From an uncultured Candidatus Saccharibacteria bacterium (GTDB lineage Bacteria > Patescibacteriota > Saccharimonadia > Saccharimonadales > Saccharimonadaceae), in NCBI GenBank assembly GCA_947425245.1, contig CANDYU010000001.1:1-63027 (forward strand): a stretch of DNA of 63,027 nt. The letters run 5' to 3'. The notes beneath the pieces were generated by a model. The model was not told where the DNA came from. It saw only the letters and a program-made list of their open reading frames with translations, and did not search any database. Positions 1 to 63,027 of the stretch are shown here, piece by piece (positions within the stretch are counted from its first letter, which is position 1; each line of letters begins with the position of its first letter). The translations under genes and the position numbers were made by a program.

Positions 1-163
1 GAGCCTGTGGTGCAGCCGGAGCTGGATTAGCCGGAACAGGAGCCGGAGATGCGGGATTGACCTGCGGAGCAGGTGTAGGTGCTGGAGAGGCAGGGGCCGG
101 GTTGGCCGGAGCCTGTGGTGCAGCCGGAGCTGGATTAGCCGGAACAGGAGCCGGAGATGCGGG
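1..163. repeat. 108-bp tandem repeat inside the Pro/Ala-rich gene
   Basis: The 55 bases at 1-55 recur identically at 109-163, a period of 108 bp (36 codons). The array continues past the left edge. It encodes Pro/Ala-rich segments, so copy-number change would alter tail length without breaking the frame. Confidence 0.85.
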
Positions 164-1168
164 TGCAGGCTGCTGCTTAAGGATACGCTTCGCAGCCTCT
201 TCATCGCAGTTGAGGCAATCCATGATGGCCTTGATGGCCTTCTTCTCACGGTTGTCCTCCGCCTTGATCTCGGCGGCAATTTTGCTTACCATCTCGAGGC
301 TCTTCTCAGCACCGGAGAGTTCCCGACGCATACCGTCGAGACGGCCATCAACTGCCTTCTTGAGCTCATTCTCCATTTTCTGGAGATGTCTCTTGCCGGC
401 CTCTACTGCGTCACGGCATTCCGCTTCTACGCCTGGGGCATAGTGCTTGCCGGTAGTGGCAAGTGCTTGCCGGATTTCGTCTCCGGACGGGGCCTTATGC
501 CCACAGAATCCGAGATATTTCGCGATACGATCGCCGGGATTGTACCCGGGAATCGTGATCGTTAATCTCAGGCTGCCGTCTTCGAGTTTCTCGCTGACGG
601 TGGTTACCGCGGTCGGAGCCTGCGGAGTCGGACCAGCTGACGTTGAAGCCGCGGGGGCCTGCTGGCCGTTGGTTGGAACCGGGGCCGGCAGAGCCTGCTC
701 TGTGGCTGGCGGAACATAGCCGGGGGCGAAAATACCCTCGCTATTAAGCCAGTCAAACCGGAGCTGTGCCAGCTGGTCATAAACCTCCAGCGTGGCGTCC
801 GCAAGCTTGCGGTCCTTCAGCTCCCCCTTCACGACAGGACGATTGTTCCCTGTCAGTTCTACAACTACCAGGGAAAATCCATCGGCCTCCTGTTCATCAA
901 CCGGGAAAAAGTTCCCCATTGCGTCGACATACATTACATCGACGAATCTAGCCTCAGAAGGTCGGTTGATGGTGACTTTTACCGTCTCGCCTGCGGCGAT
1001 CGCAGGGAGCTGATCAGACCTCACCAGGCCGTTGGCTGCATAGTACGCAGCCTGAGACAGCGCCCTGGACTGCTCGTTCCAGTCGACCCCATCAGGGACG
1101 CTGAAGGAACGGGTGCAGGGGCATGATGGTACTACATTGGATCTTTTCTTTCCGAAATTAAACGACAT
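1..1168 (-). CDS. Pro/Ala-rich hypothetical protein, C-terminus beyond the window
   Basis: An open frame of 389 codons starts at the ATG at 1168 and runs off the left edge, so the gene is partial. An AGGAGG ribosome site lies 8 bases upstream and a good promoter at 1273-1301. The protein begins MSFNFGKKRS, has a CPC motif near residue 16, a globular first half, a Pro/Ala/Gln-rich linker (about 150-180), a second folded region with a charged helical, coiled-coil-like stretch (about 250-330), then a Pro/Ala tail of repeats in the PASPAPVPANPAP style. No signal peptide or membrane segment is seen. I do not recognise the family. The Pro/Ala tail could be a spacer or a surface-associated repeat; its function is unknown. 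Confidence 0.8.
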   Translation of the reverse strand, partial: MSFNFGKKRSNVVPSCPCTRSFSVPDGVDWNEQSRALSQAAYYAANGLVRSDQLPAIAAGETVKVTINRPSEARFVDVMYVDAMGNFFPVDEQEADGFSLVVVELTGNNRPVVKGELKDRKLADATLEVYDQLAQLRFDWLNSEGIFAPGYVPPATEQALPAPVPTNGQQAPAASTSAGPTPQAPTAVTTVSEKLEDGSLRLTITIPGYNPGDRIAKYLGFCGHKAPSGDEIRQALATTGKHYAPGVEAECRDAVEAGKRHLQKMENELKKAVDGRLDGMRRELSGAEKSLEMVSKIAAEIKAEDNREKKAIKAIMDCLNCDEEAAKRILKQQPAPASPAPVPANPAPAAPQAPANPAPASPAPTPAPQVNPASPAPVPANPAPAAPQA

Positions 1169-1272
1169 AATTTTTTCCTCCTTTTTTCAAGGTGCGTGTA
1201 TTGGGGCTTCCATGCCCCATGGTTTCTGGTGCCGCTTCAGGTTAAACCATTGCGGCGGAATTACATGATGCC

Positions 1273-1301
1273 ATTGTAGCACAGATAGCTAAAAATGTCA
1301 A
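1273..1301 (-). promoter_or_regulatory. Promoter of the Pro/Ala-rich gene
   Basis: Reading the minus strand: TTGACA, 17-base spacer, TACAAT with the sequence TGTGC just before the -10. The transcript would carry a leader of about 100 bases with two small hairpins before the AGGAGG site. The rest of 1169-1507 holds no convincing gene. Confidence 0.75.
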
Positions 1302-1507
1302 GTGCTTTAGCATGAAATATTTTAGTTTTTTTGAAAAGTGGTTGTGTTATTCCCTGTTGGGGGCGGGAAATGTGATTTTGGGTTTTAGAGATATGATGAT
1401 GTGATATTGGGGATTTTTGGAGATTGCGGAACTTATTTGGGTGTTTCTAGGAATCTGGGGAAATTGGGGTTTTCTTCGGGGAGGAGTGTGGTATAATGGG
1501 GTCGTAT

Positions 1508-1585
1508 GGTGGGATTAGCTCAGATGGTTAGAGCGTCTGATTGTGGTCCAGAAGGTCGTCGGTTCAATTCCGATATCCCACCCCA
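1508..1585 (+). tRNA. tRNA-His (GTG)
   Basis: Cloverleaf with GTG anticodon in the loop TTGTGGT. The extra G at position -1 (1508) faces discriminator C, as expected for tRNA-His. CCA is encoded. The base of the anticodon stem has one A-C mismatch. Confidence 0.93.
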
Positions 1586-1599
1586 TATCGTTCAAATTA

Positions 1600-1619
1600 G
1601 CACCAGAAGGTGCTTTTTT
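1600..1619 (+). terminator. Terminator after tRNA-His
   Basis: GCACC-AGAA-GGTGC hairpin followed by six T. Confidence 0.85.
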
Positions 1620-1718
1620 GGTGGTATTAACAGAGAAGAGTGGGCTGATTCCGTCCGTTCCACACCTTAGAGCGAAAACTGATATAATAGTGAAAAATGT
1701 AAGGATGATTGAGAAAAG

Positions 1719-2069
1719 ATGGCACGGACGGTGAAAGAAAAGAAATTGGTTAATACAAGGCTAGCGATGAATTATGGTGGGTGGATGTATTGCGACCAGT
1801 GTCAGGAGAGTATTGGTTATTTGTGCTATGCGACTTATGATGAGGTAAACCTCAGGTACCGATGTCGGTGTGGCAGTCAAGGCGAGATTCATATTAATTT
1901 CGAGGATAGCGTGGAGGGAACACCGTGCGACGAGGAGCTTTTCGTGGTGAAAAGTCGGCTGTGCTGCAGTAAGGATCAATCGCCCCTAATTACAATCTTG
2001 GAGAAAAAGGTGGCGAGTTATCAGCTTGATATTACTTGTAAGGAGTGTCGGAGAGTTTATCGGAGGTGA
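1719..2069 (+). CDS. Small zinc-ribbon-like hypothetical protein
   Basis: 116 residues. Cysteine pairs occur as CDQC (about 26-29), CRCG (about 50-52), a CC pair (about 84) and CKEC (about 109-112), the pattern of a small zinc-binding protein with two ribbons. A TATAAT box at 1683 precedes it. The ATG at 1719 follows a short leader and no strong Shine-Dalgarno is seen. It sits alone between tRNA-His and a terminator. No family is recognised; a nucleic-acid or protein-binding role is only a guess from the cysteine pattern. Confidence 0.7.
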   Translation: MARTVKEKKLVNTRLAMNYGGWMYCDQCQESIGYLCYATYDEVNLRYRCRCGSQGEIHINFEDSVEGTPCDEELFVVKSRLCCSKDQSPLITILEKKVASYQLDITCKECRRVYRR

Positions 2070-2094
2070 GGAGGTAGTCTAGACCAGAAACAAA

Positions 2095-2117
2095 AATGGC
2101 CCTGGTGGGGTCATTTT
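2095..2117. terminator. Probable terminator between the zinc-ribbon gene and tRNA-Gly
   Basis: 8-bp stem AATGGCCC / GGGTCATT with one G-T pair and a short loop, followed by TTT on the plus strand and flanked by A-rich sequence, so it may serve both directions. Confidence 0.55.
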
Positions 2118-2124
2118 CTGATTC

Positions 2125-2199
2125 TGGTGCGAGTGGAGGTAGTCGAAACCTCATCTCAAGTTTGGAAAACTTGCATACTAACCGCTGTACTACACTCGC
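2125..2199 (-). tRNA. tRNA-Gly (TCC)
   Basis: Minus-strand cloverleaf with acceptor GCGAGTG/CACTCGC, anticodon stem CAAGT/ACTTG around TTTCCAA (anticodon TCC), and encoded CCA. Confidence 0.92.
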
Positions 2200-2237
2200 A
2201 GATAGGTCTTGGGATAATTATAGCATGGTTTGGGGTT

Positions 2238-3407
2238 TTAGGAAGAGGTTTTAGTGCTATTAGGGGAATTGGGGTCTTGGTGGTCAGACTGCGAGGACGG
2301 ACGAAGGGAGCTAATCATCTTGGTGCGGCTTAGCTTCTCAAAAAGAAGAGGCTTCGAAGTTAAAAGATATTTACCAGCAGTGACGAGATAGAAAGTCGAG
2401 AGGCCAAATAGAAAGGTCAGGCGGGCAGCCGTGCGGTCAAAATCCACAGGAAGGAGGTCAATACCCCGAATACAGAGGAAAGGGATGAGAATATAGATAA
2501 AAAGAAAGCTTAGCAGACGAAAATAAAAACTGCGGAGAGAGGGCTTTTGATCGAGGTCGACAATCTGGAGGTTGAGGAATCTTTCGGCCGGTGTGCAACA
2601 ACCGAGGAAGGCCGGAAAAACCACAAAGTAGACGATAGTGCTGGCGAGGAAAATCCAAAAACTGTCGAGCGAGCAATGGAGGCAGGATTGGGTAATAATG
2701 CCAATGAATGAGCTGAGTAGCGAAAAGAGAAAGAGGTCAAAAAGGAAGGCGGTCGTGCGGCGGAGGCCGGAAAGTCGTTGGCTGCGTGCACGGGAACGGG
2801 CATCAAGAACATCGCGGCTGGGCAAAATATGAATTACGGGGCCAGCAAGCAAAAATCCTACGAGGCCGCCGAATGTATTAAGCAGAAGATCATCAACATC
2901 AAAGAGGCGGTAGCCGCGAGGATAAAGACCGTATAGGCCGCTTAGCTGTGTGAGCTCGAAAAAGAGGCTAAGTAAAAAACTAAGGATGATGACTTTTTTA
3001 AAGCTGCAGCGAAAATAATAGCGTAAATAGATGCCAAACGGCACGGTAAGTACGATATTATAAAGCGGTACTAGAAAACAGGATTCGGTGAGGGATACTA
3101 GATAGGTCGCAGGCGAAAATGGGTTGAGCGAAGTCTCACGAATGAAGTCGGACACGAACTTAAAGGGGAGGAGCTGAGTACGAGGGGTCGTTAGGGAGGC
3201 AACCTCCTCAATTTTAGGTAAGGGTAGAATAACTAGACAGTATGCACAGAGTAAGTAAAAGGCGAAGGAGTAGGCGAGTAGGGATTTCAGGGGAGAGATT
3301 GAGCCGTATTTATGATATTGCCATAAGATAAAGGGAGAGCTGATAAAGATAGCAAGTAGCGGAAAAGCCAAAACGGCAAATTTGATCACTGATACATATC
3401 CATCCAT
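2238..3407 (-). CDS. VanZ-domain / RDD-family membrane protein
   Basis: 389 residues with about eight hydrophobic segments. The N-terminal half matches VanZ: an FELTQL helix (about 165-175) followed by the signature around DVDDLLLNTFGG (about 187-198). The C-terminal half is an RDD-type three-helix module beginning at RRTTAFLFDLF. VanZ proteins are linked to teicoplanin resistance and envelope maintenance, but the biochemical role is not settled. The VanZ-RDD fusion is seen in other Gram-positive lineages. The last 20 residues are Ser/Asp/Asn-rich and cytoplasmic. Start chosen at the ATG at 3407; no clear -10 lies beside it. Function in this cell is inferred only as envelope-related. Confidence 0.8.
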   Translation of the reverse strand: MDGYVSVIKFAVLAFPLLAIFISSPFILWQYHKYGSISPLKSLLAYSFAFYLLCAYCLVILPLPKIEEVASLTTPRTQLLPFKFVSDFIRETSLNPFSPATYLVSLTESCFLVPLYNIVLTVPFGIYLRYYFRCSFKKVIILSFLLSLFFELTQLSGLYGLYPRGYRLFDVDDLLLNTFGGLVGFLLAGPVIHILPSRDVLDARSRARSQRLSGLRRTTAFLFDLFLFSLLSSFIGIITQSCLHCSLDSFWIFLASTIVYFVVFPAFLGCCTPAERFLNLQIVDLDQKPSLRSFYFRLLSFLFIYILIPFLCIRGIDLLPVDFDRTAARLTFLFGLSTFYLVTAGKYLLTSKPLLFEKLSRTKMISSLRPSSQSDHQDPNSPNSTKTSS

Positions 3408-3453
3408 AGATTCAGTTTAGAGGTTGTGGGTGACGGCTGAGTGACAGGCTGGG

Positions 3454-3903
3454 TTAGCGGATCATTTTTATGTTAATTTCGTCCGAACCTTCTTCGGGCA
3501 TGGTTTCTTTAGTTAATTGGAAGCCGCAGTTTTGATAAAACTTAATCGCTCCGACATTCTTTTCTAAAACCCAGAGGTATTGCACGTCGAAGTTTTTAAT
3601 AGCAAACTCAAGAAGTTTTCTACCAATTCCCTGCTTTTGGAAGAAAGAATCGATATACAATTCCCTCACTTCTTTTCCATCGACGAAAATCATGCCCTTG
3701 ACGAAGCCATCATCGTAGACCCAAATGCGTTTTAGTTGTTCGGGGTGCTGAAGGTAATCTTGGGCGAGGGGGAGGACTTGCATTTCACCAAAAGAATATT
3801 GGTCATTATTGAAAATTGATCGGTAATGCAGACGCTTGGTGAAAACTAAGATTTCAGCGATGCGAGAGGCGTCGTTTGTAGTAGCTGGGCGAATATTTTG
3901 CAT
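3454..3903 (-). CDS. GNAT-family N-acetyltransferase
   Basis: 149 residues from the ATG at 3903, giving MQNIRPATTND, the usual GNAT opening; the longer open frame to 4002 would overlap the upstream gene and is not preferred. The acetyl-CoA loop is visible as QKQGIGRKL (Q-x-x-G-x-G/A, about 92-100), followed by the beta-bulge LWVLEKNVGAIKFYQNCGF. It starts 14 bases after the stop of the upstream lipoprotein-like gene and lacks a strong ribosome site, so translational coupling is likely. Substrate unknown. Confidence 0.85.
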   Translation of the reverse strand: MQNIRPATTNDASRIAEILVFTKRLHYRSIFNNDQYSFGEMQVLPLAQDYLQHPEQLKRIWVYDDGFVKGMIFVDGKEVRELYIDSFFQKQGIGRKLLEFAIKNFDVQYLWVLEKNVGAIKFYQNCGFQLTKETMPEEGSDEINIKMIR

Positions 3904-3917
3904 GGGGATTGAGGAAA

Positions 3918-4502
3918 TTAGCGGATAGAAATGATGGAAGTCTTGCCATTCAGGCTGTCGGAGAAAGTTGCTCGGAAGGTCATGCCATCGCTGTTGACCC
4001 ACATATACATCTTGGAGGTGGGAGATTTTACGGCAAGATAACCTTCGACGCCATCAAATTGCTTAACAGTTTCTTCGTAAGTGTAGGAAGTACCGTCCTG
4101 GAGAAGACCCTGGAGCTCATAACCCTTGGAGATTTTGAAGGAGGGGTCTTTGATCTGGTCCTTATCATAGGTTGCGGTGAAGGTGCCGAGCTGATCCTTG
4201 TATTCGACGACGATTTTGGATTTAGAGGTTAGTTGCCAAGTGTATTGGTCGGAATCGGCAGATTTTTCACCATCAAAGCCCATGATTTTGTTAGCTTCCT
4301 CGATAGTCATTTTTGGCTCGAGTTTTTTCATGCACTCGCTGATTTCGCAGTCACCTTTTGGAGTTTCTTGAGCAGCATTGTTTGTGTCGTCGGCTTCGGG
4401 TCCGCTATTACTTTCGCCGAGAGCGACGATTCCCAGCAGCCCCAAGAGGACAATAGCGACTACGGCGACTACGGTTGCAATGGTTTTCTTATTTCCTTCC
4501 AT
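3918..4502 (-). CDS. Membrane-anchored exported protein with two BLIP/DUF3862-like repeats
   Basis: 194 residues. An N-terminal hydrophobic segment (about 8-28) should anchor or export it; an Asp/Asn-rich linker follows, then two similar alpha/beta repeats. Repeat one contains KMTIEEANKIMGFDGE and ends FTATYDKDQ; repeat two contains YTYEETVKQFDGVEG and ends FRATFSDS. This resembles the tandem-repeat fold of BLIP-type and DUF3862/DUF4309 proteins. Resemblance is by pattern only. AAGGAG lies 7 bases before the ATG, with TATAAT further upstream. First gene of a two-gene unit with the GNAT gene. Confidence 0.7.
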   Translation of the reverse strand: MEGNKKTIATVVAVVAIVLLGLLGIVALGESNSGPEADDTNNAAQETPKGDCEISECMKKLEPKMTIEEANKIMGFDGEKSADSDQYTWQLTSKSKIVVEYKDQLGTFTATYDKDQIKDPSFKISKGYELQGLLQDGTSYTYEETVKQFDGVEGYLAVKSPTSKMYMWVNSDGMTFRATFSDSLNGKTSIISIR

Positions 4503-4579
4503 AAAATCTCCTTGTTTTCTTTGTTAGATTATATCATTTTTTGGTTTTTAGGACAGCGATTGGGTGTATAGCATAATAC

Positions 4580-4608
4580 TTGACAAAATAGCGATAGTTT
4601 GCTATAAT
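4580..4608 (+). promoter_or_regulatory. Promoter of rdgB with a leader of about 180 bases
   Basis: TTGACA (4580), 17-base spacer, TATAAT (4603). The leader to the ATG at 4794 includes a possible 36-codon upstream frame (4667-4777) without a good ribosome site. No known riboswitch class is recognised in it. Confidence 0.8.
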
Positions 4609-4793
4609 GTATAGTAATAAATCCTGTTCAGGAAGAGGACCAGGGTTCGGCTTTTGGTGGTTTTCTATGACTATGCTATTGGGGCGGGGCTTATTCCCTG
4701 TTTTTGTTGATTTTATGATGAAACTATGGTATCGTTGTGAGGTGGATCTTCGTGGGTGGATTTCTACAAAAAAATGAAGTAGGAGGTAGAGAG

Positions 4794-5399
4794 ATGCAAA
4801 CAATTATTCTTGCAACGAGGAATCCTAACAAGGTGGTCGAGTTGAGTGCTTTGTTACCGGGGTACAAGGTCGTGGCGATGTCTGAGGTTGGAATTGATCT
4901 CGATATTGAAGAGACCGGTGCAACATTCGCAGAAAATGCTATGATTAAAGCACGAGCACTCCGGGAGCAGCTTGTGGCGACAGGGCAGCAGGACCACTAT
5001 ATCGTGGTGGCTGAGGACAGCGGACTTTGTGTTGATGCACTGGATGGTCGCCCGGGCGTCTTTACTGCTCGCTATCGTGCGGACATTTGTAAAAATGAGC
5101 ATGATCAGCGTCTAGCGATGCTGGCGGAAATGAAGAACCAGACTAACCGTGCGGCACAGTTTGTGTGCGTCATCGCCTGTATTCTTCCGGACGGGACTTC
5201 CAATACGGTGACTGGCATGACGCATGGCAAGATTTCCAGTGCCGAACGCGGTGAGAACGGCTTTGCGTTCGACCAAATTTTTGAGTCGAACGAACTTGGT
5301 AAGACTTTTGCGGAGGCTACGGCCGAAGAAAAAGATCGCGTGTCCCACCGCGGGCGTGCTGCTGCCCGGCTTAGCGAGTACCTTAGAAATGTTGAATGA
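4794..5399 (+). CDS. rdgB: XTP/dITP pyrophosphatase (RdgB/HAM1)
   Basis: 201 residues, normal length. Hydrolyses non-canonical purine NTPs (ITP, dITP, XTP) to monophosphates, cleansing the nucleotide pool. Hallmarks: ATRNPNKVVEL at the N-terminus (the family has A-S/T-x-N-x-x-K), the ENAMIKARAL helix, EDSGLCVDALDGRPGVFTAR with the catalytic acidic residues, FAFDQIF, and the closing SHRGRAA. The start at 4794 is chosen because AGGAGG lies 8 bases upstream and the family begins there; the GTG at 4737 would add a non-conserved extension. It is a single-gene unit with its own terminator. Confidence 0.95.
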   Translation: MQTIILATRNPNKVVELSALLPGYKVVAMSEVGIDLDIEETGATFAENAMIKARALREQLVATGQQDHYIVVAEDSGLCVDALDGRPGVFTARYRADICKNEHDQRLAMLAEMKNQTNRAAQFVCVIACILPDGTSNTVTGMTHGKISSAERGENGFAFDQIFESNELGKTFAEATAEEKDRVSHRGRAAARLSEYLRNVE

Positions 5400-5414
5400 G
5401 TTTGTCTCGTTCCC

Positions 5415-5443
5415 TCCCCTGGCTATGTTGCTAGGGGATTTTT
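5415..5443 (+). terminator. Terminator after rdgB
   Basis: CCCCT...AGGGG stem extended by a T-A pair, with a loop containing GGCTATGTTGC, followed by ATTTTTG. Confidence 0.7.
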
Positions 5444-5536
5444 GTGGTGAATGTCGAGAGCATCGCTCGGCTTGGATTGGATGATGTGAAAGCTCAGGCC
5501 CTCATTATGGCCAAGGATGCGTTGCTTAATATATAA
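5444..5536 (+). CDS. Possible 30-residue small protein
   Basis: GTG start 6 bases after AGGGG (which belongs to the rdgB terminator), reading VVNVESIARLGLDDVKAQ and ending at TAA. It is helical and soluble in character. No homologue is recalled. It may be a chance frame; the only support is the ribosome-site spacing and the absence of another explanation for this gap. Confidence 0.25.
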   Translation: MVNVESIARLGLDDVKAQALIMAKDALLNI

Positions 5537-5567
5537 TAGAACACAGGGTAACTGAGGGAGACTTTAC

Positions 5568-6332
5568 ATGAAGGCATTTTTATTGTATGGCACCGATGAC
5601 AATAGCGAGAACAAGCGGGTTCCATGGCCGAAGCAAAATGCGTTGCAAAACTTATATTTAGCTTCCAGCTTTCGTGGGCCTGGAGTAGCAGAGCTGATTA
5701 TGAATGATGTCGAAAAACTATTAGGCAAACAAGCAACGGAGATTCGACTTTCCTACATTACGACGGCCGGGAACTTACATCCATCCAATAAGCGGGTATG
5801 GATTAATGAAGGGAGGGAGATTTTGAACAAACGAGGCTGGCGAGTTTTTGAGTATGACATTGCGGGTAAAACTGAATCGGAAGTTGCCGCCGAGCTTGCT
5901 GACAGGGATGCGATTTTTGTTCAAGGAGGCAATAATTTTTATCTTCTAGAACAGATGCATAGTTGCAATTTTAGGGAGATTGTTGAAAATCTTCTGGCGA
6001 AAGGTGTGCCCTATATTGGCGAGAGTGCAGGAGCGATAGTTTGTAGTAATGATATCCGCAATCAACAATATATGAGTGGTGATCCGATGTTGGCTAAAGA
6101 AATGACGGATTTTAGTGGATTAGGGCTGGTGAATTTCTTGATTAAGCCGCATTGGAATCGAGAGGGTATAAAACGCGAGAAGTTTTCTAGATTTCTGCAT
6201 GAAACCCCAAATGAGTTTTATGGCATTTCGCAGCCTATTATTTGCTTGAATGATGATCAGTTAATTCGAGTAAAGGGTGACAGTTTTCAGATTTGGCAGG
6301 GGGCGATACCTATGGATATGAAGAACTTATGA
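5568..6332 (+). CDS. Peptidase S51 family protein (dipeptidase E / cyanophycinase-like)
   Basis: 254 residues. The nucleophile elbow GESAGA (about 150-155) carries the serine, preceded by the conserved FVQGGNNFYLL strand-turn; the PHWNRE segment near residue 205 fits the position of the family histidine. S51 enzymes are cytoplasmic serine peptidases that cleave Asp-X dipeptides or act on cyanophycin-like or N-terminal Asp substrates. Which substrate applies here cannot be read from sequence. It follows a TATAAT box at 5532 and GAGGGAG before the ATG. It is a single gene between rdgB and the methyltransferase; convergence with nutrient salvage is likely but inferred. Confidence 0.85.
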   Translation: MKAFLLYGTDDNSENKRVPWPKQNALQNLYLASSFRGPGVAELIMNDVEKLLGKQATEIRLSYITTAGNLHPSNKRVWINEGREILNKRGWRVFEYDIAGKTESEVAAELADRDAIFVQGGNNFYLLEQMHSCNFREIVENLLAKGVPYIGESAGAIVCSNDIRNQQYMSGDPMLAKEMTDFSGLGLVNFLIKPHWNREGIKREKFSRFLHETPNEFYGISQPIICLNDDQLIRVKGDSFQIWQGAIPMDMKNL

Positions 6333-6476
6333 AAATGTCTTGTCTGGGGTTTTAACAGAAAAAACGCCCATTTTACGGGGGCCGAACTTATTGAGATCGC
6401 ATTTAGATAGATTGTGGTCGGACGTAGTAAGGTCGGCGTTAACAAAGTTTCTAGAGGGAGAATAAACAATTTATGC

Positions 6477-6491
6477 TATAATTTTAGTATG
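6477..6491 (+). promoter_or_regulatory. Leaderless promoter of the cytosine methyltransferase
   Basis: Extended -10 TGCTATAAT with TATAAT at 6477-6482 and the ATG at 6489, a gap of 6 bases. Transcription should begin at or next to the start codon. Confidence 0.75.
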
Positions 6492-7559
6492 GAACAGGCA
6501 TCTGTAGTTGATTTATTTTGTGGCATTGGTGGTCTGACTTGTGGTCTTAAAAAAGCTGGACTAAATGTTGTTGCTGGTATAGACAATGACGTAACTTGCA
6601 AGTTTGCTTATGAAAAAAATAATCACGCCAAATTCGTGGACGCAGATATAGCAGAATTAGCAAGTGAGGAAGTGGATGCCTTATTTTCTGATGCTGGAAT
6701 AAAAATACTTGTTGGGTGTGCTCCGTGCCAGCGTTTTTCCCGACAGGCTAACAAGATTCGTGGAACTTTTGATCATGCAACAGACAAACGATGGAATTTG
6801 CTCAAATCTTTTGCTAGATATGTTGAAGATATAAAGCCAGACATAGTTTCTATGGAAAATGTGCCTGAACTTCGTAACTTTGATGTGTTTGAAGAGTTTA
6901 AAGAGTGCCTAGTGGAAGCTGGCTACTATGTCAGTTATAAAGTCGTGGACTGTAGTAGGTATGGGTTACCACAAAAACGACGTCGCCTGGTTCTCCTTGC
7001 TTCAAGATACGGAAAAATAGAACTCATCCCAGAAACTGAAATCAAAGAGAAACGAACTGTGCGTGACGCTCTTAGTGGTCTGCCAGTGCTAGAGAGTGGC
7101 GAAGTAGATGCACATGACCCACTTCATAGAAGTGCGGGATTAACCACAATAAACAAAGAAAGACTTAGACAGTCTAAGCCTGGGGGGACGTGGAGAGATT
7201 GGGATAAAACATTACTGCCAGAATGTTACAAAAAACCGTCCGGGAAATCGTATAGTGGGGTTTATGGTCGTATGGAATGGGACAAACCGTCGCCAACAAT
7301 CACAACGCAATTTTATTCTTATGGGACGGGAAGATATGGCCATCCAGAACAGAACCGTGCGCTATCGCTGAGAGAGGGGGCGCTCCTTCAGACCTTTCCA
7401 AGGGACTATGAATTTTTTGAAAATGTTGATAGAATATCAATAGGGACAATCAGCCGGCATATTGGCAATGCCGTTCCAGTTGATTTGGGCAAAATTATAG
7501 GAATATCAATATTAAGGCATTTACAAGAAAGACAAGCATGCCCAATAACGCAGACTTGA
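6489..7559 (+). CDS. DNA (cytosine-5) methyltransferase
   Basis: 356 residues. All the main C5-methylase motifs are present in order: I (VDLFCGIGGLTCGL, SAM binding), IV (GCAPCQRFSRQ with the catalytic Cys), VI (ENV in SMENVPEL), VIII (QKRRRLVLLAS), IX (RDALSGLPVL) and X (GNAVPVDLG). The target-recognition region between VIII and IX is about 70 residues; its DNA site cannot be predicted. Start set by the leaderless promoter, not the longer open frame from 6414. It overlaps the following GHKL ATPase by 22 bases, so the pair is co-translated. Together they resemble the methylase plus MutL/MORC-like ATPase arrangements described in predicted restriction systems. Confidence 0.95.
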   Translation: MEQASVVDLFCGIGGLTCGLKKAGLNVVAGIDNDVTCKFAYEKNNHAKFVDADIAELASEEVDALFSDAGIKILVGCAPCQRFSRQANKIRGTFDHATDKRWNLLKSFARYVEDIKPDIVSMENVPELRNFDVFEEFKECLVEAGYYVSYKVVDCSRYGLPQKRRRLVLLASRYGKIELIPETEIKEKRTVRDALSGLPVLESGEVDAHDPLHRSAGLTTINKERLRQSKPGGTWRDWDKTLLPECYKKPSGKSYSGVYGRMEWDKPSPTITTQFYSYGTGRYGHPEQNRALSLREGALLQTFPRDYEFFENVDRISIGTISRHIGNAVPVDLGKIIGISILRHLQERQACPITQT

Positions 7560-9193
7560 CATTCAATATCTCGCTAACGGTACTCAATAGTTTAGGCAGG
7601 AATTTATATCGTGATTTTATCACTGTAATTGGTGAAGCCGTTTCCAATGCTTGGGATGCTGATGCGGTGATCGTTGATATACATATTGACAGAAAGAACA
7701 ACGAAATGATTATTAGAGATGATGGGGTTGGCATGTCTCTTAATGATTTTGCTAAAAAATTTCTTAAGATAGGCTATTCTAAAAGGAAGGATGGAGAAGC
7801 GACATCAAAAGGTGGTAGACCGTTTATTGGTCGGAAAGGTATCGGTAAGCTTGCTTTGCTGTCGTGTGCGAATAGGGTTACGGTTGTGTCTAAAACTGCT
7901 GGCGGAAACGTTATTGGCGGAACTATTGATAATGGTTCACTGGATGCCGCAATTAAAGATGACTTGAATCAAAATGAATATCACCTAGAAGTACTTGAGC
8001 AGCACGACATAGATGAGGCAAATTTAGGGGAGCATGGTACAACTATCAGGTTTACTGGATTGAAGGATGGTATTGCTAATTCCATAGAGTACCTGAGAAA
8101 ATCTATAGCATTATATTTTAGATTTTCATTAGTTGATAACGGTTTTAAGATTGTATTAAATGGCAAAACTATTGACTTCAAGGACTTAGAACCGTTAATC
8201 AATAATACTGAGTTTATATGGAACCTGAATTCGTGTGATGACCCATTGGCTCGGATGATTCTATTAAAGGCTCACAGTAGTAAGACTATTACTACCAAAT
8301 TAAAGCTCAGTGGGTTTGTTGCGTCTGTTAAAAAACCAAAGGATCTTAAGGTGCTTTCGGAAAATGAGAAAGTTGGTATTGACCTATTTGTTAATGGACG
8401 ACTTAGGGAACGCAATATGCTAAAACATGTTCAGACTGCACGAATCCCAGAGAGCTATTTATACGGACAAATACATTTTAACGATCTGGATGACGGTAGT
8501 GGAAAGGACCGTTTTACTAGTAGTAGAGAAGGGGTAATAGCGGATGATGAGCTATTCCAGAAGATGCTGGCTGAACTAAAAGGTGTGATAAAAAAGATTA
8601 TTGATGAATGGGATGATTTTAGGTTAAAAGCCAAAGAAGATGGCGATGAAGAAAACCCTAGAAAGTCAAAACGCGACAGAGCATCTAGTAAGCTGTTTAC
8701 GGAGACCGCTAAGGAGTACATGAGCGGCAAATCGCCACGTGCTAAAGATAAGGTTGATAAATGGATCGACGCACTTCAGAATGATGCCGAATTTAATTTT
8801 TCATCATATGCCGAATGCTTTATATCGGAGAATCTGCTGCGGCAATATATACAAGACAATAAGCTAAAATTGACGAATTCCGTACAGAAAGCTGCTGATA
8901 GATGGCGAAAAATTGAACGAGAAAATAAAGAAGCAGCTAATATGGAAATCCAGATTAGTCAAGAAGACGACGATAAAAATTATATTGGCATGCATGAGTT
9001 AATCATGGTAGTTGATCCCTCAGGGAGTAAGGGTACGAGGCCTAATAAATTTAATATTGATGAAGCAGAATATACGCCATTAAGGAATGCTGTGATGCAC
9101 ACCTCAAGACTCAGCCACGACGCAAAGCTAAAACTCACAACGGTGTTTAATAACATAAAAGCAAAGGTGAAGAGGATCATATCAACTTCTTAG
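7538..9193 (+). CDS. GHKL (MORC/Hsp90-like) ATPase partner of the methyltransferase
   Basis: 551 residues. The Bergerat ATP-binding fold is clear: N box EAVSNAWDADA (about 32-42), G1 DDGVGM (about 61-66), G2 GRKGIGKLALL (about 97-107), then an S5-type transducer region. The C-terminal 200 residues are charged and helical with no nuclease motif that I can see. GHKL ATPases encoded next to m5C methylases were described as prokaryotic relatives of MORC proteins in restriction-modification-like systems (established in the literature). A role in DNA defence is inferred from the 22-base overlap with the methyltransferase. No obvious endonuclease follows; the next genes are small and on the opposite strand. 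Confidence 0.85.
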   Translation: MPNNADLTFNISLTVLNSLGRNLYRDFITVIGEAVSNAWDADAVIVDIHIDRKNNEMIIRDDGVGMSLNDFAKKFLKIGYSKRKDGEATSKGGRPFIGRKGIGKLALLSCANRVTVVSKTAGGNVIGGTIDNGSLDAAIKDDLNQNEYHLEVLEQHDIDEANLGEHGTTIRFTGLKDGIANSIEYLRKSIALYFRFSLVDNGFKIVLNGKTIDFKDLEPLINNTEFIWNLNSCDDPLARMILLKAHSSKTITTKLKLSGFVASVKKPKDLKVLSENEKVGIDLFVNGRLRERNMLKHVQTARIPESYLYGQIHFNDLDDGSGKDRFTSSREGVIADDELFQKMLAELKGVIKKIIDEWDDFRLKAKEDGDEENPRKSKRDRASSKLFTETAKEYMSGKSPRAKDKVDKWIDALQNDAEFNFSSYAECFISENLLRQYIQDNKLKLTNSVQKAADRWRKIERENKEAANMEIQISQEDDDKNYIGMHELIMVVDPSGSKGTRPNKFNIDEAEYTPLRNAVMHTSRLSHDAKLKLTTVFNNIKAKVKRIISTS

Positions 9194-9489
9194 TTCACCA
9201 TCTTCAAATAATACCCCAAATCCTCGCTCTCCCAATTCTCAAGCACCCAGTTGTGGTACTCTTCCCAAAGTTTAGCATAAAGTTGACTAAGCCTTGTGCT
9301 CTTTTCCTCGTACCAATACCAACATTTATGGTTAAGTGCCACCCCGAGTTCTGTTCCGTAAATACGTTCTTTCTTCCACTCGGCTTTTGCTCGCTTGTAG
9401 GTATCTCTAATTGCTTCTTCTCCAAATAACTCTGCTATACTAAAATCTTCCCAAAAGGTAGTCTGACATTCATAGTCTAATAACTTCAT
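9190..9489 (-). CDS. Small hypothetical protein of phage/ICE type
   Basis: 99 residues starting MKLLDYECQTTFWEDFSIAE. The pattern TTFWEDFSIAE...AIRDTYKRA...LWEEYHNWVLENW is the one I recall from small proteins common on Firmicutes integrative elements; function unknown. Its 3' end overlaps the ATPase stop by four bases (convergent), and its start overlaps the next upstream gene by four bases. Confidence 0.7.
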   Translation of the reverse strand: MKLLDYECQTTFWEDFSIAELFGEEAIRDTYKRAKAEWKKERIYGTELGVALNHKCWYWYEEKSTRLSQLYAKLWEEYHNWVLENWESEDLGYYLKMVN

Positions 9490-9710
9490 AACTTGAACTT
9501 CCTCATAAAGTTATCAACTGTACCATATTCTGCTTTAACATACCTTTTATAAGTACTATAACCAAGTATAATATCTCGGTATTCTCGGCTACTAATGCCA
9601 CAAGCTTTAATTGCCTTATCGGCTTCCATAATCATATTGTATCTACCACATCTACGAATTTTCTCGTATTTATAAAGGTTAGGTTCCCAATTCTCATTTA
9701 TCAAAGTCAC
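9486..9710 (-). CDS. Small hypothetical protein
   Basis: 74 residues, acidic/basic mix, containing GRYNMIMEADKAIKACGIS and ending DNFMRKFKL. It starts directly after the stop of the 9711-9923 gene and overlaps the following gene by 4 bases, so the three form one operon. Similar short proteins occur in phage and mobile-element gene sets. No function recognised. Confidence 0.6.
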   Translation of the reverse strand: MTLINENWEPNLYKYEKIRRCGRYNMIMEADKAIKACGISSREYRDIILGYSTYKRYVKAEYGTVDNFMRKFKL

Positions 9711-9923
9711 TTAAGATTCTACCTCACAATTACTCGACGTTCTCGTCCATATATGCTCAACAATTTCTCCGTCAACCCAAAGTTTATACTCCAGTTGGCT
9801 TAAATAGTTCAGTCTATCTTCAAGACTTGGAAAAGTAACGTCGTTCGATTCGACGTAGTGGCATTCTCCATCCGTACCTAAATACTTCATAACCGTAATT
9901 GACTTTGAAGATAGATGTTTCAT
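9711..9923 (-). CDS. Small hypothetical protein, paralogue of the 10626-10826 gene
   Basis: 70 residues from MKHLSSKSITVMKYLG; the frame is open to 9965 but the shorter start aligns with the paralogue. Both share S-[VI]-T-[VI]-MKY-x(3)-DG at the N-terminus, then a tyrosine/acidic stretch. A GATAAT box sits 7 bases before the chosen ATG, in keeping with the leaderless starts elsewhere. First gene of a three-gene operon running to 9190. Function unknown. Confidence 0.5.
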   Translation of the reverse strand: MKHLSSKSITVMKYLGTDGECHYVESNDVTFPSLEDRLNYLSQLEYKLWVDGEIVEHIWTRTSSNCEVES

Positions 9924-10098
9924 AACAGCAATTATCGTCAGAAATGTTAAAAATGTAAAGCACAAAATATAACTCCCAGTATTGCAACTAGCAGTTACGC
10001 CCTACAAAAACTATTCGCTCATTTGCCGTTTAGCCGAGGTGGCGTTGCCATAAGATAATAACAAGCAACTCAGCTTTTATAGATGGTATAATAAAATT

Positions 10099-10620
10099 AT
10101 GTCGAAAGATAATACTGTAATGTCTGAGCAAGATTTATTTATCATGCGATTGTACTCGTCGGCTCAATCATGGAACCATGCTTGCCAATTATTAGTAGAA
10201 GCGGAAAAAATAGATCACTCTTTACGAATTATGCTAAACTCCGTTCTTGTTTTGGCTACAGAGTTATCTATTAAAACAATTCTTGCCATATCTGGCCACA
10301 ACGAAAAATGTTTATGTTCGTCTGGACACAAATTATCCGAGCTATTTGAAAAATTAGGCAAGCAGAATTTGAAAGTCATAAGCAAGGTTTTTGAAGAAGC
10401 CTATGAAACTAAAGTAGGGCAAGAAATCGATTTTATAGTCATGTTGAAACAGCACGATAACTGTTTTACGGAATGGCGATACATGACATTTGTAAAAGAT
10501 TTAGCTGATTTGAGGGATAACTTTGATTATATTTTTATGGTAAATTGCCAAAGAGCTACGGCTCAGCAGATGGAAATTGTACATAAACTGTATCTAGAAG
10601 CTGCAAACAGTCATGATTAA
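10099..10620 (+). CDS. HEPN-like helical protein
   Basis: 173 residues, all helical in appearance. The segment ATELSIKTILAISG followed by a Cys-rich loop and GHKLSELFEKL resembles the HEPN layout of two helices, loop, HDL helix; FTEWRYM later in the chain also occurs in such proteins. The RNase signature R-x(4-6)-H is not clear, so this could be a non-catalytic HEPN or a different helical family. TATAAT at 10087-10092 lies exactly 6 bases before the ATG (leaderless). Located in the probable defence island. Confidence 0.5.
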   Translation: MSKDNTVMSEQDLFIMRLYSSAQSWNHACQLLVEAEKIDHSLRIMLNSVLVLATELSIKTILAISGHNEKCLCSSGHKLSELFEKLGKQNLKVISKVFEEAYETKVGQEIDFIVMLKQHDNCFTEWRYMTFVKDLADLRDNFDYIFMVNCQRATAQQMEIVHKLYLEAANSHD

Positions 10621-10625
10621 TGTTG

Positions 10626-10826
10626 CTACAAATCAAAAATCGGCAGAGTTTTAATCCATAAGACATCGTAGCCCTCAGCCTCTAACTTTTTCTTCTCTTC
10701 AATCATTGCGTCTAGCCGTTCCACTTCATCTGCTACGTTCCATTTATCAAGGCATTTAAAATCATATACTCCGTCCGGAGATTTATATTTCATAATGGTA
10801 ACACTGTTTTCGCTCGCTGGGTTCAT
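10626..10826 (-). CDS. Small hypothetical protein, paralogue of the 9711-9923 gene
   Basis: 66 residues, SVTIMKYKSPDGVYDFKCLD then a charged helix EKKKLEAEGYDVLWIK. GAGAGG lies 8 bases before the ATG. Convergent with the HEPN-like gene, 5 bases between stops. Function unknown. Confidence 0.55.
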   Translation of the reverse strand: MNPASENSVTIMKYKSPDGVYDFKCLDKWNVADEVERLDAMIEEKKKLEAEGYDVLWIKTLPIFDL

Positions 10827-10883
10827 GTTTTTCCTCTCTATGGCTTTCCTATTTACGATTATCCAACCCCTTCTTAGTCTTCG

Positions 10884-11198
10884 TTATACCTCCATTCTTT
10901 GGGCTTCATCGGTTAATTTACTAAACAGAAACTCTTCGAACCGCCTAGCTTCAATCAAAGTTTCTCGTAAACGTTGCTTGAGCTTTACCTTCACATCCTC
11001 TTTCTCCAAATCGCTTTCTACAAGAAGCGGTTTCGGTGCGTTAAAAACATGTGCGAATTTTTTGCCCGTTGGGCGCTTGCTTAGGTGACTTTTACTAGGG
11101 TTTTGGTCACCAATGAGGATCGCTTGCTCAGTAAGTGGTAGCCGATTACTTGCTACTAGATAGTAAGATACTTTTTTAGATCCTTCGGCAAACAGATT
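10884..11198 (-). pseudogene. Orphan 3' coding remnant without a start codon
   Basis: A minus-strand frame is open from 11198 to the TAA at 10884-10886 and reads as a plausible protein tail: LPLTEQAILIGDQNP, then SKRPTGKKFAHVFNAPKPLL, then a charged helix to QRMEV. No ATG, GTG or early TTG exists in the open part, so the 5' half is missing. It overlaps the end of the PD-(D/E)XK gene in another frame. Parent family not recognised. Confidence 0.4.
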
Positions 11199-12104
11199 TC
11201 ATACACCAAATCGCAATCGATTGGTTTATTAACCCAGTTGGATTCACTATGACCAAATTTTTCATACAATTTCTTAGAAGTGAAACGAATATAGCTATTA
11301 ATACTCCAATCTTCTTGAATTGGGTGCAGTTCAAACTCGTCGGTGTTTTCCTTAAGAAACTCTATGATCCATTCATAAACTTGTGTGCAATCACTACTAG
11401 CATATTCATAGATGAGATCAATTGCAGTCTTATGTTTTCGATAAATTTCTTTGCAAATGCGTTTGATCTCTGGGTTCATAATTACTCTCCTCTCCAAGAC
11501 GTTAATATATTGTTGCAACAACATACGAACCGCATCTGGTGCGTATTCTGAATTCTCGCGTATTGCTCGCACGATATCATCGTAGGTAGAAGAAATCCAC
11601 TCGGTATCACTCGCCTCGAGGCCGTCGGGCGTTAGAAAAATAAAAAGTTGTTGATAATCTCCATACGCGTCATCGATAAATTTATGGTAACGTTTGGTTT
11701 GGCCTACGCTCTCCTTTGCATCAATTTTGTTTTCGATTACAATGACAAATTTCTCTTTGTCGGAGACTAAACAAATGTCTAAGTGATTCCACTCACGACG
11801 TACATCGAAACTCTGAAAGTCGAGATCTAAAATCATGTGAACGTGTTGCAAATCATAATCACGAATCACGCGTCTTAAATAAGATTTAATAATCTTGTCA
11901 CCTAGGCCATGTGATTCAGACGCATCAAGCAGCCATGCAAGAAAATTACTATGACGAATTTCTTGTTTAGCAATACCGGTAACTTCAAAAAAAATTAACG
12001 CCTTTCGTCCAAGCGTTCAACTTCTTCAGGCAATTTTCATCAAGTTCAAGATTTTTGATGTCTTCTAAATCTTGGGGGCTTAACTCTGAATTGTCATTAT
12101 CCAT
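11156..12104 (-). pseudogene. PD-(D/E)XK nuclease-family gene interrupted at an 8-T tract
   Basis: The frame beginning MDNDNSELSPQDLEDIK at 12104 stops after 39 codons at a TGA created by a run of eight T (11987-11994). Removing one T restores a frame that continues without break: FFEVTGIAKQEIRHSNFLAW, LLDASESHGLGDKII, DICLVSD, VIVIENKIDAKESVGQ and on to 11156. The EIRHSNFLAWLL-SHGLGD block and the D...E-x-K core (DICLV ... ENKI) are typical of the PDDEXK_4 family. The joined protein would be about 315 residues. Either the gene is dead or it is phase-variable by slippage at the tract. Partner functions unknown; it sits in the defence-like island. Confidence 0.75.
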
Positions 12105-12128
12105 ATATCTATGCTATATCAGTCTTCG

Positions 12129-12204
12129 TGGTCGGGGCGACTGGACTCGAACCAGCGACCTCACGGTCCCAAACCGTGTGCGCTACCAACTGTGCTACGC
12201 CCCG
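12129..12204 (-). tRNA. tRNA-Pro (TGG)
   Basis: Acceptor CGGGGCG/CGCCCCG, anticodon stem CACGG/CCGTG around TTTGGGA (anticodon TGG), CCA encoded. An upstream -10 TATAAT is at about 12219 on the minus strand. Confidence 0.93.
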
Positions 12205-12263
12205 TTGCTGGAATTATATCATAGGAGAGTGTAAAAATCCAGAGTTTATTAATGGACATAATC

Positions 12264-12489
12264 TTCGTCCGTAGCGGGTTTATTTATTATCTCTATGGTT
12301 CGGCTCGAGATCTTAGCTTCGCTAGTTATTATTGGTCTACTACAACTTCAACAGTTTATGACACCGGATCAAATGGTATAGCAGGTTATTACCTCCGTTT
12401 CAATACTTCTAATGTTAACTCATCACGTGGTCCGAACGATCGCTATTTTGCTTTCCCCATCCGTTGTCTGGCGTACTAGGTTAGATAGG
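12264..12489 (+). repeat. FISUMP 3'-end cassette 1
   Basis: Begins with the core TCGTCCGTAGCGG in the frame (F)VRSG and ends with the 29-bp core (starts CCCCATCC, ends CTAGGTTA) that encodes PIRCLAY and the TAG stop at 12477. Between them lies a variable segment with YYWSTTTSTVYD and GPNDRYFAF. An ATG at 12252 is in frame, but there is no ribosome site, promoter or N-terminal domain, so it is read as a silent fragment. Beyond the core, about 40 bp with TTTCACCTGCG is shared with cassette 3. The cassette's 5' edge is about 60 bp from the tRNA-Pro(TGG) gene. Confidence 0.8.
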
Positions 12490-12551
12490 TTTCGATATCA
12501 TCATTTCACCTGCGAGGGATTATTGATTAGAGTTTAGTTTTAAGTAACTAG

Positions 12552-12794
12552 CTACCATTTACTCTTGAGATATGATTCAGCGATCAAGATTACTCCTCCA
12601 GCAATGACCAGTAAACCTAACAAACCGCACAGGAAGATTCCAAAGCTGAAGCCAATGCCAGCAAGTATGAGACCGATAATTAGGTTACAAAATGCAGATA
12701 GTTTTAAGGCCGCCTGATTGGGTCGAGGTAGAGAAATTGGAACACCTAACTGCTGGTTCATTCTAGTGCAGGCCTTATTAATCTTTTCAATCAT
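12552..12794 (-). CDS. Small two-helix membrane protein
   Basis: 80 residues: an amphipathic start (MIEKINKACTRMNQQLG), then two adjacent hydrophobic segments (about 31-50 and 52-70) and a KSKW end. No family recognised. An AGGGAAATT stretch lies before the ATG. Isolated between cassette 1 and tRNA-Asp. Confidence 0.55.
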   Translation of the reverse strand: MIEKINKACTRMNQQLGVPISLPRPNQAALKLSAFCNLIIGLILAGIGFSFGIFLCGLLGLLVIAGGVILIAESYLKSKW

Positions 12795-12909
12795 GGGTAA
12801 TTTCCCTTTTATTCTAATATATTGATACTTTTTCTACTTTCGCAATGCAGCCTTGCCTGGGGTTCTGCTATTAAAAACGCTAGGGGAATATATTCAGTAA
12901 ATACAAAAA

Positions 12910-12986
12910 TGGCGGAACCGACGAGACTCGAACCCGCGACCTCCGCCGTGACAGGGCGGCGCTCTAACCAACTGAGCTACGATTCC
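12910..12986 (-). tRNA. tRNA-Asp (GTC)
   Basis: Acceptor GGAATCG/CGGTTCC, anticodon stem CCGCC/GGCGG around CTGTCAC (anticodon GTC), CCA encoded. Confidence 0.93.
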
Positions 12987-13041
12987 ATTAGTTTGTATTA
13001 TAGCTCATCTTTAAGATAAGTGCAAGGGTGAAGTTTTGTGA

Positions 13042-13692
13042 TTATATAAGCTTTGCTAACTCTTGCTTCACTTTTTCTAAATCACTAGAGGTCAGCATAG
13101 GTATAAGGTTGTTAATTTCTTCTATGCTTTTGTCCCACCATTTAAATTTTTCTAAAATCTCGATCATTTCATCGTCAAATCTTTTATGTAACTCACGGGC
13201 GGGATTTCCGATAACTACGGTGTACGGCTCGATATCTTCGCGTACAACGCTATTAGCTCCAATAATTACACCGTCACCAACCTTCACGCCTGGCAGGAAG
13301 GTGACATTTTGTCCAATCCAAACGTCATTGCCAATAATTGTATCGCCTTTTAACCTTAAATCTTCGGGACTGGGTGGTTCCTGTTTCCAGCCTTGAAGCG
13401 TATAGAACGGAAAGGTAGTAACGCAGTTTCTCTGATGATTTGCACCGTTCATAATAAACTCCACGCCGGCCGCGATTTGGCAGAACTTGCCGATAATTAA
13501 CTTGTCGCCATTAAATTCGTAATGATGGGTGACATGGCTTTCAAATTCGCTATCAGCAATATAAGTAAAATCACCAACAATGATATTAGGATTTGTAATA
13601 GCTGGTTTAATGTAGATTTCTTTATCGTATCCTGGGATTGGGTGAATTATGTTTGGATTGGGCAAGGACTCGTCGTTCATATCTGGCTTCAT
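13042..13692 (-). CDS. Vat/CatB-type xenobiotic acetyltransferase (hexapeptide repeat)
   Basis: 216 residues. Left-handed beta-helix hexapeptide pattern (IIGNDVWIGQNVTFLPGV, VIIGANSVVREDI, YTVVIGNPAR). The extended loop with EFIMNGANHQ carries the likely catalytic His, and TTFPFY follows, as in the streptogramin (Vat) and type-B chloramphenicol acetyltransferases. It probably O-acetylates a small substrate using acetyl-CoA; resistance to a particular drug is not implied. The start may be the second ATG (residue 5), which has better spacing from AAGGA. It lies in the accessory region, consistent with acquisition. Confidence 0.85.
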   Translation of the reverse strand: MKPDMNDESLPNPNIIHPIPGYDKEIYIKPAITNPNIIVGDFTYIADSEFESHVTHHYEFNGDKLIIGKFCQIAAGVEFIMNGANHQRNCVTTFPFYTLQGWKQEPPSPEDLRLKGDTIIGNDVWIGQNVTFLPGVKVGDGVIIGANSVVREDIEPYTVVIGNPARELHKRFDDEMIEILEKFKWWDKSIEEINNLIPMLTSSDLEKVKQELAKLI

Positions 13693-13707
13693 TCCTTAAA
13701 TTATTAC

Positions 13708-14112
13708 TTACTTTCCATTCGGTTTGCGTTTGATTAAAAGGAGTTTCTTTAGATCTTCAACGAGCGAGCGATCTATAAGATCAAACATGGCCCACTTGCC
13801 GTCGTGATAGGTTTTTGCGTTATCATAGATTGCTAGAACCCTAGGCGATAGACTATCTCTGTTTTCTTTAACTTTAGTGCGTTCATTCTTGCCGAAGATT
13901 ATCATTAAATCTAAAGTGCTTTCCTTAAAATAAAACGCACAGAGGGTTTTGCCGCTTTTGCTAAACTTCTATTCGTAAGCCCACGTTTTGCCACCATTAT
14001 TCTAGGCTTGTTCCATGTCATAGAGTGAGTTTATTTCATTCATGAAATCATAAAATACGCCAGTTTTTGCACTGCCGATTAGTTTTTCCAATTCTTTTCG
14101 TTCTATGTTCAT
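13708..14112 (-). pseudogene. DUF3788 family gene with two in-frame stops
   Basis: One uninterrupted frame of 135 codons from the ATG at 14112 to the TAA at 13708, except for TAG after DMEQA and TAG after KTWAYE. The rest reads as a good DUF3788 protein: NGGKTWAYE, FSKSGKTLCAFYFKE, LMIIFGKNER, AKTYHDGKWAMFD and LLLIKRKPN. The first TAG aligns with a position likely to be Trp, the second with Tyr. Point mutations in a decaying gene are the simplest reading; stop-codon suppression is possible but unsupported. Confidence 0.75.
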
Positions 14113-14242
14113 AAATGATGCTTAATAAAGCCTAAGAGGATTATATCAGAATCAAATACCCTTATCAAGGAACGCTATTAGGATCACGTTGTGTTCATGA
14201 TTTTAGCAATCCTATACCCGTAAAAGTCGACAGTACTCTTAT

Positions 14243-14463
14243 TTAACCTAGTACGCCAGACAACGGATGGGGAAAGCACCCCAGCGATGGTCTGGACCAT
14301 TGGACGAATCAATACTATTAGCACTAAGATTAAGAAAGTAGGCTGTTAAACCAGCCGATCCATTGCCGTATGCTGATGCGGCCGTCGATGTTCGGTTGTA
14401 GCCATAAACACCCGCGAAACGCATTGAACCACAGCCACGATTGGTATATCCGCTACGGACGAA
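14243..14463 (-). repeat. FISUMP 3'-end cassette 2
   Basis: Minus-strand copy: core TCGTCCGTAGCGG at the 14463 end, the same 29-bp terminal core with stop at 14248-14250. Variable part contains GSMRFAGVYGYNR and GPDHRWGAF. Just outside its 5' end a hairpin GAACCCGTA/TACGGGTTC spans 14461-14485. An in-frame ATG (14487) lies in that hairpin without a ribosome site. Confidence 0.8.
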
Positions 14464-14537
14464 CCCGTACAGCTTATACGGGTTCAAGTCGAAATTAGCC
14501 CTGTTATTTGTGCTAACTTTCTTGTTAATTAACCAAA

Positions 14538-14764
14538 ATCGTCCGTAGCGGCAACATCACCCGCAATGACGGTTCAGGACGAACGCTTGGCCTACATAGC
14601 TATATTTGGGCTCTAACCGCCTCTACAGTTTATGGCCATGGAACAGGTGGACTAGCTGGCTATTATATAGATTTCGATATGAGTGGTATGAATACATCAG
14701 GTGGAGCTAGTGCCCGTTGGTACGCTCTCCCCATCCGTTGTCTGGCGTACTAGGTTAGATAGGT
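14538..14764 (+). repeat. FISUMP 3'-end cassette 3
   Basis: Plus-strand copy, divergent from cassette 2 with 74 bp between them. Same 13-bp opening and 29-bp closing cores, stop at 14751-14753. Variable part contains GLHSYIWALTASTVYG and SARWYAL. No start codon precedes it. Its 3' flank runs directly into the broken end of a DUF2726 gene. Confidence 0.8.
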
Positions 14765-14771
14765 TTGGGTA

Positions 14772-15020
14772 TTATACTTTCACCTGCGGGATAATCCAAC
14801 ATTTGGATTCAAAAATCTCACATAACACTCTAAAGAACATTTCTTCGCGTTTTGTCATGATGTGGCGGCGTGCAATATAATGATACTTCAGACCGCTTAA
14901 TTTATTAAGTTGACCATTTTTATGTAAAATATTATTTAACGCAGACAAAATAACGAAGATTATGGCACCTAATCCAATATAAAACAGGATTTGGATGATT
15001 AACGAGGAGCTTTGGGGCAT
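14772..15020 (-). pseudogene. Truncated DUF2726 paralogue
   Basis: 82 residues: an N-terminal membrane segment, then HIMTKREEMFFRVLCEIF and CWIIPQVKV, where it stops. The intact neighbour (15131-15760) has the same order (HIMTQREEKFFLLLNDIF, CYIIPQVHL) and continues for another 110 residues. The break falls exactly where the 3' flank of cassette 3 begins, so cassette-linked recombination probably removed the nuclease-like C-terminal domain. Confidence 0.75.
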
Positions 15021-15130
15021 ATATATTTTAAATAATAAATCTATGTGGTCAACCTTATTGTACGCGTTTCAGGAAGAATTAGCAACGCATAATCCTATTT
15101 TTCAACTAATAAAAAGTGAAGATTATAAAC

Positions 15131-15760
15131 TTAGTTAGTCTTATTGATAATTTTTGCAAAAGAATCCACTATTTCTTGTTTCGACATATTTTCAGGATTT
15201 CGTAGACGTATTAGTGGAACATTAGCAAGGCCAAACATCCACCCAACTTCCTTATCGCGTTCAATACGATCGGCGGTATCATGAGTTGAATCATCGAGTT
15301 CCACTGCACATAATACGCTTAGATCTTTACTGCGAAGTAAAACATAATCAACCGATTTACCATTAATGTGCGAAAAAGCACCTTTCCAGTTTTGACCTTT
15401 TATACGATGTTCTAGCAACGCAGATAGATGAACTTGTGGGATAATATAGCATTTATCTCGAAATATATCATTTAGTAGTAAAAAGAACTTCTCCTCACGT
15501 TGCGTCATTATATGGGTTTTACCCCGATATTTATATACTAATCTCGATTCCCCTACTCTTTCTTCTCGTGATGCCCGTGAGTTTAACGTCATTCTTTTTG
15601 AAGAAATGTTTTGTGCTCGTGTTTGCGTTTTTGTAGGTTTACTCAATCCCCTTATCATAGCGAAACATACAAATATAAATAATGCGATTGGAGCAAAAAA
15701 GAGGATAATTGCCAGCAAAGCGACAGCTAAACCTTGTAGTCCTGCTAAAAAATTTTCCAT
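15131..15760 (-). CDS. Membrane-anchored DUF2726 protein
   Basis: 209 residues. One N-terminal membrane segment (about 8-35), a basic linker, then DUF2726 (about 90-205): TQREEKFFLLLNDIF, IIPQVHLSALLEHR, VDYVLLRSKDLSVLCAVELDD and DKEVGWMFGLANVPLIRLR. The V-D-Y-V...V-E-L-D-D layout resembles a PD-(D/E)XK-like core; DUF2726 proteins often carry it, but activity is unproven. AAAGGAG lies 5 bases before the ATG. Likely an accessory gene of the neighbouring mobile region. Confidence 0.75.
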   Translation of the reverse strand: MENFLAGLQGLAVALLAIILFFAPIALFIFVCFAMIRGLSKPTKTQTRAQNISSKRMTLNSRASREERVGESRLVYKYRGKTHIMTQREEKFFLLLNDIFRDKCYIIPQVHLSALLEHRIKGQNWKGAFSHINGKSVDYVLLRSKDLSVLCAVELDDSTHDTADRIERDKEVGWMFGLANVPLIRLRNPENMSKQEIVDSFAKIINKTN

Positions 15761-15802
15761 ATTTCTCCTTTATTAAAAATAAAAATGGACAACCATTTGG
15801 TT

Positions 15803-15885
15803 GTCTACACCTATCAGAGTTTTTACACTGCTGAAAACAATGGTTGCCCAGTTCTGTGTAAAAACTAGCTCCGATAGATGTAGAC
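15803..15885. repeat. Large imperfect inverted repeat
   Basis: Left arm 15803-15830 (GTCTACACCTATC...TTTTTACACTG) pairs with right arm 15854-15885 with a few mismatches and a 3-4 base bulge; the loop is 23 bases. A second palindrome (GACAACC...GGTTGTC) precedes it at about 15788. No gene lies in 15761-16168. The position ahead of an HUH replication gene suits a rolling-circle origin or a terminator pair. Confidence 0.6.
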
Positions 15886-16048
15886 CCTATAATTATAACA
15901 TTGAGTAATAAATAATACAACTAGTTGATTCGGTATCATTTCTTTGTTAGAATAAAAACAGCCAAGGAAGAAAAGGGCAAATAAGAAATCGAGTTATTAT
16001 ATGTAATAAACTAGGCAGTTTTCTATAAATATAAGTCCTAGCAACAAT

Positions 16049-16103
16049 TCGTACAGAAAAGACCTGAAAAAGAAAAAGGCTAACTCTCGTTATTTCTGTA
16101 CGA
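16049..16103. repeat. Inverted repeat TCGTACAGAAA/TTTCTGTACGA
   Basis: 11-bp perfect arms at 16049-16059 and 16093-16103 around a purine-rich 33-base loop. A further CTCGTTAT/ATAACGAG pair spans about 16085-16134. Such stem-loops are common near double- or single-strand origins of rolling-circle elements; no nick site can be assigned. Confidence 0.5.
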
Positions 16104-16168
16104 TACAATTTTTAAACGATAGGAGATAACGAGCAAATCGTTATTATTTTTAATTTAAGGAGAAATCA

Positions 16169-16321
16169 ATGAATTTCATTCCATTATTTTTGCTGCCCTG
16201 TTTTGCGCCCGAGCGTGCGGACAGCAGCACGACGCAGGGTGCAAAGATAAAAAGTAGTTCAATCTTTACTCTGTCCCATAACTTGATATATGGGACAGAA
16301 AAGGGGTCAGATGTCATATAA
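16169..16321 (+). CDS. Possible 50-residue protein ahead of the HUH gene
   Basis: ATG 7 bases after AAGGAG; the start MNFIPLFLLPCFAPERADSS looks like a short hydrophobic leader, followed by a polar tail. Its last 11 bases overlap the start of the HUH gene in another frame, suggesting coupled translation. No homologue recognised. Confidence 0.45.
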   Translation: MNFIPLFLLPCFAPERADSSTTQGAKIKSSSIFTLSHNLIYGTEKGSDVI

Positions 16322-17105
16322 CCAAAACTATAAAACGTCTAGTACAGTTTTCGCTATGGCTACATACTATCCAAACAAAATTAGAGTTTTCATACCGACT
16401 ATGCCATTTTCTTGTGAGGATAGGGGTGTCAATTCTAATGCTTGTGATATTGCTTCCGAAGATATATTAAAAGATGATAGTAATCTTGAACGTTCACTTC
16501 GCCGGACTAAGAAATGCATTAGCGATTATATCCTCTGTAATCCATTTGAGCTATTCATTACTTTTACTTTTGCTAAGAATCGGCAGAATGTTGATGAAAA
16601 ACGTGCACAGATGGCTACGTGGCTTAAAAATCAGCGTAAAAGAAACGGGAAGTTTGACTATCTCATTGTCCCAGAATTCCATAAAGACAAGCTGTCGCTA
16701 CACTTCCATGCCCTGTTCTATGGATATTGTGGAAGAATTGAACGGGCAATTAACCCCAAAACTAATAAACTTATCGTTCAAAATGGTCAGAAAATTTATA
16801 CTCTGCCGGAATATACATTGGGGTTTAGTAACGCAAAGCAGATTATCCAGAGTGAAGAATCTGCAAACCGAGTAGCTCATTATGTTAAAAAATACATCAC
16901 TAAGGATATGCCAACATTTTTTAATAAGCAACGTTATTGGGTCTCAAAAGGATTAAAATTACCAAAAGTTCAGTATAATCCTGAACCATGGTTTAGAAAC
17001 TTTAAGCCCAATTGGGAAATAGAAAACGATTTCGGCCGTATTATGGAATTTAATATAGGAGCTAATCCCATAATTGATGCATACTGGAGAAAATATAATG
17101 GATAA
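16311..17105 (+). CDS. HUH-type replication initiator (rolling-circle plasmid/phage Rep)
   Basis: 264 residues from the ATG at 16311, which has AGGGG upstream; the in-frame ATG at 16290 is less well placed. Motif 2 is HFHALFYGY (His-hydrophobic-His, about residue 130) and the motif 3 tyrosine region is AHYVKKYITKD (about residue 190); FITFTFAKN near residue 80 fits motif 1. Such proteins nick one strand at the origin through the tyrosine and start rolling-circle replication. The hairpins at 15.8-16.1 kb and the recombinase downstream suggest an integrated small replicon. No capsid gene is seen, so plasmid and ssDNA phage cannot be separated. Confidence 0.75.
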   Translation: MSYNQNYKTSSTVFAMATYYPNKIRVFIPTMPFSCEDRGVNSNACDIASEDILKDDSNLERSLRRTKKCISDYILCNPFELFITFTFAKNRQNVDEKRAQMATWLKNQRKRNGKFDYLIVPEFHKDKLSLHFHALFYGYCGRIERAINPKTNKLIVQNGQKIYTLPEYTLGFSNAKQIIQSEESANRVAHYVKKYITKDMPTFFNKQRYWVSKGLKLPKVQYNPEPWFRNFKPNWEIENDFGRIMEFNIGANPIIDAYWRKYNG

Positions 17106-17193
17106 GGAGGAGCTAGACAGATTTATTGATTTTGTTAAAATTCTACACGAACTTAAACTTAGTTTAACGCCGAAGTCTAAGAATACTGTATAA
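17098..17193 (+). CDS. 31-residue protein overlapping the Rep stop
   Basis: Starts at ATGGATAAG, overlapping the Rep stop codon by 8 bases, and reads MDKEELDRFIDFVKILHELK then a polar end. A charged amphipathic helix is likely. Overlap suggests translational coupling to Rep, possibly a small regulator, but no family is known. Confidence 0.4.
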   Translation: MDKEELDRFIDFVKILHELKLSLTPKSKNTV

Positions 17194-17200
17194 TAGAATT

Positions 17201-17296
17201 GCTTACTCAATTTATCGCTAATTATATCCCGTCTTTAATGGGTAGTTGTGTCAGGATGCATTAGCGTTTTGAGTAAGCCACAGCTACCCATTTTTG
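17201..17296 (+). promoter_or_regulatory. Interleaved (pseudoknot or switch) leader before the recombinase
   Basis: Three complementary pairs: A GCTTACTCAA (17201) with A' TTGAGTAAGC (17269); B GCTAAT (17217) with B' ATTAGC (17260); C ATGGGTAGTTGTG (17238) with C' (17279-17291, 13 pairs with one G-T). The order is A-B-C-B'-A'-C', so C-C' crosses A-A'. C' is followed by five T, making C-C' terminator-like. The perfect site AAGGAGGTGAT follows at 17299. This suits attenuation or a pseudoknot control of the recombinase. Confidence 0.6.
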
Positions 17297-17314
17297 ATAA
17301 GGAGGTGATAGAAA

Positions 17315-18765
17315 ATGAAAGCCATTATATTAGCCAGAGTTTCCAGCAAAGAGCAGGAGGAGAATAATTCAATTCCGGCACAAACTCGCCGATTATTAGA
17401 TTACTCTGAGCGTCATGGTTTATAAATAATTGAGACTCATCAATTAGTCGAATCATCCACTAAGACTAATCGCACGCAATTCACTAAAATTATTGCAAAT
17501 ATTAGAAAATCTAAAGAAACTATCGCATTGGTTACTGATACGATTGATCGTCTGCAAAGAAGTTTTCGCGAATCCGTGCAGTTGGATGAGCTTAGAAAAG
17601 CCAACAAAATTAAATTAAATTACATTTCGTTCGTGAGAATCTTGTCATAGATTCAAACTCCAATAGTGCCGATATTTTAAGGTGGGATATGGGTGTTCTA
17701 TTTGCTAAGAGTTATGTTACTCAATTAACTGACAATGTTAAACGTAGTCTAGAAGAAAAATTGAGAAATGGTGAACTTTCCACTCATGCCCCTTTTGGTT
17801 ATAGGAATTGCCGCAAAGACGGAAAAGCCTTCGTAGAGCCAGATAATCATGCACCTATTGTATGTGAAATGTTCCAGAGGTATGCTACCAGTGCTTATTC
17901 TTTACGTTCAATGCGAGATTGGGTTTTTGAAAGCTATGCCATTAAAAAGCCAGTAAGCACTATCGCCCATATCCTCAAAAATCCATTCTATTGTGGATTC
18001 ATTCTTCATGGAGAAAAACTTTATCCTCATAAGTATGAAGTACTGGTTGACAAGGAATTATTCGACAAAGTGCAGTCAGTGCTTGGTCGCATGCATAAAA
18101 CTCCACATAAGTATTGTGGCAAGCCTTTTGTGTATCGTGGGCTAATCACATGCTCCGAGTGCGGGTGTAGAATTACCATAGAAGAGCAAAAAGGTCATAT
18201 ATATTATCATTGCACTCAGCACAAAGGGAAGCATGGTGCTAGATATGTGCGTGAGGAAACGTTTAATGCTCAGGTCGTGCAGGCTTTAAGCGATATCTGT
18301 CCGACAGATGAGCAATATCGGATTTTAATTGAAGCAATGCAAAAAGAGTGTGCTAACGATGAGGAGAAACGAAAAGCAATATTAGCACACTTAGTTTCAG
18401 AGAGAAGCAAAAACGAGAAACGTGCTGAACGTCTATTTGACCTTTATTTAGATGGGGAACTCGACAAAGAAGAGTATCAGGCTAGACGGCAAGAACTTAA
18501 CGCTGAGAGGACGGTATTGAATCGGCAAATAGCTAATGTTGACAACAATACAGGAGAATGGTTTGAAAATATCCAATCAATTATGGACTTAGTTAAGAAT
18601 GCACCTCTGTTATTTGAACAGAGTTCGAAAATACCATTAAAAAGGCAACTCCTTAAAATCATATTCTCGAACCTTGAACTTTCAAATAATCAACTGAGGT
18701 ATGAGTATAATAAACCGTTCAATTTAATGACTTTTCGTGAAAAATGTCCAACTTGGTCAGGGTGA
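17315..18765 (+). pseudogene. Large serine recombinase, broken by a stop and a frameshift
   Basis: Catalytic domain begins ILARVSSKEQEENN with the nucleophile Ser at residue 10 or 11. A TAA interrupts after YSERHGL (17423-17425); the frame then continues (VTDTIDRLQRS) to about 17640, where a one-base shift is needed to reach VIDSNSNSADILRWDMG and the rest. Downstream are the recombinase domain (APFGYRNCRKDG...LKNPFYCGF), the zinc ribbon CSECGC...YHCTQHKG and a coiled coil. Intact length would be near 480. The reading frame ends inside the tRNA-Pro(CGG) gene, overlapping 12 bases. It is probably the integrase of the adjacent HUH element, now inactive. Confidence 0.85.
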
Positions 18766-18829
18766 TCGGATTTGAACCGACGACCTCGCAGTCCCGAACC
18801 GCGCGCGCTACCAACTGCGCCACACCCTG
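18754..18829 (-). tRNA. tRNA-Pro (CGG)
   Basis: Acceptor CAGGGTG/CACCCTG, anticodon stem CGCGG/CTGCG around TTCGGGA (anticodon CGG), CCA encoded. Its 3' end overlaps the end of the recombinase frame. A weak -10 (TAAAAT preceded by GTGG) lies just upstream. Confidence 0.93.
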
Positions 18830-18901
18830 AACTACTTTATTTTACCACAAAATATAGAGGTGCGGAAGAGTAAAGGTCGGGGTAGAAACTCATATTCTTA
18901 G

Positions 18902-19122
18902 CTAACCTAGTACGCCAGACAACGGATGGGGAAACCATACCAACGATGGTTCGGACCGCCCGACGGGTATATGTCACTAGCATCGAAACCGAGATCGTAC
19001 CCTGCTAAACCAGTTGATCCAGAGTAGTAAACTGGGGAAGAGGTAGCCGACCAATTGTAGCCATATAGACCAAGATACCGGGCAGAGCTGTAGCTCAGAC
19101 CGATGTATCCGCTACGGACGAA
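18902..19122 (-). repeat. FISUMP 3'-end cassette 4
   Basis: Minus-strand copy with both cores; stop at 18907-18909. Variable part contains SARYLGLYGYNWSATSSP and GPNHRWYGF. In-frame residues before the core read HGQGLHFVRSG, so a little more of the parent domain remains. The nearest ATG upstream is out of frame. It lies between a strong promoter and tRNA-Pro(CGG). Confidence 0.8.
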
Positions 19123-19162
19123 GTGAAGACCCTGGCCATGATTTACGTGGTCCTATCTTTTT

Positions 19163-19191
19163 ATTGTAGCACAGATTTCTTATTTTGTCAA
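19163..19191 (-). promoter_or_regulatory. Promoter facing cassette 4 and tRNA-Pro(CGG)
   Basis: TTGACA, 17-base spacer, TACAAT with TGTGC before it, on the minus strand. It should transcribe through cassette 4 toward the tRNA, or it originally served the tRNA before the cassette arrived. Confidence 0.7.
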
Positions 19192-19219
19192 TAGGAATGG
19201 CACTTGGGGTGGCCCGGAA

Positions 19220-21004
19220 TTATTGGAAGAAGCAGAGATAGGCGGCAGCACCGACCGCAGCACCGAGTATGATAGTGAAGAGGATCAGGAAGAACAAAGG
19301 AGCTTTAGAGCGACGGCTGGAGGGGACGATGACGGTGGGGCGAGTGGGGACTGTCTGGTTAGGAGAGGGGGGGAGCTGGTTGTTTTGGGATTGCTTGGCT
19401 TTTTGGGCCTTTTTGTCCTTGCGAGAAAGCTTAGGAGGCTTAGTCTTGGCGATTTTAGCAGGCTTGGTAGCAGGAGTCGACTGCTCGGGCAACAGTGGCG
19501 TACTAGGCACCGGTGGACGTGCGATAACCGGACGCATCGCAGCAGTACTATCGGAAAGAGGTCGTTTTTCGACATTGACGGATTTTAAGAAGGGCGAAAC
19601 TGGAGCTGGAACACTGGGCTTTGACGGGTCGACGGCTTGGCGACTAAAACTGTAGTTCGAGGTGTTTTCCTCTTTAATAGTAGTATATTCAGAAGCGGCA
19701 CCGCCATGGCCGGAAGCGACATATTCTGCATTGAGCCGCCCGATCGGGGTCTTGTCACCAGGAAGTGACTGGAGGTAATCCCCCACTGAAGTGTTTGGAG
19801 TAATACCCTGGGAGCCATAGGGAGCCTGGGGCCTAAACTCATCGTCATAACTGCCGCTAATGTGGGTGGAAGGGCGGGGGGTGTTTACATCGTCAGCGAT
19901 TCCTAGGTCGGCAAGATCTTGGCTGAGTTGGTCGGCACGCGGATCGGCAGGAGGGGTTTCTCGGCGAGTGTGCAACTTAGGTGGGGCAGAAATAACATAA
20001 GCCTCGTCGGCAGAAATCGGATCTGGCTTCGCGGTTGCAAACCCCTTCGGGGCGGCACGAAAACGACTAGCTCGCAAGGCGGCGGCAGAAGCGGGAGTGG
20101 GGCTCATCTTAATGTTCCCTGGTCGTGGAGCTTGGAGCATTTGAGGGTCGCGGATAGCACGGCGGCGTTTTGCACTGCCAACCATCGGAGCAGGGCGAAT
20201 GGCAGGGAGGCTAGTGCCTGCATTAGGGTTCAAAGCACGACGTTGGGCTGGAGTAAGCCCGCCAGGCTGGATAATTTGATCGTCGATCGGGCGGCGTTTT
20301 GGGGTGGCAGGCGTCAATCCGAGATGCTGAGGTGCACGGGCGGCAGAACTCTGGCCGAGACGATTAGAGGGTGAAATAGTGATTGGAGAGTCGACGGCAT
20401 GGGCTACTTGGGCCATGCGAGAGTTAGGAGGCAAGACAACGGGTTGGCTTTTAGGCCGAGCGGCAGCACCGAGCTTCAGTGAAGTTCGGACAACAGAGAT
20501 ACTTTGACTATTGTTTGAACGAGTAGATTTTTTCACAGGAGTCTGAGGACGACGAGAAAGCGGGTCGGAGGAGTTCTTTTGGCGATTGGGAGACACGGTG
20601 GGCTGCTCGCTTTTAGCGACTCGTAGAAGCGAGGAAGCGGAAGTACGGGTGGACTCCATACTTTTCTGAATAGAACCGTGGTGTAGGTTGGCGGCGGACT
20701 TTTGGTTGCGAAGGGAGTTTTGGCTAGCGGCGGCGTTGACTGCTTCGCGAGCGGAAGTCACCATTTTGGGCTGGCGAACTCCAGCACCAGCAGCGTACAT
20801 CGCGTTAATTGCAGCCTTGGCGGAAGTGACTGGCGTGGGCTGGGGCTTTTGGTCAGAGGCGGAGTCTTGGTTTGGACTTGGGTTCGTGCTGTCCGTGGGC
20901 TGCGGGACAGGATTTGATGCGGGCTGGCTGGTTGGAGTGGCGGCAAAATCAATCTGGCGATTCAACGCTTCGGGTGAGGCAGATTGATTTTTACCGTTGT
21001 CCAT
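19220..21004 (-). CDS. Large disordered, C-terminally anchored protein
   Basis: 594 residues. Nearly all low complexity, rich in Pro, Ser, Ala, Thr, Gln, Arg and Lys, with no globular domain. Short repeats such as TSAKAAINAMYAAGAG / TSAREAVNAAASQNS occur near residues 58-95. A basic patch (KPPKLSRKDKKAQKAKQ, about 525-540) precedes a single membrane segment at the very C-terminus (about 572-592), so the chain should be cytoplasmic and tail-anchored. Its ATG overlaps the tpiA stop by one base (TAATG), so it is translated with tpiA. No family recognised. Confidence 0.75.
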   Translation of the reverse strand: MDNGKNQSASPEALNRQIDFAATPTSQPASNPVPQPTDSTNPSPNQDSASDQKPQPTPVTSAKAAINAMYAAGAGVRQPKMVTSAREAVNAAASQNSLRNQKSAANLHHGSIQKSMESTRTSASSLLRVAKSEQPTVSPNRQKNSSDPLSRRPQTPVKKSTRSNNSQSISVVRTSLKLGAAARPKSQPVVLPPNSRMAQVAHAVDSPITISPSNRLGQSSAARAPQHLGLTPATPKRRPIDDQIIQPGGLTPAQRRALNPNAGTSLPAIRPAPMVGSAKRRRAIRDPQMLQAPRPGNIKMSPTPASAAALRASRFRAAPKGFATAKPDPISADEAYVISAPPKLHTRRETPPADPRADQLSQDLADLGIADDVNTPRPSTHISGSYDDEFRPQAPYGSQGITPNTSVGDYLQSLPGDKTPIGRLNAEYVASGHGGAASEYTTIKEENTSNYSFSRQAVDPSKPSVPAPVSPFLKSVNVEKRPLSDSTAAMRPVIARPPVPSTPLLPEQSTPATKPAKIAKTKPPKLSRKDKKAQKAKQSQNNQLPPSPNQTVPTRPTVIVPSSRRSKAPLFFLILFTIILGAAVGAAAYLCFFQ

Positions 21005-21774
21005 TAAGATTGCACCTTCTTTGCTGTTTCGATAATATCGATAAATTGATCACCAATTAGGCTAGCACCGCCGATAAGAAGACCGTTGATACCAGGCACA
21101 GTAAGGTAGGCACCGGCATTAGACGGGTTCACGCTGCCGCCATAGAGAATTGGAATCTCTTCGGCGACGGAGGCACTATAAGTGTCAGACAAGATGTGAC
21201 GCAAGAACTTCACGGTGCGAGCGATCTCGTCCGGCGAGGCAAGACGGGAGTCGGTCGTCGTACTAATAGCCCAAACCGGCTCGTAAGCAATGATAACTTT
21301 TGTAATATCTTCGGTGGAGACTTCGGAGAGTCCGCCGAGGAGTTGGTCACGCAGAACATCTTCAGTTTCACCAAAGGTGTGCTCGGTCTCGGTTTCGCCG
21401 ATACAGAGAATAGGAGTGATTTGGTTACGCAAGGCAGCGGCGACGGAAGCTCGAATGTCTTTATCGCTTTCGTGGAAAAGCTGGCGGCGTTCAGAGTGGC
21501 CGATAATGCCATAGTCGACAAGTCCGCGGAGTTGGGTGTAAGAAACACCACCGGTGTAAGCACCGAAATCGTGGGGATTGCCAGCCTGAGCGGCAAGACG
21601 AATCTTTTTGCGGTCAAGCTGGAGCGATAACGGTTGTAAAGCGGTAAAAGAGGGAGCAACAACGACTTCAATGCTACGGTACGCACGGGTCTTTTGCTGA
21701 AGCTTATGAAGATATACGGAAGATTCACCGACAGAGAAATTCATCTTCCAGTTGCCCACGATATATGATTTCAT
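21004..21774 (-). CDS. tpiA: Triosephosphate isomerase
   Basis: 256 residues, normal length. Interconverts dihydroxyacetone phosphate and glyceraldehyde 3-phosphate. Visible: VGNWKMNF with the substrate Lys, GHSERR with the electrophile His, AYEPVWAI with the catalytic Glu, the flexible loop, and ILYGGSVNPSN phosphate-binding segment. Start set at 21774 because TATAAT ends exactly 6 bases upstream (leaderless); the frame open to 21792 is not used. With the phosphoketolase pathway producing glyceraldehyde 3-phosphate, it links to lower glycolysis. Confidence 0.96.
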   Translation of the reverse strand: MKSYIVGNWKMNFSVGESSVYLHKLQQKTRAYRSIEVVVAPSFTALQPLSLQLDRKKIRLAAQAGNPHDFGAYTGGVSYTQLRGLVDYGIIGHSERRQLFHESDKDIRASVAAALRNQITPILCIGETETEHTFGETEDVLRDQLLGGLSEVSTEDITKVIIAYEPVWAISTTTDSRLASPDEIARTVKFLRHILSDTYSASVAEEIPILYGGSVNPSNAGAYLTVPGINGLLIGGASLIGDQFIDIIETAKKVQS

Positions 21775-21852
21775 ACGATAATTATAGCACATTGTTGGCG
21801 GCTAAGTATAAAATATGGATTTAGTGGCATGCTAGAGTTTTGCTTGCGAGGC

Positions 21853-22674
21853 TTAGTCGGCCTTAACGATAACGCCAAGTAGCCCGAGGATGCCGCGAAG
21901 GGCATAGGCGGTGTCTTCGTGAGAGCGGACGGAAATTGTGTCGACACCCATAGCGACAACTGGGTAGTCATTCCCTCCTGGCTCGGTCATGTCACCAAAA
22001 TAGAGGACAGCAGATTTTTCGATGTTGAGCTCTTCTAGGAGGTGATTCATGCCAAACTCTTTGTTCATGCCAGGAGCGGCAACATTGATTGAAGTCGTGC
22101 CGCCGATTTCGTAGAGGAAGTCCGGAAGCTTTTCTTGACATTTTGCGACGATGGCTTCGCGTTTTTTCATATCGGAGTCCCAAGCATACTTAAGCTCGGT
22201 AGGGGCTTTTTGGCCTAGAGCGGAAAAGGTGACTTGGGAGAGGCGATTTTCAATAATTTCGTCACCTGCGGCGAGTTGGCTAGCTTCCCAGTATCCTAGT
22301 TCCCTGGCGGCGGCTTCGAGGGTGGCGGTGATTGACGCAACATCAGACTCCTTGAGGGGATAGTTGTAAACTTGGTGCCAATTGTCGTTCTCGAAGCGGT
22401 AATACTGTGTGCCCTGAGCGGGGAAAAGATGGAGATGGGCGAGCTGACCTTTAGTAACGCCGGCATGCTTAAGCGGATCGACGATTTGGACGAGGAATTG
22501 CTCGAATTTTTGGCCAGAAAGGGGGCAAATCTCGAAATAATTCAAACATTCGACAAGGAGATCGGCAATTTCGGGCGGAATGGGAGTTTTTGCGATGTTG
22601 AGAGTTTGATCAATGTCGAAGGCGAGGACATGCTTTTTTGTTGTCATGGGTTGATAGATGGTTGATTGTGGCAT
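21853..22674 (-). CDS. HAD-superfamily phosphatase, phosphomannomutase-like (IIB)
   Basis: 273 residues. Motif I FDIDQTLN (nucleophile Asp), motif II region CPLSGQKFEQF, cap with TFSALGQKAP, substrate loop GGTTSINVAAPGMNKEFGM, and motif IV YFGD...GGNDYPV. This order matches eukaryotic/archaeal-type phosphomannomutase (HAD-IIB) proteins, though sugar-phosphatase activity is an alternative. GGAGG lies before the ATG at 22674, with a TATAAT further upstream. Divergent from the phosphatidyltransferase gene. Confidence 0.8.
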   Translation of the reverse strand: MPQSTIYQPMTTKKHVLAFDIDQTLNIAKTPIPPEIADLLVECLNYFEICPLSGQKFEQFLVQIVDPLKHAGVTKGQLAHLHLFPAQGTQYYRFENDNWHQVYNYPLKESDVASITATLEAAARELGYWEASQLAAGDEIIENRLSQVTFSALGQKAPTELKYAWDSDMKKREAIVAKCQEKLPDFLYEIGGTTSINVAAPGMNKEFGMNHLLEELNIEKSAVLYFGDMTEPGGNDYPVVAMGVDTISVRSHEDTAYALRGILGLLGVIVKAD

Positions 22675-22729
22675 GAGACCTCCAATTAGTTAGGTTTATT
22701 ATATCACAGAAAGGAATACGCTATTAGTA

Positions 22730-22758
22730 TTGACTTTTTAACAAATGTGTGCTATAAT
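22730..22758 (+). promoter_or_regulatory. Promoter of the phosphatidyltransferase operon
   Basis: TTGACT, 17-base spacer, TATAAT with TGTGC immediately before the -10. Leader of about 50 bases ends in AAAAGGAGG. Confidence 0.8.
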
Positions 22759-22815
22759 GAAGGTATGGGGCATGTTTTTGGTGCACTCAAGAAACTTAAA
22801 AGGAGGTGGCTGTGA

Positions 22816-23466
22816 GTGAAAAGACAGTCGAGATTGCTGCATGAGGCGGCAAATATCTTGTGTTGGTTCCGGATTGGCGTGAGCGTAATGCTAGCCATGA
22901 CTAGCCAGAAACAGGTAGGGTTTGCCGTGCTATTTTCGCTGGCGTTTGTTAGCGATGTGCTAGATGGCTGGTGTTACCGAAAGTTCACCAAACCAACGCC
23001 TTACATGCACTGGTTCAACAAGTTGCCGATTACGATGGATCCGATTGCTGACTTCTGCTTTGTCGGAGGCGGTATGGTCCATATTATGAGCAACAAGTTG
23101 AGGGGTCTAGTTCTGTTTCTGGGTGTGGCGGCGGTTATGTCACTGTGGAATTGGCTGGGCAGTAGAGCGAAGGATCGCCTTTATACTGTCCTGATGACCG
23201 GATTGACCTATTATTGGTTCGTCATGATGATCATCACTGTCGTTGCGGTTTGGCAATATGACGGAGGCAGGCTCTGTATAATAGGGCCAGCTGTAACACT
23301 AGTGTTGTTTTATGCGATTTGGCTAAAAACAAGGGTAAAAGATCGCACCATTAGAAGAAGGGGGGTAAAAATGGATGAAGATATGGCAGGTCGTGCTGAT
23401 AATCAATGCGATGAGTTTTGTGCTGGCGAGGATCTTTTGGAGGCTGACCGGCAGGCTGAGTGCTAA
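22816..23466 (+). CDS. CDP-alcohol phosphatidyltransferase family protein
   Basis: 216 residues, about five membrane segments. The signature D-x2-D-G-x2-(A/Y)R-x8-G-x3-D-x3-D is represented by SDVLDGWCYRK ... MDPIAD, with the middle Gly position changed (FNKLPITMD). Such enzymes transfer a phosphoalcohol to CDP-diacylglycerol in phospholipid synthesis. GTG start at 22816 follows GGAGGTGG. The last 90 bases overlap the next gene in a different frame, an unusually long overlap; the polar C-terminal 30 residues are probably dispensable. Confidence 0.75.
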   Translation: MKRQSRLLHEAANILCWFRIGVSVMLAMTSQKQVGFAVLFSLAFVSDVLDGWCYRKFTKPTPYMHWFNKLPITMDPIADFCFVGGGMVHIMSNKLRGLVLFLGVAAVMSLWNWLGSRAKDRLYTVLMTGLTYYWFVMMIITVVAVWQYDGGRLCIIGPAVTLVLFYAIWLKTRVKDRTIRRRGVKMDEDMAGRADNQCDEFCAGEDLLEADRQAEC

Positions 23467-24175
23467 GCTGGAGGCCTCGTGGACGAAAAGGCCTGGGCGA
23501 GTTATAAGAGGGGAGGTGTTTGTTTTATCACCGGGAAACTTAGCTCAGCCGGAGAAGGCTTTCAGGTTTTTGTTCCCTCGCCTTCGAGGAAAGCGTTGTA
23601 TTTATCTGAAGTTTAAGATGATTGGCTGGAGCCCAAGATCAACCGTTAACTCGGTATTAAAGGCTGTCGCCGAGGCGGATAAGGTAATTGTTTTCAGTAT
23701 ATCGCTGGGCGACCACATCGCGAGGGGGCTGGAAGGGTTAATGATACAAAGAGAGTTAAATATCTGTGCAATTAACCCGTGCCCGTCGCGGAGAGCCTTG
23801 AAGATACAGTGGCGATGGCTGCTGACGATCTTTGGGCCGGTGTTTTGGCTGCTAAGCCATGCGATAGGATGGCTGAGTATTATACCGTTCATTCCGGGTA
23901 CGGGAGGAAAGTATTCCCTAGTGTTGCTGGCGGATCAGTATATGGTGCTGGTATACAATAGGGCTCCGAAGTACTGTGTGAGGACCAAGTGGCTGGTGCT
24001 CAGCGAGAAAGATGAGTTGCTGGACAACGGCTACTTAAGCTACCTCTATAAACGGGCGAGAATTGCCTGGACGCCGACTGGCCATGCTGACACTGTCGGG
24101 AAGTCCTCCGTGTTTTCGTGTGTAGTCGCAGGGCTGATGAGGACGGCTAAGCAAGGGGGTGATGCCGATGAATAA
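23375..24175 (+). CDS. Hypothetical protein with SxGD and NPCPS motifs
   Basis: 266 residues. An N-terminal hydrophobic segment (about 5-22), then an alpha/beta-looking domain: VIVFSISLGDHIARGLEGL, ICAINPCPSRRALKI, a hydrophobic stretch with WLLSHAIGWL, and a terminal TGHADTVGKSS. The protein at 44486-45229 has the same order of S-[VL]-G-D, NPC-[PS]-S and a later catalytic-like end, so the two appear to be distant paralogues. The strand-Ser-helix layout and the late His suggest an alpha/beta-hydrolase-like fold, but the nucleophile is not certain. Overlaps the upstream transferase by about 90 bases. Confidence 0.6.
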   Translation: MKIWQVVLIINAMSFVLARIFWRLTGRLSAKLEASWTKRPGRVIRGEVFVLSPGNLAQPEKAFRFLFPRLRGKRCIYLKFKMIGWSPRSTVNSVLKAVAEADKVIVFSISLGDHIARGLEGLMIQRELNICAINPCPSRRALKIQWRWLLTIFGPVFWLLSHAIGWLSIIPFIPGTGGKYSLVLLADQYMVLVYNRAPKYCVRTKWLVLSEKDELLDNGYLSYLYKRARIAWTPTGHADTVGKSSVFSCVVAGLMRTAKQGGDADE

Positions 24176-24192
24176 GAGTCGAGACTGCCCAA

Positions 24193-24218
24193 CCCCAGGT
24201 TAACGCCTGGGGATTTTT
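24193..24218 (+). terminator. Terminator ahead of the PIN-TRAM gene
   Basis: CCCCAGG-TTAACG-CCTGGGG hairpin followed by ATTTTTA. The next promoter's -10 starts 13 bases later. Confidence 0.9.
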
Positions 24219-24242
24219 ATGCTTTCATGTTATAATATATCA

Positions 24243-25085
24243 ATGGAATTGTTTATATTAATTGTTATTCTGTTGATTTTGGCGGAGACGACGGTTTTGG
24301 TAATTAAGGCTCGCCAAAAACCTCTTTTAACTTCAAACCAAAAGCGGAAAGTTTATGTTGATACTTCTGCATTGATGGATCCGCGGCTTTTGGCGGTGGC
24401 GAATACTGGTTTTATTGGCGACGATTTGATTGTGCCGCGTAGTGTGATTCAGGAGCTGCAGTTGCTGGCGGACGGGAAAGATCACGATAAAAGGCTGCGG
24501 GCAAGGGCTGGGCTGGATACGGTGCGGGATTTGGAACGCGTGGTGTATTTTAATCTGACAATCTTGAATGACGATTTAGACCGCACTCCGGTCGATAATC
24601 GTCTCTTGGAGCTGGCCCGGGCTAATCGTGGAGTAATCTTAACTAATGATTTTAACCTGAAAAAAGTTGCCGCAACCGAGCATATTGATGCCTTGAACAT
24701 TAATGAGCTGGCCCTGGTTCTCAGGAATGAATATTTGCCGGGGGAGCGGACTAAGGTGAAGATTGTGACGACCGGGAGCGGGGCGAACCAGGGGGTCGCT
24801 TACCTTAAAGATGGGACTATGGTGGTAGTTGATCGTGCCGACCAGAAGGTCGGTGAGGAAGTTGAGGTGGAGTTTGAACGACTGAATCAGTCAGCTTCTG
24901 GGACGCTAATGTTCGCGAAACTAGTTAATCAGGCGAGCACCCGTTGCCAAACCTCTACCGCTTCTGAGACGGCGAAGCATGTTTCTCCTAAGTTGAATGC
25001 AAAGGCGTTTGCTAACAAAAGGGTTTCTAGGGCGTCTAAGGCTGAGCTGCGTTCCACCCGTAGTAAAAGGAAGACTAATCGATAA
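24243..25085 (+). CDS. Membrane-anchored PIN/TRAM ribonuclease (YacL-like)
   Basis: 280 residues. One N-terminal membrane helix (about 2-20), a PIN domain (about 36-150) with acidic residues in VDTSALMD, VIQELQLLAD and VILTNDFNLKK, and a TRAM domain (about 160-215). A Lys/Arg-rich tail of about 50 residues follows. YacL-type proteins are predicted RNases at the membrane. The start is set by TATAAT at 24231 with the 6-base gap (leaderless), giving MELFILIVILL. Confidence 0.85.
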   Translation: MELFILIVILLILAETTVLVIKARQKPLLTSNQKRKVYVDTSALMDPRLLAVANTGFIGDDLIVPRSVIQELQLLADGKDHDKRLRARAGLDTVRDLERVVYFNLTILNDDLDRTPVDNRLLELARANRGVILTNDFNLKKVAATEHIDALNINELALVLRNEYLPGERTKVKIVTTGSGANQGVAYLKDGTMVVVDRADQKVGEEVEVEFERLNQSASGTLMFAKLVNQASTRCQTSTASETAKHVSPKLNAKAFANKRVSRASKAELRSTRSKRKTNR

Positions 25086-25100
25086 TTTTGGCCCTTTAAA

Positions 25101-25126
25101 AAGCCTCCTGGTTGGAGGCTTTTTTG
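25101..25126. terminator. Bidirectional terminator between PIN-TRAM and PBP1A
   Basis: AAGCCTCC-TGGTT-GGAGGCTT with six T on the plus side and an A-run (TTTTT on the minus strand) on the other; serves both convergent genes. Confidence 0.9.
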
Positions 25127-25141
25127 TATTCTGTCGGTGGC

Positions 25142-27850
25142 TTACGATAGGTCGATCGATTTGCTGTAAGTACGGCCAGCCGAATCGATAACTTCGAAGA
25201 CGGCAGATTCTTCGGTGCCATCCAAGGTGTAAACCATATTTTTATTTTCGATTGCACCACTGTTCATCAAGACTCCGTCAATGAGGATACGGTAGGTCTT
25301 TAGGTCGTTGCTGCCTTCAGTGACTGTGATATTTAAGGTATAGGTCACTGTACCATCAACATCGGTGGAGGTCTTCTTGTTTAGCGAGATGGTCGGCTCT
25401 ACGACTACGTCACAAGTATCGTATTCATCCATATTGTAACCTTCTGGCACATTCCAGACTTCGGTTTTGGACACTGGATCGACAATTTTCGTGATCTCGA
25501 TTTCCTCTCTTTGACTTTCTGGCGTACAGTCGGAAGCTCTTAATTTGGTAATTTTATTAAAAGCCACTTTTTCAGTCACTACTCCGGAGTTTTTTGAGTT
25601 ATACCAACTTGGCCAAATATCGGTCTTACCGTTTATAGTTAAGGTCTGGATACCGGCTGGTTTGACGGGCTCATCACCAGATTTCCACTTCCCTTCGCCA
25701 GCGTATAGGTTATGATGTACGTTATGCATGTAGCTATTGACGACGACGCGGGTTACATTGTTCGTGCTGCTAGTGAGACCTGAACCGTCATGATTGCCGT
25801 TCCAGACGGTGGTAGCTACAGCAGTTGAATAGCTTGCCATCCAAAGATCCTTGGCGACGGCACTGTTTGAAGTAGTTGAGGTTCCGGTCTTAGTTCCAGT
25901 CCAGACTCCACTTACTACGAAACCGGGGGCTGTACCAGACGATCCGAACACCAGTGAGCGTGCATTGGCATCTGACAAGATACTAGAGATTTCGTAAGCG
26001 ACTTGCTCGTCGATTGCTCGGGTGCCCTCCGAATCGTGCCAGGTTTCTAGGACTTTACCACTTGGGTCCTTGACTTCTAGAATATAAGACAGTTCTTTAT
26101 AGACTCCGCCACGAGCAAATGAAGCATAGGTGTTCGCGTGTTCGATTGGCGTCACCGTACAACCACTACCGATAGCCATCGAGAGACCGGCCGTGCTATT
26201 GTCCGCACAGTAAGAAATATCACCAAGCCCGTGAGCAATCTCCAAAGCATTGTCGATTCCCGTGATTGACAGAGCTTTTACGGCTCCAATGTTAAGGGAG
26301 TTACCTAAGGATTGTCGAATTGTAATATTGCCATAGAATTGTCCAGTAAAATTTCTCAATGCACAAGTTCCAGTATATCCGGCACAATAAATCGAGTCGA
26401 TGTTTTCGTCTTTAAGAATGGTTCCAGGCCCGTACACTGCATCACCAGTGAGTGAGAATAGAGGGGCGTAATCTAATACTGGTTTGATTGTCGAGCCAGG
26501 TTCTAGCTGTGAGACTGCTGCGTTCACCTCGCCGTATACAGGTGTATTCCAGTCTACCGATCCGACCATTGCGATAACTTGGGCGGTCTCAACGTCTACG
26601 GAGGCTAAGGCGATATTATCGCTACCGTTAGTGTACATGATTTTTTGACCTTCGGCCACAGCTGCTTCAGCCATTTCTTGAGCACGGTAGTCTAATGTTG
26701 TGATAATAGTGTAACCACCGGTCCGCATGGTCTGCATGCCATACTTTTCCTCCAGTTGTTTCTTAACTTCCATCACGAAGTGGGGAGCTTTGATGTTATC
26801 GTACTGACTCGACTCTGGCAAGACCTGATCAAGAATTGGAACTTCCTTTGCTGCTTTCGCTTCTTCAGCAGTAATGTATCCCATCTCAGCCATTACATCC
26901 AAGGTTTTGTGTTGCCGGGCAATTAAGGCCTCGTTCCCAGGCTCATAATATGGGTTGAGGATGGCTGGGTTGTTCGGGATTGCTGCTAGGAACGCCGATT
27001 CGGCAAGGTTGAGATCTTTCGCACTCTTACCAAAATAGGTTTGGGCAGCACTTTCGATTCCGTTACGGCGTCCACCATATGGCGACTCGTTAAGATACAT
27101 GGTAATAATCTGTTCCTTGCTGTACATTTTTTCCAGCTCGATTGACAGAATTAACTCTTTGATTTTCCTAGCGATACCACCACGGTTTTCCGAAGCAGCT
27201 TCGTCCGAGAAGTAGATTTGCTTAATCAACTGTTGGGTTAAGGTTGAGCCGCCTTGTACACCCTTTCCGGTTAATGTTGAGAGTGCGGCACGAATCAGAG
27301 CTGAGAGATCAACTCCGGGATGTGTATAGAATCCTCGGTCCTCAATCGCAACGGTCGCTTGTCGCACATAAGTGGAGATCTGGTCGCCGTCCACGACTAA
27401 CCGATAATCAGCGTCACCTTTATCCTCCCAGAGTACGACTCCGTTGCGGTCCAGATAGGTGTTCACGGTTTCCGAAATCGTGAGGTCGTTGAGCTGGATT
27501 TCTTTTAGCTGACTCTTGTAATAGACAAAGAGAGCCCCCACCCCAATAATCGCAAGGAGGATACAGGCTGCAAAAATCTTGCCGACCCGTTTCAGCCCCG
27601 CCATCGAGAACCAATAGGCCTTGATTCTTTCCCAGCGAAAATGAGCAAAGAATCTCGCTGGCTGTTCCTTTGGTAATGGTTTTAGCTTGATTTTTGTGGA
27701 TGTTGATTTTTTGCTCTTGGCGTCAGAACTCTTGCCTTGGGTAACCGTTCTCGTCAACTTCTTCGTGCGGTCGGTTACTAAGCTTGAATAAAGTCCCATT
27801 TTACCCCTATTAGTGGGCTTGTCGCCAGAGTTTTTCGCAGTTTTTTCCAT
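25142..27850 (-). CDS. Class A penicillin-binding protein (PBP1A-type)
   Basis: 902 residues. Basic cytoplasmic start, membrane helix (about 90-112), GT51 glycosyltransferase (EDRGFYTHPGVD, GGSTLTQQLIKQ, EKMYSKEQIITMYLN), then the transpeptidase with SxxK in EPGSTIKP, SxN in SLGNSLN, and KTGT in TGTKTGTSTTS. The C-terminal 140 residues form beta-rich add-on domains with Cys pairs. It polymerises and cross-links peptidoglycan at the outer face of the membrane. TATAAT lies exactly 6 bases before the ATG (leaderless). Monocistronic. Confidence 0.95.
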   Translation of the reverse strand: MEKTAKNSGDKPTNRGKMGLYSSLVTDRTKKLTRTVTQGKSSDAKSKKSTSTKIKLKPLPKEQPARFFAHFRWERIKAYWFSMAGLKRVGKIFAACILLAIIGVGALFVYYKSQLKEIQLNDLTISETVNTYLDRNGVVLWEDKGDADYRLVVDGDQISTYVRQATVAIEDRGFYTHPGVDLSALIRAALSTLTGKGVQGGSTLTQQLIKQIYFSDEAASENRGGIARKIKELILSIELEKMYSKEQIITMYLNESPYGGRRNGIESAAQTYFGKSAKDLNLAESAFLAAIPNNPAILNPYYEPGNEALIARQHKTLDVMAEMGYITAEEAKAAKEVPILDQVLPESSQYDNIKAPHFVMEVKKQLEEKYGMQTMRTGGYTIITTLDYRAQEMAEAAVAEGQKIMYTNGSDNIALASVDVETAQVIAMVGSVDWNTPVYGEVNAAVSQLEPGSTIKPVLDYAPLFSLTGDAVYGPGTILKDENIDSIYCAGYTGTCALRNFTGQFYGNITIRQSLGNSLNIGAVKALSITGIDNALEIAHGLGDISYCADNSTAGLSMAIGSGCTVTPIEHANTYASFARGGVYKELSYILEVKDPSGKVLETWHDSEGTRAIDEQVAYEISSILSDANARSLVFGSSGTAPGFVVSGVWTGTKTGTSTTSNSAVAKDLWMASYSTAVATTVWNGNHDGSGLTSSTNNVTRVVVNSYMHNVHHNLYAGEGKWKSGDEPVKPAGIQTLTINGKTDIWPSWYNSKNSGVVTEKVAFNKITKLRASDCTPESQREEIEITKIVDPVSKTEVWNVPEGYNMDEYDTCDVVVEPTISLNKKTSTDVDGTVTYTLNITVTEGSNDLKTYRILIDGVLMNSGAIENKNMVYTLDGTEESAVFEVIDSAGRTYSKSIDLS

Positions 27851-27976
27851 AACCCGATTATATCACATTGCCCTCACTCGCCCAACCCCTAAACGGACTA
27901 CTTTTAATCTTTCTTAAAACTTGTCATTTTCTTGTCATTTTTTGTTTGTAAAAACTGTAAAGTTAATGCAGAACTA

Positions 27977-28005
27977 TTGACATTTTTAGTAATCTGTGCT
28001 ACAAT
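27977..28005 (+). promoter_or_regulatory. Promoter of the 27-residue small gene
   Basis: TTGACA, 17-base spacer, TACAAT with TGTGC before the -10. The leader contains a 9-bp hairpin, GCTGGTACC (28027) with GGTGCCAGC (28059), ahead of AAAAGGAGGGG. Confidence 0.8.
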
Positions 28006-28091
28006 GAAGGTAAGCATAAGAAGTATGCTGGTACCTTAAGAAAGAAACTTGCTATTTTGGTGCCAGCGTTTAATTAAAAGGAGGGGACTTT

Positions 28092-28175
28092 ATGTTGGAA
28101 GTATGTAGGGCCATGGAGTCGTTGTTGGCGGATATTATCACGGCGATTCTGATAGCAATTCGCCCCGGCTTTTAG
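28092..28175 (+). CDS. 27-residue hydrophobic small protein
   Basis: ATG 7 bases after AAGGAGGGG; peptide MLEVCRAMESLLADIITAIL then a short IAIRPGF end. The middle is a hydrophobic helix of about 15 residues, so it may be membrane-associated. It has its own strong promoter, structured leader and terminator, and the stop codon sits in the terminator loop. It could be a small membrane peptide, a type I toxin-like peptide, or simply a leader for a small RNA. Confidence 0.5.
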   Translation: MLEVCRAMESLLADIITAILIAIRPGF

Positions 28176-28189
28176 TCGGGGCTTTTTCT
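28162..28189 (+). terminator. Terminator overlapping the small gene's stop codon
   Basis: GCCCCG...CGGGGC hairpin followed by five T; the TAG stop lies in the loop. Confidence 0.9.
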
Positions 28190-28208
28190 TATGTAAGCGA
28201 CGACCGGC

Positions 28209-29420
28209 CTACATCACGACTGCGAACTTGTTCTTGCCTCGCTTAAGTAATGCGATTTGGTTGATGACGGAGTCTTCTGTTACCTTTGTGCCGTTGACGG
28301 TGATTGCTCCTGCTGCGGTGAGTTTGCGGGCTTCGCCTTTGCTAGAACAGAGGTTGGTTTCTACTAGTAGGTCAAACAGTTTATTCCCCATCTGACCTTG
28401 GGACAAATATTTTCCAAATTCGATGATTTCTTCGCCGGACAAGCTCGACAAGTCTTCCGTAAACAATCTTTCGCTCAGAGCGATGACTGCTTCGGCGTTG
28501 TCTTTGCCGTGTACTACTTCGGTAACTCCGCGGGCGAGGGCTTTTTGGGCCGCTCTTTGGCCTGGGTCTTCTGATTGTTCTTGCATGATCTTTTCTACCT
28601 CATCCTTTTCGAGGAGGGTGTAGATCTTCATGAGATATTCCACGGATTCGTCGGCCTGGTTAATCCAGAACTGGTAAAAGTCGAAAATCGAGGTTTTCTT
28701 GCTATCAAGCCAGATTGCGTTGCCTTCGGATTTACCGAATTTTCGGCCGGTTACGGGGTCGATGATGAGTGGCGTCGACCAAGCGTCTGCAGTTGCCCCT
28801 TCGAGGCGTTTGATGAGGTGGATGCCACTGGAACAGTTACCGAATTGGTCGGCCCCGCAAAGCTGGAGATCAACTCCATATTCGCGGTACAGATGCAGGA
28901 AGTCGTAACCTTGGATTAAGGTGTAGGAAAACTCGGCGTAGGAAATACCGCTGCCGCCTTCGCCGATCCTGTTTTGGACGAATTGGCGATCGAGGAGCTG
29001 GGTCATAGAAAAAACCTTGCCGACTTCACGGAGGAACTCTAGATAATTAATATTCTTAAACCAGTCATAATTATCTACCATTGTCAGGTTATCGGTCTTG
29101 ACAATGTTTTTCATTTGTTTTGCGATGCAGGATTTATTATGTTCAACTTCTTCGAGGGATTTTAGATCTCGTTCCCCGTTCTCTTTCGGGTCGCCAATTT
29201 GGCCGGTTGCTCCGCCGGCTAAAAGGTATGGCTGATAGCCATGACGCACGAAACAAGCACACATCATCCCGGCTGCTAAGTTGCCGATTGTCAAGGAATC
29301 CGCTGAAGGGTCGCAGCCCCAATAAAACTTCTTGCTCGCCCGATTGTCTAGTTCCGCCGGATCTTTGATGGAGGTTTCGGCGTGAAAACCTCGCCAAATT
29401 AGTTCTTCTGATAGATTCAT
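28209..29420 (-). CDS. tyrS: Tyrosyl-tRNA synthetase
   Basis: 403 residues, class I. HIGH-like motif in GCDPSADSLTIGNLA, the tyrosine pocket with YDFLHLYREYGVDLQLCGADQFGN, the KMSKS-equivalent KFGKSEG, and a C-terminal S4 RNA-binding domain (about 335-403). Start at 29420 (MNLSEELIWRGF) is fixed by TATAAT 6 bases upstream; the longer frame to 29498 is not preferred. The 7-base gap to the upstream phosphoketolase gene means the two could still be co-transcribed. Confidence 0.96.
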   Translation of the reverse strand: MNLSEELIWRGFHAETSIKDPAELDNRASKKFYWGCDPSADSLTIGNLAAGMMCACFVRHGYQPYLLAGGATGQIGDPKENGERDLKSLEEVEHNKSCIAKQMKNIVKTDNLTMVDNYDWFKNINYLEFLREVGKVFSMTQLLDRQFVQNRIGEGGSGISYAEFSYTLIQGYDFLHLYREYGVDLQLCGADQFGNCSSGIHLIKRLEGATADAWSTPLIIDPVTGRKFGKSEGNAIWLDSKKTSIFDFYQFWINQADESVEYLMKIYTLLEKDEVEKIMQEQSEDPGQRAAQKALARGVTEVVHGKDNAEAVIALSERLFTEDLSSLSGEEIIEFGKYLSQGQMGNKLFDLLVETNLCSSKGEARKLTAAGAITVNGTKVTEDSVINQIALLKRGKNKFAVVM

Positions 29421-29427
29421 GGTTTTA

Positions 29428-30612
29428 TTATAACACATTGGGTTGGTCGACGCCATGCTCGTGGGCGTAGGCGGTATTTTCGGTGAGGATCTTTTCATAT
29501 TTTTTGGCTAAATCATCACGATGCTCGAGCTTTGCGATGTCGAGGGCGAGGTGATAGCGAGAAGCATGGTTAACACTGAGCATCTCAAATGGCGTGGTTG
29601 TACTGCCATGTTCTTCGTAACCATGGACATGTAGGCGATCTGGTGTGGCGTATTGGGCGAGAACCTGACACAAGGTCTCGGGATAGCCATGGAAGTTGGC
29701 GATAATCGGGCAGTGATTTGTGAAGGCCTTGTCGAAGTCTGACTGGGAGAGCGGGTTGTCGATGGTACCAATCTGGTTATAGGAGAGGGCGGCAATATTG
29801 ACGAAGCGGAAGGTCTTGTCGGGGAGATCTTTGCGTAAAATCTCTAGGGCGTGGATTGCCTCGCAGGAGACAATGTCGCCGGCACCAGTCAAAATGTAAT
29901 CTGGGGCTCGTTCGGGTAGGTGGAGGATGGGGTCAAAGTTCAGGATTCCGCCATGAGTGAGCTGCGAGTCGGCTTGGTGGGAGTCAAGCCAGCGGGGTTG
30001 ATCGGTTTTATTTAGTGTTGTAAGATTTACAACGTTTGTGGAGTTCATCATGTAGATAAAGCTGGCTTCGGCGGCGACATCGTCAAGCGGAAAGAGGCAG
30101 TTTGCCCGGCGACTGGGGAGGCTGAGTAAGGTCGAGATTAGGGCGGGAGATTGGTGAGTGAAGCCGTTGTGGTCTTGACGCCAACAGGTGCTAGTAGACA
30201 AGAGGTTGGCAGCGGGATAGGGAGGACGCCAAGAAGTTTCGGAGGATTGCTGGAGAAACTTAAGGTGTTGGAGGACTTGGGAAGCGATAATCATAAAGAA
30301 GGCCTCGTAGCTGGTCATCACGGCCCTGCCGCCACTGACGAGATGACCGACCATGCAAGCGAAGAGGGCATTTTCGGAGAGCATTTCGTAAACATGTCCG
30401 TCGCCGGATTCTGGTAAATCGAAATCCTGTCGGGGGAGCATCCAGGCCCGGCTAGAGACTTCAAAAACGGCGTCGAGCTTGTTACTGGTAGTTTCGTCGG
30501 GAGAAAAAAGATAAAAATCGTCATGAGTAGACATATAGTCGGCCATGGCGGCACCGAGAGCTTTGGCGGGAGAAAAGGCTTGTTCGCCAGGATTTTCTAC
30601 TACATCAATCAT
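29428..30612 (-). CDS. Phosphoketolase, C-terminal (Pyr and C-terminal domains) subunit
   Basis: 394 residues. Aligns with the second half of xylulose-5-phosphate/fructose-6-phosphate phosphoketolase: FSPDETTSNKLDAVFEV, YEMLSENALF, YEAFFMI, WRQDHNGFTHQSP (family signature), then the C-terminal regulatory domain with GSTTTPFEML. Its ATG overlaps the TGA of the N-terminal gene (ATGA). The linker of about 40 residues that normally joins the halves is absent. With the partner it should form one thiamine-diphosphate enzyme cleaving xylulose 5-phosphate to acetyl phosphate and glyceraldehyde 3-phosphate. Confidence 0.88.
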   Translation of the reverse strand: MIDVVENPGEQAFSPAKALGAAMADYMSTHDDFYLFSPDETTSNKLDAVFEVSSRAWMLPRQDFDLPESGDGHVYEMLSENALFACMVGHLVSGGRAVMTSYEAFFMIIASQVLQHLKFLQQSSETSWRPPYPAANLLSTSTCWRQDHNGFTHQSPALISTLLSLPSRRANCLFPLDDVAAEASFIYMMNSTNVVNLTTLNKTDQPRWLDSHQADSQLTHGGILNFDPILHLPERAPDYILTGAGDIVSCEAIHALEILRKDLPDKTFRFVNIAALSYNQIGTIDNPLSQSDFDKAFTNHCPIIANFHGYPETLCQVLAQYATPDRLHVHGYEEHGSTTTPFEMLSVNHASRYHLALDIAKLEHRDDLAKKYEKILTENTAYAHEHGVDQPNVL

Positions 30613-31718
30613 ATTCTAAATCCTTTCTTAGGGTCAAATAAATCGGGGAAGTTGTAGCTTTTCAGCCAATCGCTGAGGACCTTGAGTTCGGCGGAATCGG
30701 TCTTTGCATTCGGGAGCGGGATTTGGTGGGCAAGGTAGTTGCCAGCGATCTTTCGGCCGTGGAGTTCGGTAGGACCGGTGGCACCCTTCTTCGTTCGCAA
30801 GATGAGAAAAGGATATTCGAAGTGGGCGGACTTTTGCAACTCGGCTTGGAAAGTTTCGGGTTGATCGCCGTCGATGGTGATTGGGGTATAACCAAAACCG
30901 CGAATGAGCTCGTTTAGCTCGTGTTCGGATTTTCGACCATAGAGAGTGGGGGCGGAGATTTTGTAGCCGTTAAGATGAAGAATCGGTAGAACACGACCAT
31001 TCGCGGCATGGTCGCCGGCGAGCTTAACTAGGTTTAGCGAGGCAAGTGCGGTCGCAGTCTCTAGTTCCCCATCGCCCAGCATGACGGCTATGGTTCGCTC
31101 GGGATGACCCAAAGCATAACCATAAGCGGCACCGAGAGCGTAGCCTAGTTCTCCGCCTTCACAGATGACACCTGGAGTAAACGGGCTGGCATGAGACGGG
31201 AAGCCGCCAGGCCAAGAAAAGTTGCGACAAATGTAAGCAATACCTTTCTCGTCTGGGGTAGCCTGAGGGTCAACTTTAGCCAAATCGCCATCAATGAAAA
31301 GGTTGGCTTGGAGAGCGGGAAAGCCATGACCAGGACCGAGAACAAAGGAATAATTCGGGTCGACGATACTTTCGTCGGGGCGATAGCTGTCTTCCTTGGC
31401 GATTTTTTGGTTTATAGCAAAGGGGTTAAAGTCGTCAAGCTTAGGCTTCGCGTTAGGGTTGGCTGGATGCTGAGAGATAGGGGTTTTGCTAAAAAACGCC
31501 CGTAGATTAGCATAAGCGACATTAATACCATGGCAAGTTCCCCAATGACCAAGGAGACGAGGCTTAATATCGTCGAATTTTAAGGAGTCGGAAAGGAGGA
31601 AATTGTTCTGCAGAAAAAGTTGGGCTACGGAAAGATAGTCGCAAGCACGAACGCGACGGTTAATACGATTGTAGTCGACAGGAGATTGGTTTTGATCAGA
31701 ATCGGAAGTGGTATTCAT
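30609..31718 (-). CDS. Phosphoketolase, N-terminal (PP domain) subunit
   Basis: 369 residues. The thiamine-pyrophosphate-binding half: LLGHWGTCHGINVAYA, LGPGHGFPALQAN, FSWPGGFPSHASPFTPG, and GDGELETATAL with LHLNGYKISAPTLYGR. Typical phosphoketolases are about 790 residues in one chain; here the gene ends after the PP domain and the partner starts 4 bases back. The -10 TATAAT is 7 bases before the ATG (leaderless). Central to energy yield here: acetyl phosphate can make ATP through acetate kinase, which is not in this window. Confidence 0.88.
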   Translation of the reverse strand: MNTTSDSDQNQSPVDYNRINRRVRACDYLSVAQLFLQNNFLLSDSLKFDDIKPRLLGHWGTCHGINVAYANLRAFFSKTPISQHPANPNAKPKLDDFNPFAINQKIAKEDSYRPDESIVDPNYSFVLGPGHGFPALQANLFIDGDLAKVDPQATPDEKGIAYICRNFSWPGGFPSHASPFTPGVICEGGELGYALGAAYGYALGHPERTIAVMLGDGELETATALASLNLVKLAGDHAANGRVLPILHLNGYKISAPTLYGRKSEHELNELIRGFGYTPITIDGDQPETFQAELQKSAHFEYPFLILRTKKGATGPTELHGRKIAGNYLAHQIPLPNAKTDSAELKVLSDWLKSYNFPDLFDPKKGFRI

Positions 31719-31802
31719 AATGCTTATTATAGCATCTTTTGTGGGGTTTTCGGGAAGTGTTTTTGGTTATTTTAACGAAAAAATGAGAGTGCTTAGCTAC
31801 TA

Positions 31803-32339
31803 TTATTTTGATATACGCTTAACCTTGACCATGGCGGGACGCATGACTGCTCCGTCATAGAGATAGCCAGGACGGAGGGTCTCCGCGATAACCTCAAGGT
31901 CACCATCACCATCTTCGATTGAGATAGCATCATGAAAATCCGGGTTAAAAACGGTTTCTGGTTCGGAATTAATTTTCTGCAAGCCAATCGTCGTTAGGGT
32001 TTTGTTAAAACCCTTGGCCAAGGGGGCGAGCTGATCAGGATAGCTGCAAATTGCTCGTTCAAAATCGTCAACAAGCGGAAGAAACTTCTCAACTGTGGCT
32101 TGTTTGGCAACGGCCATGGCTTGGGTGCGTTGCAGCTCAACTTGTTTACGGTAATTTTCAAAGTCAGCACGAGTACGCTGAAGATCTTGGGTTAGTTCGG
32201 CAACCTGAGCATCGAGAGGGTTCGGAATATCGGACTGCTGCGATGCGGTTTGGTCCTGTATGACGGACTGGTCCTGGGTCCGGGGCTTTATGGGGGCTTG
32301 GCTTGGGGACGGTTGGTCGTCGATAGTGACTTTTTTCAT
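31803..32339 (-). CDS. grpE: GrpE nucleotide exchange factor
   Basis: 178 residues. A Gln/Pro-rich N-terminus, the long coiled coil with AELTQDLQRTRADFENYRKQ, then the beta domain ending in DGAVMRPAMVKV, the usual GrpE close. It releases ADP from DnaK in the Hsp70 cycle. AAGGAG precedes the ATG, 10 bases after the hrcA stop, so it is the second gene of hrcA-grpE. dnaK itself is not in the window. Confidence 0.93.
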   Translation of the reverse strand: MKKVTIDDQPSPSQAPIKPRTQDQSVIQDQTASQQSDIPNPLDAQVAELTQDLQRTRADFENYRKQVELQRTQAMAVAKQATVEKFLPLVDDFERAICSYPDQLAPLAKGFNKTLTTIGLQKINSEPETVFNPDFHDAISIEDGDGDLEVIAETLRPGYLYDGAVMRPAMVKVKRISK

Positions 32340-32349
32340 GGAATACTCC

Positions 32350-33120
32350 TTATAAATTATTGTTCAAAGCGAGAGTGCCTTCTAAGATGGTGCCCGCACG
32401 GCGGACTAAGGACATAACCTTGGCGTAATTTTGGCGAGTGGGGCCGAGAACGCCGATGTAGCTGCAATCGGAGTAGGGAGAGCGGAAGCGGCTAATGATG
32501 AGTGAGACCTGGGAAGTTTTGCCGATTGGATTTTCTTGACCAATGAAGATATTTAAAGGTTGACCAGGGGCGGCTTCGCGGAGCCAAGGCTCGAGATTAT
32601 CAAGTAACTTTGCGACGGCTTGGACACGATTGGTGTCGAGAAACTCGGGCTGGGTGAATAGTCGGGCGATGCCAGAGATATAGAGCTGGTCGCCGATAGT
32701 GGCGAGACCGAGGTTCCCGGTCAATTCAACTAGCGAATCGACGGCTCCACGGATAGCAAAGTCGGCACGAGTTTGTGAATTAATTCGCACCTCAAGGACA
32801 CGCTTGCTGCGTTCGAGGGGCTTCTCGGAGTCGCGTGTAGGTTTTGGGGCGACTTGGCTTAAATGTTCGATTTCCTCGGGGCGTTCGGAAATTTTGTTAA
32901 CGTAATGGCGATAGCCGGCATCGGTCGGAACACGCCCGGCGGAGGTGTGTGGCTGAGCGATAAGGCCAAAATCCTCAAGACGAGCCATTTCGGCACGAAT
33001 GGTCGCGGAAGAGACGTTAAAAAGCTTAGCTAGAGTTACGCTACCAACCGGGGTAGCCAACTCAGCATATTCCTCAATAATGGCAAAGAGGATGTCCTCT
33101 TGTCGCTGCGTTAAGCTCAT
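32350..33120 (-). CDS. hrcA: Heat-inducible transcription repressor HrcA
   Basis: 256 residues. N-terminal winged helix ([40 protein letters not shown]) with [19 protein letters not shown], then the GAF-like dimerisation domain ending [20 protein letters not shown]. It represses chaperone genes by binding CIRCE. The start at 33120 is fixed by the -10 TATACT six bases upstream (leaderless). A CIRCE-like palindrome overlaps its -35, indicating autoregulation. Confidence 0.95.
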
Positions 33121-33126
33121 GGAATG

Positions 33127-33164
33127 AGTATAGCCGATTAGCACTCAAATGTCAACTCTGCTAA
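33127..33164 (-). promoter_or_regulatory. hrcA promoter with CIRCE-like operator
   Basis: CIRCE consensus is TTAGCACTC-N9-GAGTGCTAA. At 33138-33164 (plus strand) the left half is perfect, the spacer is 9, and the right half is CTCTGCTAA (6 of 9). The minus-strand TTGACA lies in the spacer, 17 bases before TATACT. Confidence 0.8.
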
Positions 33165-33231
33165 TTAACGGTAATGGCTTATTTTTATAGAGGTAGTGTT
33201 ACGTTTGAAGGTTGAATGTAAAGTGTTATGC

Positions 33232-33260
33232 TTGACTTTTTAGAGTATCTGTGCTATAAT
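33232..33260 (+). promoter_or_regulatory. Upstream promoter of adk
   Basis: TTGACT, 17-base spacer, TATAAT with TGTGC before it. A second TATAAT lies at 33314-33319, 20 bases before the adk ATG, so two tandem promoters are likely. Confidence 0.75.
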
Positions 33261-33339
33261 GTAAGCAAGATGGAAGAATAGTGTACTAAAATGGTCGGCT
33301 TAATATACTATGGTATAATGGAGGAAGTATGGAGGAAGT

Positions 33340-33978
33340 ATGGAAGAGCAGTTAGCGAGTATCAAGAAATGGTTAGGGACTGGGTGTATCAATATATTTG
33401 GGTTGCCTATGAGCGGAAAAGATACGGTAGGAGTGCAGTTAGCGGAAAAGTTAGGGGGTAGGTTTTTGTCTTCGGGGATTATTATTCGAGCGATGGAACA
33501 GGCCTCAAAGCAGGATATGACGGGTGGTGGCCAGTTGATCCCCTCGAATGTGTTTTATGAGTGGGTGTTGCCTTATTTTGAGAAGCCAGAGCTGTTGCAT
33601 TTTCCTTTGATTTTGTCTTCGATTGGACGCTGGCAAGGCGAGGAGGATCAGGTGATGAGTGTGGCTGGTGCGAGTGGCCATCCTATGAAAGCGGTCATTA
33701 TGTTGCAGTTGTCTGAACCGGACGCGATTGCGAGGTGGGAGGCAGCAAAGCTTTTGAATGATCGGGGATTGCGGGCGGATGATGCAGATCCGGCGACTTT
33801 CCAGACGAGGATTAATGAGTATCGCGAAAAGACGTTGCCGGTACTTAGACACTATCAAGAATTAGGGCTTCTTGTGCCGGTGAAGGCGGATTCGCCGCGA
33901 GAGCAGGTCTTTAGTGATACCGTGCAGGCGTTGGCGAACTTTGCGAGCCGTGCGGGCAATCTCGCGACGGAATTGTAA
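33340..33978 (+). CDS. adk: Adenylate kinase family nucleoside monophosphate kinase
   Basis: 212 residues. P-loop GLPMSGKDTVGVQ (about 21-33), NMP-binding helix SSGIIIRAME, and the lid/arginine segment LLNDRGLRADDADPATFQTRINEY followed by EKTLPVLRHY, as in short-lid adenylate kinases. Balances ATP + AMP with 2 ADP. GGAGGAAGT precedes the ATG at 33340. Its last 117 bases are antisense to the end of the LTD protein gene. Confidence 0.88.
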   Translation: MEEQLASIKKWLGTGCINIFGLPMSGKDTVGVQLAEKLGGRFLSSGIIIRAMEQASKQDMTGGGQLIPSNVFYEWVLPYFEKPELLHFPLILSSIGRWQGEEDQVMSVAGASGHPMKAVIMLQLSEPDAIARWEAAKLLNDRGLRADDADPATFQTRINEYREKTLPVLRHYQELGLLVPVKADSPREQVFSDTVQALANFASRAGNLATEL

Positions 33979-35508
33979 AATAATATAGATACTGCCACTA
34001 GATGCAAGAAGGACGATGATTCCAGTGGCAATGAATTGGGTTTCGGATGAATAGGTGTTTGGGACGAGAGCATAACCAGCACCGTCGTTAGTTGATGTAA
34101 TTTTGCGGCAACGATTTGTTTCAGGATTGCGTTCGTAACCTTCGGCACAGGGTTGCAGCTCGGAAGAAGCTGACTCGATGTTTTTGCAACGGCCAGTGAG
34201 TGGATTGCGGTATTTACCTTCCGGACAATCGGTGACGGTCGATTCTAGGGTGCTAGCCTTGATACAGTTGCCTGTAGCAGGATTGATAACCTTGCCGACG
34301 GGACAGGTGCGGAACTCTTGGTAGATATTGGCGAGGTTTGGGGTAGGGTTATAAGTTTGCCGCCAGAGTTCGTCACCGCTTGTGTCATAGAATCTGGCGT
34401 AGGACATGGATTTCTTTTGACCATGGGAATAGGTCAGGATGTCGATTGGGGCTCCGTCAAAGTCGAGGAGTTCGATGGAGTTTGAGGAAGTGGGGTTCTT
34501 GGTCAGGGCGAATTGGGGCTCGTTTTGTGAGGGGAAGTAGGCGTAATAGGAATCTGGTGCAATCTGGCCGGTGAGGGGATAGGTCTTATTCTTATAGCGT
34601 AAGGTGCAGCTGGAGAGGAAAATTGTTGAATCGGTAGGATTATAGAGCTCGATGAACTGTTCGTCGGCCGAATCGGCGTAGTAGGAGAAGACTTCGGAAA
34701 ACTCAAGGCCTCGACAGCTGGTCGACGGAAGAGCCTCATCACTAGGGGAGTCAGGATTATCAGGCTCCGTAGGTTGGGGGAGGACTAAGGAAGGTAAATC
34801 TGGATCGAAGGGAGGAATATAGTCCACTTCATGACTAAACTCACCGGTTTCGAGGTTACGGATGAGAGTGGTCGGGGTGATACTTTTGAAACTGGCGTAG
34901 CAAGAGCTCTTAGCTCCCCAGCAAACAGAGTCCACTACAGTGTCATCGAGGATTAATTCGAGGCTGCCAGCAGTCATGGCAAGAGTAGTCATATAGGTTG
35001 CGTCTGACAAGTTATTATCTGGAGACTTTGCCAGACGCATGAGGAGAGTCTCGCCGGTCATCGAAGTACCCTCGGAAAAGTTAAGGAGAGTCGTACTCGT
35101 GCCGCTTGAATTAACATAGCGGACAGAATAGCCAGCGAGCGAAAGAGAAGAGTGGGTGAGATTTCGTAGAAGAATCAGCTCCCCTACATCACGAGTGCCA
35201 TCTATAGTATAGCCGGGATTGATGGCTTGGAAAATGAGGTCGGAAGTAAAATTAAAGGAGTCGGTGGGGAGATCCGGTTCGAGAGGAGGGAGCGGGTCTT
35301 GGCTGTCATCTGGGTTTTGTGCTGGAGGTGCTTCTTCGATTTCGGTATCAAGGTCAGAATTATCAAGCAGGGAGTTCTGGCTAATGGAATGGTTAGGTGA
35401 TTGATGAGGTCGGAGGAGAATTGTCGTTTGAACAAAGCAGGCGAGAGCGAGCATGATTAGAAACGGACGGCGGGACTGGGTTGGGTAATATGGTAAATAA
35501 TTCTTCAT
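33862..35508 (-). CDS. Surface protein with two lamin-tail domains
   Basis: 548 residues. N-terminal membrane/signal segment (about 15-32), a Glu/Pro linker, two lamin-tail-domain-like beta folds (GELILLRNLTHSSLSLAGY; QFIELYNPTDSTIFLSS), three Cys repeats of the form C-P-x-G-x(2)-x-NP-x-TG-x-C (CPVGKVINPATGNC, CPEGKYRNPLTGRC, CAEGYERNPETNRC), and a C-terminal membrane helix (about 500-520) with a basic tail. Probably an extracellular protein fixed at the C-terminus. Start at 35508 follows TATGCT by 6 bases (leaderless). Overlaps adk 3' end by 117 bases, convergent. Confidence 0.8.
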   Translation of the reverse strand: MKNYLPYYPTQSRRPFLIMLALACFVQTTILLRPHQSPNHSISQNSLLDNSDLDTEIEEAPPAQNPDDSQDPLPPLEPDLPTDSFNFTSDLIFQAINPGYTIDGTRDVGELILLRNLTHSSLSLAGYSVRYVNSSGTSTTLLNFSEGTSMTGETLLMRLAKSPDNNLSDATYMTTLAMTAGSLELILDDTVVDSVCWGAKSSCYASFKSITPTTLIRNLETGEFSHEVDYIPPFDPDLPSLVLPQPTEPDNPDSPSDEALPSTSCRGLEFSEVFSYYADSADEQFIELYNPTDSTIFLSSCTLRYKNKTYPLTGQIAPDSYYAYFPSQNEPQFALTKNPTSSNSIELLDFDGAPIDILTYSHGQKKSMSYARFYDTSGDELWRQTYNPTPNLANIYQEFRTCPVGKVINPATGNCIKASTLESTVTDCPEGKYRNPLTGRCKNIESASSELQPCAEGYERNPETNRCRKITSTNDGAGYALVPNTYSSETQFIATGIIVLLASSGSIYIILQFRREIARTARKVRQRLHGITKDLLSRRIRLHRHKKP

Positions 35509-35568
35509 GACCGGAGCATAGCATGAAATTGAAAAAAATAACAACCATAAGTGTGATATAATTTTGGT

Positions 35569-36261
35569 ATGGAGATGATCGTTCCCTTTAGTGAGGTGTT
35601 TTTAGCCGCAGTAATTCATGCGACTCTGCAGCTGAGTTTGGGATCGTTATTGTTGCTTTATCATGCTAGCTTAGGAAAGCATGTCAAGAAAAAAACAAGG
35701 TTTCTGGTAGACAGTTATATCGCTGGATTGGTGACACTGGTGTTTTTGACTCTCGCGACAATGATTTTTATTCTGGATCGGTATTTTGAGAAGGCTCTTT
35801 ATGTTGAAGAGTTGGTAATTGTGATTGGGATGTTGGTGGCACTAGCGATTGCAATGTGGGCTTTTTATTATCGACGAGGTAAGAGTACGGAGCTTTGGTT
35901 GCCACGAAGTGTGGCAAGATTTATCAGCCGGCGAGCAAAAGAAACTAATAGTAATACGGAGGCCTTTTCGCTTGGGCTTTTAACTAGCTTAGCCGAAATG
36001 CCATTTACGCTGGTGCTGATTGTGGTTGCGGCAAACAGTATTTTGGTTTTACCTCCACTATATCAAATACTAGCAGTAGAACTTTATGCGGTGACGACTA
36101 TTATACCACCGACGATTTTGAGAATTATGATTCGCAAAGGACAGACTGTGGTCGATATCCAACGCTGGCGAGTAAAGCATAAGATTTTTTTCCGAGTACT
36201 TACTGGGGTAGGGTTTCTTGTGTTAGGGTTCTTTTTGTTTACTTTTGAGGTGTTAGTATGA
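35569..36261 (+). CDS. Multi-pass membrane protein, unknown function
   Basis: 230 residues with about six hydrophobic helices. The start FSEVFLAAVIHATLQLSLGSLLLL and GLLTSLAEMPFTLVLIV repeat each other loosely (E-x-x-hydrophobic), suggesting an internal duplication as in LysE/TerC-type carriers; no signature residue confirms this. TATAAT 6 bases before the ATG (leaderless). Overlaps the next gene by 4 bases (ATGA), so the two are co-translated. Confidence 0.65.
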   Translation: MEMIVPFSEVFLAAVIHATLQLSLGSLLLLYHASLGKHVKKKTRFLVDSYIAGLVTLVFLTLATMIFILDRYFEKALYVEELVIVIGMLVALAIAMWAFYYRRGKSTELWLPRSVARFISRRAKETNSNTEAFSLGLLTSLAEMPFTLVLIVVAANSILVLPPLYQILAVELYAVTTIIPPTILRIMIRKGQTVVDIQRWRVKHKIFFRVLTGVGFLVLGFFLFTFEVLV

Positions 36262-36497
36262 GACAGTTTAATGCACAGAAATTGAAGGCTGATATTATGT
36301 ATGAAGCTAGAGTGGTTGGTATGCCGGGGGGAACCTCCAAACCAATAGCAGAAAAGGTGGCAGCCGCAGTAGAAAAATGGATACAAAAACGTTCAGCGGT
36401 TACGGTTGAAGATATTAATAAGCGTGTTTCCATAGAGATAGAGCAATATAGTCCTAATTTGTCTTATGTTTATCGAAATCGTGGTAAAATAATATAA
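36258..36497 (+). CDS. Small ATP-cone-like protein
   Basis: 79 residues. The pattern KPIAEKVAAAVEKWIQK, VTVEDINKRVSIEIEQ and SYVYRNRGK resembles the C-terminal part of an ATP-cone (as in NrdR and ribonucleotide reductase), here as a stand-alone chain. Match is by eye only. Overlaps the upstream membrane protein gene by 4 bases. Confidence 0.5.
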   Translation: MRQFNAQKLKADIMYEARVVGMPGGTSKPIAEKVAAAVEKWIQKRSAVTVEDINKRVSIEIEQYSPNLSYVYRNRGKII

Positions 36498-36521
36498 GAT
36501 GAATATGGTGGGTACTAAGTA

Positions 36522-37883
36522 ATGGGTAAGCTTGATTATCAGTATGTCGTGATTGGAAGCGGTGCGGCCGGTAATGCGGCAGCATTAATGGCGGCTGGCT
36601 TAGGGGTAAGGACGGCAATCATCGAGGCTGACCGGTGGGGCGGGACGACGCTTAATTTTCGCGACATTCCCTATGCTGCGGCCTTAGGCTTTGCACAGCA
36701 ATACGCCGAGGCGGTGGCGGCGTCACGCTTTGGTATGTCGAGTTCGACCTTACGTTTTAATTATCCTACCTTACTTAACTGGCAAGCAGCCGCCGTACGG
36801 CGGGCTGGAGGTGGCAACCGGAAGGTGTTTGAGAATGCTGGAGTTGATTGTTACCATGGATTTGCACAGTTTGTGGGGTCGCATGCTGTTGTGGTTGATG
36901 GGCAACAGATTAGTGGTGAGAAGTTTTTGATTGCGACTGGTACGAATATTGCCGTGAATGGCATCGTGGGGATTGATACTGTAAGTTGTTGGTCGCCGGA
37001 TACTGCACTGAGGATGGCAAAATTGCCACAAACACTTTTGGTAATAGGGGGCGGTTCGACGGGTTGTGAATTGGCAGAGTATTTTGCAGCATTGGGAGTG
37101 AGCGTAGCGTTGATAGAGGCACAGGATCGAATTTTGCCGCACGAAGATCCTGAAGCGAGCGAGGTGATCGATAAGCATTTGCGGGAAAGGTTCGGGGTGA
37201 AGGTTTTGACTAAGTCGAGGGTGATTGCCTTAAGTCAAGACATGTCTGGACAGCAGGCGTTTTTCGTGCGTGATAATCAGGAGAAATCTATACAAGTGGA
37301 GGCCATCGTTTTAGCTACCACCCCTGAACCGACTACGGATATTGGCTTGGAAAATGCTGGTGTTAAATACTCCTATCGAGGAATTCAGGTCGATCAGAAT
37401 TTGCGAACTACGAATCGACATATCTGGGCGGCTGGCGATGTGATTGGCGGAGAAAGCTCAACTGAAAAGGCTATTTATGAAGGAAAATTGGCAACATTGA
37501 ATGCATTGAGGAACTCTGGTAATATTGTTAACTATACTGGCTTTGCACGGATGACAGACACGATGCCGAAGGTGGCTAAGGTTGGACTTAATGAGATTGA
37601 GTGTTTGCAAATTAAGCAAAAGCAGAAATCGGTTATTGTACCTATTGATGCAGTGAGTGCTTCTAATACCCATGATTTTCGGGCGGGATTCGTCAAACTT
37701 ACTGCAAACTTAAAAGGTCAGCTATTGGGAGCTACGGTCGTGACTCCAGAGGCTGACTTAGTGATTCAGGAAGTAGCACTGGCAATTAGGAATGGTCTCA
37801 AAGTTGAGGAATTAGCCGGAACTCCACATGTGGCTTCGAGCTGGAGCGAAGCGGTGAGGATGGCGGCAAGAGAGTTGGCGTAG
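36522..37883 (+). CDS. Class I flavoprotein oxidoreductase lacking the redox cysteines
   Basis: 453 residues, the length of dihydrolipoamide dehydrogenase/mercuric reductase. FAD-binding VIGSGAAGNAAALMAA, the NAD(P) motif VIGGGSTGCELAEYFAALG, the second FAD segment HIWAAGDVIGG, and a C-terminal interface domain ending PHVASSWSEAV with the His and Glu. The usual disulfide loop GGTCLNxGCIP is here GGTTLNFRDIP, so both cysteines are replaced. It therefore cannot act as a classical disulfide reductase; an NAD(P)H oxidase/diaphorase or quinone reductase role is possible. A TAAAAT box lies about 30 bases upstream. Confidence 0.85.
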   Translation: MGKLDYQYVVIGSGAAGNAAALMAAGLGVRTAIIEADRWGGTTLNFRDIPYAAALGFAQQYAEAVAASRFGMSSSTLRFNYPTLLNWQAAAVRRAGGGNRKVFENAGVDCYHGFAQFVGSHAVVVDGQQISGEKFLIATGTNIAVNGIVGIDTVSCWSPDTALRMAKLPQTLLVIGGGSTGCELAEYFAALGVSVALIEAQDRILPHEDPEASEVIDKHLRERFGVKVLTKSRVIALSQDMSGQQAFFVRDNQEKSIQVEAIVLATTPEPTTDIGLENAGVKYSYRGIQVDQNLRTTNRHIWAAGDVIGGESSTEKAIYEGKLATLNALRNSGNIVNYTGFARMTDTMPKVAKVGLNEIECLQIKQKQKSVIVPIDAVSASNTHDFRAGFVKLTANLKGQLLGATVVTPEADLVIQEVALAIRNGLKVEELAGTPHVASSWSEAVRMAARELA

Positions 37884-37918
37884 TATTAGGATATTCCCAC
37901 AGAATTAATATAAGTATA

Positions 37919-37953
37919 CCCCCAGACAACGGATGGCGTACTAGGCTAGATAA
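37919..37953. repeat. Scrambled remnant of a FISUMP cassette 3' core
   Basis: The second half of the 29-bp core is present in plus orientation (CGTACTAGGCTAGATAAG), but the preceding CCATCCGTTGTCTGG appears as its reverse complement, CCAGACAACGGATGG. No coding segment remains. The rest of 37884-38045 shows nothing else. Confidence 0.7.
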
Positions 37954-38045
37954 GGTAGAAAATACTTTTGATGAAAGAATGATGACACTCAATCTGTTAT
38001 GATGAGCTTTAGCCGGGCTAAAGGAAGAGCATGTAGTTGACTCGC

Positions 38046-38990
38046 CTATATTTCCTGCACAATGGTGCCAGAACGCCGCTTGAGTGCTAATTCGAGGTTA
38101 TCAGGCGAGGCAATAATGCCAAGGCGTTTTTTGTTCGCGAACTGTGAAACGGCCTGAATCTTAGGGAGCATGGAGCCGGCACCGAATTGGCCTGTTCGAA
38201 TATGTTCGAGGGCCTCTTTTGGGGTAATAATACCCAATGCGATTTGGTTCGGTTGACCAAAATTAAGATATGCGTTAGGAACAGCGGTCACAGAGATAAA
38301 AATATCAGCTTTTACCAGCTCAGCAAGTTTGGCGGCGGCAAGATCTTTATCGATAACAGCATCGACGCCCTTGAGTAACTTTAAGACTTTGCTACGAACT
38401 ACTGGAATACCGCCACCGCCCACCGCAATAACAATGGCACCAGACTGGATGAGAGAAATAATCTCACGTCGTTCGACGATATCAATAGGCTTTGGCGACG
38501 GCACGATACGGCGAAAACCCCTTCCAGAATCTTCACGCATTTCCCAACCGCGAGCCTTGGTAAGCCTTAAAGCCTCTTTTTCGGTATAGAACTCGCCGAT
38601 AGGCTTTGAAGGGTGACGAAAAGCCGGATCGCGACGATCAACTACGACCTGAGTAACTATACTAACTACCTGTTTATGTTGATGATTACGAGCGAATGCG
38701 TTACCAATAGCTTGCGATAGCCAGTAGCCGATTTGACCTTGGCTCATGGCGACAGCGGTTTCGAGAGGCATAGCGGGTGCCGTGTCGGTGCTGGCTGACT
38801 CTTCGTGGAGAAGAATATTACCAACCTGTGGACCGTTGCCGTGGGCTAAAATGATTTCATAGCGGTTTGAGAGCTTAGCAATAGTCTCACCAACTTTACT
38901 AGCTACGGACTTTTGTGCCTCAGCAGTTACTTCGCCGTTTTGCTGAAGGGCGTTCCCCCCAAGAGCAATCACAACACGCTGTTTTGTCAT
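38046..38990 (-). CDS. arcC: Carbamate kinase
   Basis: 314 residues, normal length. VIALGGNALQQ at the N-terminus, AHGNGPQVGN, the PS[KQ]PIG loop with HPSKPIGEFYTEKEA, AVGGGGIPV and the closing LKRRSGTIV. Makes ATP from carbamoyl phosphate, the last step of the arginine deiminase pathway known from Saccharibacteria epibionts; arcA and arcB are not in this window. The -10 TATACT lies 6 bases before the ATG (leaderless). Confidence 0.95.
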   Translation of the reverse strand: MTKQRVVIALGGNALQQNGEVTAEAQKSVASKVGETIAKLSNRYEIILAHGNGPQVGNILLHEESASTDTAPAMPLETAVAMSQGQIGYWLSQAIGNAFARNHQHKQVVSIVTQVVVDRRDPAFRHPSKPIGEFYTEKEALRLTKARGWEMREDSGRGFRRIVPSPKPIDIVERREIISLIQSGAIVIAVGGGGIPVVRSKVLKLLKGVDAVIDKDLAAAKLAELVKADIFISVTAVPNAYLNFGQPNQIALGIITPKEALEHIRTGQFGAGSMLPKIQAVSQFANKKRLGIIASPDNLELALKRRSGTIVQEI

Positions 38991-39028
38991 GTAAAAAGTA
39001 TACGCTAAAAATGGTATTTAGGCAACTT

Positions 39029-40294
39029 TTAGCTAGTCCTACCGAGAAGTTCAAACATGCGAGTTTTATAATCTTCAACTCCGGGCTGGTCAAAAGGATT
39101 TACGCCTGATAATTTAGCCGAAAGAGCACAAGCGAGTTCAAAGAAATAAATCAGTCTTCCTAGGTTTATGATATCCAGCTCTGGGGAAATAATTTCAAGG
39201 ACAGGGATGCCACCGTTTCGATGAGCATCGACAGTGGCCTGAAGAGCCTTCTGGTTAATATCGGAGAGTTTCATTCCCTCCAAGTAGCCCAATCCGTCGG
39301 GATTATTGGCTATAGAAGGGATCTGGAAGTCTGGACCACTAGCTGTCGTAAACTCAAGCATGGTTTCGAAGATATTGCGACGGCCATCTTGGAGATACTG
39401 ACCTAAGGAATGCAGGCCAGTTGTATAAACAACTGAAGTGGGTAAGATTCCCTGGTGTTGCTTTCCTTCAGACTCGCCAAAAAGCTGTTTCCACCACTCT
39501 CCGAACTCGCGTAAGCATGGCTCAAAAGTGGCAAAGACTTCCGTCTCGAGGCCACTTTGATATAAACTATGACGCATATAAGCATACTGCACGGCGGGCA
39601 ACGAGTCCAGAGTATCATGATCAAGAGATGAGCGTAATGCCAGCAGTTCTCGTGCAGCACCGGACATTAGTTGGTCAATATCTACTCCGGACACGGCAAG
39701 AGGAAGCAAGCCTACTGCGGTAAGAACGGAATATCTGCCGCCAATATTATTGGGGACTGTAAAACGAGAATAGTTATTTTGGACAGCCTCATTATGAAGG
39801 GCACCAAAGGAAGCATCAGTGGTGGCGTAAATGCGAGATGCAGCTCGATCACCATACCTGGCGAATAGTTTTTCTTTCAGGAAGCGGAAGGCAATAGCTG
39901 GCTCGGTCGTGGTGCCAGATTTAGAGATAACATTGATTGAGAAATCTTTGTCATCAAGTTTAGCAAACAGATTATCAAGTTCGCGTGGACTGAGCGAGTT
40001 GCCGGCATAGAGCACTTTAGTAGGGCTTTGAGGTTGCAAGGCATCAATAACGGCACGATGGCCAAGATAAGATCCACCGATACCGATACAAACGAGATAT
40101 TCTGAGTTTGTTTGAATGGCCTGGGCGGTTTTCTTAATACGTTTAAACTCGGAACGGCCATAATCCTGAGGAAGGTTAAGCCATCCGCCCATCGGATCAG
40201 TTTCAATTTCTTGAAGAAATTGCTTGACTTGCGATTGGTCGATTTCTAGGGATTGAGAGGATTGGAACTGAAGAGTCGATCTAGATTGTGACAT
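39029..40294 (-). CDS. pgi: Glucose-6-phosphate isomerase
   Basis: 421 residues, short bacterial type. Phosphate-binding GIGGSYLGHRA and ISKSGTTTEPA, the catalytic-helix region HDTLDSLPAVQYAY, LHSLGQYLQDG, and the closing segment with NPFDQPGVEDYK. Its ATG at 40294 abuts the stop of the prepilin gene, so the two are co-transcribed. Interconverts glucose 6-phosphate and fructose 6-phosphate, supplying the phosphoketolase route. Confidence 0.95.
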   Translation of the reverse strand: MSQSRSTLQFQSSQSLEIDQSQVKQFLQEIETDPMGGWLNLPQDYGRSEFKRIKKTAQAIQTNSEYLVCIGIGGSYLGHRAVIDALQPQSPTKVLYAGNSLSPRELDNLFAKLDDKDFSINVISKSGTTTEPAIAFRFLKEKLFARYGDRAASRIYATTDASFGALHNEAVQNNYSRFTVPNNIGGRYSVLTAVGLLPLAVSGVDIDQLMSGAARELLALRSSLDHDTLDSLPAVQYAYMRHSLYQSGLETEVFATFEPCLREFGEWWKQLFGESEGKQHQGILPTSVVYTTGLHSLGQYLQDGRRNIFETMLEFTTASGPDFQIPSIANNPDGLGYLEGMKLSDINQKALQATVDAHRNGGIPVLEIISPELDIINLGRLIYFFELACALSAKLSGVNPFDQPGVEDYKTRMFELLGRTS

Positions 40295-40687
40295 CTATTT
40301 CCGGCCTTTTTTAATGTAGGTATCTTCTTTTTCGAGGTTAGCACGCAAGGTGAACTCTTGGCATTGATTTTGATCATTGCAGTTCGCGACTTCGTAGCTG
40401 TATGAGCTACCATCGATTCCAAGATTAGTGCCAAGCGGGTCAGTAAACAGCTCCGGATCAATAACCGGAAGAACCTCTTCGGAGATTTCGGAAGGAAAAT
40501 AGCCGTATTTCGGATAATAGTATTCTACAAGTGCGTAGTACATAGCATTAATCGCAGTCTTACGCTTATCATCACGATCCATAGCTTCGACATTTGTCTT
40601 CTGGATAAAGAAGATGACTAAAAGTAGCGAAGCGAATGCACCTACAACCATCAACTCTAAGACGGTAAAACCTTTTTTGGTATTCAT
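40295..40687 (-). CDS. Type IV prepilin-like protein
   Basis: 130 residues. Class III signal MNTKKGFTVLELMVV: cleavage between Gly6 and Phe7, Glu at mature position 5, then a hydrophobic helix (to about 28) and a small globular domain with one Cys pair (NCNDQNQC). Probably a minor pilin/pseudopilin or pilus subunit, made at the membrane and processed by PilD. TATAAT is 6 bases before the ATG (leaderless). Confidence 0.85.
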   Translation of the reverse strand: MNTKKGFTVLELMVVGAFASLLLVIFFIQKTNVEAMDRDDKRKTAINAMYYALVEYYYPKYGYFPSEISEEVLPVIDPELFTDPLGTNLGIDGSSYSYEVANCNDQNQCQEFTLRANLEKEDTYIKKGRK

Positions 40688-40858
40688 GTGGATATTATAT
40701 CATAAGTCTTCGGCTTAGAAATAACTTCGTCGCCTAGGATTTCTTGTTATGCTATAGATAAAGATGGTTTTTCGAACATTATTATAGACAAAGAAAAAGC
40801 TCTCTTACCTCTGTCATCCAGAGTTCAAAGGCCTCTTTCGGAGCGGCGAGCCCCAATT

Positions 40859-40935
40859 TGGTAGTACCGACTGGGATCGAACCAGTGACCTTGGGCTTAT
40901 GAGTCCCACGCTCTAACCATCTGAGCTACGGTACC
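40859..40935 (-). tRNA. tRNA-Met (CAT)
   Basis: Anticodon loop CTCATAA, acceptor paired from position 1 (G-T, then G-C...), so an elongator-type tRNA rather than initiator. A tRNA-Ile with modified CAT cannot be excluded. CCA encoded. About 80 bases after tRNA-Ser on the same strand. Confidence 0.85.
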
Positions 40936-41017
40936 ATAGTTTGTATTATATCACGCCAATAGGTACTTTTCTGATGAAAAGTCTGCCTAGCTCGCGAAAG
41001 TACGCTGGCCATCCTTT

Positions 41018-41104
41018 TGGCGGAAGGGACAGGATTCGAACCTGCGAAGCTATTAGCTTGCTGGTTTTCAAGACCAGTGCCATCAACCACTCGGCCACCC
41101 TTCC
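41018..41104 (-). tRNA. tRNA-Ser (TGA)
   Basis: Class II tRNA with a long variable arm (GCAAGCTAATAGCTTCGC region), anticodon stem CTGGT/ACCAG around CTTGAAA (anticodon TGA), CCA encoded. Promoter TTGTCA-N17-TATCCT overlaps the terminator after yebC. Confidence 0.92.
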
Positions 41105-41184
41105 TCTGTTAGGATATCACACTCTAGTTTTTTTGACAAGCTTGTTGAACAAAAAACTAACAAGCTAGCCTGTCAGTGACTTAG

Positions 41185-41886
41185 TTATTCTGCGTTTGTA
41201 TGCACTGCAGTAACATCATCAAGATCGTCAAGGGCGTCTAACAGTTTTTCTAGCTTTTCGGCATCTTCGCCCTCGATAGCAATGTGAGAGTTCGGGACAT
41301 AGCGAAGCTCAGCGGTTGTAACTGTAAGGCCAGCATCAAGAAGGGCTTGGCGGGTCTTCATGAGGTCGCTGGGGACAGTCAAAATAATCATTCCCTCTTC
41401 ACCCTCGTCAACATCTTCAGCACCGCTGTCGAGGGCGGTCATCATAGCGTCTTCGCCCTGCTCGGCAACCTCGATCCATCCTTTGCGAGCGAATTGGAAC
41501 ATAACAGAACCAGGATCAGCCATGCGGCCACCATTTTTCGAGAGAGCGTTACGTACTTCGGGCATAGTACGGTTCTTATTGTCGGTGGCAACTTCAATAA
41601 TAATACCGACACCGCTAGGACCATAACCTTCGTAAGTTTCTTCGATAAGGGCTGCTGCATTTTTGTCGGCAACGCGAGCGATTGCACGCTCAATGTTAGC
41701 CTTTGGCATGTTGGCTTGGCGAGCTTTCTCTAAAACCATAGCAAGAGAAGGATTCATGGTTGGGTCAGTACCAGAACGAGCAGCAATAGCGATTTGGTTA
41801 GCGATTTTCGTGAAGAGAGCACCACGCTTTGCGTCAACTACAGCTTTTTGGCGTTTTGTAGTAGCCCATTTACTATGTCCAGACAT
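41185..41886 (-). CDS. yebC: YebC/PmpR family translation-associated or transcriptional regulator
   Basis: 233 residues. MSGHSKWATTKRQKAVVDAKRGALFTKIANQI start, AIEREIARV-type helix (ERAIARVADKN), YEGYGPSGVGIIIE, TDNKNRTMPEVRNALSKNGG and the acidic C-terminal domain. Reported in other bacteria to ease ribosome stalling at poly-proline or to act on DNA. AAGG precedes the ATG. A hairpin with arms CTTGTT/AACAAG lies downstream at about 41135-41155. Confidence 0.95.
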   Translation of the reverse strand: MSGHSKWATTKRQKAVVDAKRGALFTKIANQIAIAARSGTDPTMNPSLAMVLEKARQANMPKANIERAIARVADKNAAALIEETYEGYGPSGVGIIIEVATDNKNRTMPEVRNALSKNGGRMADPGSVMFQFARKGWIEVAEQGEDAMMTALDSGAEDVDEGEEGMIILTVPSDLMKTRQALLDAGLTVTTAELRYVPNSHIAIEGEDAEKLEKLLDALDDLDDVTAVHTNAE

Positions 41887-41929
41887 AAATTGACCTTTCG
41901 ATATGATTTTAGTTAAACATCATAAACCA

Positions 41930-42016
41930 TGGTACCCGGAACAGGACTTGAACCTGCACCTAATTGCTTAGACTAGCACCTGAAGCTAGCGCGTCTACCA
42001 ATTCCGCCACCCGGGC
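41930..42016 (-). tRNA. tRNA-Leu (CAG)
   Basis: Class II tRNA, anticodon stem CTAGC/GCTAG around TTCAGGT (anticodon CAG), long variable arm, CCA encoded. TATACT preceded by TGC lies about 50 bases upstream on the minus strand. Confidence 0.92.
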
Positions 42017-42087
42017 AACTGATTTTAGAGGATCGAGAATCTTCCCTAATATCCTAGGAGTAGTATAGCATATCTGAAGCGTAATTA

Positions 42088-43989
42088 CTAGTGTAGCTTG
42101 GCAGCAGCTGGGAGCTTAGCGTCCTTCAATAATGGCTCAAGCTCTTTTTCTTCAAGAGTCTCATGCTTTAAGAGAGCTTCAGCAAGCTTGTCGAGGACAG
42201 TTTTGTTGACCTTAAGAACAGCTTCGGCACGCGTTGCTGCTTCCTTGGACAGAGTTTTCACTTCTTGGTCGATGAGTTCGGCGGTTTTTTCGGAATAAGG
42301 CTTGCTAGTAGCAACTGTATAGTAGCCGGCGTCGGTTTCTGGAAAAACTAGGTTACGAGTTGTATTACCCATCCCTTCTTCGACAATCATTTCTTTGCTA
42401 AGCTCGGCTACATGCTTTAAGTCGGAAGAGGCACCGGTCGTAATAGCGTTTTCGCCAAAAATGAGTTTTTCAGCAATACGTCCGCCCATGGCACGGGCTA
42501 AAATATCTTTTAGCTCGTAAATATTCTTATAGCTTCGATCTTCGGGTGGCAAAAACCAAGTGACGCCACCAGTGTGTCCACGCGGAATAATCGTAACCTT
42601 ATGAACTGGGTCGGAATCAGGAAGAACGTGCCCCACAATAGCATGTCCAGCTTCATGATAGGCGGTAACTTTACGTTCATGATCATTCATGACCTTACTC
42701 TTGCGTTCAGGACCAATGGCAACACGCTCAAATGCTTCTGTTAGATCATCGTTGGTGATCTCTTTATGCCCTTCACGAGCGGCCGTGATTGCGGCTTCAT
42801 TAGCAATATTGGCAAGATCGGCTCCAGAGCTGCCAGCGGTTTTTGCGGCAAGTGCATCAAGATTTACTGATTTTTCAGTCGGCTTGTTCTTAAAGTGAAC
42901 TTTAAGAATATCAAGGCGGTCCTTACGTTCTGGCAGGGTAACATTAACATGGCGATCAAACCGACCAGGACGCAAGAGAGCCTTATCAAGCATATCTACA
43001 CGGTTAGTAGCAGCAATAACGATAACTCCGGAATCATTATCGAAACCATCCATCTCGACGAGGATTTGGTTTAAAGTCTGTTCGTCTTCGCGGCCAGCTC
43101 CACCACGAGCATCACGCTTATGTGCAACAGCATCAATCTCATCAATGAAGATAATGGATGGAGCGTTTTTCTTAGCTTTTGCGAATAAATCACGAACACG
43201 GGATGCACCAACGCCAACGAACATTTCTGCAAACTCCGAACCGGAAATACTGAAGAATGGCACAGAGGCTTCACCCGCGACAGCACGAGCCATGAGGGTC
43301 TTACCCGTACCTGGTTCGCCCGCGAGAAGGACGCCGCGAGGGATTTTTGCACCAAGCTTTTCATATTTTTTGGGTTCTTTGAGAAAGTCGACGACTTCTG
43401 CGAGATCTTGTTTAGCGGCTTCGTTACCAGCAACATCAGTGAACAAGACACGTTTCTTGTCAGGGCCATAGAGCTTTGCCTTAGCTTTGCCGAAGCCCAT
43501 GGACTGATTGTTCATAGATTGAGCTTGACGCATCATGGAGCTAAAGAAGAGGACAATAATAATGACTGGAACGACGATAATAGCAATATCAAGGGCGTAA
43601 TCCCAAAAACTAGAAACTTCTACATACTCAATAGTAGGATATTTCGATTGACAAGAAGTCAACTCGTCGCCATTAAGGCCGGCACATTGATCAATTAATC
43701 CCTGTTCGTAGAGCGTTCCGGCGGTATCTTTACGCGAGATTTGGGTATAATGATCCTTACCTTTAAGAGTAATTTTTAGGTCGCTGCCCTCGACAGTGAT
43801 TTTAGCAATATCCCCATTTTCATCATTAGCACGGCTAATAACGCTGGAAAGTGGGACTTTTTCGATTGTATCCCCTGGCGTCAGCAACGAAACAATGATA
43901 CTACAAGAAAGAATAACTAGAAACATGAAAGCTAGCCAACGAAATACATTACTGCCTGGTGCGGATTTTTTCTTAGCGGTCTGCGGCAC
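42088..43989 (-). CDS. ftsH: ATP-dependent zinc metalloprotease FtsH
   Basis: 633 residues. Two membrane helices (about 18-36 and 125-145) flank a short outside domain; AAA module with Walker A GEPGTGKT, Walker [12 protein letters not shown] region; peptidase motif HEAGH. Degrades membrane and regulatory proteins. GTG start at 43989 with AAGGAG upstream. Promoter TTGACC-N17-TAAAAT at 44017-44045. Confidence 0.96.
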
Positions 43990-44016
43990 GATAACTCCTT
44001 ATTAACACTTTATTTG

Positions 44017-44045
44017 ATTTTAGCACGGGGTAGAGATACGGTCAA
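44017..44045 (-). promoter_or_regulatory. ftsH promoter
   Basis: TTGACC, 17-base spacer, TAAAAT on the minus strand, about 30 bases before the GTG start. Confidence 0.7.
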
Positions 44046-44055
44046 ACTAAAACCG

Positions 44056-44286
44056 CTATTTCTTAACGAGAGCAGAGTAAGTGGTTAAGATAATATCCTT
44101 AAAAATCGATTGGTTAAAATAGTCGTTGACGGCAAGCATAGTTCGCTTTGCACTAGGGTAGGGCAGGACTTCAGGGAGGTTAAAATGTGCGTTTTTGGGA
44201 AGAGATTTAAGGAGAAGCTGTCCATTGTAATTTCGTAGTGGACATGGACATATTATATAGGGTTTTTCAGAGCTGACAACTAGCAT
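44056..44286 (-). CDS. Hypothetical 76-residue protein
   Basis: Reads MLVVSSEKPYIICPCPLRNY and continues with LPEVLPYPSAKRT to LVKK; mixed polarity, one CPC pair, no membrane segment. No -10 or ribosome site is clear and no family is recognised. Kept because it fills an otherwise empty gap; it may be spurious. Confidence 0.3.
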   Translation of the reverse strand: MLVVSSEKPYIICPCPLRNYNGQLLLKSLPKNAHFNLPEVLPYPSAKRTMLAVNDYFNQSIFKDIILTTYSALVKK

Positions 44287-44310
44287 AAATCGTGGTAAAA
44301 TTGAGGCAAT

Positions 44311-44386
44311 CAGGGATTGGCGCAGTTGGTAGCGCGCACGCCTGGGGGGCGTGAGGTCGCCAGTTCAAGTCTGGTATCCCTGACCA
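44311..44386 (+). tRNA. tRNA-Pro (GGG)
   Basis: Acceptor CAGGGAT/ATCCCTG, anticodon stem CACGC/GCGTG around CTGGGGG (anticodon GGG), CCA encoded. The -10 TAAAAT at about 44296 is preceded by CGTGG. Confidence 0.93.
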
Positions 44387-44485
44387 TTTTTAGGTTGATT
44401 TTGCAATTTACAAGGTTTGATACAGATAGTATAATATGTATCGCCAGAACAAGAAAGTTCTGAGTATCTTAAGAGAGGATGAGTT

Positions 44486-45229
44486 ATGGAGATGTTGGTG
44501 GGCTTGTTTTTGCTGATTTTAGTAAACAGCATAGGGTTTTTGGTAACGCAGATGATGTACACGCCGGAGACGAAAATAAAGATTGTGAGGCGACCACATC
44601 ATAAAAAGATGGCCTATTTCATTGGAGGCTCGTTTGAGGATTTTAAGTTTTTAGAGTCAGAAATTAGCGACGGCATAGCTTTAGTTCAGTATAGTAATAG
44701 TGGTTGGAATGTAGAGGAGATGGCTGATTGTGTTTTAGGTGACATTATCATGAGTGGATATCAAGCCAGGATTTATACTCTATCAGTGGGAGATAGGGTT
44801 GGTAGACTAATTGATACTATTCGACCTACTGATAAAGTTGAGATTGTTGCAGTTAATCCATGTTCGTCACCCACTTTGCTATGGCCGGAAGTACGAGCAA
44901 GACTTGAGACGGAGCTTTGTGTGGCAGAGCTTGGGTGCTTATTGCTTGGATTTTTTAGTACGGCTTCACTCCTAAGAAGAGGTCAGGAGAAGATTTCTCT
45001 AGTTTTAGCTAGAGACTTATTACGAGGATTGCTACAAGAAGATGATTGTGGGGGAAGAAATGGCAGTACGAGAGGTGTGTTAGTGAGCACTCTGGACGAG
45101 CTAACTAACCCGAAACGAGTAACAACATTTTTTCGGGGAGTTCCGATTGCTTTTGTCGAGGCAAAACATGCTGAGAGCAGTAGTAACCCACAGGCATATC
45201 AAAGTGCCTATAGACGAATAGTTCGATAA
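44486..45229 (+). CDS. Hypothetical protein with SxGD and NPCSSP motifs
   Basis: 247 residues. N-terminal membrane helix (about 3-22), then YFIGGSFEDFKFLESEIS, IYTLSVGDRVGRLID, VAVNPCSSPTLLWPEV and a hydrophobic helix (LGCLLLGFFSTASLL). The order matches the protein at 23375-24175, so the two are probable paralogues of an alpha/beta fold. Whether the Ser of SVGD is a nucleophile is unknown. TATAAT at 44430 gives a leader of about 50 bases and GAGAGGATG precedes the ATG. Confidence 0.6.
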   Translation: MEMLVGLFLLILVNSIGFLVTQMMYTPETKIKIVRRPHHKKMAYFIGGSFEDFKFLESEISDGIALVQYSNSGWNVEEMADCVLGDIIMSGYQARIYTLSVGDRVGRLIDTIRPTDKVEIVAVNPCSSPTLLWPEVRARLETELCVAELGCLLLGFFSTASLLRRGQEKISLVLARDLLRGLLQEDDCGGRNGSTRGVLVSTLDELTNPKRVTTFFRGVPIAFVEAKHAESSSNPQAYQSAYRRIVR

Positions 45230-45241
45230 CTCATCGATAGT

Positions 45242-45267
45242 CCCCGCCGAGTAGGGCGGGGATTTTT
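45242..45267 (+). terminator. Terminator before the Nudix gene
   Basis: CCCCGCC-GAGTAG-GGCGGGG hairpin followed by ATTTTTG; the Nudix promoter -10 begins 3 bases later at 45270. Confidence 0.92.
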
Positions 45268-45281
45268 GTTATAATTTTAAT

Positions 45282-45944
45282 ATGAGAAGATTTGTACCAG
45301 AAAAGGCAAAAGTAATTCCACAAAATGCGACTAGAGTATTTCAGGGAGAGATCTTTAATGTTTATCAGTGGCCACAAGAGATGTTTGACGGGACGACACG
45401 GACTTTTGAGATGCTAAAGCGATCGGATACAGTAGAAATTATGACATTGTTAGGACCGGAAGAGCAAGATTGCCTAGTGCGGAGTTGGCAAGTGAATGGT
45501 ATGCCGGATGAAAGGATGCCAGACCTAAGTATTCGAGAGCCGCGGATATTGATAACGCACCAGATACAACCGTGCCAGGACTGGTTTTATGCCTATCCGG
45601 GCGGCAGAGTTGACGGGGACGATGCTGATGAATTGAAAGCGGCGAAGCGAGAATTGAAGGAGGAAACTGGAGTTATCTGTGAGGGCTGGAAACTCTTAGA
45701 AGCACACCAGCCTTTCGCAAAAGCAGATTGGTTAGTTTATACGTTTTTGGCGACGGGGCTAAGGGGGGTTGGTAAGCTAGAGTTAGATGGTGGGGAGAAA
45801 ATTAAACTATTGCTTTTGAGTTTTGACGAGCTAAGAGATTATGCTAAAAAGCCAAATGCGAAGTTTTTGTGGCCGGCTTGGTTGGACAGGATGAGTAGTT
45901 TTAAAGAGCTAATGGATTTACCGGGGATTTTTAACTATAACTAA
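45282..45944 (+). CDS. Nudix hydrolase (ADP-ribose pyrophosphatase-like)
   Basis: 220 residues. The Nudix box is GGRVDGDDADELKAAKRE then LKEETGV, that is G-x(5+)-E-x7-REU-x-EE-x-GU with a slightly stretched first part. The N-terminal strand pattern (FQGEIFNVYQW) resembles ADP-ribose/NDP-sugar pyrophosphatases. Hydrolyses a nucleoside diphosphate linked to another group; substrate not certain. TATAAT ends 6 bases before the ATG (leaderless). Confidence 0.85.
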   Translation: MRRFVPEKAKVIPQNATRVFQGEIFNVYQWPQEMFDGTTRTFEMLKRSDTVEIMTLLGPEEQDCLVRSWQVNGMPDERMPDLSIREPRILITHQIQPCQDWFYAYPGGRVDGDDADELKAAKRELKEETGVICEGWKLLEAHQPFAKADWLVYTFLATGLRGVGKLELDGGEKIKLLLLSFDELRDYAKKPNAKFLWPAWLDRMSSFKELMDLPGIFNYN

Positions 45945-45962
45945 CTGGTCACTTACTACTGA

Positions 45963-47627
45963 CTATTGTCCTGGAGCGAGGCAACGAATTGCAGTCGAAT
46001 CGGTTCGTACAGTACTAGTAGCGGCATTAACACCATTGGGACTGATCCATGCACTATAGGCTCGAATGGTGGGACTCTGTATACCAGCTAACCTAGTAGC
46101 GAGGGAGGTTAATGATCCAGTCCTCACAACTCCAGGAACAACAGGAGAAACATAGCCTGCTCGAGTATAATAGAATGGTGCTTCGGATAGATCATTAGGG
46201 GTGTTACCTACATGTATGGATCCAGGCTCAAGATATTGATAAGTAATATATAGATGGTTAAATGAGGTTTTAGTCTCAGACATGCCGTCTACAATAGCAT
46301 CTGGCAACTGCCAGCCTTTGGGGCAGATGCTGGTTAAGACTATCTCGTCAACAGCATTAGCACTACTGCCTGCGGTCGCAGCCATGAAGTTATAGTAGTG
46401 TCCAAAAAGATAGTGTGCGTCATATGTTTTTTGCTCAGGATCTACAGTAATGAGCCCAGTATAAGTAGTGCCATCAGGAAAAGTCCAACTTCCCTGTTGG
46501 GCGGTGAAAGTAGGTGACCACTCTGGACCTGACACATTCACAAAACCCGCATTATAGCAAGCATCGAAAGTTTCATTATACATAATAGATATTACTCCCC
46601 CTAAAACTGCTGCCGCTGGGCTTTGACAAAGGTGCGAATATCCTGGAGTTGCATCAACATATTTACCAAGATTGAAACTAAGCATATCGCCAGCTTTCAT
46701 AGCGGGGTATTTTTCTGCAATAGATGAGGCGGTAGCAATGGGTGGGTAGGCTGAACTGGCATTCCAGTCAGTAGTTATGTCCGTGTTACTAGCAGAAAGG
46801 CCAGCTGTGGTGATATCTAGAGCGAGGTCTTGACTCATCCAACAGTTACCATCTTTCATTTTTGTCACCCAATAATAGTTCCCGTCGCGAATGTCGATGA
46901 GCTGCTTCGTAGCATGTTCGGCACTATTAGCACAGATATCAACCGTAATGTCTTGCATGTAGGTGAGCTGCTGGAGACTGGTAACAACCATCGGATTAGC
47001 AACAGCAGCAACGGTGACGGTTCCAGTATATTGACCGGCCGGAAGAGTAGTGTCGATTGCGGTACCAATATTAAGATTATAAGTGTCACGATAGGCGGTG
47101 CTGCCAAGAGTCTTAATCGCACTACTCATGCTGGTAGGAACAGCTTGGTAGATTGCATCATTGTTTAGACTATAGCCCCAACTGTTGGCAGGAAAGTTAT
47201 TGAGTGTTGCTGGAGCCGACAGGGGCTTGATTACAGCGGAGTTGGTTTTATCGGTACTAACTAGGTGACCGTTCGGATCATCGACAGACATAAAAAGAGA
47301 GTAGCCGGAGGTGTTGTTAGTGGCAACTTGTAATTCGGTGGTGGTGCTAGCGAAACTGCCAGTAGAAGTGGGCTTGATATCAAGTTCGACGCGAGTTTGA
47401 GTACTAACAGAAATAGTCGGAGCGACAGCAACATTGGTTTGGAAACTAGAATAGCCGGTGCCACATTCGGGACTACCGGGAGTGCAATCAGCAGCTTGGG
47501 CATCAGAGAAGCGAATTGGGCAGATGAGGGCAAGTATCAAAATGATTACTAGACTAGGGATTGATAAATAAAAGATTAGTTTGGTGTGTTTTTGTCGAGA
47601 CAAGCTACAAAAAGTCGGCTGTGTCAT
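45963..47627 (-). CDS. FISUMP-type surface protein (full-length relative of the cassettes)
   Basis: 554 residues. Signal/membrane segment (about 16-38), a beta-rich domain (about 50-210) like those preceding FISUMP modules in CPR proteins, then GNYYWVTKMKDGNCWMSQDL (about 245-265), ICPKGWQLPD (about 425) and a C-terminal lectin-like end with YYTRAGYVSP ... AYSAWISP ... STAIRCLAPGQ. The end corresponds to the cassette frame VRSG ... W ... PIRCLAY, but lacks the exact nucleotide cores. Probably exported and exposed. GGAGG lies 6 bases before the ATG; a long leader with an RNA element is upstream. Ligand unknown. Confidence 0.8.
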   Translation of the reverse strand: MTQPTFCSLSRQKHTKLIFYLSIPSLVIILILALICPIRFSDAQAADCTPGSPECGTGYSSFQTNVAVAPTISVSTQTRVELDIKPTSTGSFASTTTELQVATNNTSGYSLFMSVDDPNGHLVSTDKTNSAVIKPLSAPATLNNFPANSWGYSLNNDAIYQAVPTSMSSAIKTLGSTAYRDTYNLNIGTAIDTTLPAGQYTGTVTVAAVANPMVVTSLQQLTYMQDITVDICANSAEHATKQLIDIRDGNYYWVTKMKDGNCWMSQDLALDITTAGLSASNTDITTDWNASSAYPPIATASSIAEKYPAMKAGDMLSFNLGKYVDATPGYSHLCQSPAAAVLGGVISIMYNETFDACYNAGFVNVSGPEWSPTFTAQQGSWTFPDGTTYTGLITVDPEQKTYDAHYLFGHYYNFMAATAGSSANAVDEIVLTSICPKGWQLPDAIVDGMSETKTSFNHLYITYQYLEPGSIHVGNTPNDLSEAPFYYTRAGYVSPVVPGVVRTGSLTSLATRLAGIQSPTIRAYSAWISPNGVNAATSTVRTDSTAIRCLAPGQ

Positions 47628-47789
47628 TTTTACCTCCGTTGTTTTAATGACTTGCCGTGTACGCCTTTTGTGTGCGTTAAACCAATAGAATTACTAAACG
47701 TATTAAGGCCATGTTTAGTCGTGAAGGAACAATTGGGGCTTTTTAAAGTAGAAGGGTGAGTACTACTCTAAAAGTAATGATCGCTAAAA

Positions 47790-47985
47790 CAAAAAGCGAC
47801 ACCGCAAGGTGTCTTAAGCCGTCTCATAACCTTTGCCCCTTATTCGAAAAGGACTCCAATTACTTATGCGATGCCGCTTAAGTGTGAGTCTTTTCCGAAA
47901 CTTGGCTTTCCAAATGAGGGCTTTGGTAAATTAGCGTTTCATGCTGACTACCAAAAACTGGTTATGCTTTTGCTTAAGACAATTT
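47790..47985 (-). ncRNA. Structured RNA candidate with its own terminator
   Basis: Minus-strand RNA of about 190 bases. Closing helix CTTAAGC (47978-47972) with GCTTAAG (47819-47813), a 5x5 internal loop, then CATAACC (47966-47960) with GGTTATG (47831-47825). Inside are TTGGTA/TACCAA and a long arm TTCGGAAAAGACTC / GAGTCCTTTTCGAA. Directly after is a terminator, GACACC-TTGC-GGTGTC followed by GCTTTTTG. Promoter-like TATAAT (47999) and TACAAT (47987) lie just upstream. No known riboswitch, 6S, SRP or RNase P signature is seen. Confidence 0.6.
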
Positions 47986-48015
47986 TATTGTAACATAGAT
48001 TATAGTGATGCAGAG

Positions 48016-48049
48016 AAAAAAGTGTTGTAGAATATACAACACTTTTCTT
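48016..48049. terminator. Bidirectional terminator after rny
   Basis: 10-bp stem AAGTGTTGTA/TACAACACTT with a 5-base loop, flanked by A-run and T-run, downstream of rny on the minus strand and upstream of the RNA candidate. Confidence 0.88.
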
Positions 48050-48067
48050 TGCTTTAGGTTATCTAAT

Positions 48068-49582
48068 CTATTTGGCGTACTCGACGGCACGTGTTTCGCG
48101 GATAACGTTTACCTTAATGACGCCAGGGTAGGACATAGTGGCTTCAATCTTATTGGCGATGTCGCGAGCCAGTTTCAACGCAGAAAGATCATCAATTTGT
48201 TTCGGTTCGACAATCACGCGAATCTCGCGACCAGCGGAAATAGCGTAAGCTTTGTCGATGCCGGGAAAACTAGTAGCGATATTTTCGAGGTCACGCATAC
48301 GTTCGGCGAAGTTCTCGGCAGAAATATTGCGAGCACCAGGACGAGCCGCTGAAAGAGAGTCAACGATTTTGACAATAATGGCTTCGGGAGTGGTGGGCTC
48401 GATATCGTCATGATGAGCAGCCATGGCATGAACGATGTCATCCGGCATACCGTATTTTTTGGCTAACTCGGCACCAATTTCGGCGTGCTTCCCTTCAATC
48501 TTGTGAGTCACAGCCTTACCGATATCGTGAAGGAGGGTGGCGGTTTTGGCAACGCGTTTATTAGCACCAATTTCCTCGGCAATCATGCCAGCAATATGAG
48601 CCATCTCAACGGAGTGAAGAAGAACATTTTGACCATAGCTGGTACGGAACTTGAGCTCACCCAACAAATGAATTAGTTCGCGAGGGATGCCAACAACGCC
48701 AACCTCACGGGCAGCGTCTTCACCGGCACGCATAACCTCTTTTTCGATTTCGCGTTCGGCTTTCGCGACGGCGTCTTCAATTGAGCTAGGGTTAATTCGG
48801 CCGTCTTTCATGAGACGCTCCAAAGCATAGCGAGCAACCTGGCGACGGATTGGGTCGAAGCTGGACAATACTACCATGCCAGGCGTATCGTCAACCATAA
48901 TGTCGACACCGGTTGCACGTTGCAAGGCTTGGATATTGCGACCTTCTTTGCCAATAATACGACCCTTCATGTCATCATCAGGGAGCTTAAGAGCAGTAAC
49001 TGTACGATCAGCCGTCACCTCTGACGACATGCGCTCCATGGCGGTGAGTAAAATAGCCTGTGCGGTCTCGTCGACTTCGTGCTTAATTTCCTTTTGTTCC
49101 TTCGCAACAAGACCAGCGAGATCTTGGCGGATGTCCCGCTCGGTCATTTGTATGAGCTTTTCGCGAGCGTCAGCTTTTGTCAGGCCAGCGATTTTTTCGA
49201 GTTTTTCCTGTTGTTTTGTGCGGATATCGCGAACTTCGATTTTAAGATCGTCAAGTTCTTTTTCTTGTTTTGCAAGGCGTTCGGTCTTTTGTTCAAGTTG
49301 ATCGAGTTTCTTATCGAGATTGTTTTCTCGCTCATTTAAACGATTTTCGGTATTTTTCCATTCACGACGACGCTCGGCCTCTTCTTGCTGAGACTTGGCC
49401 GCCATGTCGGCAGCATCATTCTTAGCCTTAATAATGATATCGGAAGCTTCGTTTTTAGCTTTACGAACAAGGTCTTCGGCTTTGTTCTTGCCGCCGTTTT
49501 CATTCTTTTTATTGTACGCAAAAAGCCCGCCCGCACCGACACAAACGCCGAGTACGAGACCAATAATTATCCCTATAAACAT
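48068..49582 (-). CDS. rny: Ribonuclease Y
   Basis: 504 residues. N-terminal membrane helix (about 2-20), long charged coiled coil (to about 190), KH domain (RIIGKEGRNIQALQRATGVD), HD phosphodiesterase domain with TATLLHDIGKAV and the paired HD-type residues in AAHHDD, and the family C-terminus ELK-type end (YPGVIKVNVIRETRAVEYAK). Starts mRNA decay at the membrane. AAAGG precedes the ATG. Confidence 0.96.
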   Translation of the reverse strand: MFIGIIIGLVLGVCVGAGGLFAYNKKNENGGKNKAEDLVRKAKNEASDIIIKAKNDAADMAAKSQQEEAERRREWKNTENRLNERENNLDKKLDQLEQKTERLAKQEKELDDLKIEVRDIRTKQQEKLEKIAGLTKADAREKLIQMTERDIRQDLAGLVAKEQKEIKHEVDETAQAILLTAMERMSSEVTADRTVTALKLPDDDMKGRIIGKEGRNIQALQRATGVDIMVDDTPGMVVLSSFDPIRRQVARYALERLMKDGRINPSSIEDAVAKAEREIEKEVMRAGEDAAREVGVVGIPRELIHLLGELKFRTSYGQNVLLHSVEMAHIAGMIAEEIGANKRVAKTATLLHDIGKAVTHKIEGKHAEIGAELAKKYGMPDDIVHAMAAHHDDIEPTTPEAIIVKIVDSLSAARPGARNISAENFAERMRDLENIATSFPGIDKAYAISAGREIRVIVEPKQIDDLSALKLARDIANKIEATMSYPGVIKVNVIRETRAVEYAK

Positions 49583-49734
49583 AACGTACCTTTCTTTCTG
49601 TATATCAACGAGATTAACAAATAAATATAAAAATTGATAAAAATCTGTTTTTATTATAGCATATCTTGCGGATTACGAGAAGAGCTTCGTTACGAGTCGC
49701 TGCTTAGAGAGCCTTAGCGGTGTATAATGTTTTT

Positions 49735-51666
49735 ATGGATGAGCTAAAAATTAATTCGCGGAGCTATTTCTTGTGGAATAACTCGACAGGAACTGCCATA
49801 GCGGAAAAAAACTCTGCGGTACAGACGCCGGTTGCATCATTAACAAAGATAATGACGGCGTTGCTGGCGGTTGAGTTGCGAGATTTAGATGAGGTAGTCG
49901 AGATTATGCCAGGGATGTTGCAGGGATTGGAAGGGTTTGCGGTGTTAGGATTAAGGTCAGGTCAGACATTGACGGTGATAGAGTTAGTCTTTGCGACGCT
50001 TTTGCCGTCGGCGGGAGATGCAGCACAGGCGTTGGCGATTAGTACAGGTGGCTCGATAGCGGAGTTTGCGGACTTAATGAATAGACGAGCGGCGGAAATT
50101 GGGATGACAAACACGCATTTTAGTAATTCGGTGGGTTTTGATGAAGATAATTATTCGACACCGCAGGATATAGCAATTTTGTTAATGACAGCCCTACAAA
50201 ATCCGATTTTCGTTGAGTTTTTTGAGAGTTATACGGCCGAATTGCCGTCGGTCCAGACTACAGTAGCGAAGACTTTTGCTCGGCAAGGATATATTAAAGG
50301 TGGTAAGACTGGTTTCACTAACGCGGCTGGGAGATGTTTGGCGAGTACAGCTGACATAGAAGGGGCTGAGTATATTTTGGTGACAGTAGGAGCAGAATTG
50401 GGCGAGAATGTAACGGACGCTAATAAGATTTATCGGTATGTGGCAGATAATTATGAACCGGTGCAGATCTTGGAAGCAGGGACGACGCTGTTGGAGATAC
50501 CGGTAGAACAAAGCGAGACTAGGGCGATAAGTTACACAGCAGAGGACGATGTGGTGGTGACGCTACAAAATGATACGAACTTGGAGGATTTAACTTATAA
50601 GTATGAAGGTGAGACGGCGATTACGAGACAGACTGAGGAGGGGACTAAATTGGGAACATATGAGATTTTACAGGGAGATGATCTATTATATACACAGGAA
50701 GTCTATTATACGGAGGCTCCAGAGTTTTATAATTATGGATGCCTCATAGCTGGGGGTTTAGGTTCGTTGGTTTTGTTGGGTCTGACGGCGTGGCTGCTCT
50801 GGCGAAAGCATCATAAGGCAGCGATAGTTGGCGTGATGATATTCCTGGCGAGCTTGGTCGCGAATTACCTAGCCTTCGGAAGTTGGTTTGAGCCAAGAGC
50901 GGACCTGGTAGTGTATCAGTCCAAGACGGATACTTCTACTAGCCCGGCTATAGAGGAAGAGACAAATAAAGTAGACTTGATAGCTGGGATAGGGTTAGCA
51001 TCAAACAACTGTACGACACAAAATGGCAATTTGATGCTGATTAATCCAAACTTTACGGTAGATACAAGTTTTATACAAGGGCGTCGCGAACAGTTGATAT
51101 CGGTTTCACAGACTTACGGGATTCAAGAATATCATTTCCAGGGCAATGGGGATAATTTGATGATTCCGGAAGCGGCGGAGCACTTGAATGAAATGCTGCA
51201 AGCATATAGTGCGGCGAATCCGGGACACGAAATGGGGACTTATTCCTGTTTCCGGGCACGGGGTACGAGTTGCGGAAGACTGTGTGCGGCGACTGGGGCT
51301 TCTGATCATCATACTGGGTTGACTTGCGATTTGATTGATTTGGAATATGGGACGGTGCTAGATACAGATGATTATGAGGACCATATGGAATGGCAGTGGT
51401 TAAAAGAGAACTCATACAAGTATGGGTTTATTGATAGATTTCCGGAGGCATGGGCAGGAGGATCGATGTTGGAGCCACTCAATGTTGACGAGCATGGGTC
51501 GACTGGACTATATGAGACATGGCACTATCGTTATGTGGGAGTTGTGGCGGCAACGGAGATTGCCCTGGGCAAATACAACAATGGACAATATGATTCCTTG
51601 GAACATTATTTAAAGGCAGTGGGCGGAGTTTCGGATTTGAAGAATGGACTTTGTACGGCTCAATAG
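49735..51666 (+). CDS. S11 D-Ala-D-Ala carboxypeptidase fused to a VanY-type (M15B) carboxypeptidase
   Basis: 643 residues. Residues 1-330: S11 domain with ASLTKIMTA (SxxK) and GGKTGFT (KTG); the SxN motif reads SAGD, so the Asn is changed. Residues 340-390: two adjacent membrane helices around a KHHK loop. Residues 460-630: VanY/M15B zinc peptidase with SDHHTGLTCDLID (zinc His and Asp) and WHYRYVG. Both halves trim peptidoglycan stem peptides in other bacteria. No signal peptide precedes the S11 domain: the start is fixed by TATAAT six bases upstream and an in-frame stop lies just before it. Confidence 0.88.
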   Translation: MDELKINSRSYFLWNNSTGTAIAEKNSAVQTPVASLTKIMTALLAVELRDLDEVVEIMPGMLQGLEGFAVLGLRSGQTLTVIELVFATLLPSAGDAAQALAISTGGSIAEFADLMNRRAAEIGMTNTHFSNSVGFDEDNYSTPQDIAILLMTALQNPIFVEFFESYTAELPSVQTTVAKTFARQGYIKGGKTGFTNAAGRCLASTADIEGAEYILVTVGAELGENVTDANKIYRYVADNYEPVQILEAGTTLLEIPVEQSETRAISYTAEDDVVVTLQNDTNLEDLTYKYEGETAITRQTEEGTKLGTYEILQGDDLLYTQEVYYTEAPEFYNYGCLIAGGLGSLVLLGLTAWLLWRKHHKAAIVGVMIFLASLVANYLAFGSWFEPRADLVVYQSKTDTSTSPAIEEETNKVDLIAGIGLASNNCTTQNGNLMLINPNFTVDTSFIQGRREQLISVSQTYGIQEYHFQGNGDNLMIPEAAEHLNEMLQAYSAANPGHEMGTYSCFRARGTSCGRLCAATGASDHHTGLTCDLIDLEYGTVLDTDDYEDHMEWQWLKENSYKYGFIDRFPEAWAGGSMLEPLNVDEHGSTGLYETWHYRYVGVVAATEIALGKYNNGQYDSLEHYLKAVGGVSDLKNGLCTAQ

Positions 51667-51710
51667 GAGAGGACTAGCGAGACTTATCTCTTGAGATTCA
51701 CTTCTTGGGT

Positions 51711-52043
51711 TTACTTTTTAGGGGCGGAGATGTTAGCTGGTCGGCCGTAATCGGGGATAATGACGGGGAGTTGCTCACCATGATGGTTGTAGAGTGGGAT
51801 GTTTAGCTGGTTCGCAAGAGCATTAACGACGGCAGCACCGATACGTAAGCCAGTAAATGATCCCGGCCCAGAAAAGAAAGTAATTTCGGAAATGTCTTGC
51901 CAATCAGCCTGATTTTCGACTAGTTTATCATGAATGAACTCAAAAATCCTTTCGGCGAGATCGTATTTCCCCACCCGTTGATATTCTTGGTTATCGAGCC
52001 GCAATATGCAAGTGTCAGTAGAGGTGTCTAGGTAGAGCTTCAT
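51711..52043 (-). CDS. tsaB: TsaB-like protein, half length
   Basis: 110 residues against about 220 for usual TsaB. It has the N-terminal ASKHA half only: YLDTSTDTCILRL at the start and ITFFSGPGSFTGLRIGAAVV near residue 65. TsaB supports TsaD in making the t6A37 modification of ANN-reading tRNAs. Its ATG at 52043 overlaps the tsaE stop (ATGA), so they form an operon. Short TsaB forms may be normal in this lineage; truncation is the alternative. Confidence 0.8.
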   Translation of the reverse strand: MKLYLDTSTDTCILRLDNQEYQRVGKYDLAERIFEFIHDKLVENQADWQDISEITFFSGPGSFTGLRIGAAVVNALANQLNIPLYNHHGEQLPVIIPDYGRPANISAPKK

Positions 52044-52486
52044 AGGATTTGCTCCGAGCACTTAGGTATTATAATATCGACAGTGCGAGTATTATCGTCG
52101 TTTTGGGAAATCGTAATCTTGATTTTGGAAGTAGGCAAGATATTGGCAACTTCGTCGCCCCATTCTACGACGATAATGGAGTCTTGATTATTAAGTGCCT
52201 CAGAAAGCTCGTCGCTCATCACGCCCGGGTCGTTTAAGCGATAGAAATCGTAGTGGATTAATTCTCTGTTTCGTCCGTTAGAATCAGTAAAAGCATATCG
52301 TTTAGAGATTGTGAAGCTTGGGCTAGTAATTGGTTCATTAATTCCGAGGCCCTGGGCGAGACCGCGAGTAAAAGTGGTCTTTCCAGCTCCTACATCGCCG
52401 ACCAATTCAATGACAGCTGGGAAATTGAGCTGCTCAGCAAAACTTTGACCGAGTTGCATCATTTCTGTTTCGGAGGTAATTATCAT
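52040..52486 (-). CDS. tsaE: tRNA threonylcarbamoyladenosine synthesis ATPase TsaE
   Basis: 148 residues. P-loop GDVGAGKTTFTRGLAQGLG, TSPSFTI, HYDFYRL, and VVEWGDEV are the TsaE signatures. It hydrolyses ATP to recycle the TsaBD complex. Start at 52486 is set by TATAAT six bases upstream; the cassette 5 terminal core ends only about 5 bases before that -10 box, so the promoter survived the cassette intact. Confidence 0.93.
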   Translation of the reverse strand: MIITSETEMMQLGQSFAEQLNFPAVIELVGDVGAGKTTFTRGLAQGLGINEPITSPSFTISKRYAFTDSNGRNRELIHYDFYRLNDPGVMSDELSEALNNQDSIIVVEWGDEVANILPTSKIKITISQNDDNTRTVDIIIPKCSEQIL

Positions 52487-52503
52487 GAGTAGATTATAAC
52501 ACA

Positions 52504-52729
52504 TTTATCTAACCTAGTACGCCAGACAACGGATGGGGAAACCATTCCAACGACCGTCCGGGCCGCCCGACGGGTTGACGCCACTAGCATCGAAATCGAG
52601 GTCGTTACCTGTCAAACCAGCCAGCCCAGTACCGTAAGCAGGCGAAGCCGCAGTTGACCAATCGTAGCCATTGAGGCCAAGACGCCGGGCAGAGCCGTTG
52701 AGGCGATTGACGAGCCCGCTACGGACGAT
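52504..52729 (-). repeat. FISUMP 3'-end cassette 5
   Basis: Minus-strand copy with both cores; stop at 52514-52516. Variable part contains SARRLGLNGYDWSTAASP and GPDGRWNGF. It lies between comEC and tsaE on the same strand. Its opening core CGTCCGTAG supplies the stop codon of comEC in another frame. Confidence 0.8.
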
Positions 52730-54212
52730 AGAGGCTTGGGTGAAGAGTTTTCTTAATTTGAGGAAAGATAAGGTAAGTGATAAGTGGGAGATAAAACAGA
52801 AAAATATAGAGACTGCCAGACTGTAATTCAAGAATGAACATAGATTTTGTGCTAAGAAAGGTCACTATCGCAATGTGTAAGTCTAAAAGAAGCGTAGTGA
52901 GCTTGGCAATTAATGTTGCAAGAATCGGCAGGAAGCTAGTGACTCCAGTAAGAGCAACTAGGAGCATGGCATATGGTAAAGTTGGTAGAATAATGAGATT
53001 AGCAACAAAAGCTAAAAGAGAAATACTGCCAAAGTTATAGATAAGAATCGGTGCACAGGCGATCGTGGTTGATAAACTAGTAATTAGCATACTGGCAAGC
53101 CAAGGGGGAGATTTTCCGCCGTAGAATAGTCGCGTAAAACGCGGGCTTAAGATAAGTAAGCCGGAAAATGAAGCGAAAGAGAGTTGCCAGCCAAGGTTAA
53201 TGAGGTTTGTTGGGTCAATTAATAATGTTATAGCGGCGGTCAAACTGAGTAATCGGAACGGAGTAAAACGGCGGCCAAGATAGCCGAATGATAAACTCAG
53301 TATAGACACGAGACTGGCACGAGTCATGGATGGAGTGAAGCCCACAATGGAGACGAAGGTAAAAATTAAAAAGATGGAACAAAATAGTCCGGCAAATCTA
53401 GAAATGCGGTCAAAGATTCTTCTAGCACCATTTACTAGAATACCTAGATGAGCTCCAGAGGCAACGATAACATGAGTCATGCCGACGAGCTGGAGAGTTT
53501 CTGACAAAGAATCCGACAGATCGGATTTCATGCCCATGAGATAACCCAGACCAAGGCCGGATTCTGGAGAAGGAATATAGTCGCGAACGAGATTGGCAAA
53601 CCAATTTTTGAGGCGAGCGAACGGATCGCCGGTAGTTGTACGCTGAACATCTAGAGGCTTTGCACGATACATAGTGAGTAGAAATGTTCCGAATCCTTGG
53701 TTGACGCTTCCAGTTACCGTAAGAATATCCGAACGTTCAAGTTCAGAATAAGTTTGATCTAACTGTATATAAGCCGTACCTGCGATGTTTTGCACAGTTT
53801 TTTCCACATTATTTTCCACATTTTCTTGGACTTTATCCACAGGATTTGACGAGTTATCCACAAGTTGTAGATGTTGAAGGCGGACGATACTGCGTCCAGA
53901 ATCAGTGGTAGGTGCTTCGGAGATTTGTCCGATTAGAATGATCTCTTGACCATAAAGCTGCTCGGCAAAGTTTTTACTTGTATGGAGCGGAGTGGTACGG
54001 CAGTTCGCAATAATGAACCCGCCGCAAAATGCCAATACTAGAGTGAACGGCGTGGGTAAAAATAATACCACAAAGCAAAGAACTAGAGCCAGAGCAAGCC
54101 AGCCAAAAGATAGCGGCAGATGCCAGAAAAATGTCGAAAAAGCAACACCGGAAATAACGCCCCAGATAGTAGCATAAAAACTGCGAGATGGATGTAGTAA
54201 CTTTTTCGACAT
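52719..54212 (-). CDS. comEC: ComEC/Rec2-type DNA uptake channel
   Basis: 497 residues. Three N-terminal membrane helices, an OB-like outside domain (DUF4131, about 75-200), then the Competence domain with GLGLGYLMGMKSDLSDSL, HVIVASGAHLGILV and GFTPSMTRASLVSIL. The metallo-beta-lactamase domain found in many ComEC proteins is absent. The channel passes single-stranded DNA across the membrane in natural transformation. Its last residues (HPSLYRP) and the TAG stop come from cassette 5, so the original C-terminus may have been cut. TATACT six bases before the ATG (leaderless). Confidence 0.92.
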   Translation of the reverse strand: MSKKLLHPSRSFYATIWGVISGVAFSTFFWHLPLSFGWLALALVLCFVVLFLPTPFTLVLAFCGGFIIANCRTTPLHTSKNFAEQLYGQEIILIGQISEAPTTDSGRSIVRLQHLQLVDNSSNPVDKVQENVENNVEKTVQNIAGTAYIQLDQTYSELERSDILTVTGSVNQGFGTFLLTMYRAKPLDVQRTTTGDPFARLKNWFANLVRDYIPSPESGLGLGYLMGMKSDLSDSLSETLQLVGMTHVIVASGAHLGILVNGARRIFDRISRFAGLFCSIFLIFTFVSIVGFTPSMTRASLVSILSLSFGYLGRRFTPFRLLSLTAAITLLIDPTNLINLGWQLSFASFSGLLILSPRFTRLFYGGKSPPWLASMLITSLSTTIACAPILIYNFGSISLLAFVANLIILPTLPYAMLLVALTGVTSFLPILATLIAKLTTLLLDLHIAIVTFLSTKSMFILELQSGSLYIFLFYLPLITYLIFPQIKKTLHPSLYRP

Positions 54213-54277
54213 GCCCAGAGTATAGCAAAACTCGAAAAGCTTTTACAACCATAAGTATGATAAAAGTTCGGAGCAGA

Positions 54278-57241
54278 TTAGGAAAGGCGGCGTTTTTTGG
54301 CAGCGAGGCGGCTACGATGATAGGTGGCTAGCCCGGCGTAGGCACCAGCCATCATGCTCATTAAGAAGCTTGGAGTAATTGAATCATCGTCAGGATCGGC
54401 GAGCGTGGTACTGACTACTGACGGATGAGCTTCGGTAGTGTTGGCGGCCGCAACGAGAGGTGATTCAGCAGGCGATTGGTCGACATAAGTGTTAGTATAC
54501 GAGTAGACAGGAACGGTGTTAATAGTTTGTACTGCCGGCAGAGTTTCTAGTTCAAGGATGGCAAGGTTAATATCAAAAACGATATCCTCAATCATCTCTT
54601 GGGTCGTAGCAGGATAAGTTAAGAGGGCCTTGGCACGCTGAAGTTCAGAAAGAACCTTGGAATAGCTCTGTGCGGTATAGGTAGTAGAGTCAAGGGACGA
54701 AACATCGGTAATAACCTCACGAAGAGGGGCCCAATCGATAGAGACAGGAGCAGGGTCTGGCGATACCGCGGGAGCGGAAGAAGCTTCTGCTGGATTGGGC
54801 GTTGCAGGAAGCGGAGTCTGATCCTGAACAGGGGGTTCCGAAGCAGATTTAAGGCCAGAAATAGAAGTTTGGATTTCCTCCATAATGCGGAGAACTTTAT
54901 CAGGGCTGACAAAGGGCTTGACAAGGGCTGCCCTGGCTTTAGAGATGGCGACCTGAAGTTCACCGAACTGCTCCACAGCAGCAGGATTATAGTCACTGAC
55001 AGTAAGATTGTCAACAGCACTCAGTGCGGCAAGGAGATTAGTTTTGGCCTCAATGTAGGCGGTATCATCAACTAGTGATGTGGGAATGACGGTTGGCTGA
55101 AGAATTGGAGTAACAACCATAGGCGGCAAGGAAGATGGAGCAGGCATGACGACAGATGTGGGAGATGGAGCTAGACGGACCCCTGGTTCTTGGGGCGGAT
55201 TAACCACGGATAAATCTATTGGTGGATCAACGGGAGCGGTCGGCAAGGCTTCGTCAGTGCCTTCATTGAGAATAGATAGCAGTGCACTAGCTCCTAACTC
55301 ACGAAAGATATCAACCAGCCCAGAATCAAAATCGTCGACCGTTTCCTCGGGCGTCGATGGTGATGAGGCTGGAGCTGGTTCGGGAGCTGGTTCGGGAGCT
55401 GGCGTAGTGGGGGTTGGCGACGGGAGCGAGACATGATATTCTTCAGTCGGAAGATCGTCGGCGGCTTCTTCAAGAAGATCGATATTAATCTCGAGGTCCA
55501 AGAGAATCGAATATAACTCTTCGAGAGTACTACTGTTGCGGTCCAACTCAAGGCGGGCGGAATCAACAGTATCAATGAGCTGATTGTAGCTGTAAGCGGT
55601 GTAGTCTGGGGGATTGATAGAATCGATGGCAGCAATCGTGGAGAAAATCTCAGTGCGGATCTCGTCGCCGATTCCTTCGAGGTTTTTGATGGCTTTGCTG
55701 AGAGAACGAATAGAGGATTCGAGCTTATCAAGATTGGATTTCGGATGGTCGGCTTTTTGGGCAAGTTTATACATGCGTTTTAAGGTCGTGAGCAGAGTCT
55801 TAACCCGGGGTTGCCAAGCACCGAGATCGCCCTTGGCATATTTACCATTAATATAAGTATCGGCAAGGGTGATGAGGTCCCGGAGACGCTCCCTAGTTTG
55901 GGCGAGATGTGCTTCGATTCCTTGGGCATAAAGTTCTTGTTCGTCAATAACTAGATAACCATGGTTGCCGAGATCAAGATGATGTCCAGGAGCGAGATAA
56001 CTAGTAATATCTTCGCTGAAAGTGCCGCCATAAACCGCAGTTGCAGTGCTTGGATCGTCGCTAGGGGCGACGCCACAGAAAATGCCGAGTTGGCCAGCAA
56101 AGTCGCCAGATTTAATCTCAAAACTTTGGAGCGAGTACGCAGCATCAAGGTCGCCGTATTCGACGAAGACATGGCTGTTCATGCTACGATATTCCCCGCC
56201 GTCAATGGCAATATGGATGTTGCCGGCATAGTCAGGATGGTCTTCAATCTGGATGACGGCACCGACGCCTAAGAGTCCGTGATTCCAACCCGTAGGGTCA
56301 TCAAAGGCTCCGGTGGTCCGAATCCGAGAACCTTGGAGGTTGAGGACGCCAGATTTAATGCCGATACCAGTAGCAGCTTCGATGGTGACTTGACCGATAT
56401 TCCAGACACCATAGCCGGCGGCATAGAGAGCAGTGCCGGAGTTTTCATCTACGGTAATATCGGCACCATCAAGCAAGTTGATTACGGGGGCGTTCTCGCC
56501 GGTGCCTTGGATGTTACCATTGATACAGATGCCATCTTGAGCGATCATGGAGCCATAAAAATCGACCGTAACACCATAGGCAGCGTTAAAGTTTGGGGTG
56601 ACGAAAAGACCATAATAATTTGGAGCGAAAAGGGTGACTTCGCGATCGATGATGACGTGGGAGTAGTTTGCGTTGTCAGCGGTGGTGGCACCTTTGATGC
56701 GAACGGCGGCTCCTCCGGGTCCGTAGGCAACAATGCTTCCCTTGCCGGTAATGAAGACCTCGCCGTACTTGATGTCAATGATCCGGGTGTTCTCCTTAAG
56801 AGAGGTAAGGTTGAAGTTATTGAGGTCGATGATGAGATTGCGACTAATTTCGAGGTTGGCGACAATGACGATATCGCTGGAAAGAGTGATTTGGCTAACA
56901 CTAGAATCGGAAACCGCGGCAAAGAGCTCGGATTCGGTTTTTACGAAGCGAATGTCGACTTTCTGGGGAGCAAGAGGCTCTTCGGCTGGGGGATTTACCT
57001 TAGGAGATTTTTTTGAAGTTTTGCGGGGGGAGGTGGATCTAGTACGGCGAGTGGTGGACTTCTTGGTAGCAGAAAGAGCCGCTCCGACCGGCAGGTCTGG
57101 CTCGGCTGCGGAATCCGCTGGACTAGGCCCCCGAGAAGCGGATGGTTTACTATCGGTGCTAATGATGAGAAGCTCAAGCGGTGCCGTAATACCGAGAGCA
57201 AACATGAGCACCAGGATAGCTAGTGGCAGTTTCTGCGGCAT
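54278..57241 (-). CDS. Large surface adhesin with beta-helix and FIVAR-like repeats
   Basis: 987 residues. Signal peptide (about 1-25), Ser/Arg/Pro linker, a beta-helix domain with many glycine-containing repeat turns (about 90-430), a charged helical region, and three FIVAR-like helical repeats (YTAYSYNQLIDTVDSARLEL; VEQFGELQVAISKARAAL; YTAQSYSKVLSELQRAKALL) separated by Pro/Ala/Glu spacers. C-terminal membrane helix and basic AAKKRRLS tail. Probably secreted, anchored at the C-terminus, and projecting from the cell, perhaps in host attachment. GAGGAG precedes the ATG; promoter at 57359-57387. Confidence 0.82.
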   Translation of the reverse strand: MPQKLPLAILVLMFALGITAPLELLIISTDSKPSASRGPSPADSAAEPDLPVGAALSATKKSTTRRTRSTSPRKTSKKSPKVNPPAEEPLAPQKVDIRFVKTESELFAAVSDSSVSQITLSSDIVIVANLEISRNLIIDLNNFNLTSLKENTRIIDIKYGEVFITGKGSIVAYGPGGAAVRIKGATTADNANYSHVIIDREVTLFAPNYYGLFVTPNFNAAYGVTVDFYGSMIAQDGICINGNIQGTGENAPVINLLDGADITVDENSGTALYAAGYGVWNIGQVTIEAATGIGIKSGVLNLQGSRIRTTGAFDDPTGWNHGLLGVGAVIQIEDHPDYAGNIHIAIDGGEYRSMNSHVFVEYGDLDAAYSLQSFEIKSGDFAGQLGIFCGVAPSDDPSTATAVYGGTFSEDITSYLAPGHHLDLGNHGYLVIDEQELYAQGIEAHLAQTRERLRDLITLADTYINGKYAKGDLGAWQPRVKTLLTTLKRMYKLAQKADHPKSNLDKLESSIRSLSKAIKNLEGIGDEIRTEIFSTIAAIDSINPPDYTAYSYNQLIDTVDSARLELDRNSSTLEELYSILLDLEINIDLLEEAADDLPTEEYHVSLPSPTPTTPAPEPAPEPAPASSPSTPEETVDDFDSGLVDIFRELGASALLSILNEGTDEALPTAPVDPPIDLSVVNPPQEPGVRLAPSPTSVVMPAPSSLPPMVVTPILQPTVIPTSLVDDTAYIEAKTNLLAALSAVDNLTVSDYNPAAVEQFGELQVAISKARAALVKPFVSPDKVLRIMEEIQTSISGLKSASEPPVQDQTPLPATPNPAEASSAPAVSPDPAPVSIDWAPLREVITDVSSLDSTTYTAQSYSKVLSELQRAKALLTYPATTQEMIEDIVFDINLAILELETLPAVQTINTVPVYSYTNTYVDQSPAESPLVAAANTTEAHPSVVSTTLADPDDDSITPSFLMSMMAGAYAGLATYHRSRLAAKKRRLS

Positions 57242-57358
57242 TTAGTTCTCCTCGCACCCTTAATAACCTATTTAGTTATTATCTACTATAATATCAGAGA
57301 AGGCTAATAAATGCAACTAGTATACCTCAAAAAGCTGGTCTCTGGGAGACTTATAGTT

Positions 57359-57387
57359 ATTTTAGCACAGCATAAGCGTTTTGTCAA
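57359..57387 (-). promoter_or_regulatory. Adhesin promoter
   Basis: TTGACA, 17-base spacer, TAAAAT with TGTGC before the -10, on the minus strand. The leader is about 110 bases. Confidence 0.75.
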
Positions 57388-57459
57388 TAATATTTTCAAC
57401 AATAGATGCTCCGGGCTTACATCACGGAACATCTAGGGTTTAGCTTATCGAGAACTATT

Positions 57460-57669
57460 TTAAGCTTTCTTGCCACGGCGGATAGCAACGAGAGCACTAC
57501 CAGCAGCGGTGATGAAGCTGGAAACACCAGCCATGATGGAGACGGAAGATTTAGCAGAAGCGTCTGCGAGCGGGGCTGGGCTGTCGGACGTAGCAGCGAC
57601 GACAGTCGGGGTGGTAAGACCGAGTACGACCGCCAAAATAAAAGCAGTCAGGATTTGACCTTTCTTCAT
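57460..57669 (-). CDS. 69-residue signal-plus-anchor protein
   Basis: Signal peptide MKKGQILTAFILAVVLGLTT, ten polar residues, then the anchor SVSIMAGVSSFITAAGSALV with basic IRRGKKA. The 108 bases of its 3' end are identical to those of the 398-residue protein gene at 57925-58032, so this is that gene with its middle removed, or a gene converted with it. It lacks the APNTG motif. GAGGAG precedes the ATG and a TTGACA-type promoter is at about 57706-57734. Confidence 0.75.
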   Translation of the reverse strand: MKKGQILTAFILAVVLGLTTPTVVAATSDSPAPLADASAKSSVSIMAGVSSFITAAGSALVAIRRGKKA

Positions 57670-57759
57670 TTAATATTCTCCTCAAATTAACTTATACCTG
57701 GTTTTATTTTAACTTATAGCGGAAGAATGTCAAGGTTTTTGCATAAGCGAGTTTGGTGA

Positions 57760-57900
57760 ATCTTGAACCTCGGGGGATGGCTACTATATGGAGCAGATAA
57801 GTTAATTTGAGGCCAAGGAAAAGCACAATGTTCCTAGGCTGATCCGCATAGTACCGTCCTCCAAGGTTCAAGATAGGGGTCTACCGATGTGGTAGACCCC
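57760..57900. repeat. Large inverted repeat and 10-bp hairpin between the two anchor genes
   Basis: ATCTTGAACCT (57760) pairs with AGGTTCAAGAT (57862), with CTACTAT/ATAGTA continuing the stem and a loop of about 60 bases. Next to it, GGGGTCTACC-GATGT-GGTAGACCCC (57876-57900) makes a strong hairpin without a T-run. Position: 3' of the 398-residue gene and 5' of the 69-residue gene. Confidence 0.6.
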
Positions 57901-57924
57901 TGAAGCTTATGTCCTGGCTAGAGA

Positions 57925-59121
57925 TTAAGCTTTCTTGCCACGGCGGATAGCAACGAGAGCACTACCAGCAGCGGTGATGAAGCTGGAAACACCAGCCATG
58001 ATGGAGACGGAAGATTTAGCAGAAGCGTCTGCACCTTCAGCGACTACACCAGTGTTTGGAGCACCGTTTTTGTCAGGAGTGGTAGTAGCATCACCTTTAC
58101 CGTCATCTGGAGTGGTTGGAGTGGTTGGAGTGTCAGGATCAGTTGGGTTGATTGGCTGAGATGGGTCTTCTGGAGCTGGGTTGGTAATATCAGCATATTT
58201 CAAACCAGAAGCAGTCTCATAAGCAGTGATAAGGTCATTGATTTCTGTTCGCATTTGAGTTGCAGTGAGAGTATCGTAATCGATAGTATCAATATCGTCA
58301 CGAAGATCTTTGTAGTTTTTAGCCTTAGTAGTATTGAAAACTGCAGCATCAGCGTCAGTCTCATTGGCTAAAGCAACAAGTCCAGCAATCGTATCGGTGT
58401 CAGCAATAGTCTTTTTAGCAGCATCATCTTTAGCAACTGCAGTCAAGGCCTTGGAGAGACGATTGTAGATGTTGGTGCTGGTTGGGTAAGCATTAATGGT
58501 ATTAACCATTAGGCTAATGTTTCCATAAGTGTAAGCAGTATTATTGCCTTCAGCGTCTTTCAAGGTTAGACCCGTAGCGGTGCCGATAGTGGTTTGAAGA
58601 GTCTCACCGTCAGTAAGCTTAGCATTTGGATAGAAAGCTTGGATTGCGGTCAAGAGGTTTGTTTGTGCAGTAACCTGGGAGACTTCTTTGTTGGTACCAG
58701 CTTGGACAGCCTGAGCGACAGCGGTTTTTTCAACTAGGTTGCTCCATGCTGCGTAGTTATCGATGCCCTTAGCAGTCTCGACGAGCTGAGCGAGAGTAGC
58801 TTGAGTATTGTAGCCAAAGCTTAGCTTACCGAGAGCAGTGGTGATAGCACTTTTGATGTCAGCGAGAGCCATTGGGCTTTTCTCAGTGTTTTCTGCAAGA
58901 GCAGCGGCAAGTTCAGCGAAAGCTTTGTATTCAGCTTGACCACTGATTTTGTTAACTACAGCCTCAAGTTCAGCTTTAGTAGCGGTGGTTGGAGTAGTAG
59001 TACCATCACCTAAGTCTGCCATTGGAGCGATGCCAGCTTCAGCGTAAGTGCCAGCAACAGGTGCGACGACACCCAAAGCGAATGCTAAAGCAAGAGCAGC
59101 CAAGATTTGACTTTTCTTCAT
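57925..59121 (-). CDS. Secreted surface protein with APNTG sorting-like signal
   Basis: 398 residues. Signal peptide (about 1-27, cut after GTYAEA or similar), an all-helical middle built of repeats of about 60 residues with regularly spaced Ala/Leu/Asn, a Pro/Thr/Asp linker, then APNTG (LPXTG-like) 16 residues before a hydrophobic anchor and RRGKKA. This is the order of a sortase substrate, although the motif-to-helix gap is long. Expected at the cell surface. GAGGAG precedes the ATG; promoter TTGACA-N18-TAAAAT at about 59160-59189, with a run of twelve A/T in the spacer. Confidence 0.78.
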   Translation of the reverse strand: MKKSQILAALALAFALGVVAPVAGTYAEAGIAPMADLGDGTTTPTTATKAELEAVVNKISGQAEYKAFAELAAALAENTEKSPMALADIKSAITTALGKLSFGYNTQATLAQLVETAKGIDNYAAWSNLVEKTAVAQAVQAGTNKEVSQVTAQTNLLTAIQAFYPNAKLTDGETLQTTIGTATGLTLKDAEGNNTAYTYGNISLMVNTINAYPTSTNIYNRLSKALTAVAKDDAAKKTIADTDTIAGLVALANETDADAAVFNTTKAKNYKDLRDDIDTIDYDTLTATQMRTEINDLITAYETASGLKYADITNPAPEDPSQPINPTDPDTPTTPTTPDDGKGDATTTPDKNGAPNTGVVAEGADASAKSSVSIMAGVSSFITAAGSALVAIRRGKKA

Positions 59122-59298
59122 TTGATATTCTCCTCAATTAATTAGTGTTAACTACTTCCATTTTATCTAATAAAAAAAAAAAATGTCAAGCATTTTTGGG
59201 CGATTTGGTGGAAAACTCAGCCGAAATGGGCGATTTTGAGGGCGTTTTTGGGGCGAAAATTGATTTTTGAAGAAAAAGTTGTATAGCTAATTATATTG

Positions 59299-59674
59299 CT
59301 ACTCGTCGTTAGAGATAACGAAGGAGGCTCCCATATCATTCTCTATGAACATAATATCATTGTCGGGGGTCATACCTCCACCTTGGAGCCACTTTCGTGC
59401 AACTTCTTCAGAAAGTTCTATTGCTTTCGTACATTCACGCAAAAATAGTGGGGGGTATTTGCCGATGAATTGTTGCCAAAATAATGTCCTTGTCATTAAT
59501 GCTCGTGTCAGAATGTTGCGAGCAATTTAAAAAGGCCGAGTAGTAGCAGATTGTATTACGGTTGGTGTATTTTGAGAGTTTTTTAATATACCGTTTACGC
59601 ACGATATCAAAAGGTGTGTCAAAATCTAAGCTTTCTCGATTAATTTCTGCAAGAATACTATTCAAGTTAGCCAT
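59299..59674 (-). pseudogene. SDH-family (Clp-like) serine protease remnant
   Basis: Frame one begins MANLNSILAEINRE and KKLSKYTNRNTICYYSAFLN, the N-terminus of SDH_sah/Clp-like serine proteases; it ends in nonsense after 79 codons. An overlapping frame continues with FIGKYPPLFLRECTKAIELS and ends at 59299, like the family C-terminus. The catalytic middle is missing, so this is an internal deletion plus frameshift. Confidence 0.55.
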
Positions 59675-59728
59675 GAATGCATTTTTCTCCGATACCTTAT
59701 ATCATGGACTGATTAACTGCAATCAATT

Positions 59729-60637
59729 TTACGCTCCGACGCGGTCTTTGCTGTTTTTGCGGGAGGCGTTATGTTCGACATATTCGATAATCTTGGCGGC
59801 AACATTACGCTCAGTGACACGCTCGATACCGAAGCCTGGTGAGGCATTCACCTCGAGGACAAGCGGACCGCGGCTGGAACGCATGAGATCGACACCGGCG
59901 ACATGGAGGCCCATGGCCTTGGCGGCCTTGACGGCGATGCGTTTTTCCTCGGCTGTGAGCTTGACGCTAGTTCCCTCACCACCTTTGTGGAGGTTGCTGC
60001 GGAAGTCGTCATCGAGCGACTGACGCTTCATGCTGGCGACGACTCGAGAGCCGACGACGAAAGCACGAATGTCCACTCCAGCAGATTCCTTAACATATTC
60101 TTGGAGAAGGATGTTAGTTCCGTCCTCGTTATAGAGGTAGAAGGCTTGCAAGGCGGATTTGGCGGCTTTTTTAGTCTCGGCGAGCACGACGCCGTTGCCG
60201 TGGGTGCCGGTGGCAAGCTTAATGATAACTGGCAGGCCGATTTGCTCCAAAAGCTCATCAATGTCGGTAGTGTTGCGACTAACGAGAGTCTTAGGGGTAT
60301 CGACGCCGGCTTTGGTGAGAATTTGCTGAGAACGGAGCTTGTCGCGGGCACGAGTAATCGCAATAGAACTCGAGGCGGTCCAGATTCCTTGCATTTCGAG
60401 CTGACGGAGAATTGCACAACCGTAGCGAGTCATATTGTTTGAGATGCGCGGGATGACCGCATCGTAGGATGGCAATAATTTCCCTTTATAAAAGAGATTT
60501 GATTTTTTATTGTCAAGCGAGAGATAACAGTTCTTATATTTGATGACACGGACTTTATGACCACGCTTCTCGGCTTCTTCAACAAGACGCTTGGTGGAAT
60601 AGTTCGCGTTGCCGTTAGATAAAATCGCAATCTTCAT
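59729..60637 (-). CDS. RimK-like ATP-grasp ligase
   Basis: 302 residues. N-terminal Rossmann-like domain, then ATP-grasp: RDKLRSQQILTKAGVDTPKT, PVIIKLATGTHGNGVVLAE, QEYVKESAGVDIRAFVVG, HKGGEGTSVKL and LEVNASPGFGIE. RimK-family enzymes ligate glutamate or other amino acids to proteins or peptides; the acceptor here is unknown. Start at 60637 is set by TATAAT six bases upstream (leaderless), with TTGACA 17 bases before that. Encoded next to a retropepsin-like protease, a pairing common for RimK. Confidence 0.9.
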   Translation of the reverse strand: MKIAILSNGNANYSTKRLVEEAEKRGHKVRVIKYKNCYLSLDNKKSNLFYKGKLLPSYDAVIPRISNNMTRYGCAILRQLEMQGIWTASSSIAITRARDKLRSQQILTKAGVDTPKTLVSRNTTDIDELLEQIGLPVIIKLATGTHGNGVVLAETKKAAKSALQAFYLYNEDGTNILLQEYVKESAGVDIRAFVVGSRVVASMKRQSLDDDFRSNLHKGGEGTSVKLTAEEKRIAVKAAKAMGLHVAGVDLMRSSRGPLVLEVNASPGFGIERVTERNVAAKIIEYVEHNASRKNSKDRVGA

Positions 60638-60643
60638 ACTTCC

Positions 60644-60672
60644 ATTATAGCACACCGTAAGCGTTTTGTCAA
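60644..60672 (-). promoter_or_regulatory. Promoter of the RimK-like gene
   Basis: TTGACA, 17-base spacer, TATAAT with TGTGC before it; the gap from -10 to ATG is 6 bases. Confidence 0.85.
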
Positions 60673-60717
60673 TAGTTTAGCGTATTTAGTTCGGTGAACG
60701 GAGTGAGACTTCGCGAT

Positions 60718-61218
60718 TTACTTTTTTGACATATATTTTTGGTGGAACTTATAGGGGTCGGAGTGAAGCTCAGAGTTAAGCTCTTCGTTGTTAAAAGTCG
60801 AGGGGCGTTCGACAGCGTAGCGGGAGACATCGACGAGGAACTTGTTTTGGATAGTTTTGCGACCGATAAGAACCGGGAAACGGTTGCGGCTGCGATCCAT
60901 GAGGGTGAAAGGGGTGCGGATAAGTCGACCGTGGAGCTTCATGAGTAAAAAGACGCGGTAGCGGAGGCTGACGTGGCCGGTGGAATTGCGAACTTGTTGA
61001 ACTTTATAATCTTTAGTTGTAATACGCTCGCCGGTATAAAGAGGGTGCGAAGGGCCGAGAAGACAGAAGCTGAGCTCGTGTGAGGGCGACATCTCAATGT
61101 CGGTCGCCCAAACTGATGAAGCATCCGCCCCAGTGTCGACTTTGGCGGGGATTCTGTCGATGTTAGCAATACGAACAAGGGCGTTATTACCGATAATCGG
61201 AAGGTTACGTTCGGACAT
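60718..61218 (-). CDS. RimK-associated retropepsin-like protease (ATP-dependent zinc protease family)
   Basis: 166 residues. Contains KVDTGADASSVWA, the D-T-G-A aspartic protease-like motif, and RFPVLIGRKTI, as in PF05618. It is commonly encoded with RimK-type ATP-grasp enzymes, suggesting that one adds and the other trims or processes the same tag; this is inference. The ATG follows AGGA just after the dnaJ stop, so it is the second gene of dnaJ-protease. Confidence 0.82.
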   Translation of the reverse strand: MSERNLPIIGNNALVRIANIDRIPAKVDTGADASSVWATDIEMSPSHELSFCLLGPSHPLYTGERITTKDYKVQQVRNSTGHVSLRYRVFLLMKLHGRLIRTPFTLMDRSRNRFPVLIGRKTIQNKFLVDVSRYAVERPSTFNNEELNSELHSDPYKFHQKYMSKK

Positions 61219-61226
61219 AATGTATC

Positions 61227-62129
61227 CTAACCAAAAATGCCGCGTTTTTTACTTTTCGGGTCGCGAAACTCTTCGAGTAGTTCCTTCTGGCGTTTGCTGA
61301 GGTTCTTCGGGGTCTCGACAATAACGGTGACGATATGCGGGCCACGATCACCATCGCTACGCATAAGGGGAACGCCATGGCCGGAGAGTTTGAACGGAGT
61401 GCCGGATTGGGTGCCAGCTGGGACTTTCATGCGAACATTACCGTCAACCGTCTCAACATCAATAGTAGTACCAAGAGCAGCGTCAGCCATGGAGACAACG
61501 ATTTCGGAGAGAATGATGCTTCCCTCTCGGGTGAGGCGTTTGTGGGGTTTCACACGGATAACTACATATAGATCGCCGCGAGAACCGCCCTTAGGAGCGG
61601 GGCCTCCTTTGCCGTTCAAGCGGATAGACATGCCATCGTCGATGCCGGCAGGAATCTTGACTTTTAATTCCTTACCGTCGGCACTGACGGTCTTTTCGGT
61701 ACCGAAGACTGCTTCATCAAAAGTGAGGGTCACCGTGGTACGATAGTCGGCACCGCGAGCGGGGCGACGATTCGGGCCACCGAAGCCAAAAATTGAGCCT
61801 AAAATGTCATCCAGGCCACCGCCGCCGAAATCGAAGTTGAAGTTTTGGGAGTTGAAATTAAAGCTACCGTTTTGGAAGGGATTACTACTAGCACCAGCAC
61901 CACCGACGCCGGCACGGCCGAATTGGTCGTAGCGGGCACGCTTTTGTTTATCGGAAAGCACTTCGTGGGCCTCGGAAACCTCTTTGAATTTTTCTTCAGC
62001 TTCTTTATTCCCGGGGTTTTTGTCGGGATGGTATTTAATGGCCAGCTTGCGGTAGGCTTTCTTGATTTCGTCATCAGAGGCGTTCTTAGAGACGCCTAAA
62101 ATCTCATAATAATCTCTTTTTGATGCCAT
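61227..62129 (-). CDS. DnaJ-family co-chaperone without zinc finger (CbpA type)
   Basis: 300 residues. J domain (about 5-70) with the HPD in [10 protein letters not shown], a Gly/Phe region with [21 protein letters not shown], then two substrate-binding beta domains. No CxxCxGxG repeats, so type II (CbpA-like). Stimulates DnaK ATPase. A CIRCE-like operator overlaps its promoter. Upstream of the retropepsin-like gene, 8 bases apart. Confidence 0.92.
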
Positions 62130-62150
62130 AATTTTCTTTCTGTAGATATT

Positions 62151-62177
62151 CTAGCACTCTTTACCTAAAATTGCTAG
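62151..62177 (-). promoter_or_regulatory. CIRCE-like operator of dnaJ
   Basis: Plus strand CTAGCACTC-N9-AATTGCTAG: left half 8 of 9 to consensus, right half 6 of 9, exact 9-base spacing. It overlaps the minus-strand -10 TAGAAT and the stop of the DUF3800 gene. Confidence 0.7.
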
Positions 62178-62872
62178 TATGATGCGGTATCTGTCGACGG
62201 TAGATTAATCCTGGAAGGAAGCAGACTGCCGCTGAAGGAAAACCGGGGGAACTCATCGGCAAAGGTAACATGCTCCTGGATAAGGTCGAGAAAGTGACGG
62301 TTCTGTTTATAGTAGGCCTGGAGGATAGTACCGGCGATAACATCGGCAATCTGGATATTAGGTATGAGCTTGGAGTCTTTTTGTTCAACATGGATATTAT
62401 GACAGTCATGATTATGGTAAGTGTAGGCGTTGATGGTGATGTAGTCGACTAGCGAGTTCATGGATTTGACCGAGGTGGTACGCAAATCGAAGGTAATACG
62501 AAAATCGTCGTAGTAGTAGGCGAAGATCTGGTCGGTAAGGAGTTTGGCGAAATAATTGTAAACGAGATTTTTCGGTTTATCCTGTTGGAGAAGACTGACA
62601 TGGTCCTTGTCGACAACAAGATAAAAGATGTCAAAACCAGATTGCTTAACTAGGCGACTAAGGAGCGATTGGCGTTGCTCGAACTTCAGATTGCGAGATT
62701 TAACTTCAGCAATGGGGCGAGTGCGGTGAGCGGAAAGATAGAGCTGAAACTTGTGGATGGTACGCTTGGCAATTTTGTTGCTTTCAGGGGTCGTGAAAAC
62801 TGCCGCAGCGAGCACAAAGTATTTGCCGCCGTGGCCCATATCTCCCGATTCGTCTATATATGCTTGGATCAT
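62174..62872 (-). CDS. DUF3800 family protein
   Basis: 232 residues from MIQAYIDESGDMGHGG (62872); the open frame to 62923 is not conserved. DUF3800 hallmarks: D-E-S-G-D near the N-terminus, VVDKDH in the middle, and IQIADVIAG near the C-terminus, an arrangement resembling RNase H-like folds. Often found near mobile elements and defence genes; function unknown. TATACT lies 11 bases before the start. Confidence 0.85.
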   Translation of the reverse strand: MIQAYIDESGDMGHGGKYFVLAAAVFTTPESNKIAKRTIHKFQLYLSAHRTRPIAEVKSRNLKFEQRQSLLSRLVKQSGFDIFYLVVDKDHVSLLQQDKPKNLVYNYFAKLLTDQIFAYYYDDFRITFDLRTTSVKSMNSLVDYITINAYTYHNHDCHNIHVEQKDSKLIPNIQIADVIAGTILQAYYKQNRHFLDLIQEHVTFADEFPRFSFSGSLLPSRINLPSTDTASY

Positions 62873-62969
62873 GGGCACAGTGTAGTATATTGTGGAAAAA
62901 TGAACAACCCCACGCATTGACAAGTTTTAATATTAGTTTTTAATATAGTTTCAACAGGGGTGGATATGA

Positions 62970-63027
62970 CTAAGAGCGGCTGAGAATGGCGAGTGTAGCA
63001 CGAACTTGGAGGCGGAAGGCGGGGTTT
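62970..63027 (-). CDS. C-terminal end of a gene entering from the right edge
   Basis: Minus-strand frame open from the right edge to TAG at 62970, reading NPAFRLQVRATLAILSRS. Too short to identify. Confidence 0.3.
   Translation of the reverse strand, partial: NPAFRLQVRATLAILSRS

What the first reader, a model, noticed from the sequence alone, without database searches (positions are those of the whole stretch)
17201..17309. Crossed helices ahead of the serine recombinase suggest an RNA switch
Order A-B-C-B'-A'-C' with 10-, 6- and 13-bp complementarity; C-C' is followed by T5 and then a perfect Shine-Dalgarno. Either a pseudoknot forms, or A-A'/B-B' and C-C' compete as antiterminator and terminator. 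Control of a recombinase by such a leader is unusual.
Basis: seen in the sequence. Interest (0 to 1): 0.6.

Follow-up and report, generated by a model that had tools for sequence, protein, structure and literature searches.

The report
Crossed-helix RNA leader of serine recombinases
The stretch of messenger RNA just before a mobile element's DNA-integration enzyme folds into helices that cross each other, and this unnamed RNA recurs before the same kind of enzyme across the Patescibacteria (tiny, mostly parasitic bacteria), so it is probably a built-in switch for integration.

Summary
Helices A (10 bp), B (7 bp) and C (13 bp with one G-U) lie in crossed order A-B-C-B'-A'-C', followed by T5 and a perfect Shine-Dalgarno, ahead of a broken large serine recombinase (LSR) in a Saccharibacteria genome. 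It is not a local accident. Covariance models built here found the same RNA at 46 loci in 45 Patescibacteria genomes (28 of 380 in a phylum-wide sample). At 45 of 46 it lies directly before an LSR gene. A sequence-only alignment of 17 copies has both-sided changes in 18 of 29 pairs (0 of 500 shuffles), covering A, C and a further helix D. The -10 box sits exactly 6 nt before A in 42 of 45, so A is probably the transcript's 5' end. C' abuts A' (0-2 nt) and ends close to the start codon. No Rfam family matches and no description was found. Best reading: a two-state mRNA leader in which an A-B-D hairpin competes with C-C', which would block recombinase initiation. Structure is shown; switching, direction and trigger are inferred. 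A classical terminator is not favoured (T-run median 4). Antisense control, an att site, a leader peptide and a guide RNA were tested or argued against.

The parts
17189..17194 (+). -10 promoter hexamer TATAAT, exactly 6 nt before helix A
   Evidence: Sequence. In 42 of 45 loci of the family the gap is also 6 nt and 31 of 45 have exact TATAAT.
17201..17210 (+). helix A, 5' strand; probable 5' end of the transcript
   Evidence: 10 bp with 17269-17278; covariation in 8 of 9 pairs counted.
17216..17222 (+). helix B, 5' strand
   Evidence: 7 bp with 17260-17266.
   Evidence: Pairs with 17252-17257; both-sided changes in 3 of 6 pairs across 17 copies.
17237..17250 (+). helix C, 5' strand, in the apical loop of the A-B-D hairpin
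   Evidence: 13 bp with C' plus one more A-U; C-C' found at 46 of 46 loci.
17252..17257 (+). helix D, 3' strand
17260..17266 (+). helix B, 3' strand
17269..17278 (+). helix A, 3' strand; abuts C' with no linker
   Evidence: Linker 0-2 nt at 46 of 46 loci.
17279..17292 (+). helix C, 3' strand (C'), just upstream of the ribosome-binding site
17291..17295 (+). T5 run after C'
   Evidence: Sequence; across the family 2-6 T, median 4.
17299..17309 (+). Shine-Dalgarno AAGGAGGTGAT
   Evidence: Sequence. A simple SD check is positive in 25 of 46 leaders of the family.
17315..18765 (+). large serine recombinase, broken: stop TAA at 17423-17425 and a frameshift around 17620-17630; the 3' part (17689-18765) is open; its end overlaps tRNA-Pro 18754-18829 (-)
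17098..17192 (+). 31-codon ORF between rep and the leader; its stop codon lies inside the -10 box; ORFs of similar size and place in homologues
   Evidence: Sequence.
16290..17105 (+). HUH replication protein (PF23343 REP_ORF2-G2P), upstream gene of the element

Best explanation
The region is the 5' leader of the mRNA of a mobile element's large serine recombinase and belongs to an undescribed, phylum-wide RNA family. Transcription starts at helix A. As the RNA emerges it folds into a long hairpin, A-B-D, whose apical loop holds strand C. The segment C', joined to A' without a linker and lying just before the start codon, is then free and the ribosome can load. In the other state C pairs with C'. 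Because C' is fixed at the foot of helix A while C sits at the top of B and D, C-C' can form only if B and D open; A can persist and stack on C-C' as a pseudoknot. That puts a helix of 10-18 bp on or next to the initiation region and turns the recombinase off, mainly by blocking translation initiation, possibly also by attenuating transcription in copies with a longer T-run. Shown here: the promoter position, conserved crossed helices with covariation, gene context, phylum-wide spread. Inferred: that the two states exchange, which state is ON, the translational level, and an unidentified trigger (protein, RNA or folding kinetics).
For: Covariation in all three counted helices on an alignment made from sequence alone: 93.9% of cells paired, 18 of 29 pairs with both-sided changes, 0 of 500 shuffles, and sliding the partner by 1-3 columns drops pairing to 39-52%. 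C-C' found at 46 of 46 loci, and in a motif-anchored count 45 of 45 paired in columns 1-9 with up to six pair types. 37 of 37 downstream proteins tested have the Resolvase domain, 35 Recombinase, 34 the zinc ribbon. -10 box exactly 6 nt before helix A in 42 of 45. Inner hairpin z below -2 in 44 of 46. The two competing folds are nearly balanced: C duplex minus inner hairpin has median +1.75 kcal/mol. RNAfold's single best fold is the A hairpin in 38 and C-C' in 8 of 46. A' to C' linker is 0-2 nt. C' ends within 30 nt of the called ATG in 42 of 46. In the LSR tree leader presence needs 4 changes against 16.1 shuffled, so leader and recombinase are largely inherited together.
Against: No expression, probing or reporter data exist. 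Energies were computed without pseudoknots or ligand and without loop penalties. Nearly half of the members lack a recognisable SD, so SD masking is not the general device. The start codon was called automatically and a few calls are wrong. Which state is default is not settled by energy. In the window itself the recombinase is broken, so this copy may control nothing.
Confidence: 0.6

Rival explanations
1. Transcription attenuator: C-C' plus the T-run is an intrinsic terminator and the A-B-D hairpin is the antiterminator.
For: C' is always followed by T; the window has T5; the order of folding fits; one member that precedes another operon (L087) has T6GT5.
Against: The T-run is 2-6, median 4, with 8 of 46 at 3 or fewer. 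In about a third of members C-C' extends into or through the T-run, up to 18 bp. The terminator loop would be large. The simple terminator scan finds none here, though it allows only loops of 3-8.
Confidence: 0.2
2. A stable pseudoknot (A plus C, coaxial) that is one fixed receptor for a protein or small molecule: a riboswitch-like or protein-bound operator rather than a two-state competition.
For: Linker between A' and C' is 0-2 nt at all 46 loci, as coaxial stacking would need; the GGGC part of C is nearly invariant while A varies freely.
Against: B and D are also conserved as helices and cannot coexist with full C-C' by geometry; no ligand or binding protein is known.
Confidence: 0.15
3. 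A separate small RNA or guide RNA that acts in trans or directs the recombinase to its target.
For: 5' end fixed at helix A, compact structured RNA next to a DNA recombinase; bridge RNAs of IS110 are a precedent (from memory).
Against: Near-identical leaders sit before recombinases whose genes end at different tRNAs: L012 tRNA-Gln, L014 tRNA-Asn. Variable parts keep only pairing. The leader runs straight into the recombinase start codon.
Confidence: 0.04
4. Single-stranded DNA structure: replication origin or attachment site of the element.
For: A rolling-circle type Rep gene lies upstream in the window and several relatives.
Against: The structure is fixed between a -10 box and a start codon and occurs where the upstream gene is not Rep. 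In most members checked the recombinase gene ends at a tRNA gene, which points to att at that end.
Confidence: 0.03

Closest known systems
IS200 tnpA mRNA 5' region (PMC12594629)
   Same: Highly structured 5' region of the mRNA of a mobile element's DNA-moving enzyme; known there to act also as a small RNA (abstract).
   Different: Different enzyme class; no crossed A/C helix order described in the abstract; IS200 has an antisense RNA (from memory) while no antisense promoter shows here.
ISPpu9 transposase 5'-UTR of Pseudomonas putida (PMC8450116)
   Same: Long 5'-UTR that can fold over the ribosome-binding site; weakening the fold raised translation (abstract).
   Different: Controlled by the small RNAs Asr9 (antisense) and Ssr9; described for one insertion sequence; no phylum-wide conserved crossed order.
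Pseudoknot-controlled translation leaders: E. coli rpsO (S15), ColIb-P9 repZ, preQ1 riboswitches (from memory)
   Same: A hairpin loop pairs with sequence next to the ribosome-binding site, so that hairpin and pseudoknot states control initiation.
   Different: No sequence relation known; here A' and C' are contiguous and the controlled gene is a large serine recombinase.
pT181/pIP501 antisense attenuators (from memory)
   Same: Mobile-element leader with two alternative pairings.
   Different: No antisense promoter signal on the reverse strand; weak T-run.

Membership tests
Any Rfam 15 family | Covariance-model match at or near the gathering score over the leader | tested here: not met
   No match over the leader at gathering score in the window or at relaxed E-value in 30 homologous loci.
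Intrinsic-terminator attenuator | GC-rich hairpin immediately followed by a run of U (usually six or more) | tested here: not met
   T-run 2-6, median 4; 3 of 46 reach 6; no terminator-like site found here by the loop-limited scan.
Intrinsic-terminator attenuator | Premature transcript ending at the U-run | not testable with these tools
   No RNA data.
Crossing-helix (pseudoknot-type) structured RNA | Two crossing helices each supported by compensatory changes | tested here: met
   Helix A 8 of 9 and C-C' 7 of 14 pairs with both-sided changes; 0 of 500 shuffles.
Crossing-helix (pseudoknot-type) structured RNA | Both helices present at the same time in one molecule | not testable with these tools
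   Geometry allows A plus C if B and D open; no probing data.
Riboswitch | Conserved aptamer that binds a named small molecule | not testable with these tools
   Conserved apical segment exists; no ligand evidence.
Antisense-controlled leader (pT181, IS10, IS200 type) | Antisense promoter on the opposite strand | tested here: not met
   Best reverse-strand promoter score 7.27 on average against 7.46 in shuffles; forward 13.35. An antisense RNA made elsewhere is not excluded.
Leader-peptide attenuator | Conserved translated short ORF in the leader | tested here: not met
   An AUG in strand C opens a short frame in the close Saccharibacteria group, but it has no SD, shifts frame between members and is absent in L052-L056 and most phylum-wide copies.
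Guide or bridge RNA | Variable segment that follows the integration target | tested here: inconclusive
   Near-identical leaders with different tRNA targets, L012 and L014, speak against it; this is one pair only and complementarity to targets was not scanned.
Large serine recombinase operon (downstream gene) | Resolvase, Recombinase and zinc-ribbon domains | tested here: met
   37/37, 35/37 and 34/37 of the downstream proteins scanned.

The most novel reading that the evidence does not exclude
An ancient, phylum-wide class of RNA switch in Patescibacteria that senses an unidentified cellular or element-borne signal and decides whether the integrase is made, so that the integrate-or-excise choice of these elements is taken at the RNA level rather than by a repressor protein.
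Probability: 0.35. Interest if true: 0.85.

Novelty: new variant of a known kind. Interest (0 to 1): 0.72.

Why it matters
Patescibacteria are a huge, poorly cultured part of bacterial diversity, and how their mobile elements are controlled is largely unknown. This is a covariation-supported RNA family tied to one kind of gene (integrating serine recombinases) at 46 loci spread over the phylum, absent from Rfam 15. It gives a concrete, testable handle on how integration is regulated there, and serine integrases are also laboratory tools, so a natural RNA control element for them would be of practical interest.

Tried and rejected
Leader peptide: the AUG in strand C (MGGCARK...) looked conserved in close relatives, but frames differ and it is absent elsewhere. 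Antisense RNA: no reverse-strand promoter signal. Guide RNA: near-identical leaders with different tRNA targets. att site: recombinase genes end at a tRNA at the other end in most members checked. SD masking as the general OFF device: nearly half of the members have no SD. DNA search in the own genus gave one further hit, at low score, inside an unrelated region. IMG/VR pattern scans found nothing; plasmid BLAST found nothing; phage BLAST gave only short partial matches, E 0.01 or worse. IMG/VR search with the recombinase found nothing and with Rep one relative. The paper on 224 candidate RNAs was not held. The first downstream and T-run scripts had flank or pattern faults for a few loci (L075, L077 and the T-run column), corrected; the automatic ATG call remains approximate.

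Full report
Observation. The sequence at 17201-17309 is as described: A 17201-17210 with 17269-17278, B 17216-17222 with 17260-17266, C 17238-17250 with 17279-17291, in crossed order, then T5 and AAGGAGGTGAT, then ATG at 17315. The region folds far better than shuffles (z -5.84). The predicted best fold is the C-C' state, in which the stretch UUUAUCGCU also pairs with the Shine-Dalgarno region.

Surroundings. The window is from a Saccharibacteria-like genome: the nearest named relatives of the Rep protein are Candidatus Saccharibacteria MAGs. Upstream lies an HUH replication gene (PF23343) and a 31-codon ORF whose stop codon lies in the -10 box. Downstream is a large serine recombinase that is broken by a TAA at 17423-17425 and a frameshift around 17620-17630; its end overlaps tRNA-Pro.

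Relatives. Related recombinases found by the genome search have the same leader anatomy in front of them: a -10 box, A, a long inner hairpin, A', C', a short T-run and the start codon. Others do not (L016, L017, L019, L022-L025). A covariance model of 11 copies (R1) hit 16 of 392 genomes of the order and 12 of 394 of the family. A second model of 17 copies, carrying only helices A and D (R2), hit 28 of 380 genomes of the phylum, 21 of them outside the order. In all, 46 distinct loci from 45 genomes were kept.

Covariation. On a MAFFT alignment of 17 copies, made without structure, the named structure has 93.9% paired cells, 18 of 29 pairs with both-sided changes, 59 such cells, and a covariation score of 0.386 against 0.157 in shuffles; none of 500 shuffles reached any measure, and sliding partners by 1-3 columns brings pairing down to 39-52%. 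Helix A varies most (all four Watson-Crick pair types at position 4). For the larger set, C and C' were anchored on sequence motifs only: columns 1-9 are paired in 45 of 45, with pair types such as GC, TA, CG, TG, AT, GT at one column. A local pairing search found C-C' of 10 bp or more at 46 of 46 with 0-2 nt between A' and C'. The list of A pairs is not an independent test, since A' was chosen there by pairing.

Transcript start. In 42 of 45 loci the -10 hexamer ends exactly 6 nt before helix A, and 31 are exact TATAAT, against about 2 expected in shuffles. Helix A is therefore most likely the very 5' end of the RNA. This strand-specific placement between promoter and start codon argues for a function in RNA, not DNA.

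Downstream and upstream genes. All 37 downstream proteins scanned are serine recombinases, and the remaining ones read as recombinases by eye. The one exception, L087, precedes a small ORF and an HTH plus M78-peptidase pair, but it lies in a stretch that has its own serine recombinase ending at tRNA-Glu. Upstream genes are varied. One relative (L090) carries two such leader-recombinase units in a row before tRNA-Asn, with defence-like cargo: Schlafen helicase, AAA_13, GIY-YIG, DUF2130. In a tree of 56 recombinases the presence of the leader needs 4 changes against 16.1 in shuffles, and leader-bearing members lie on both sides of the deepest split as drawn. The leaderless rows were chosen by similarity to the window's recombinase, so this is a biased sample.

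Mechanism. B and D stand between A and C, and C' is tied to the foot of A, so a full C-C' helix requires B and D to open; A may stay. The inner hairpin and the C duplex are close in energy (median difference 1.75 kcal/mol, loop terms ignored), which fits a two-state element. The hairpin is complete before C' is made. C' ends within 30 nt of the called start codon in 42 of 46. I therefore favour control of translation initiation with C-C' as the OFF state. Transcription attenuation is second: the T-run is short (2-6, median 4) and C-C' often pairs through it. Direction of the switch and trigger are open.

Rejected. Antisense RNA (no promoter signal), leader peptide, guide RNA (near-identical leaders of L012 and L014 with tRNA-Gln and tRNA-Asn targets), attachment site (tRNA end).

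Known relatives. No Rfam 15 family matches. Paper searches found no description; these cover only open-licence papers, and the paper on 224 candidate RNAs could not be read. Leaders that restrain mobile-element enzymes are known: ISPpu9 (PMC8450116) and IS200 (PMC12594629), both read in abstract only. The kind of thing is therefore known; the family, its crossed architecture, its tie to large serine recombinases and its spread appear new.

Noticed in passing
window 12264-12487 (+), 14240-14460 (-), 14539-14761 (+), 18899-19123 (-), 52506-52552 (-): Short cassettes encoding the C-terminal part (about 75 residues...RWYALPIRCLAY*) of what looks like a surface protein, on both strands; 59 matching places in the 0.88 Mb genome. 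They could be silent donor cassettes for sequence variation by gene conversion.
   Followed up: partly
L090 (G402:C28:20500-40000): Two leader-recombinase units in a row before tRNA-Asn, with a cargo of defence-like genes: Schlafen helicase, AAA_13, GIY-YIG, DUF2130, MazG-like.
   Followed up: partly
L087 / L089 (G804:C4): A leader of the family placed before a small ORF and an HTH plus M78-peptidase pair instead of a recombinase, with an unusually strong T6GT5 tail and an extended apical stem.
   Followed up: partly
window 17098-17192: A 31-codon ORF between rep and the leader; ORFs of similar size and place occur before other leaders and also before leaderless recombinases (L022-L024); function unknown.
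   Followed up: no
L012 / L043 and L014 / L046: Near-identical leaders before recombinases of different clades with different tRNA targets: the leader seems to be kept while the recombinase gene is exchanged.
   Followed up: partly
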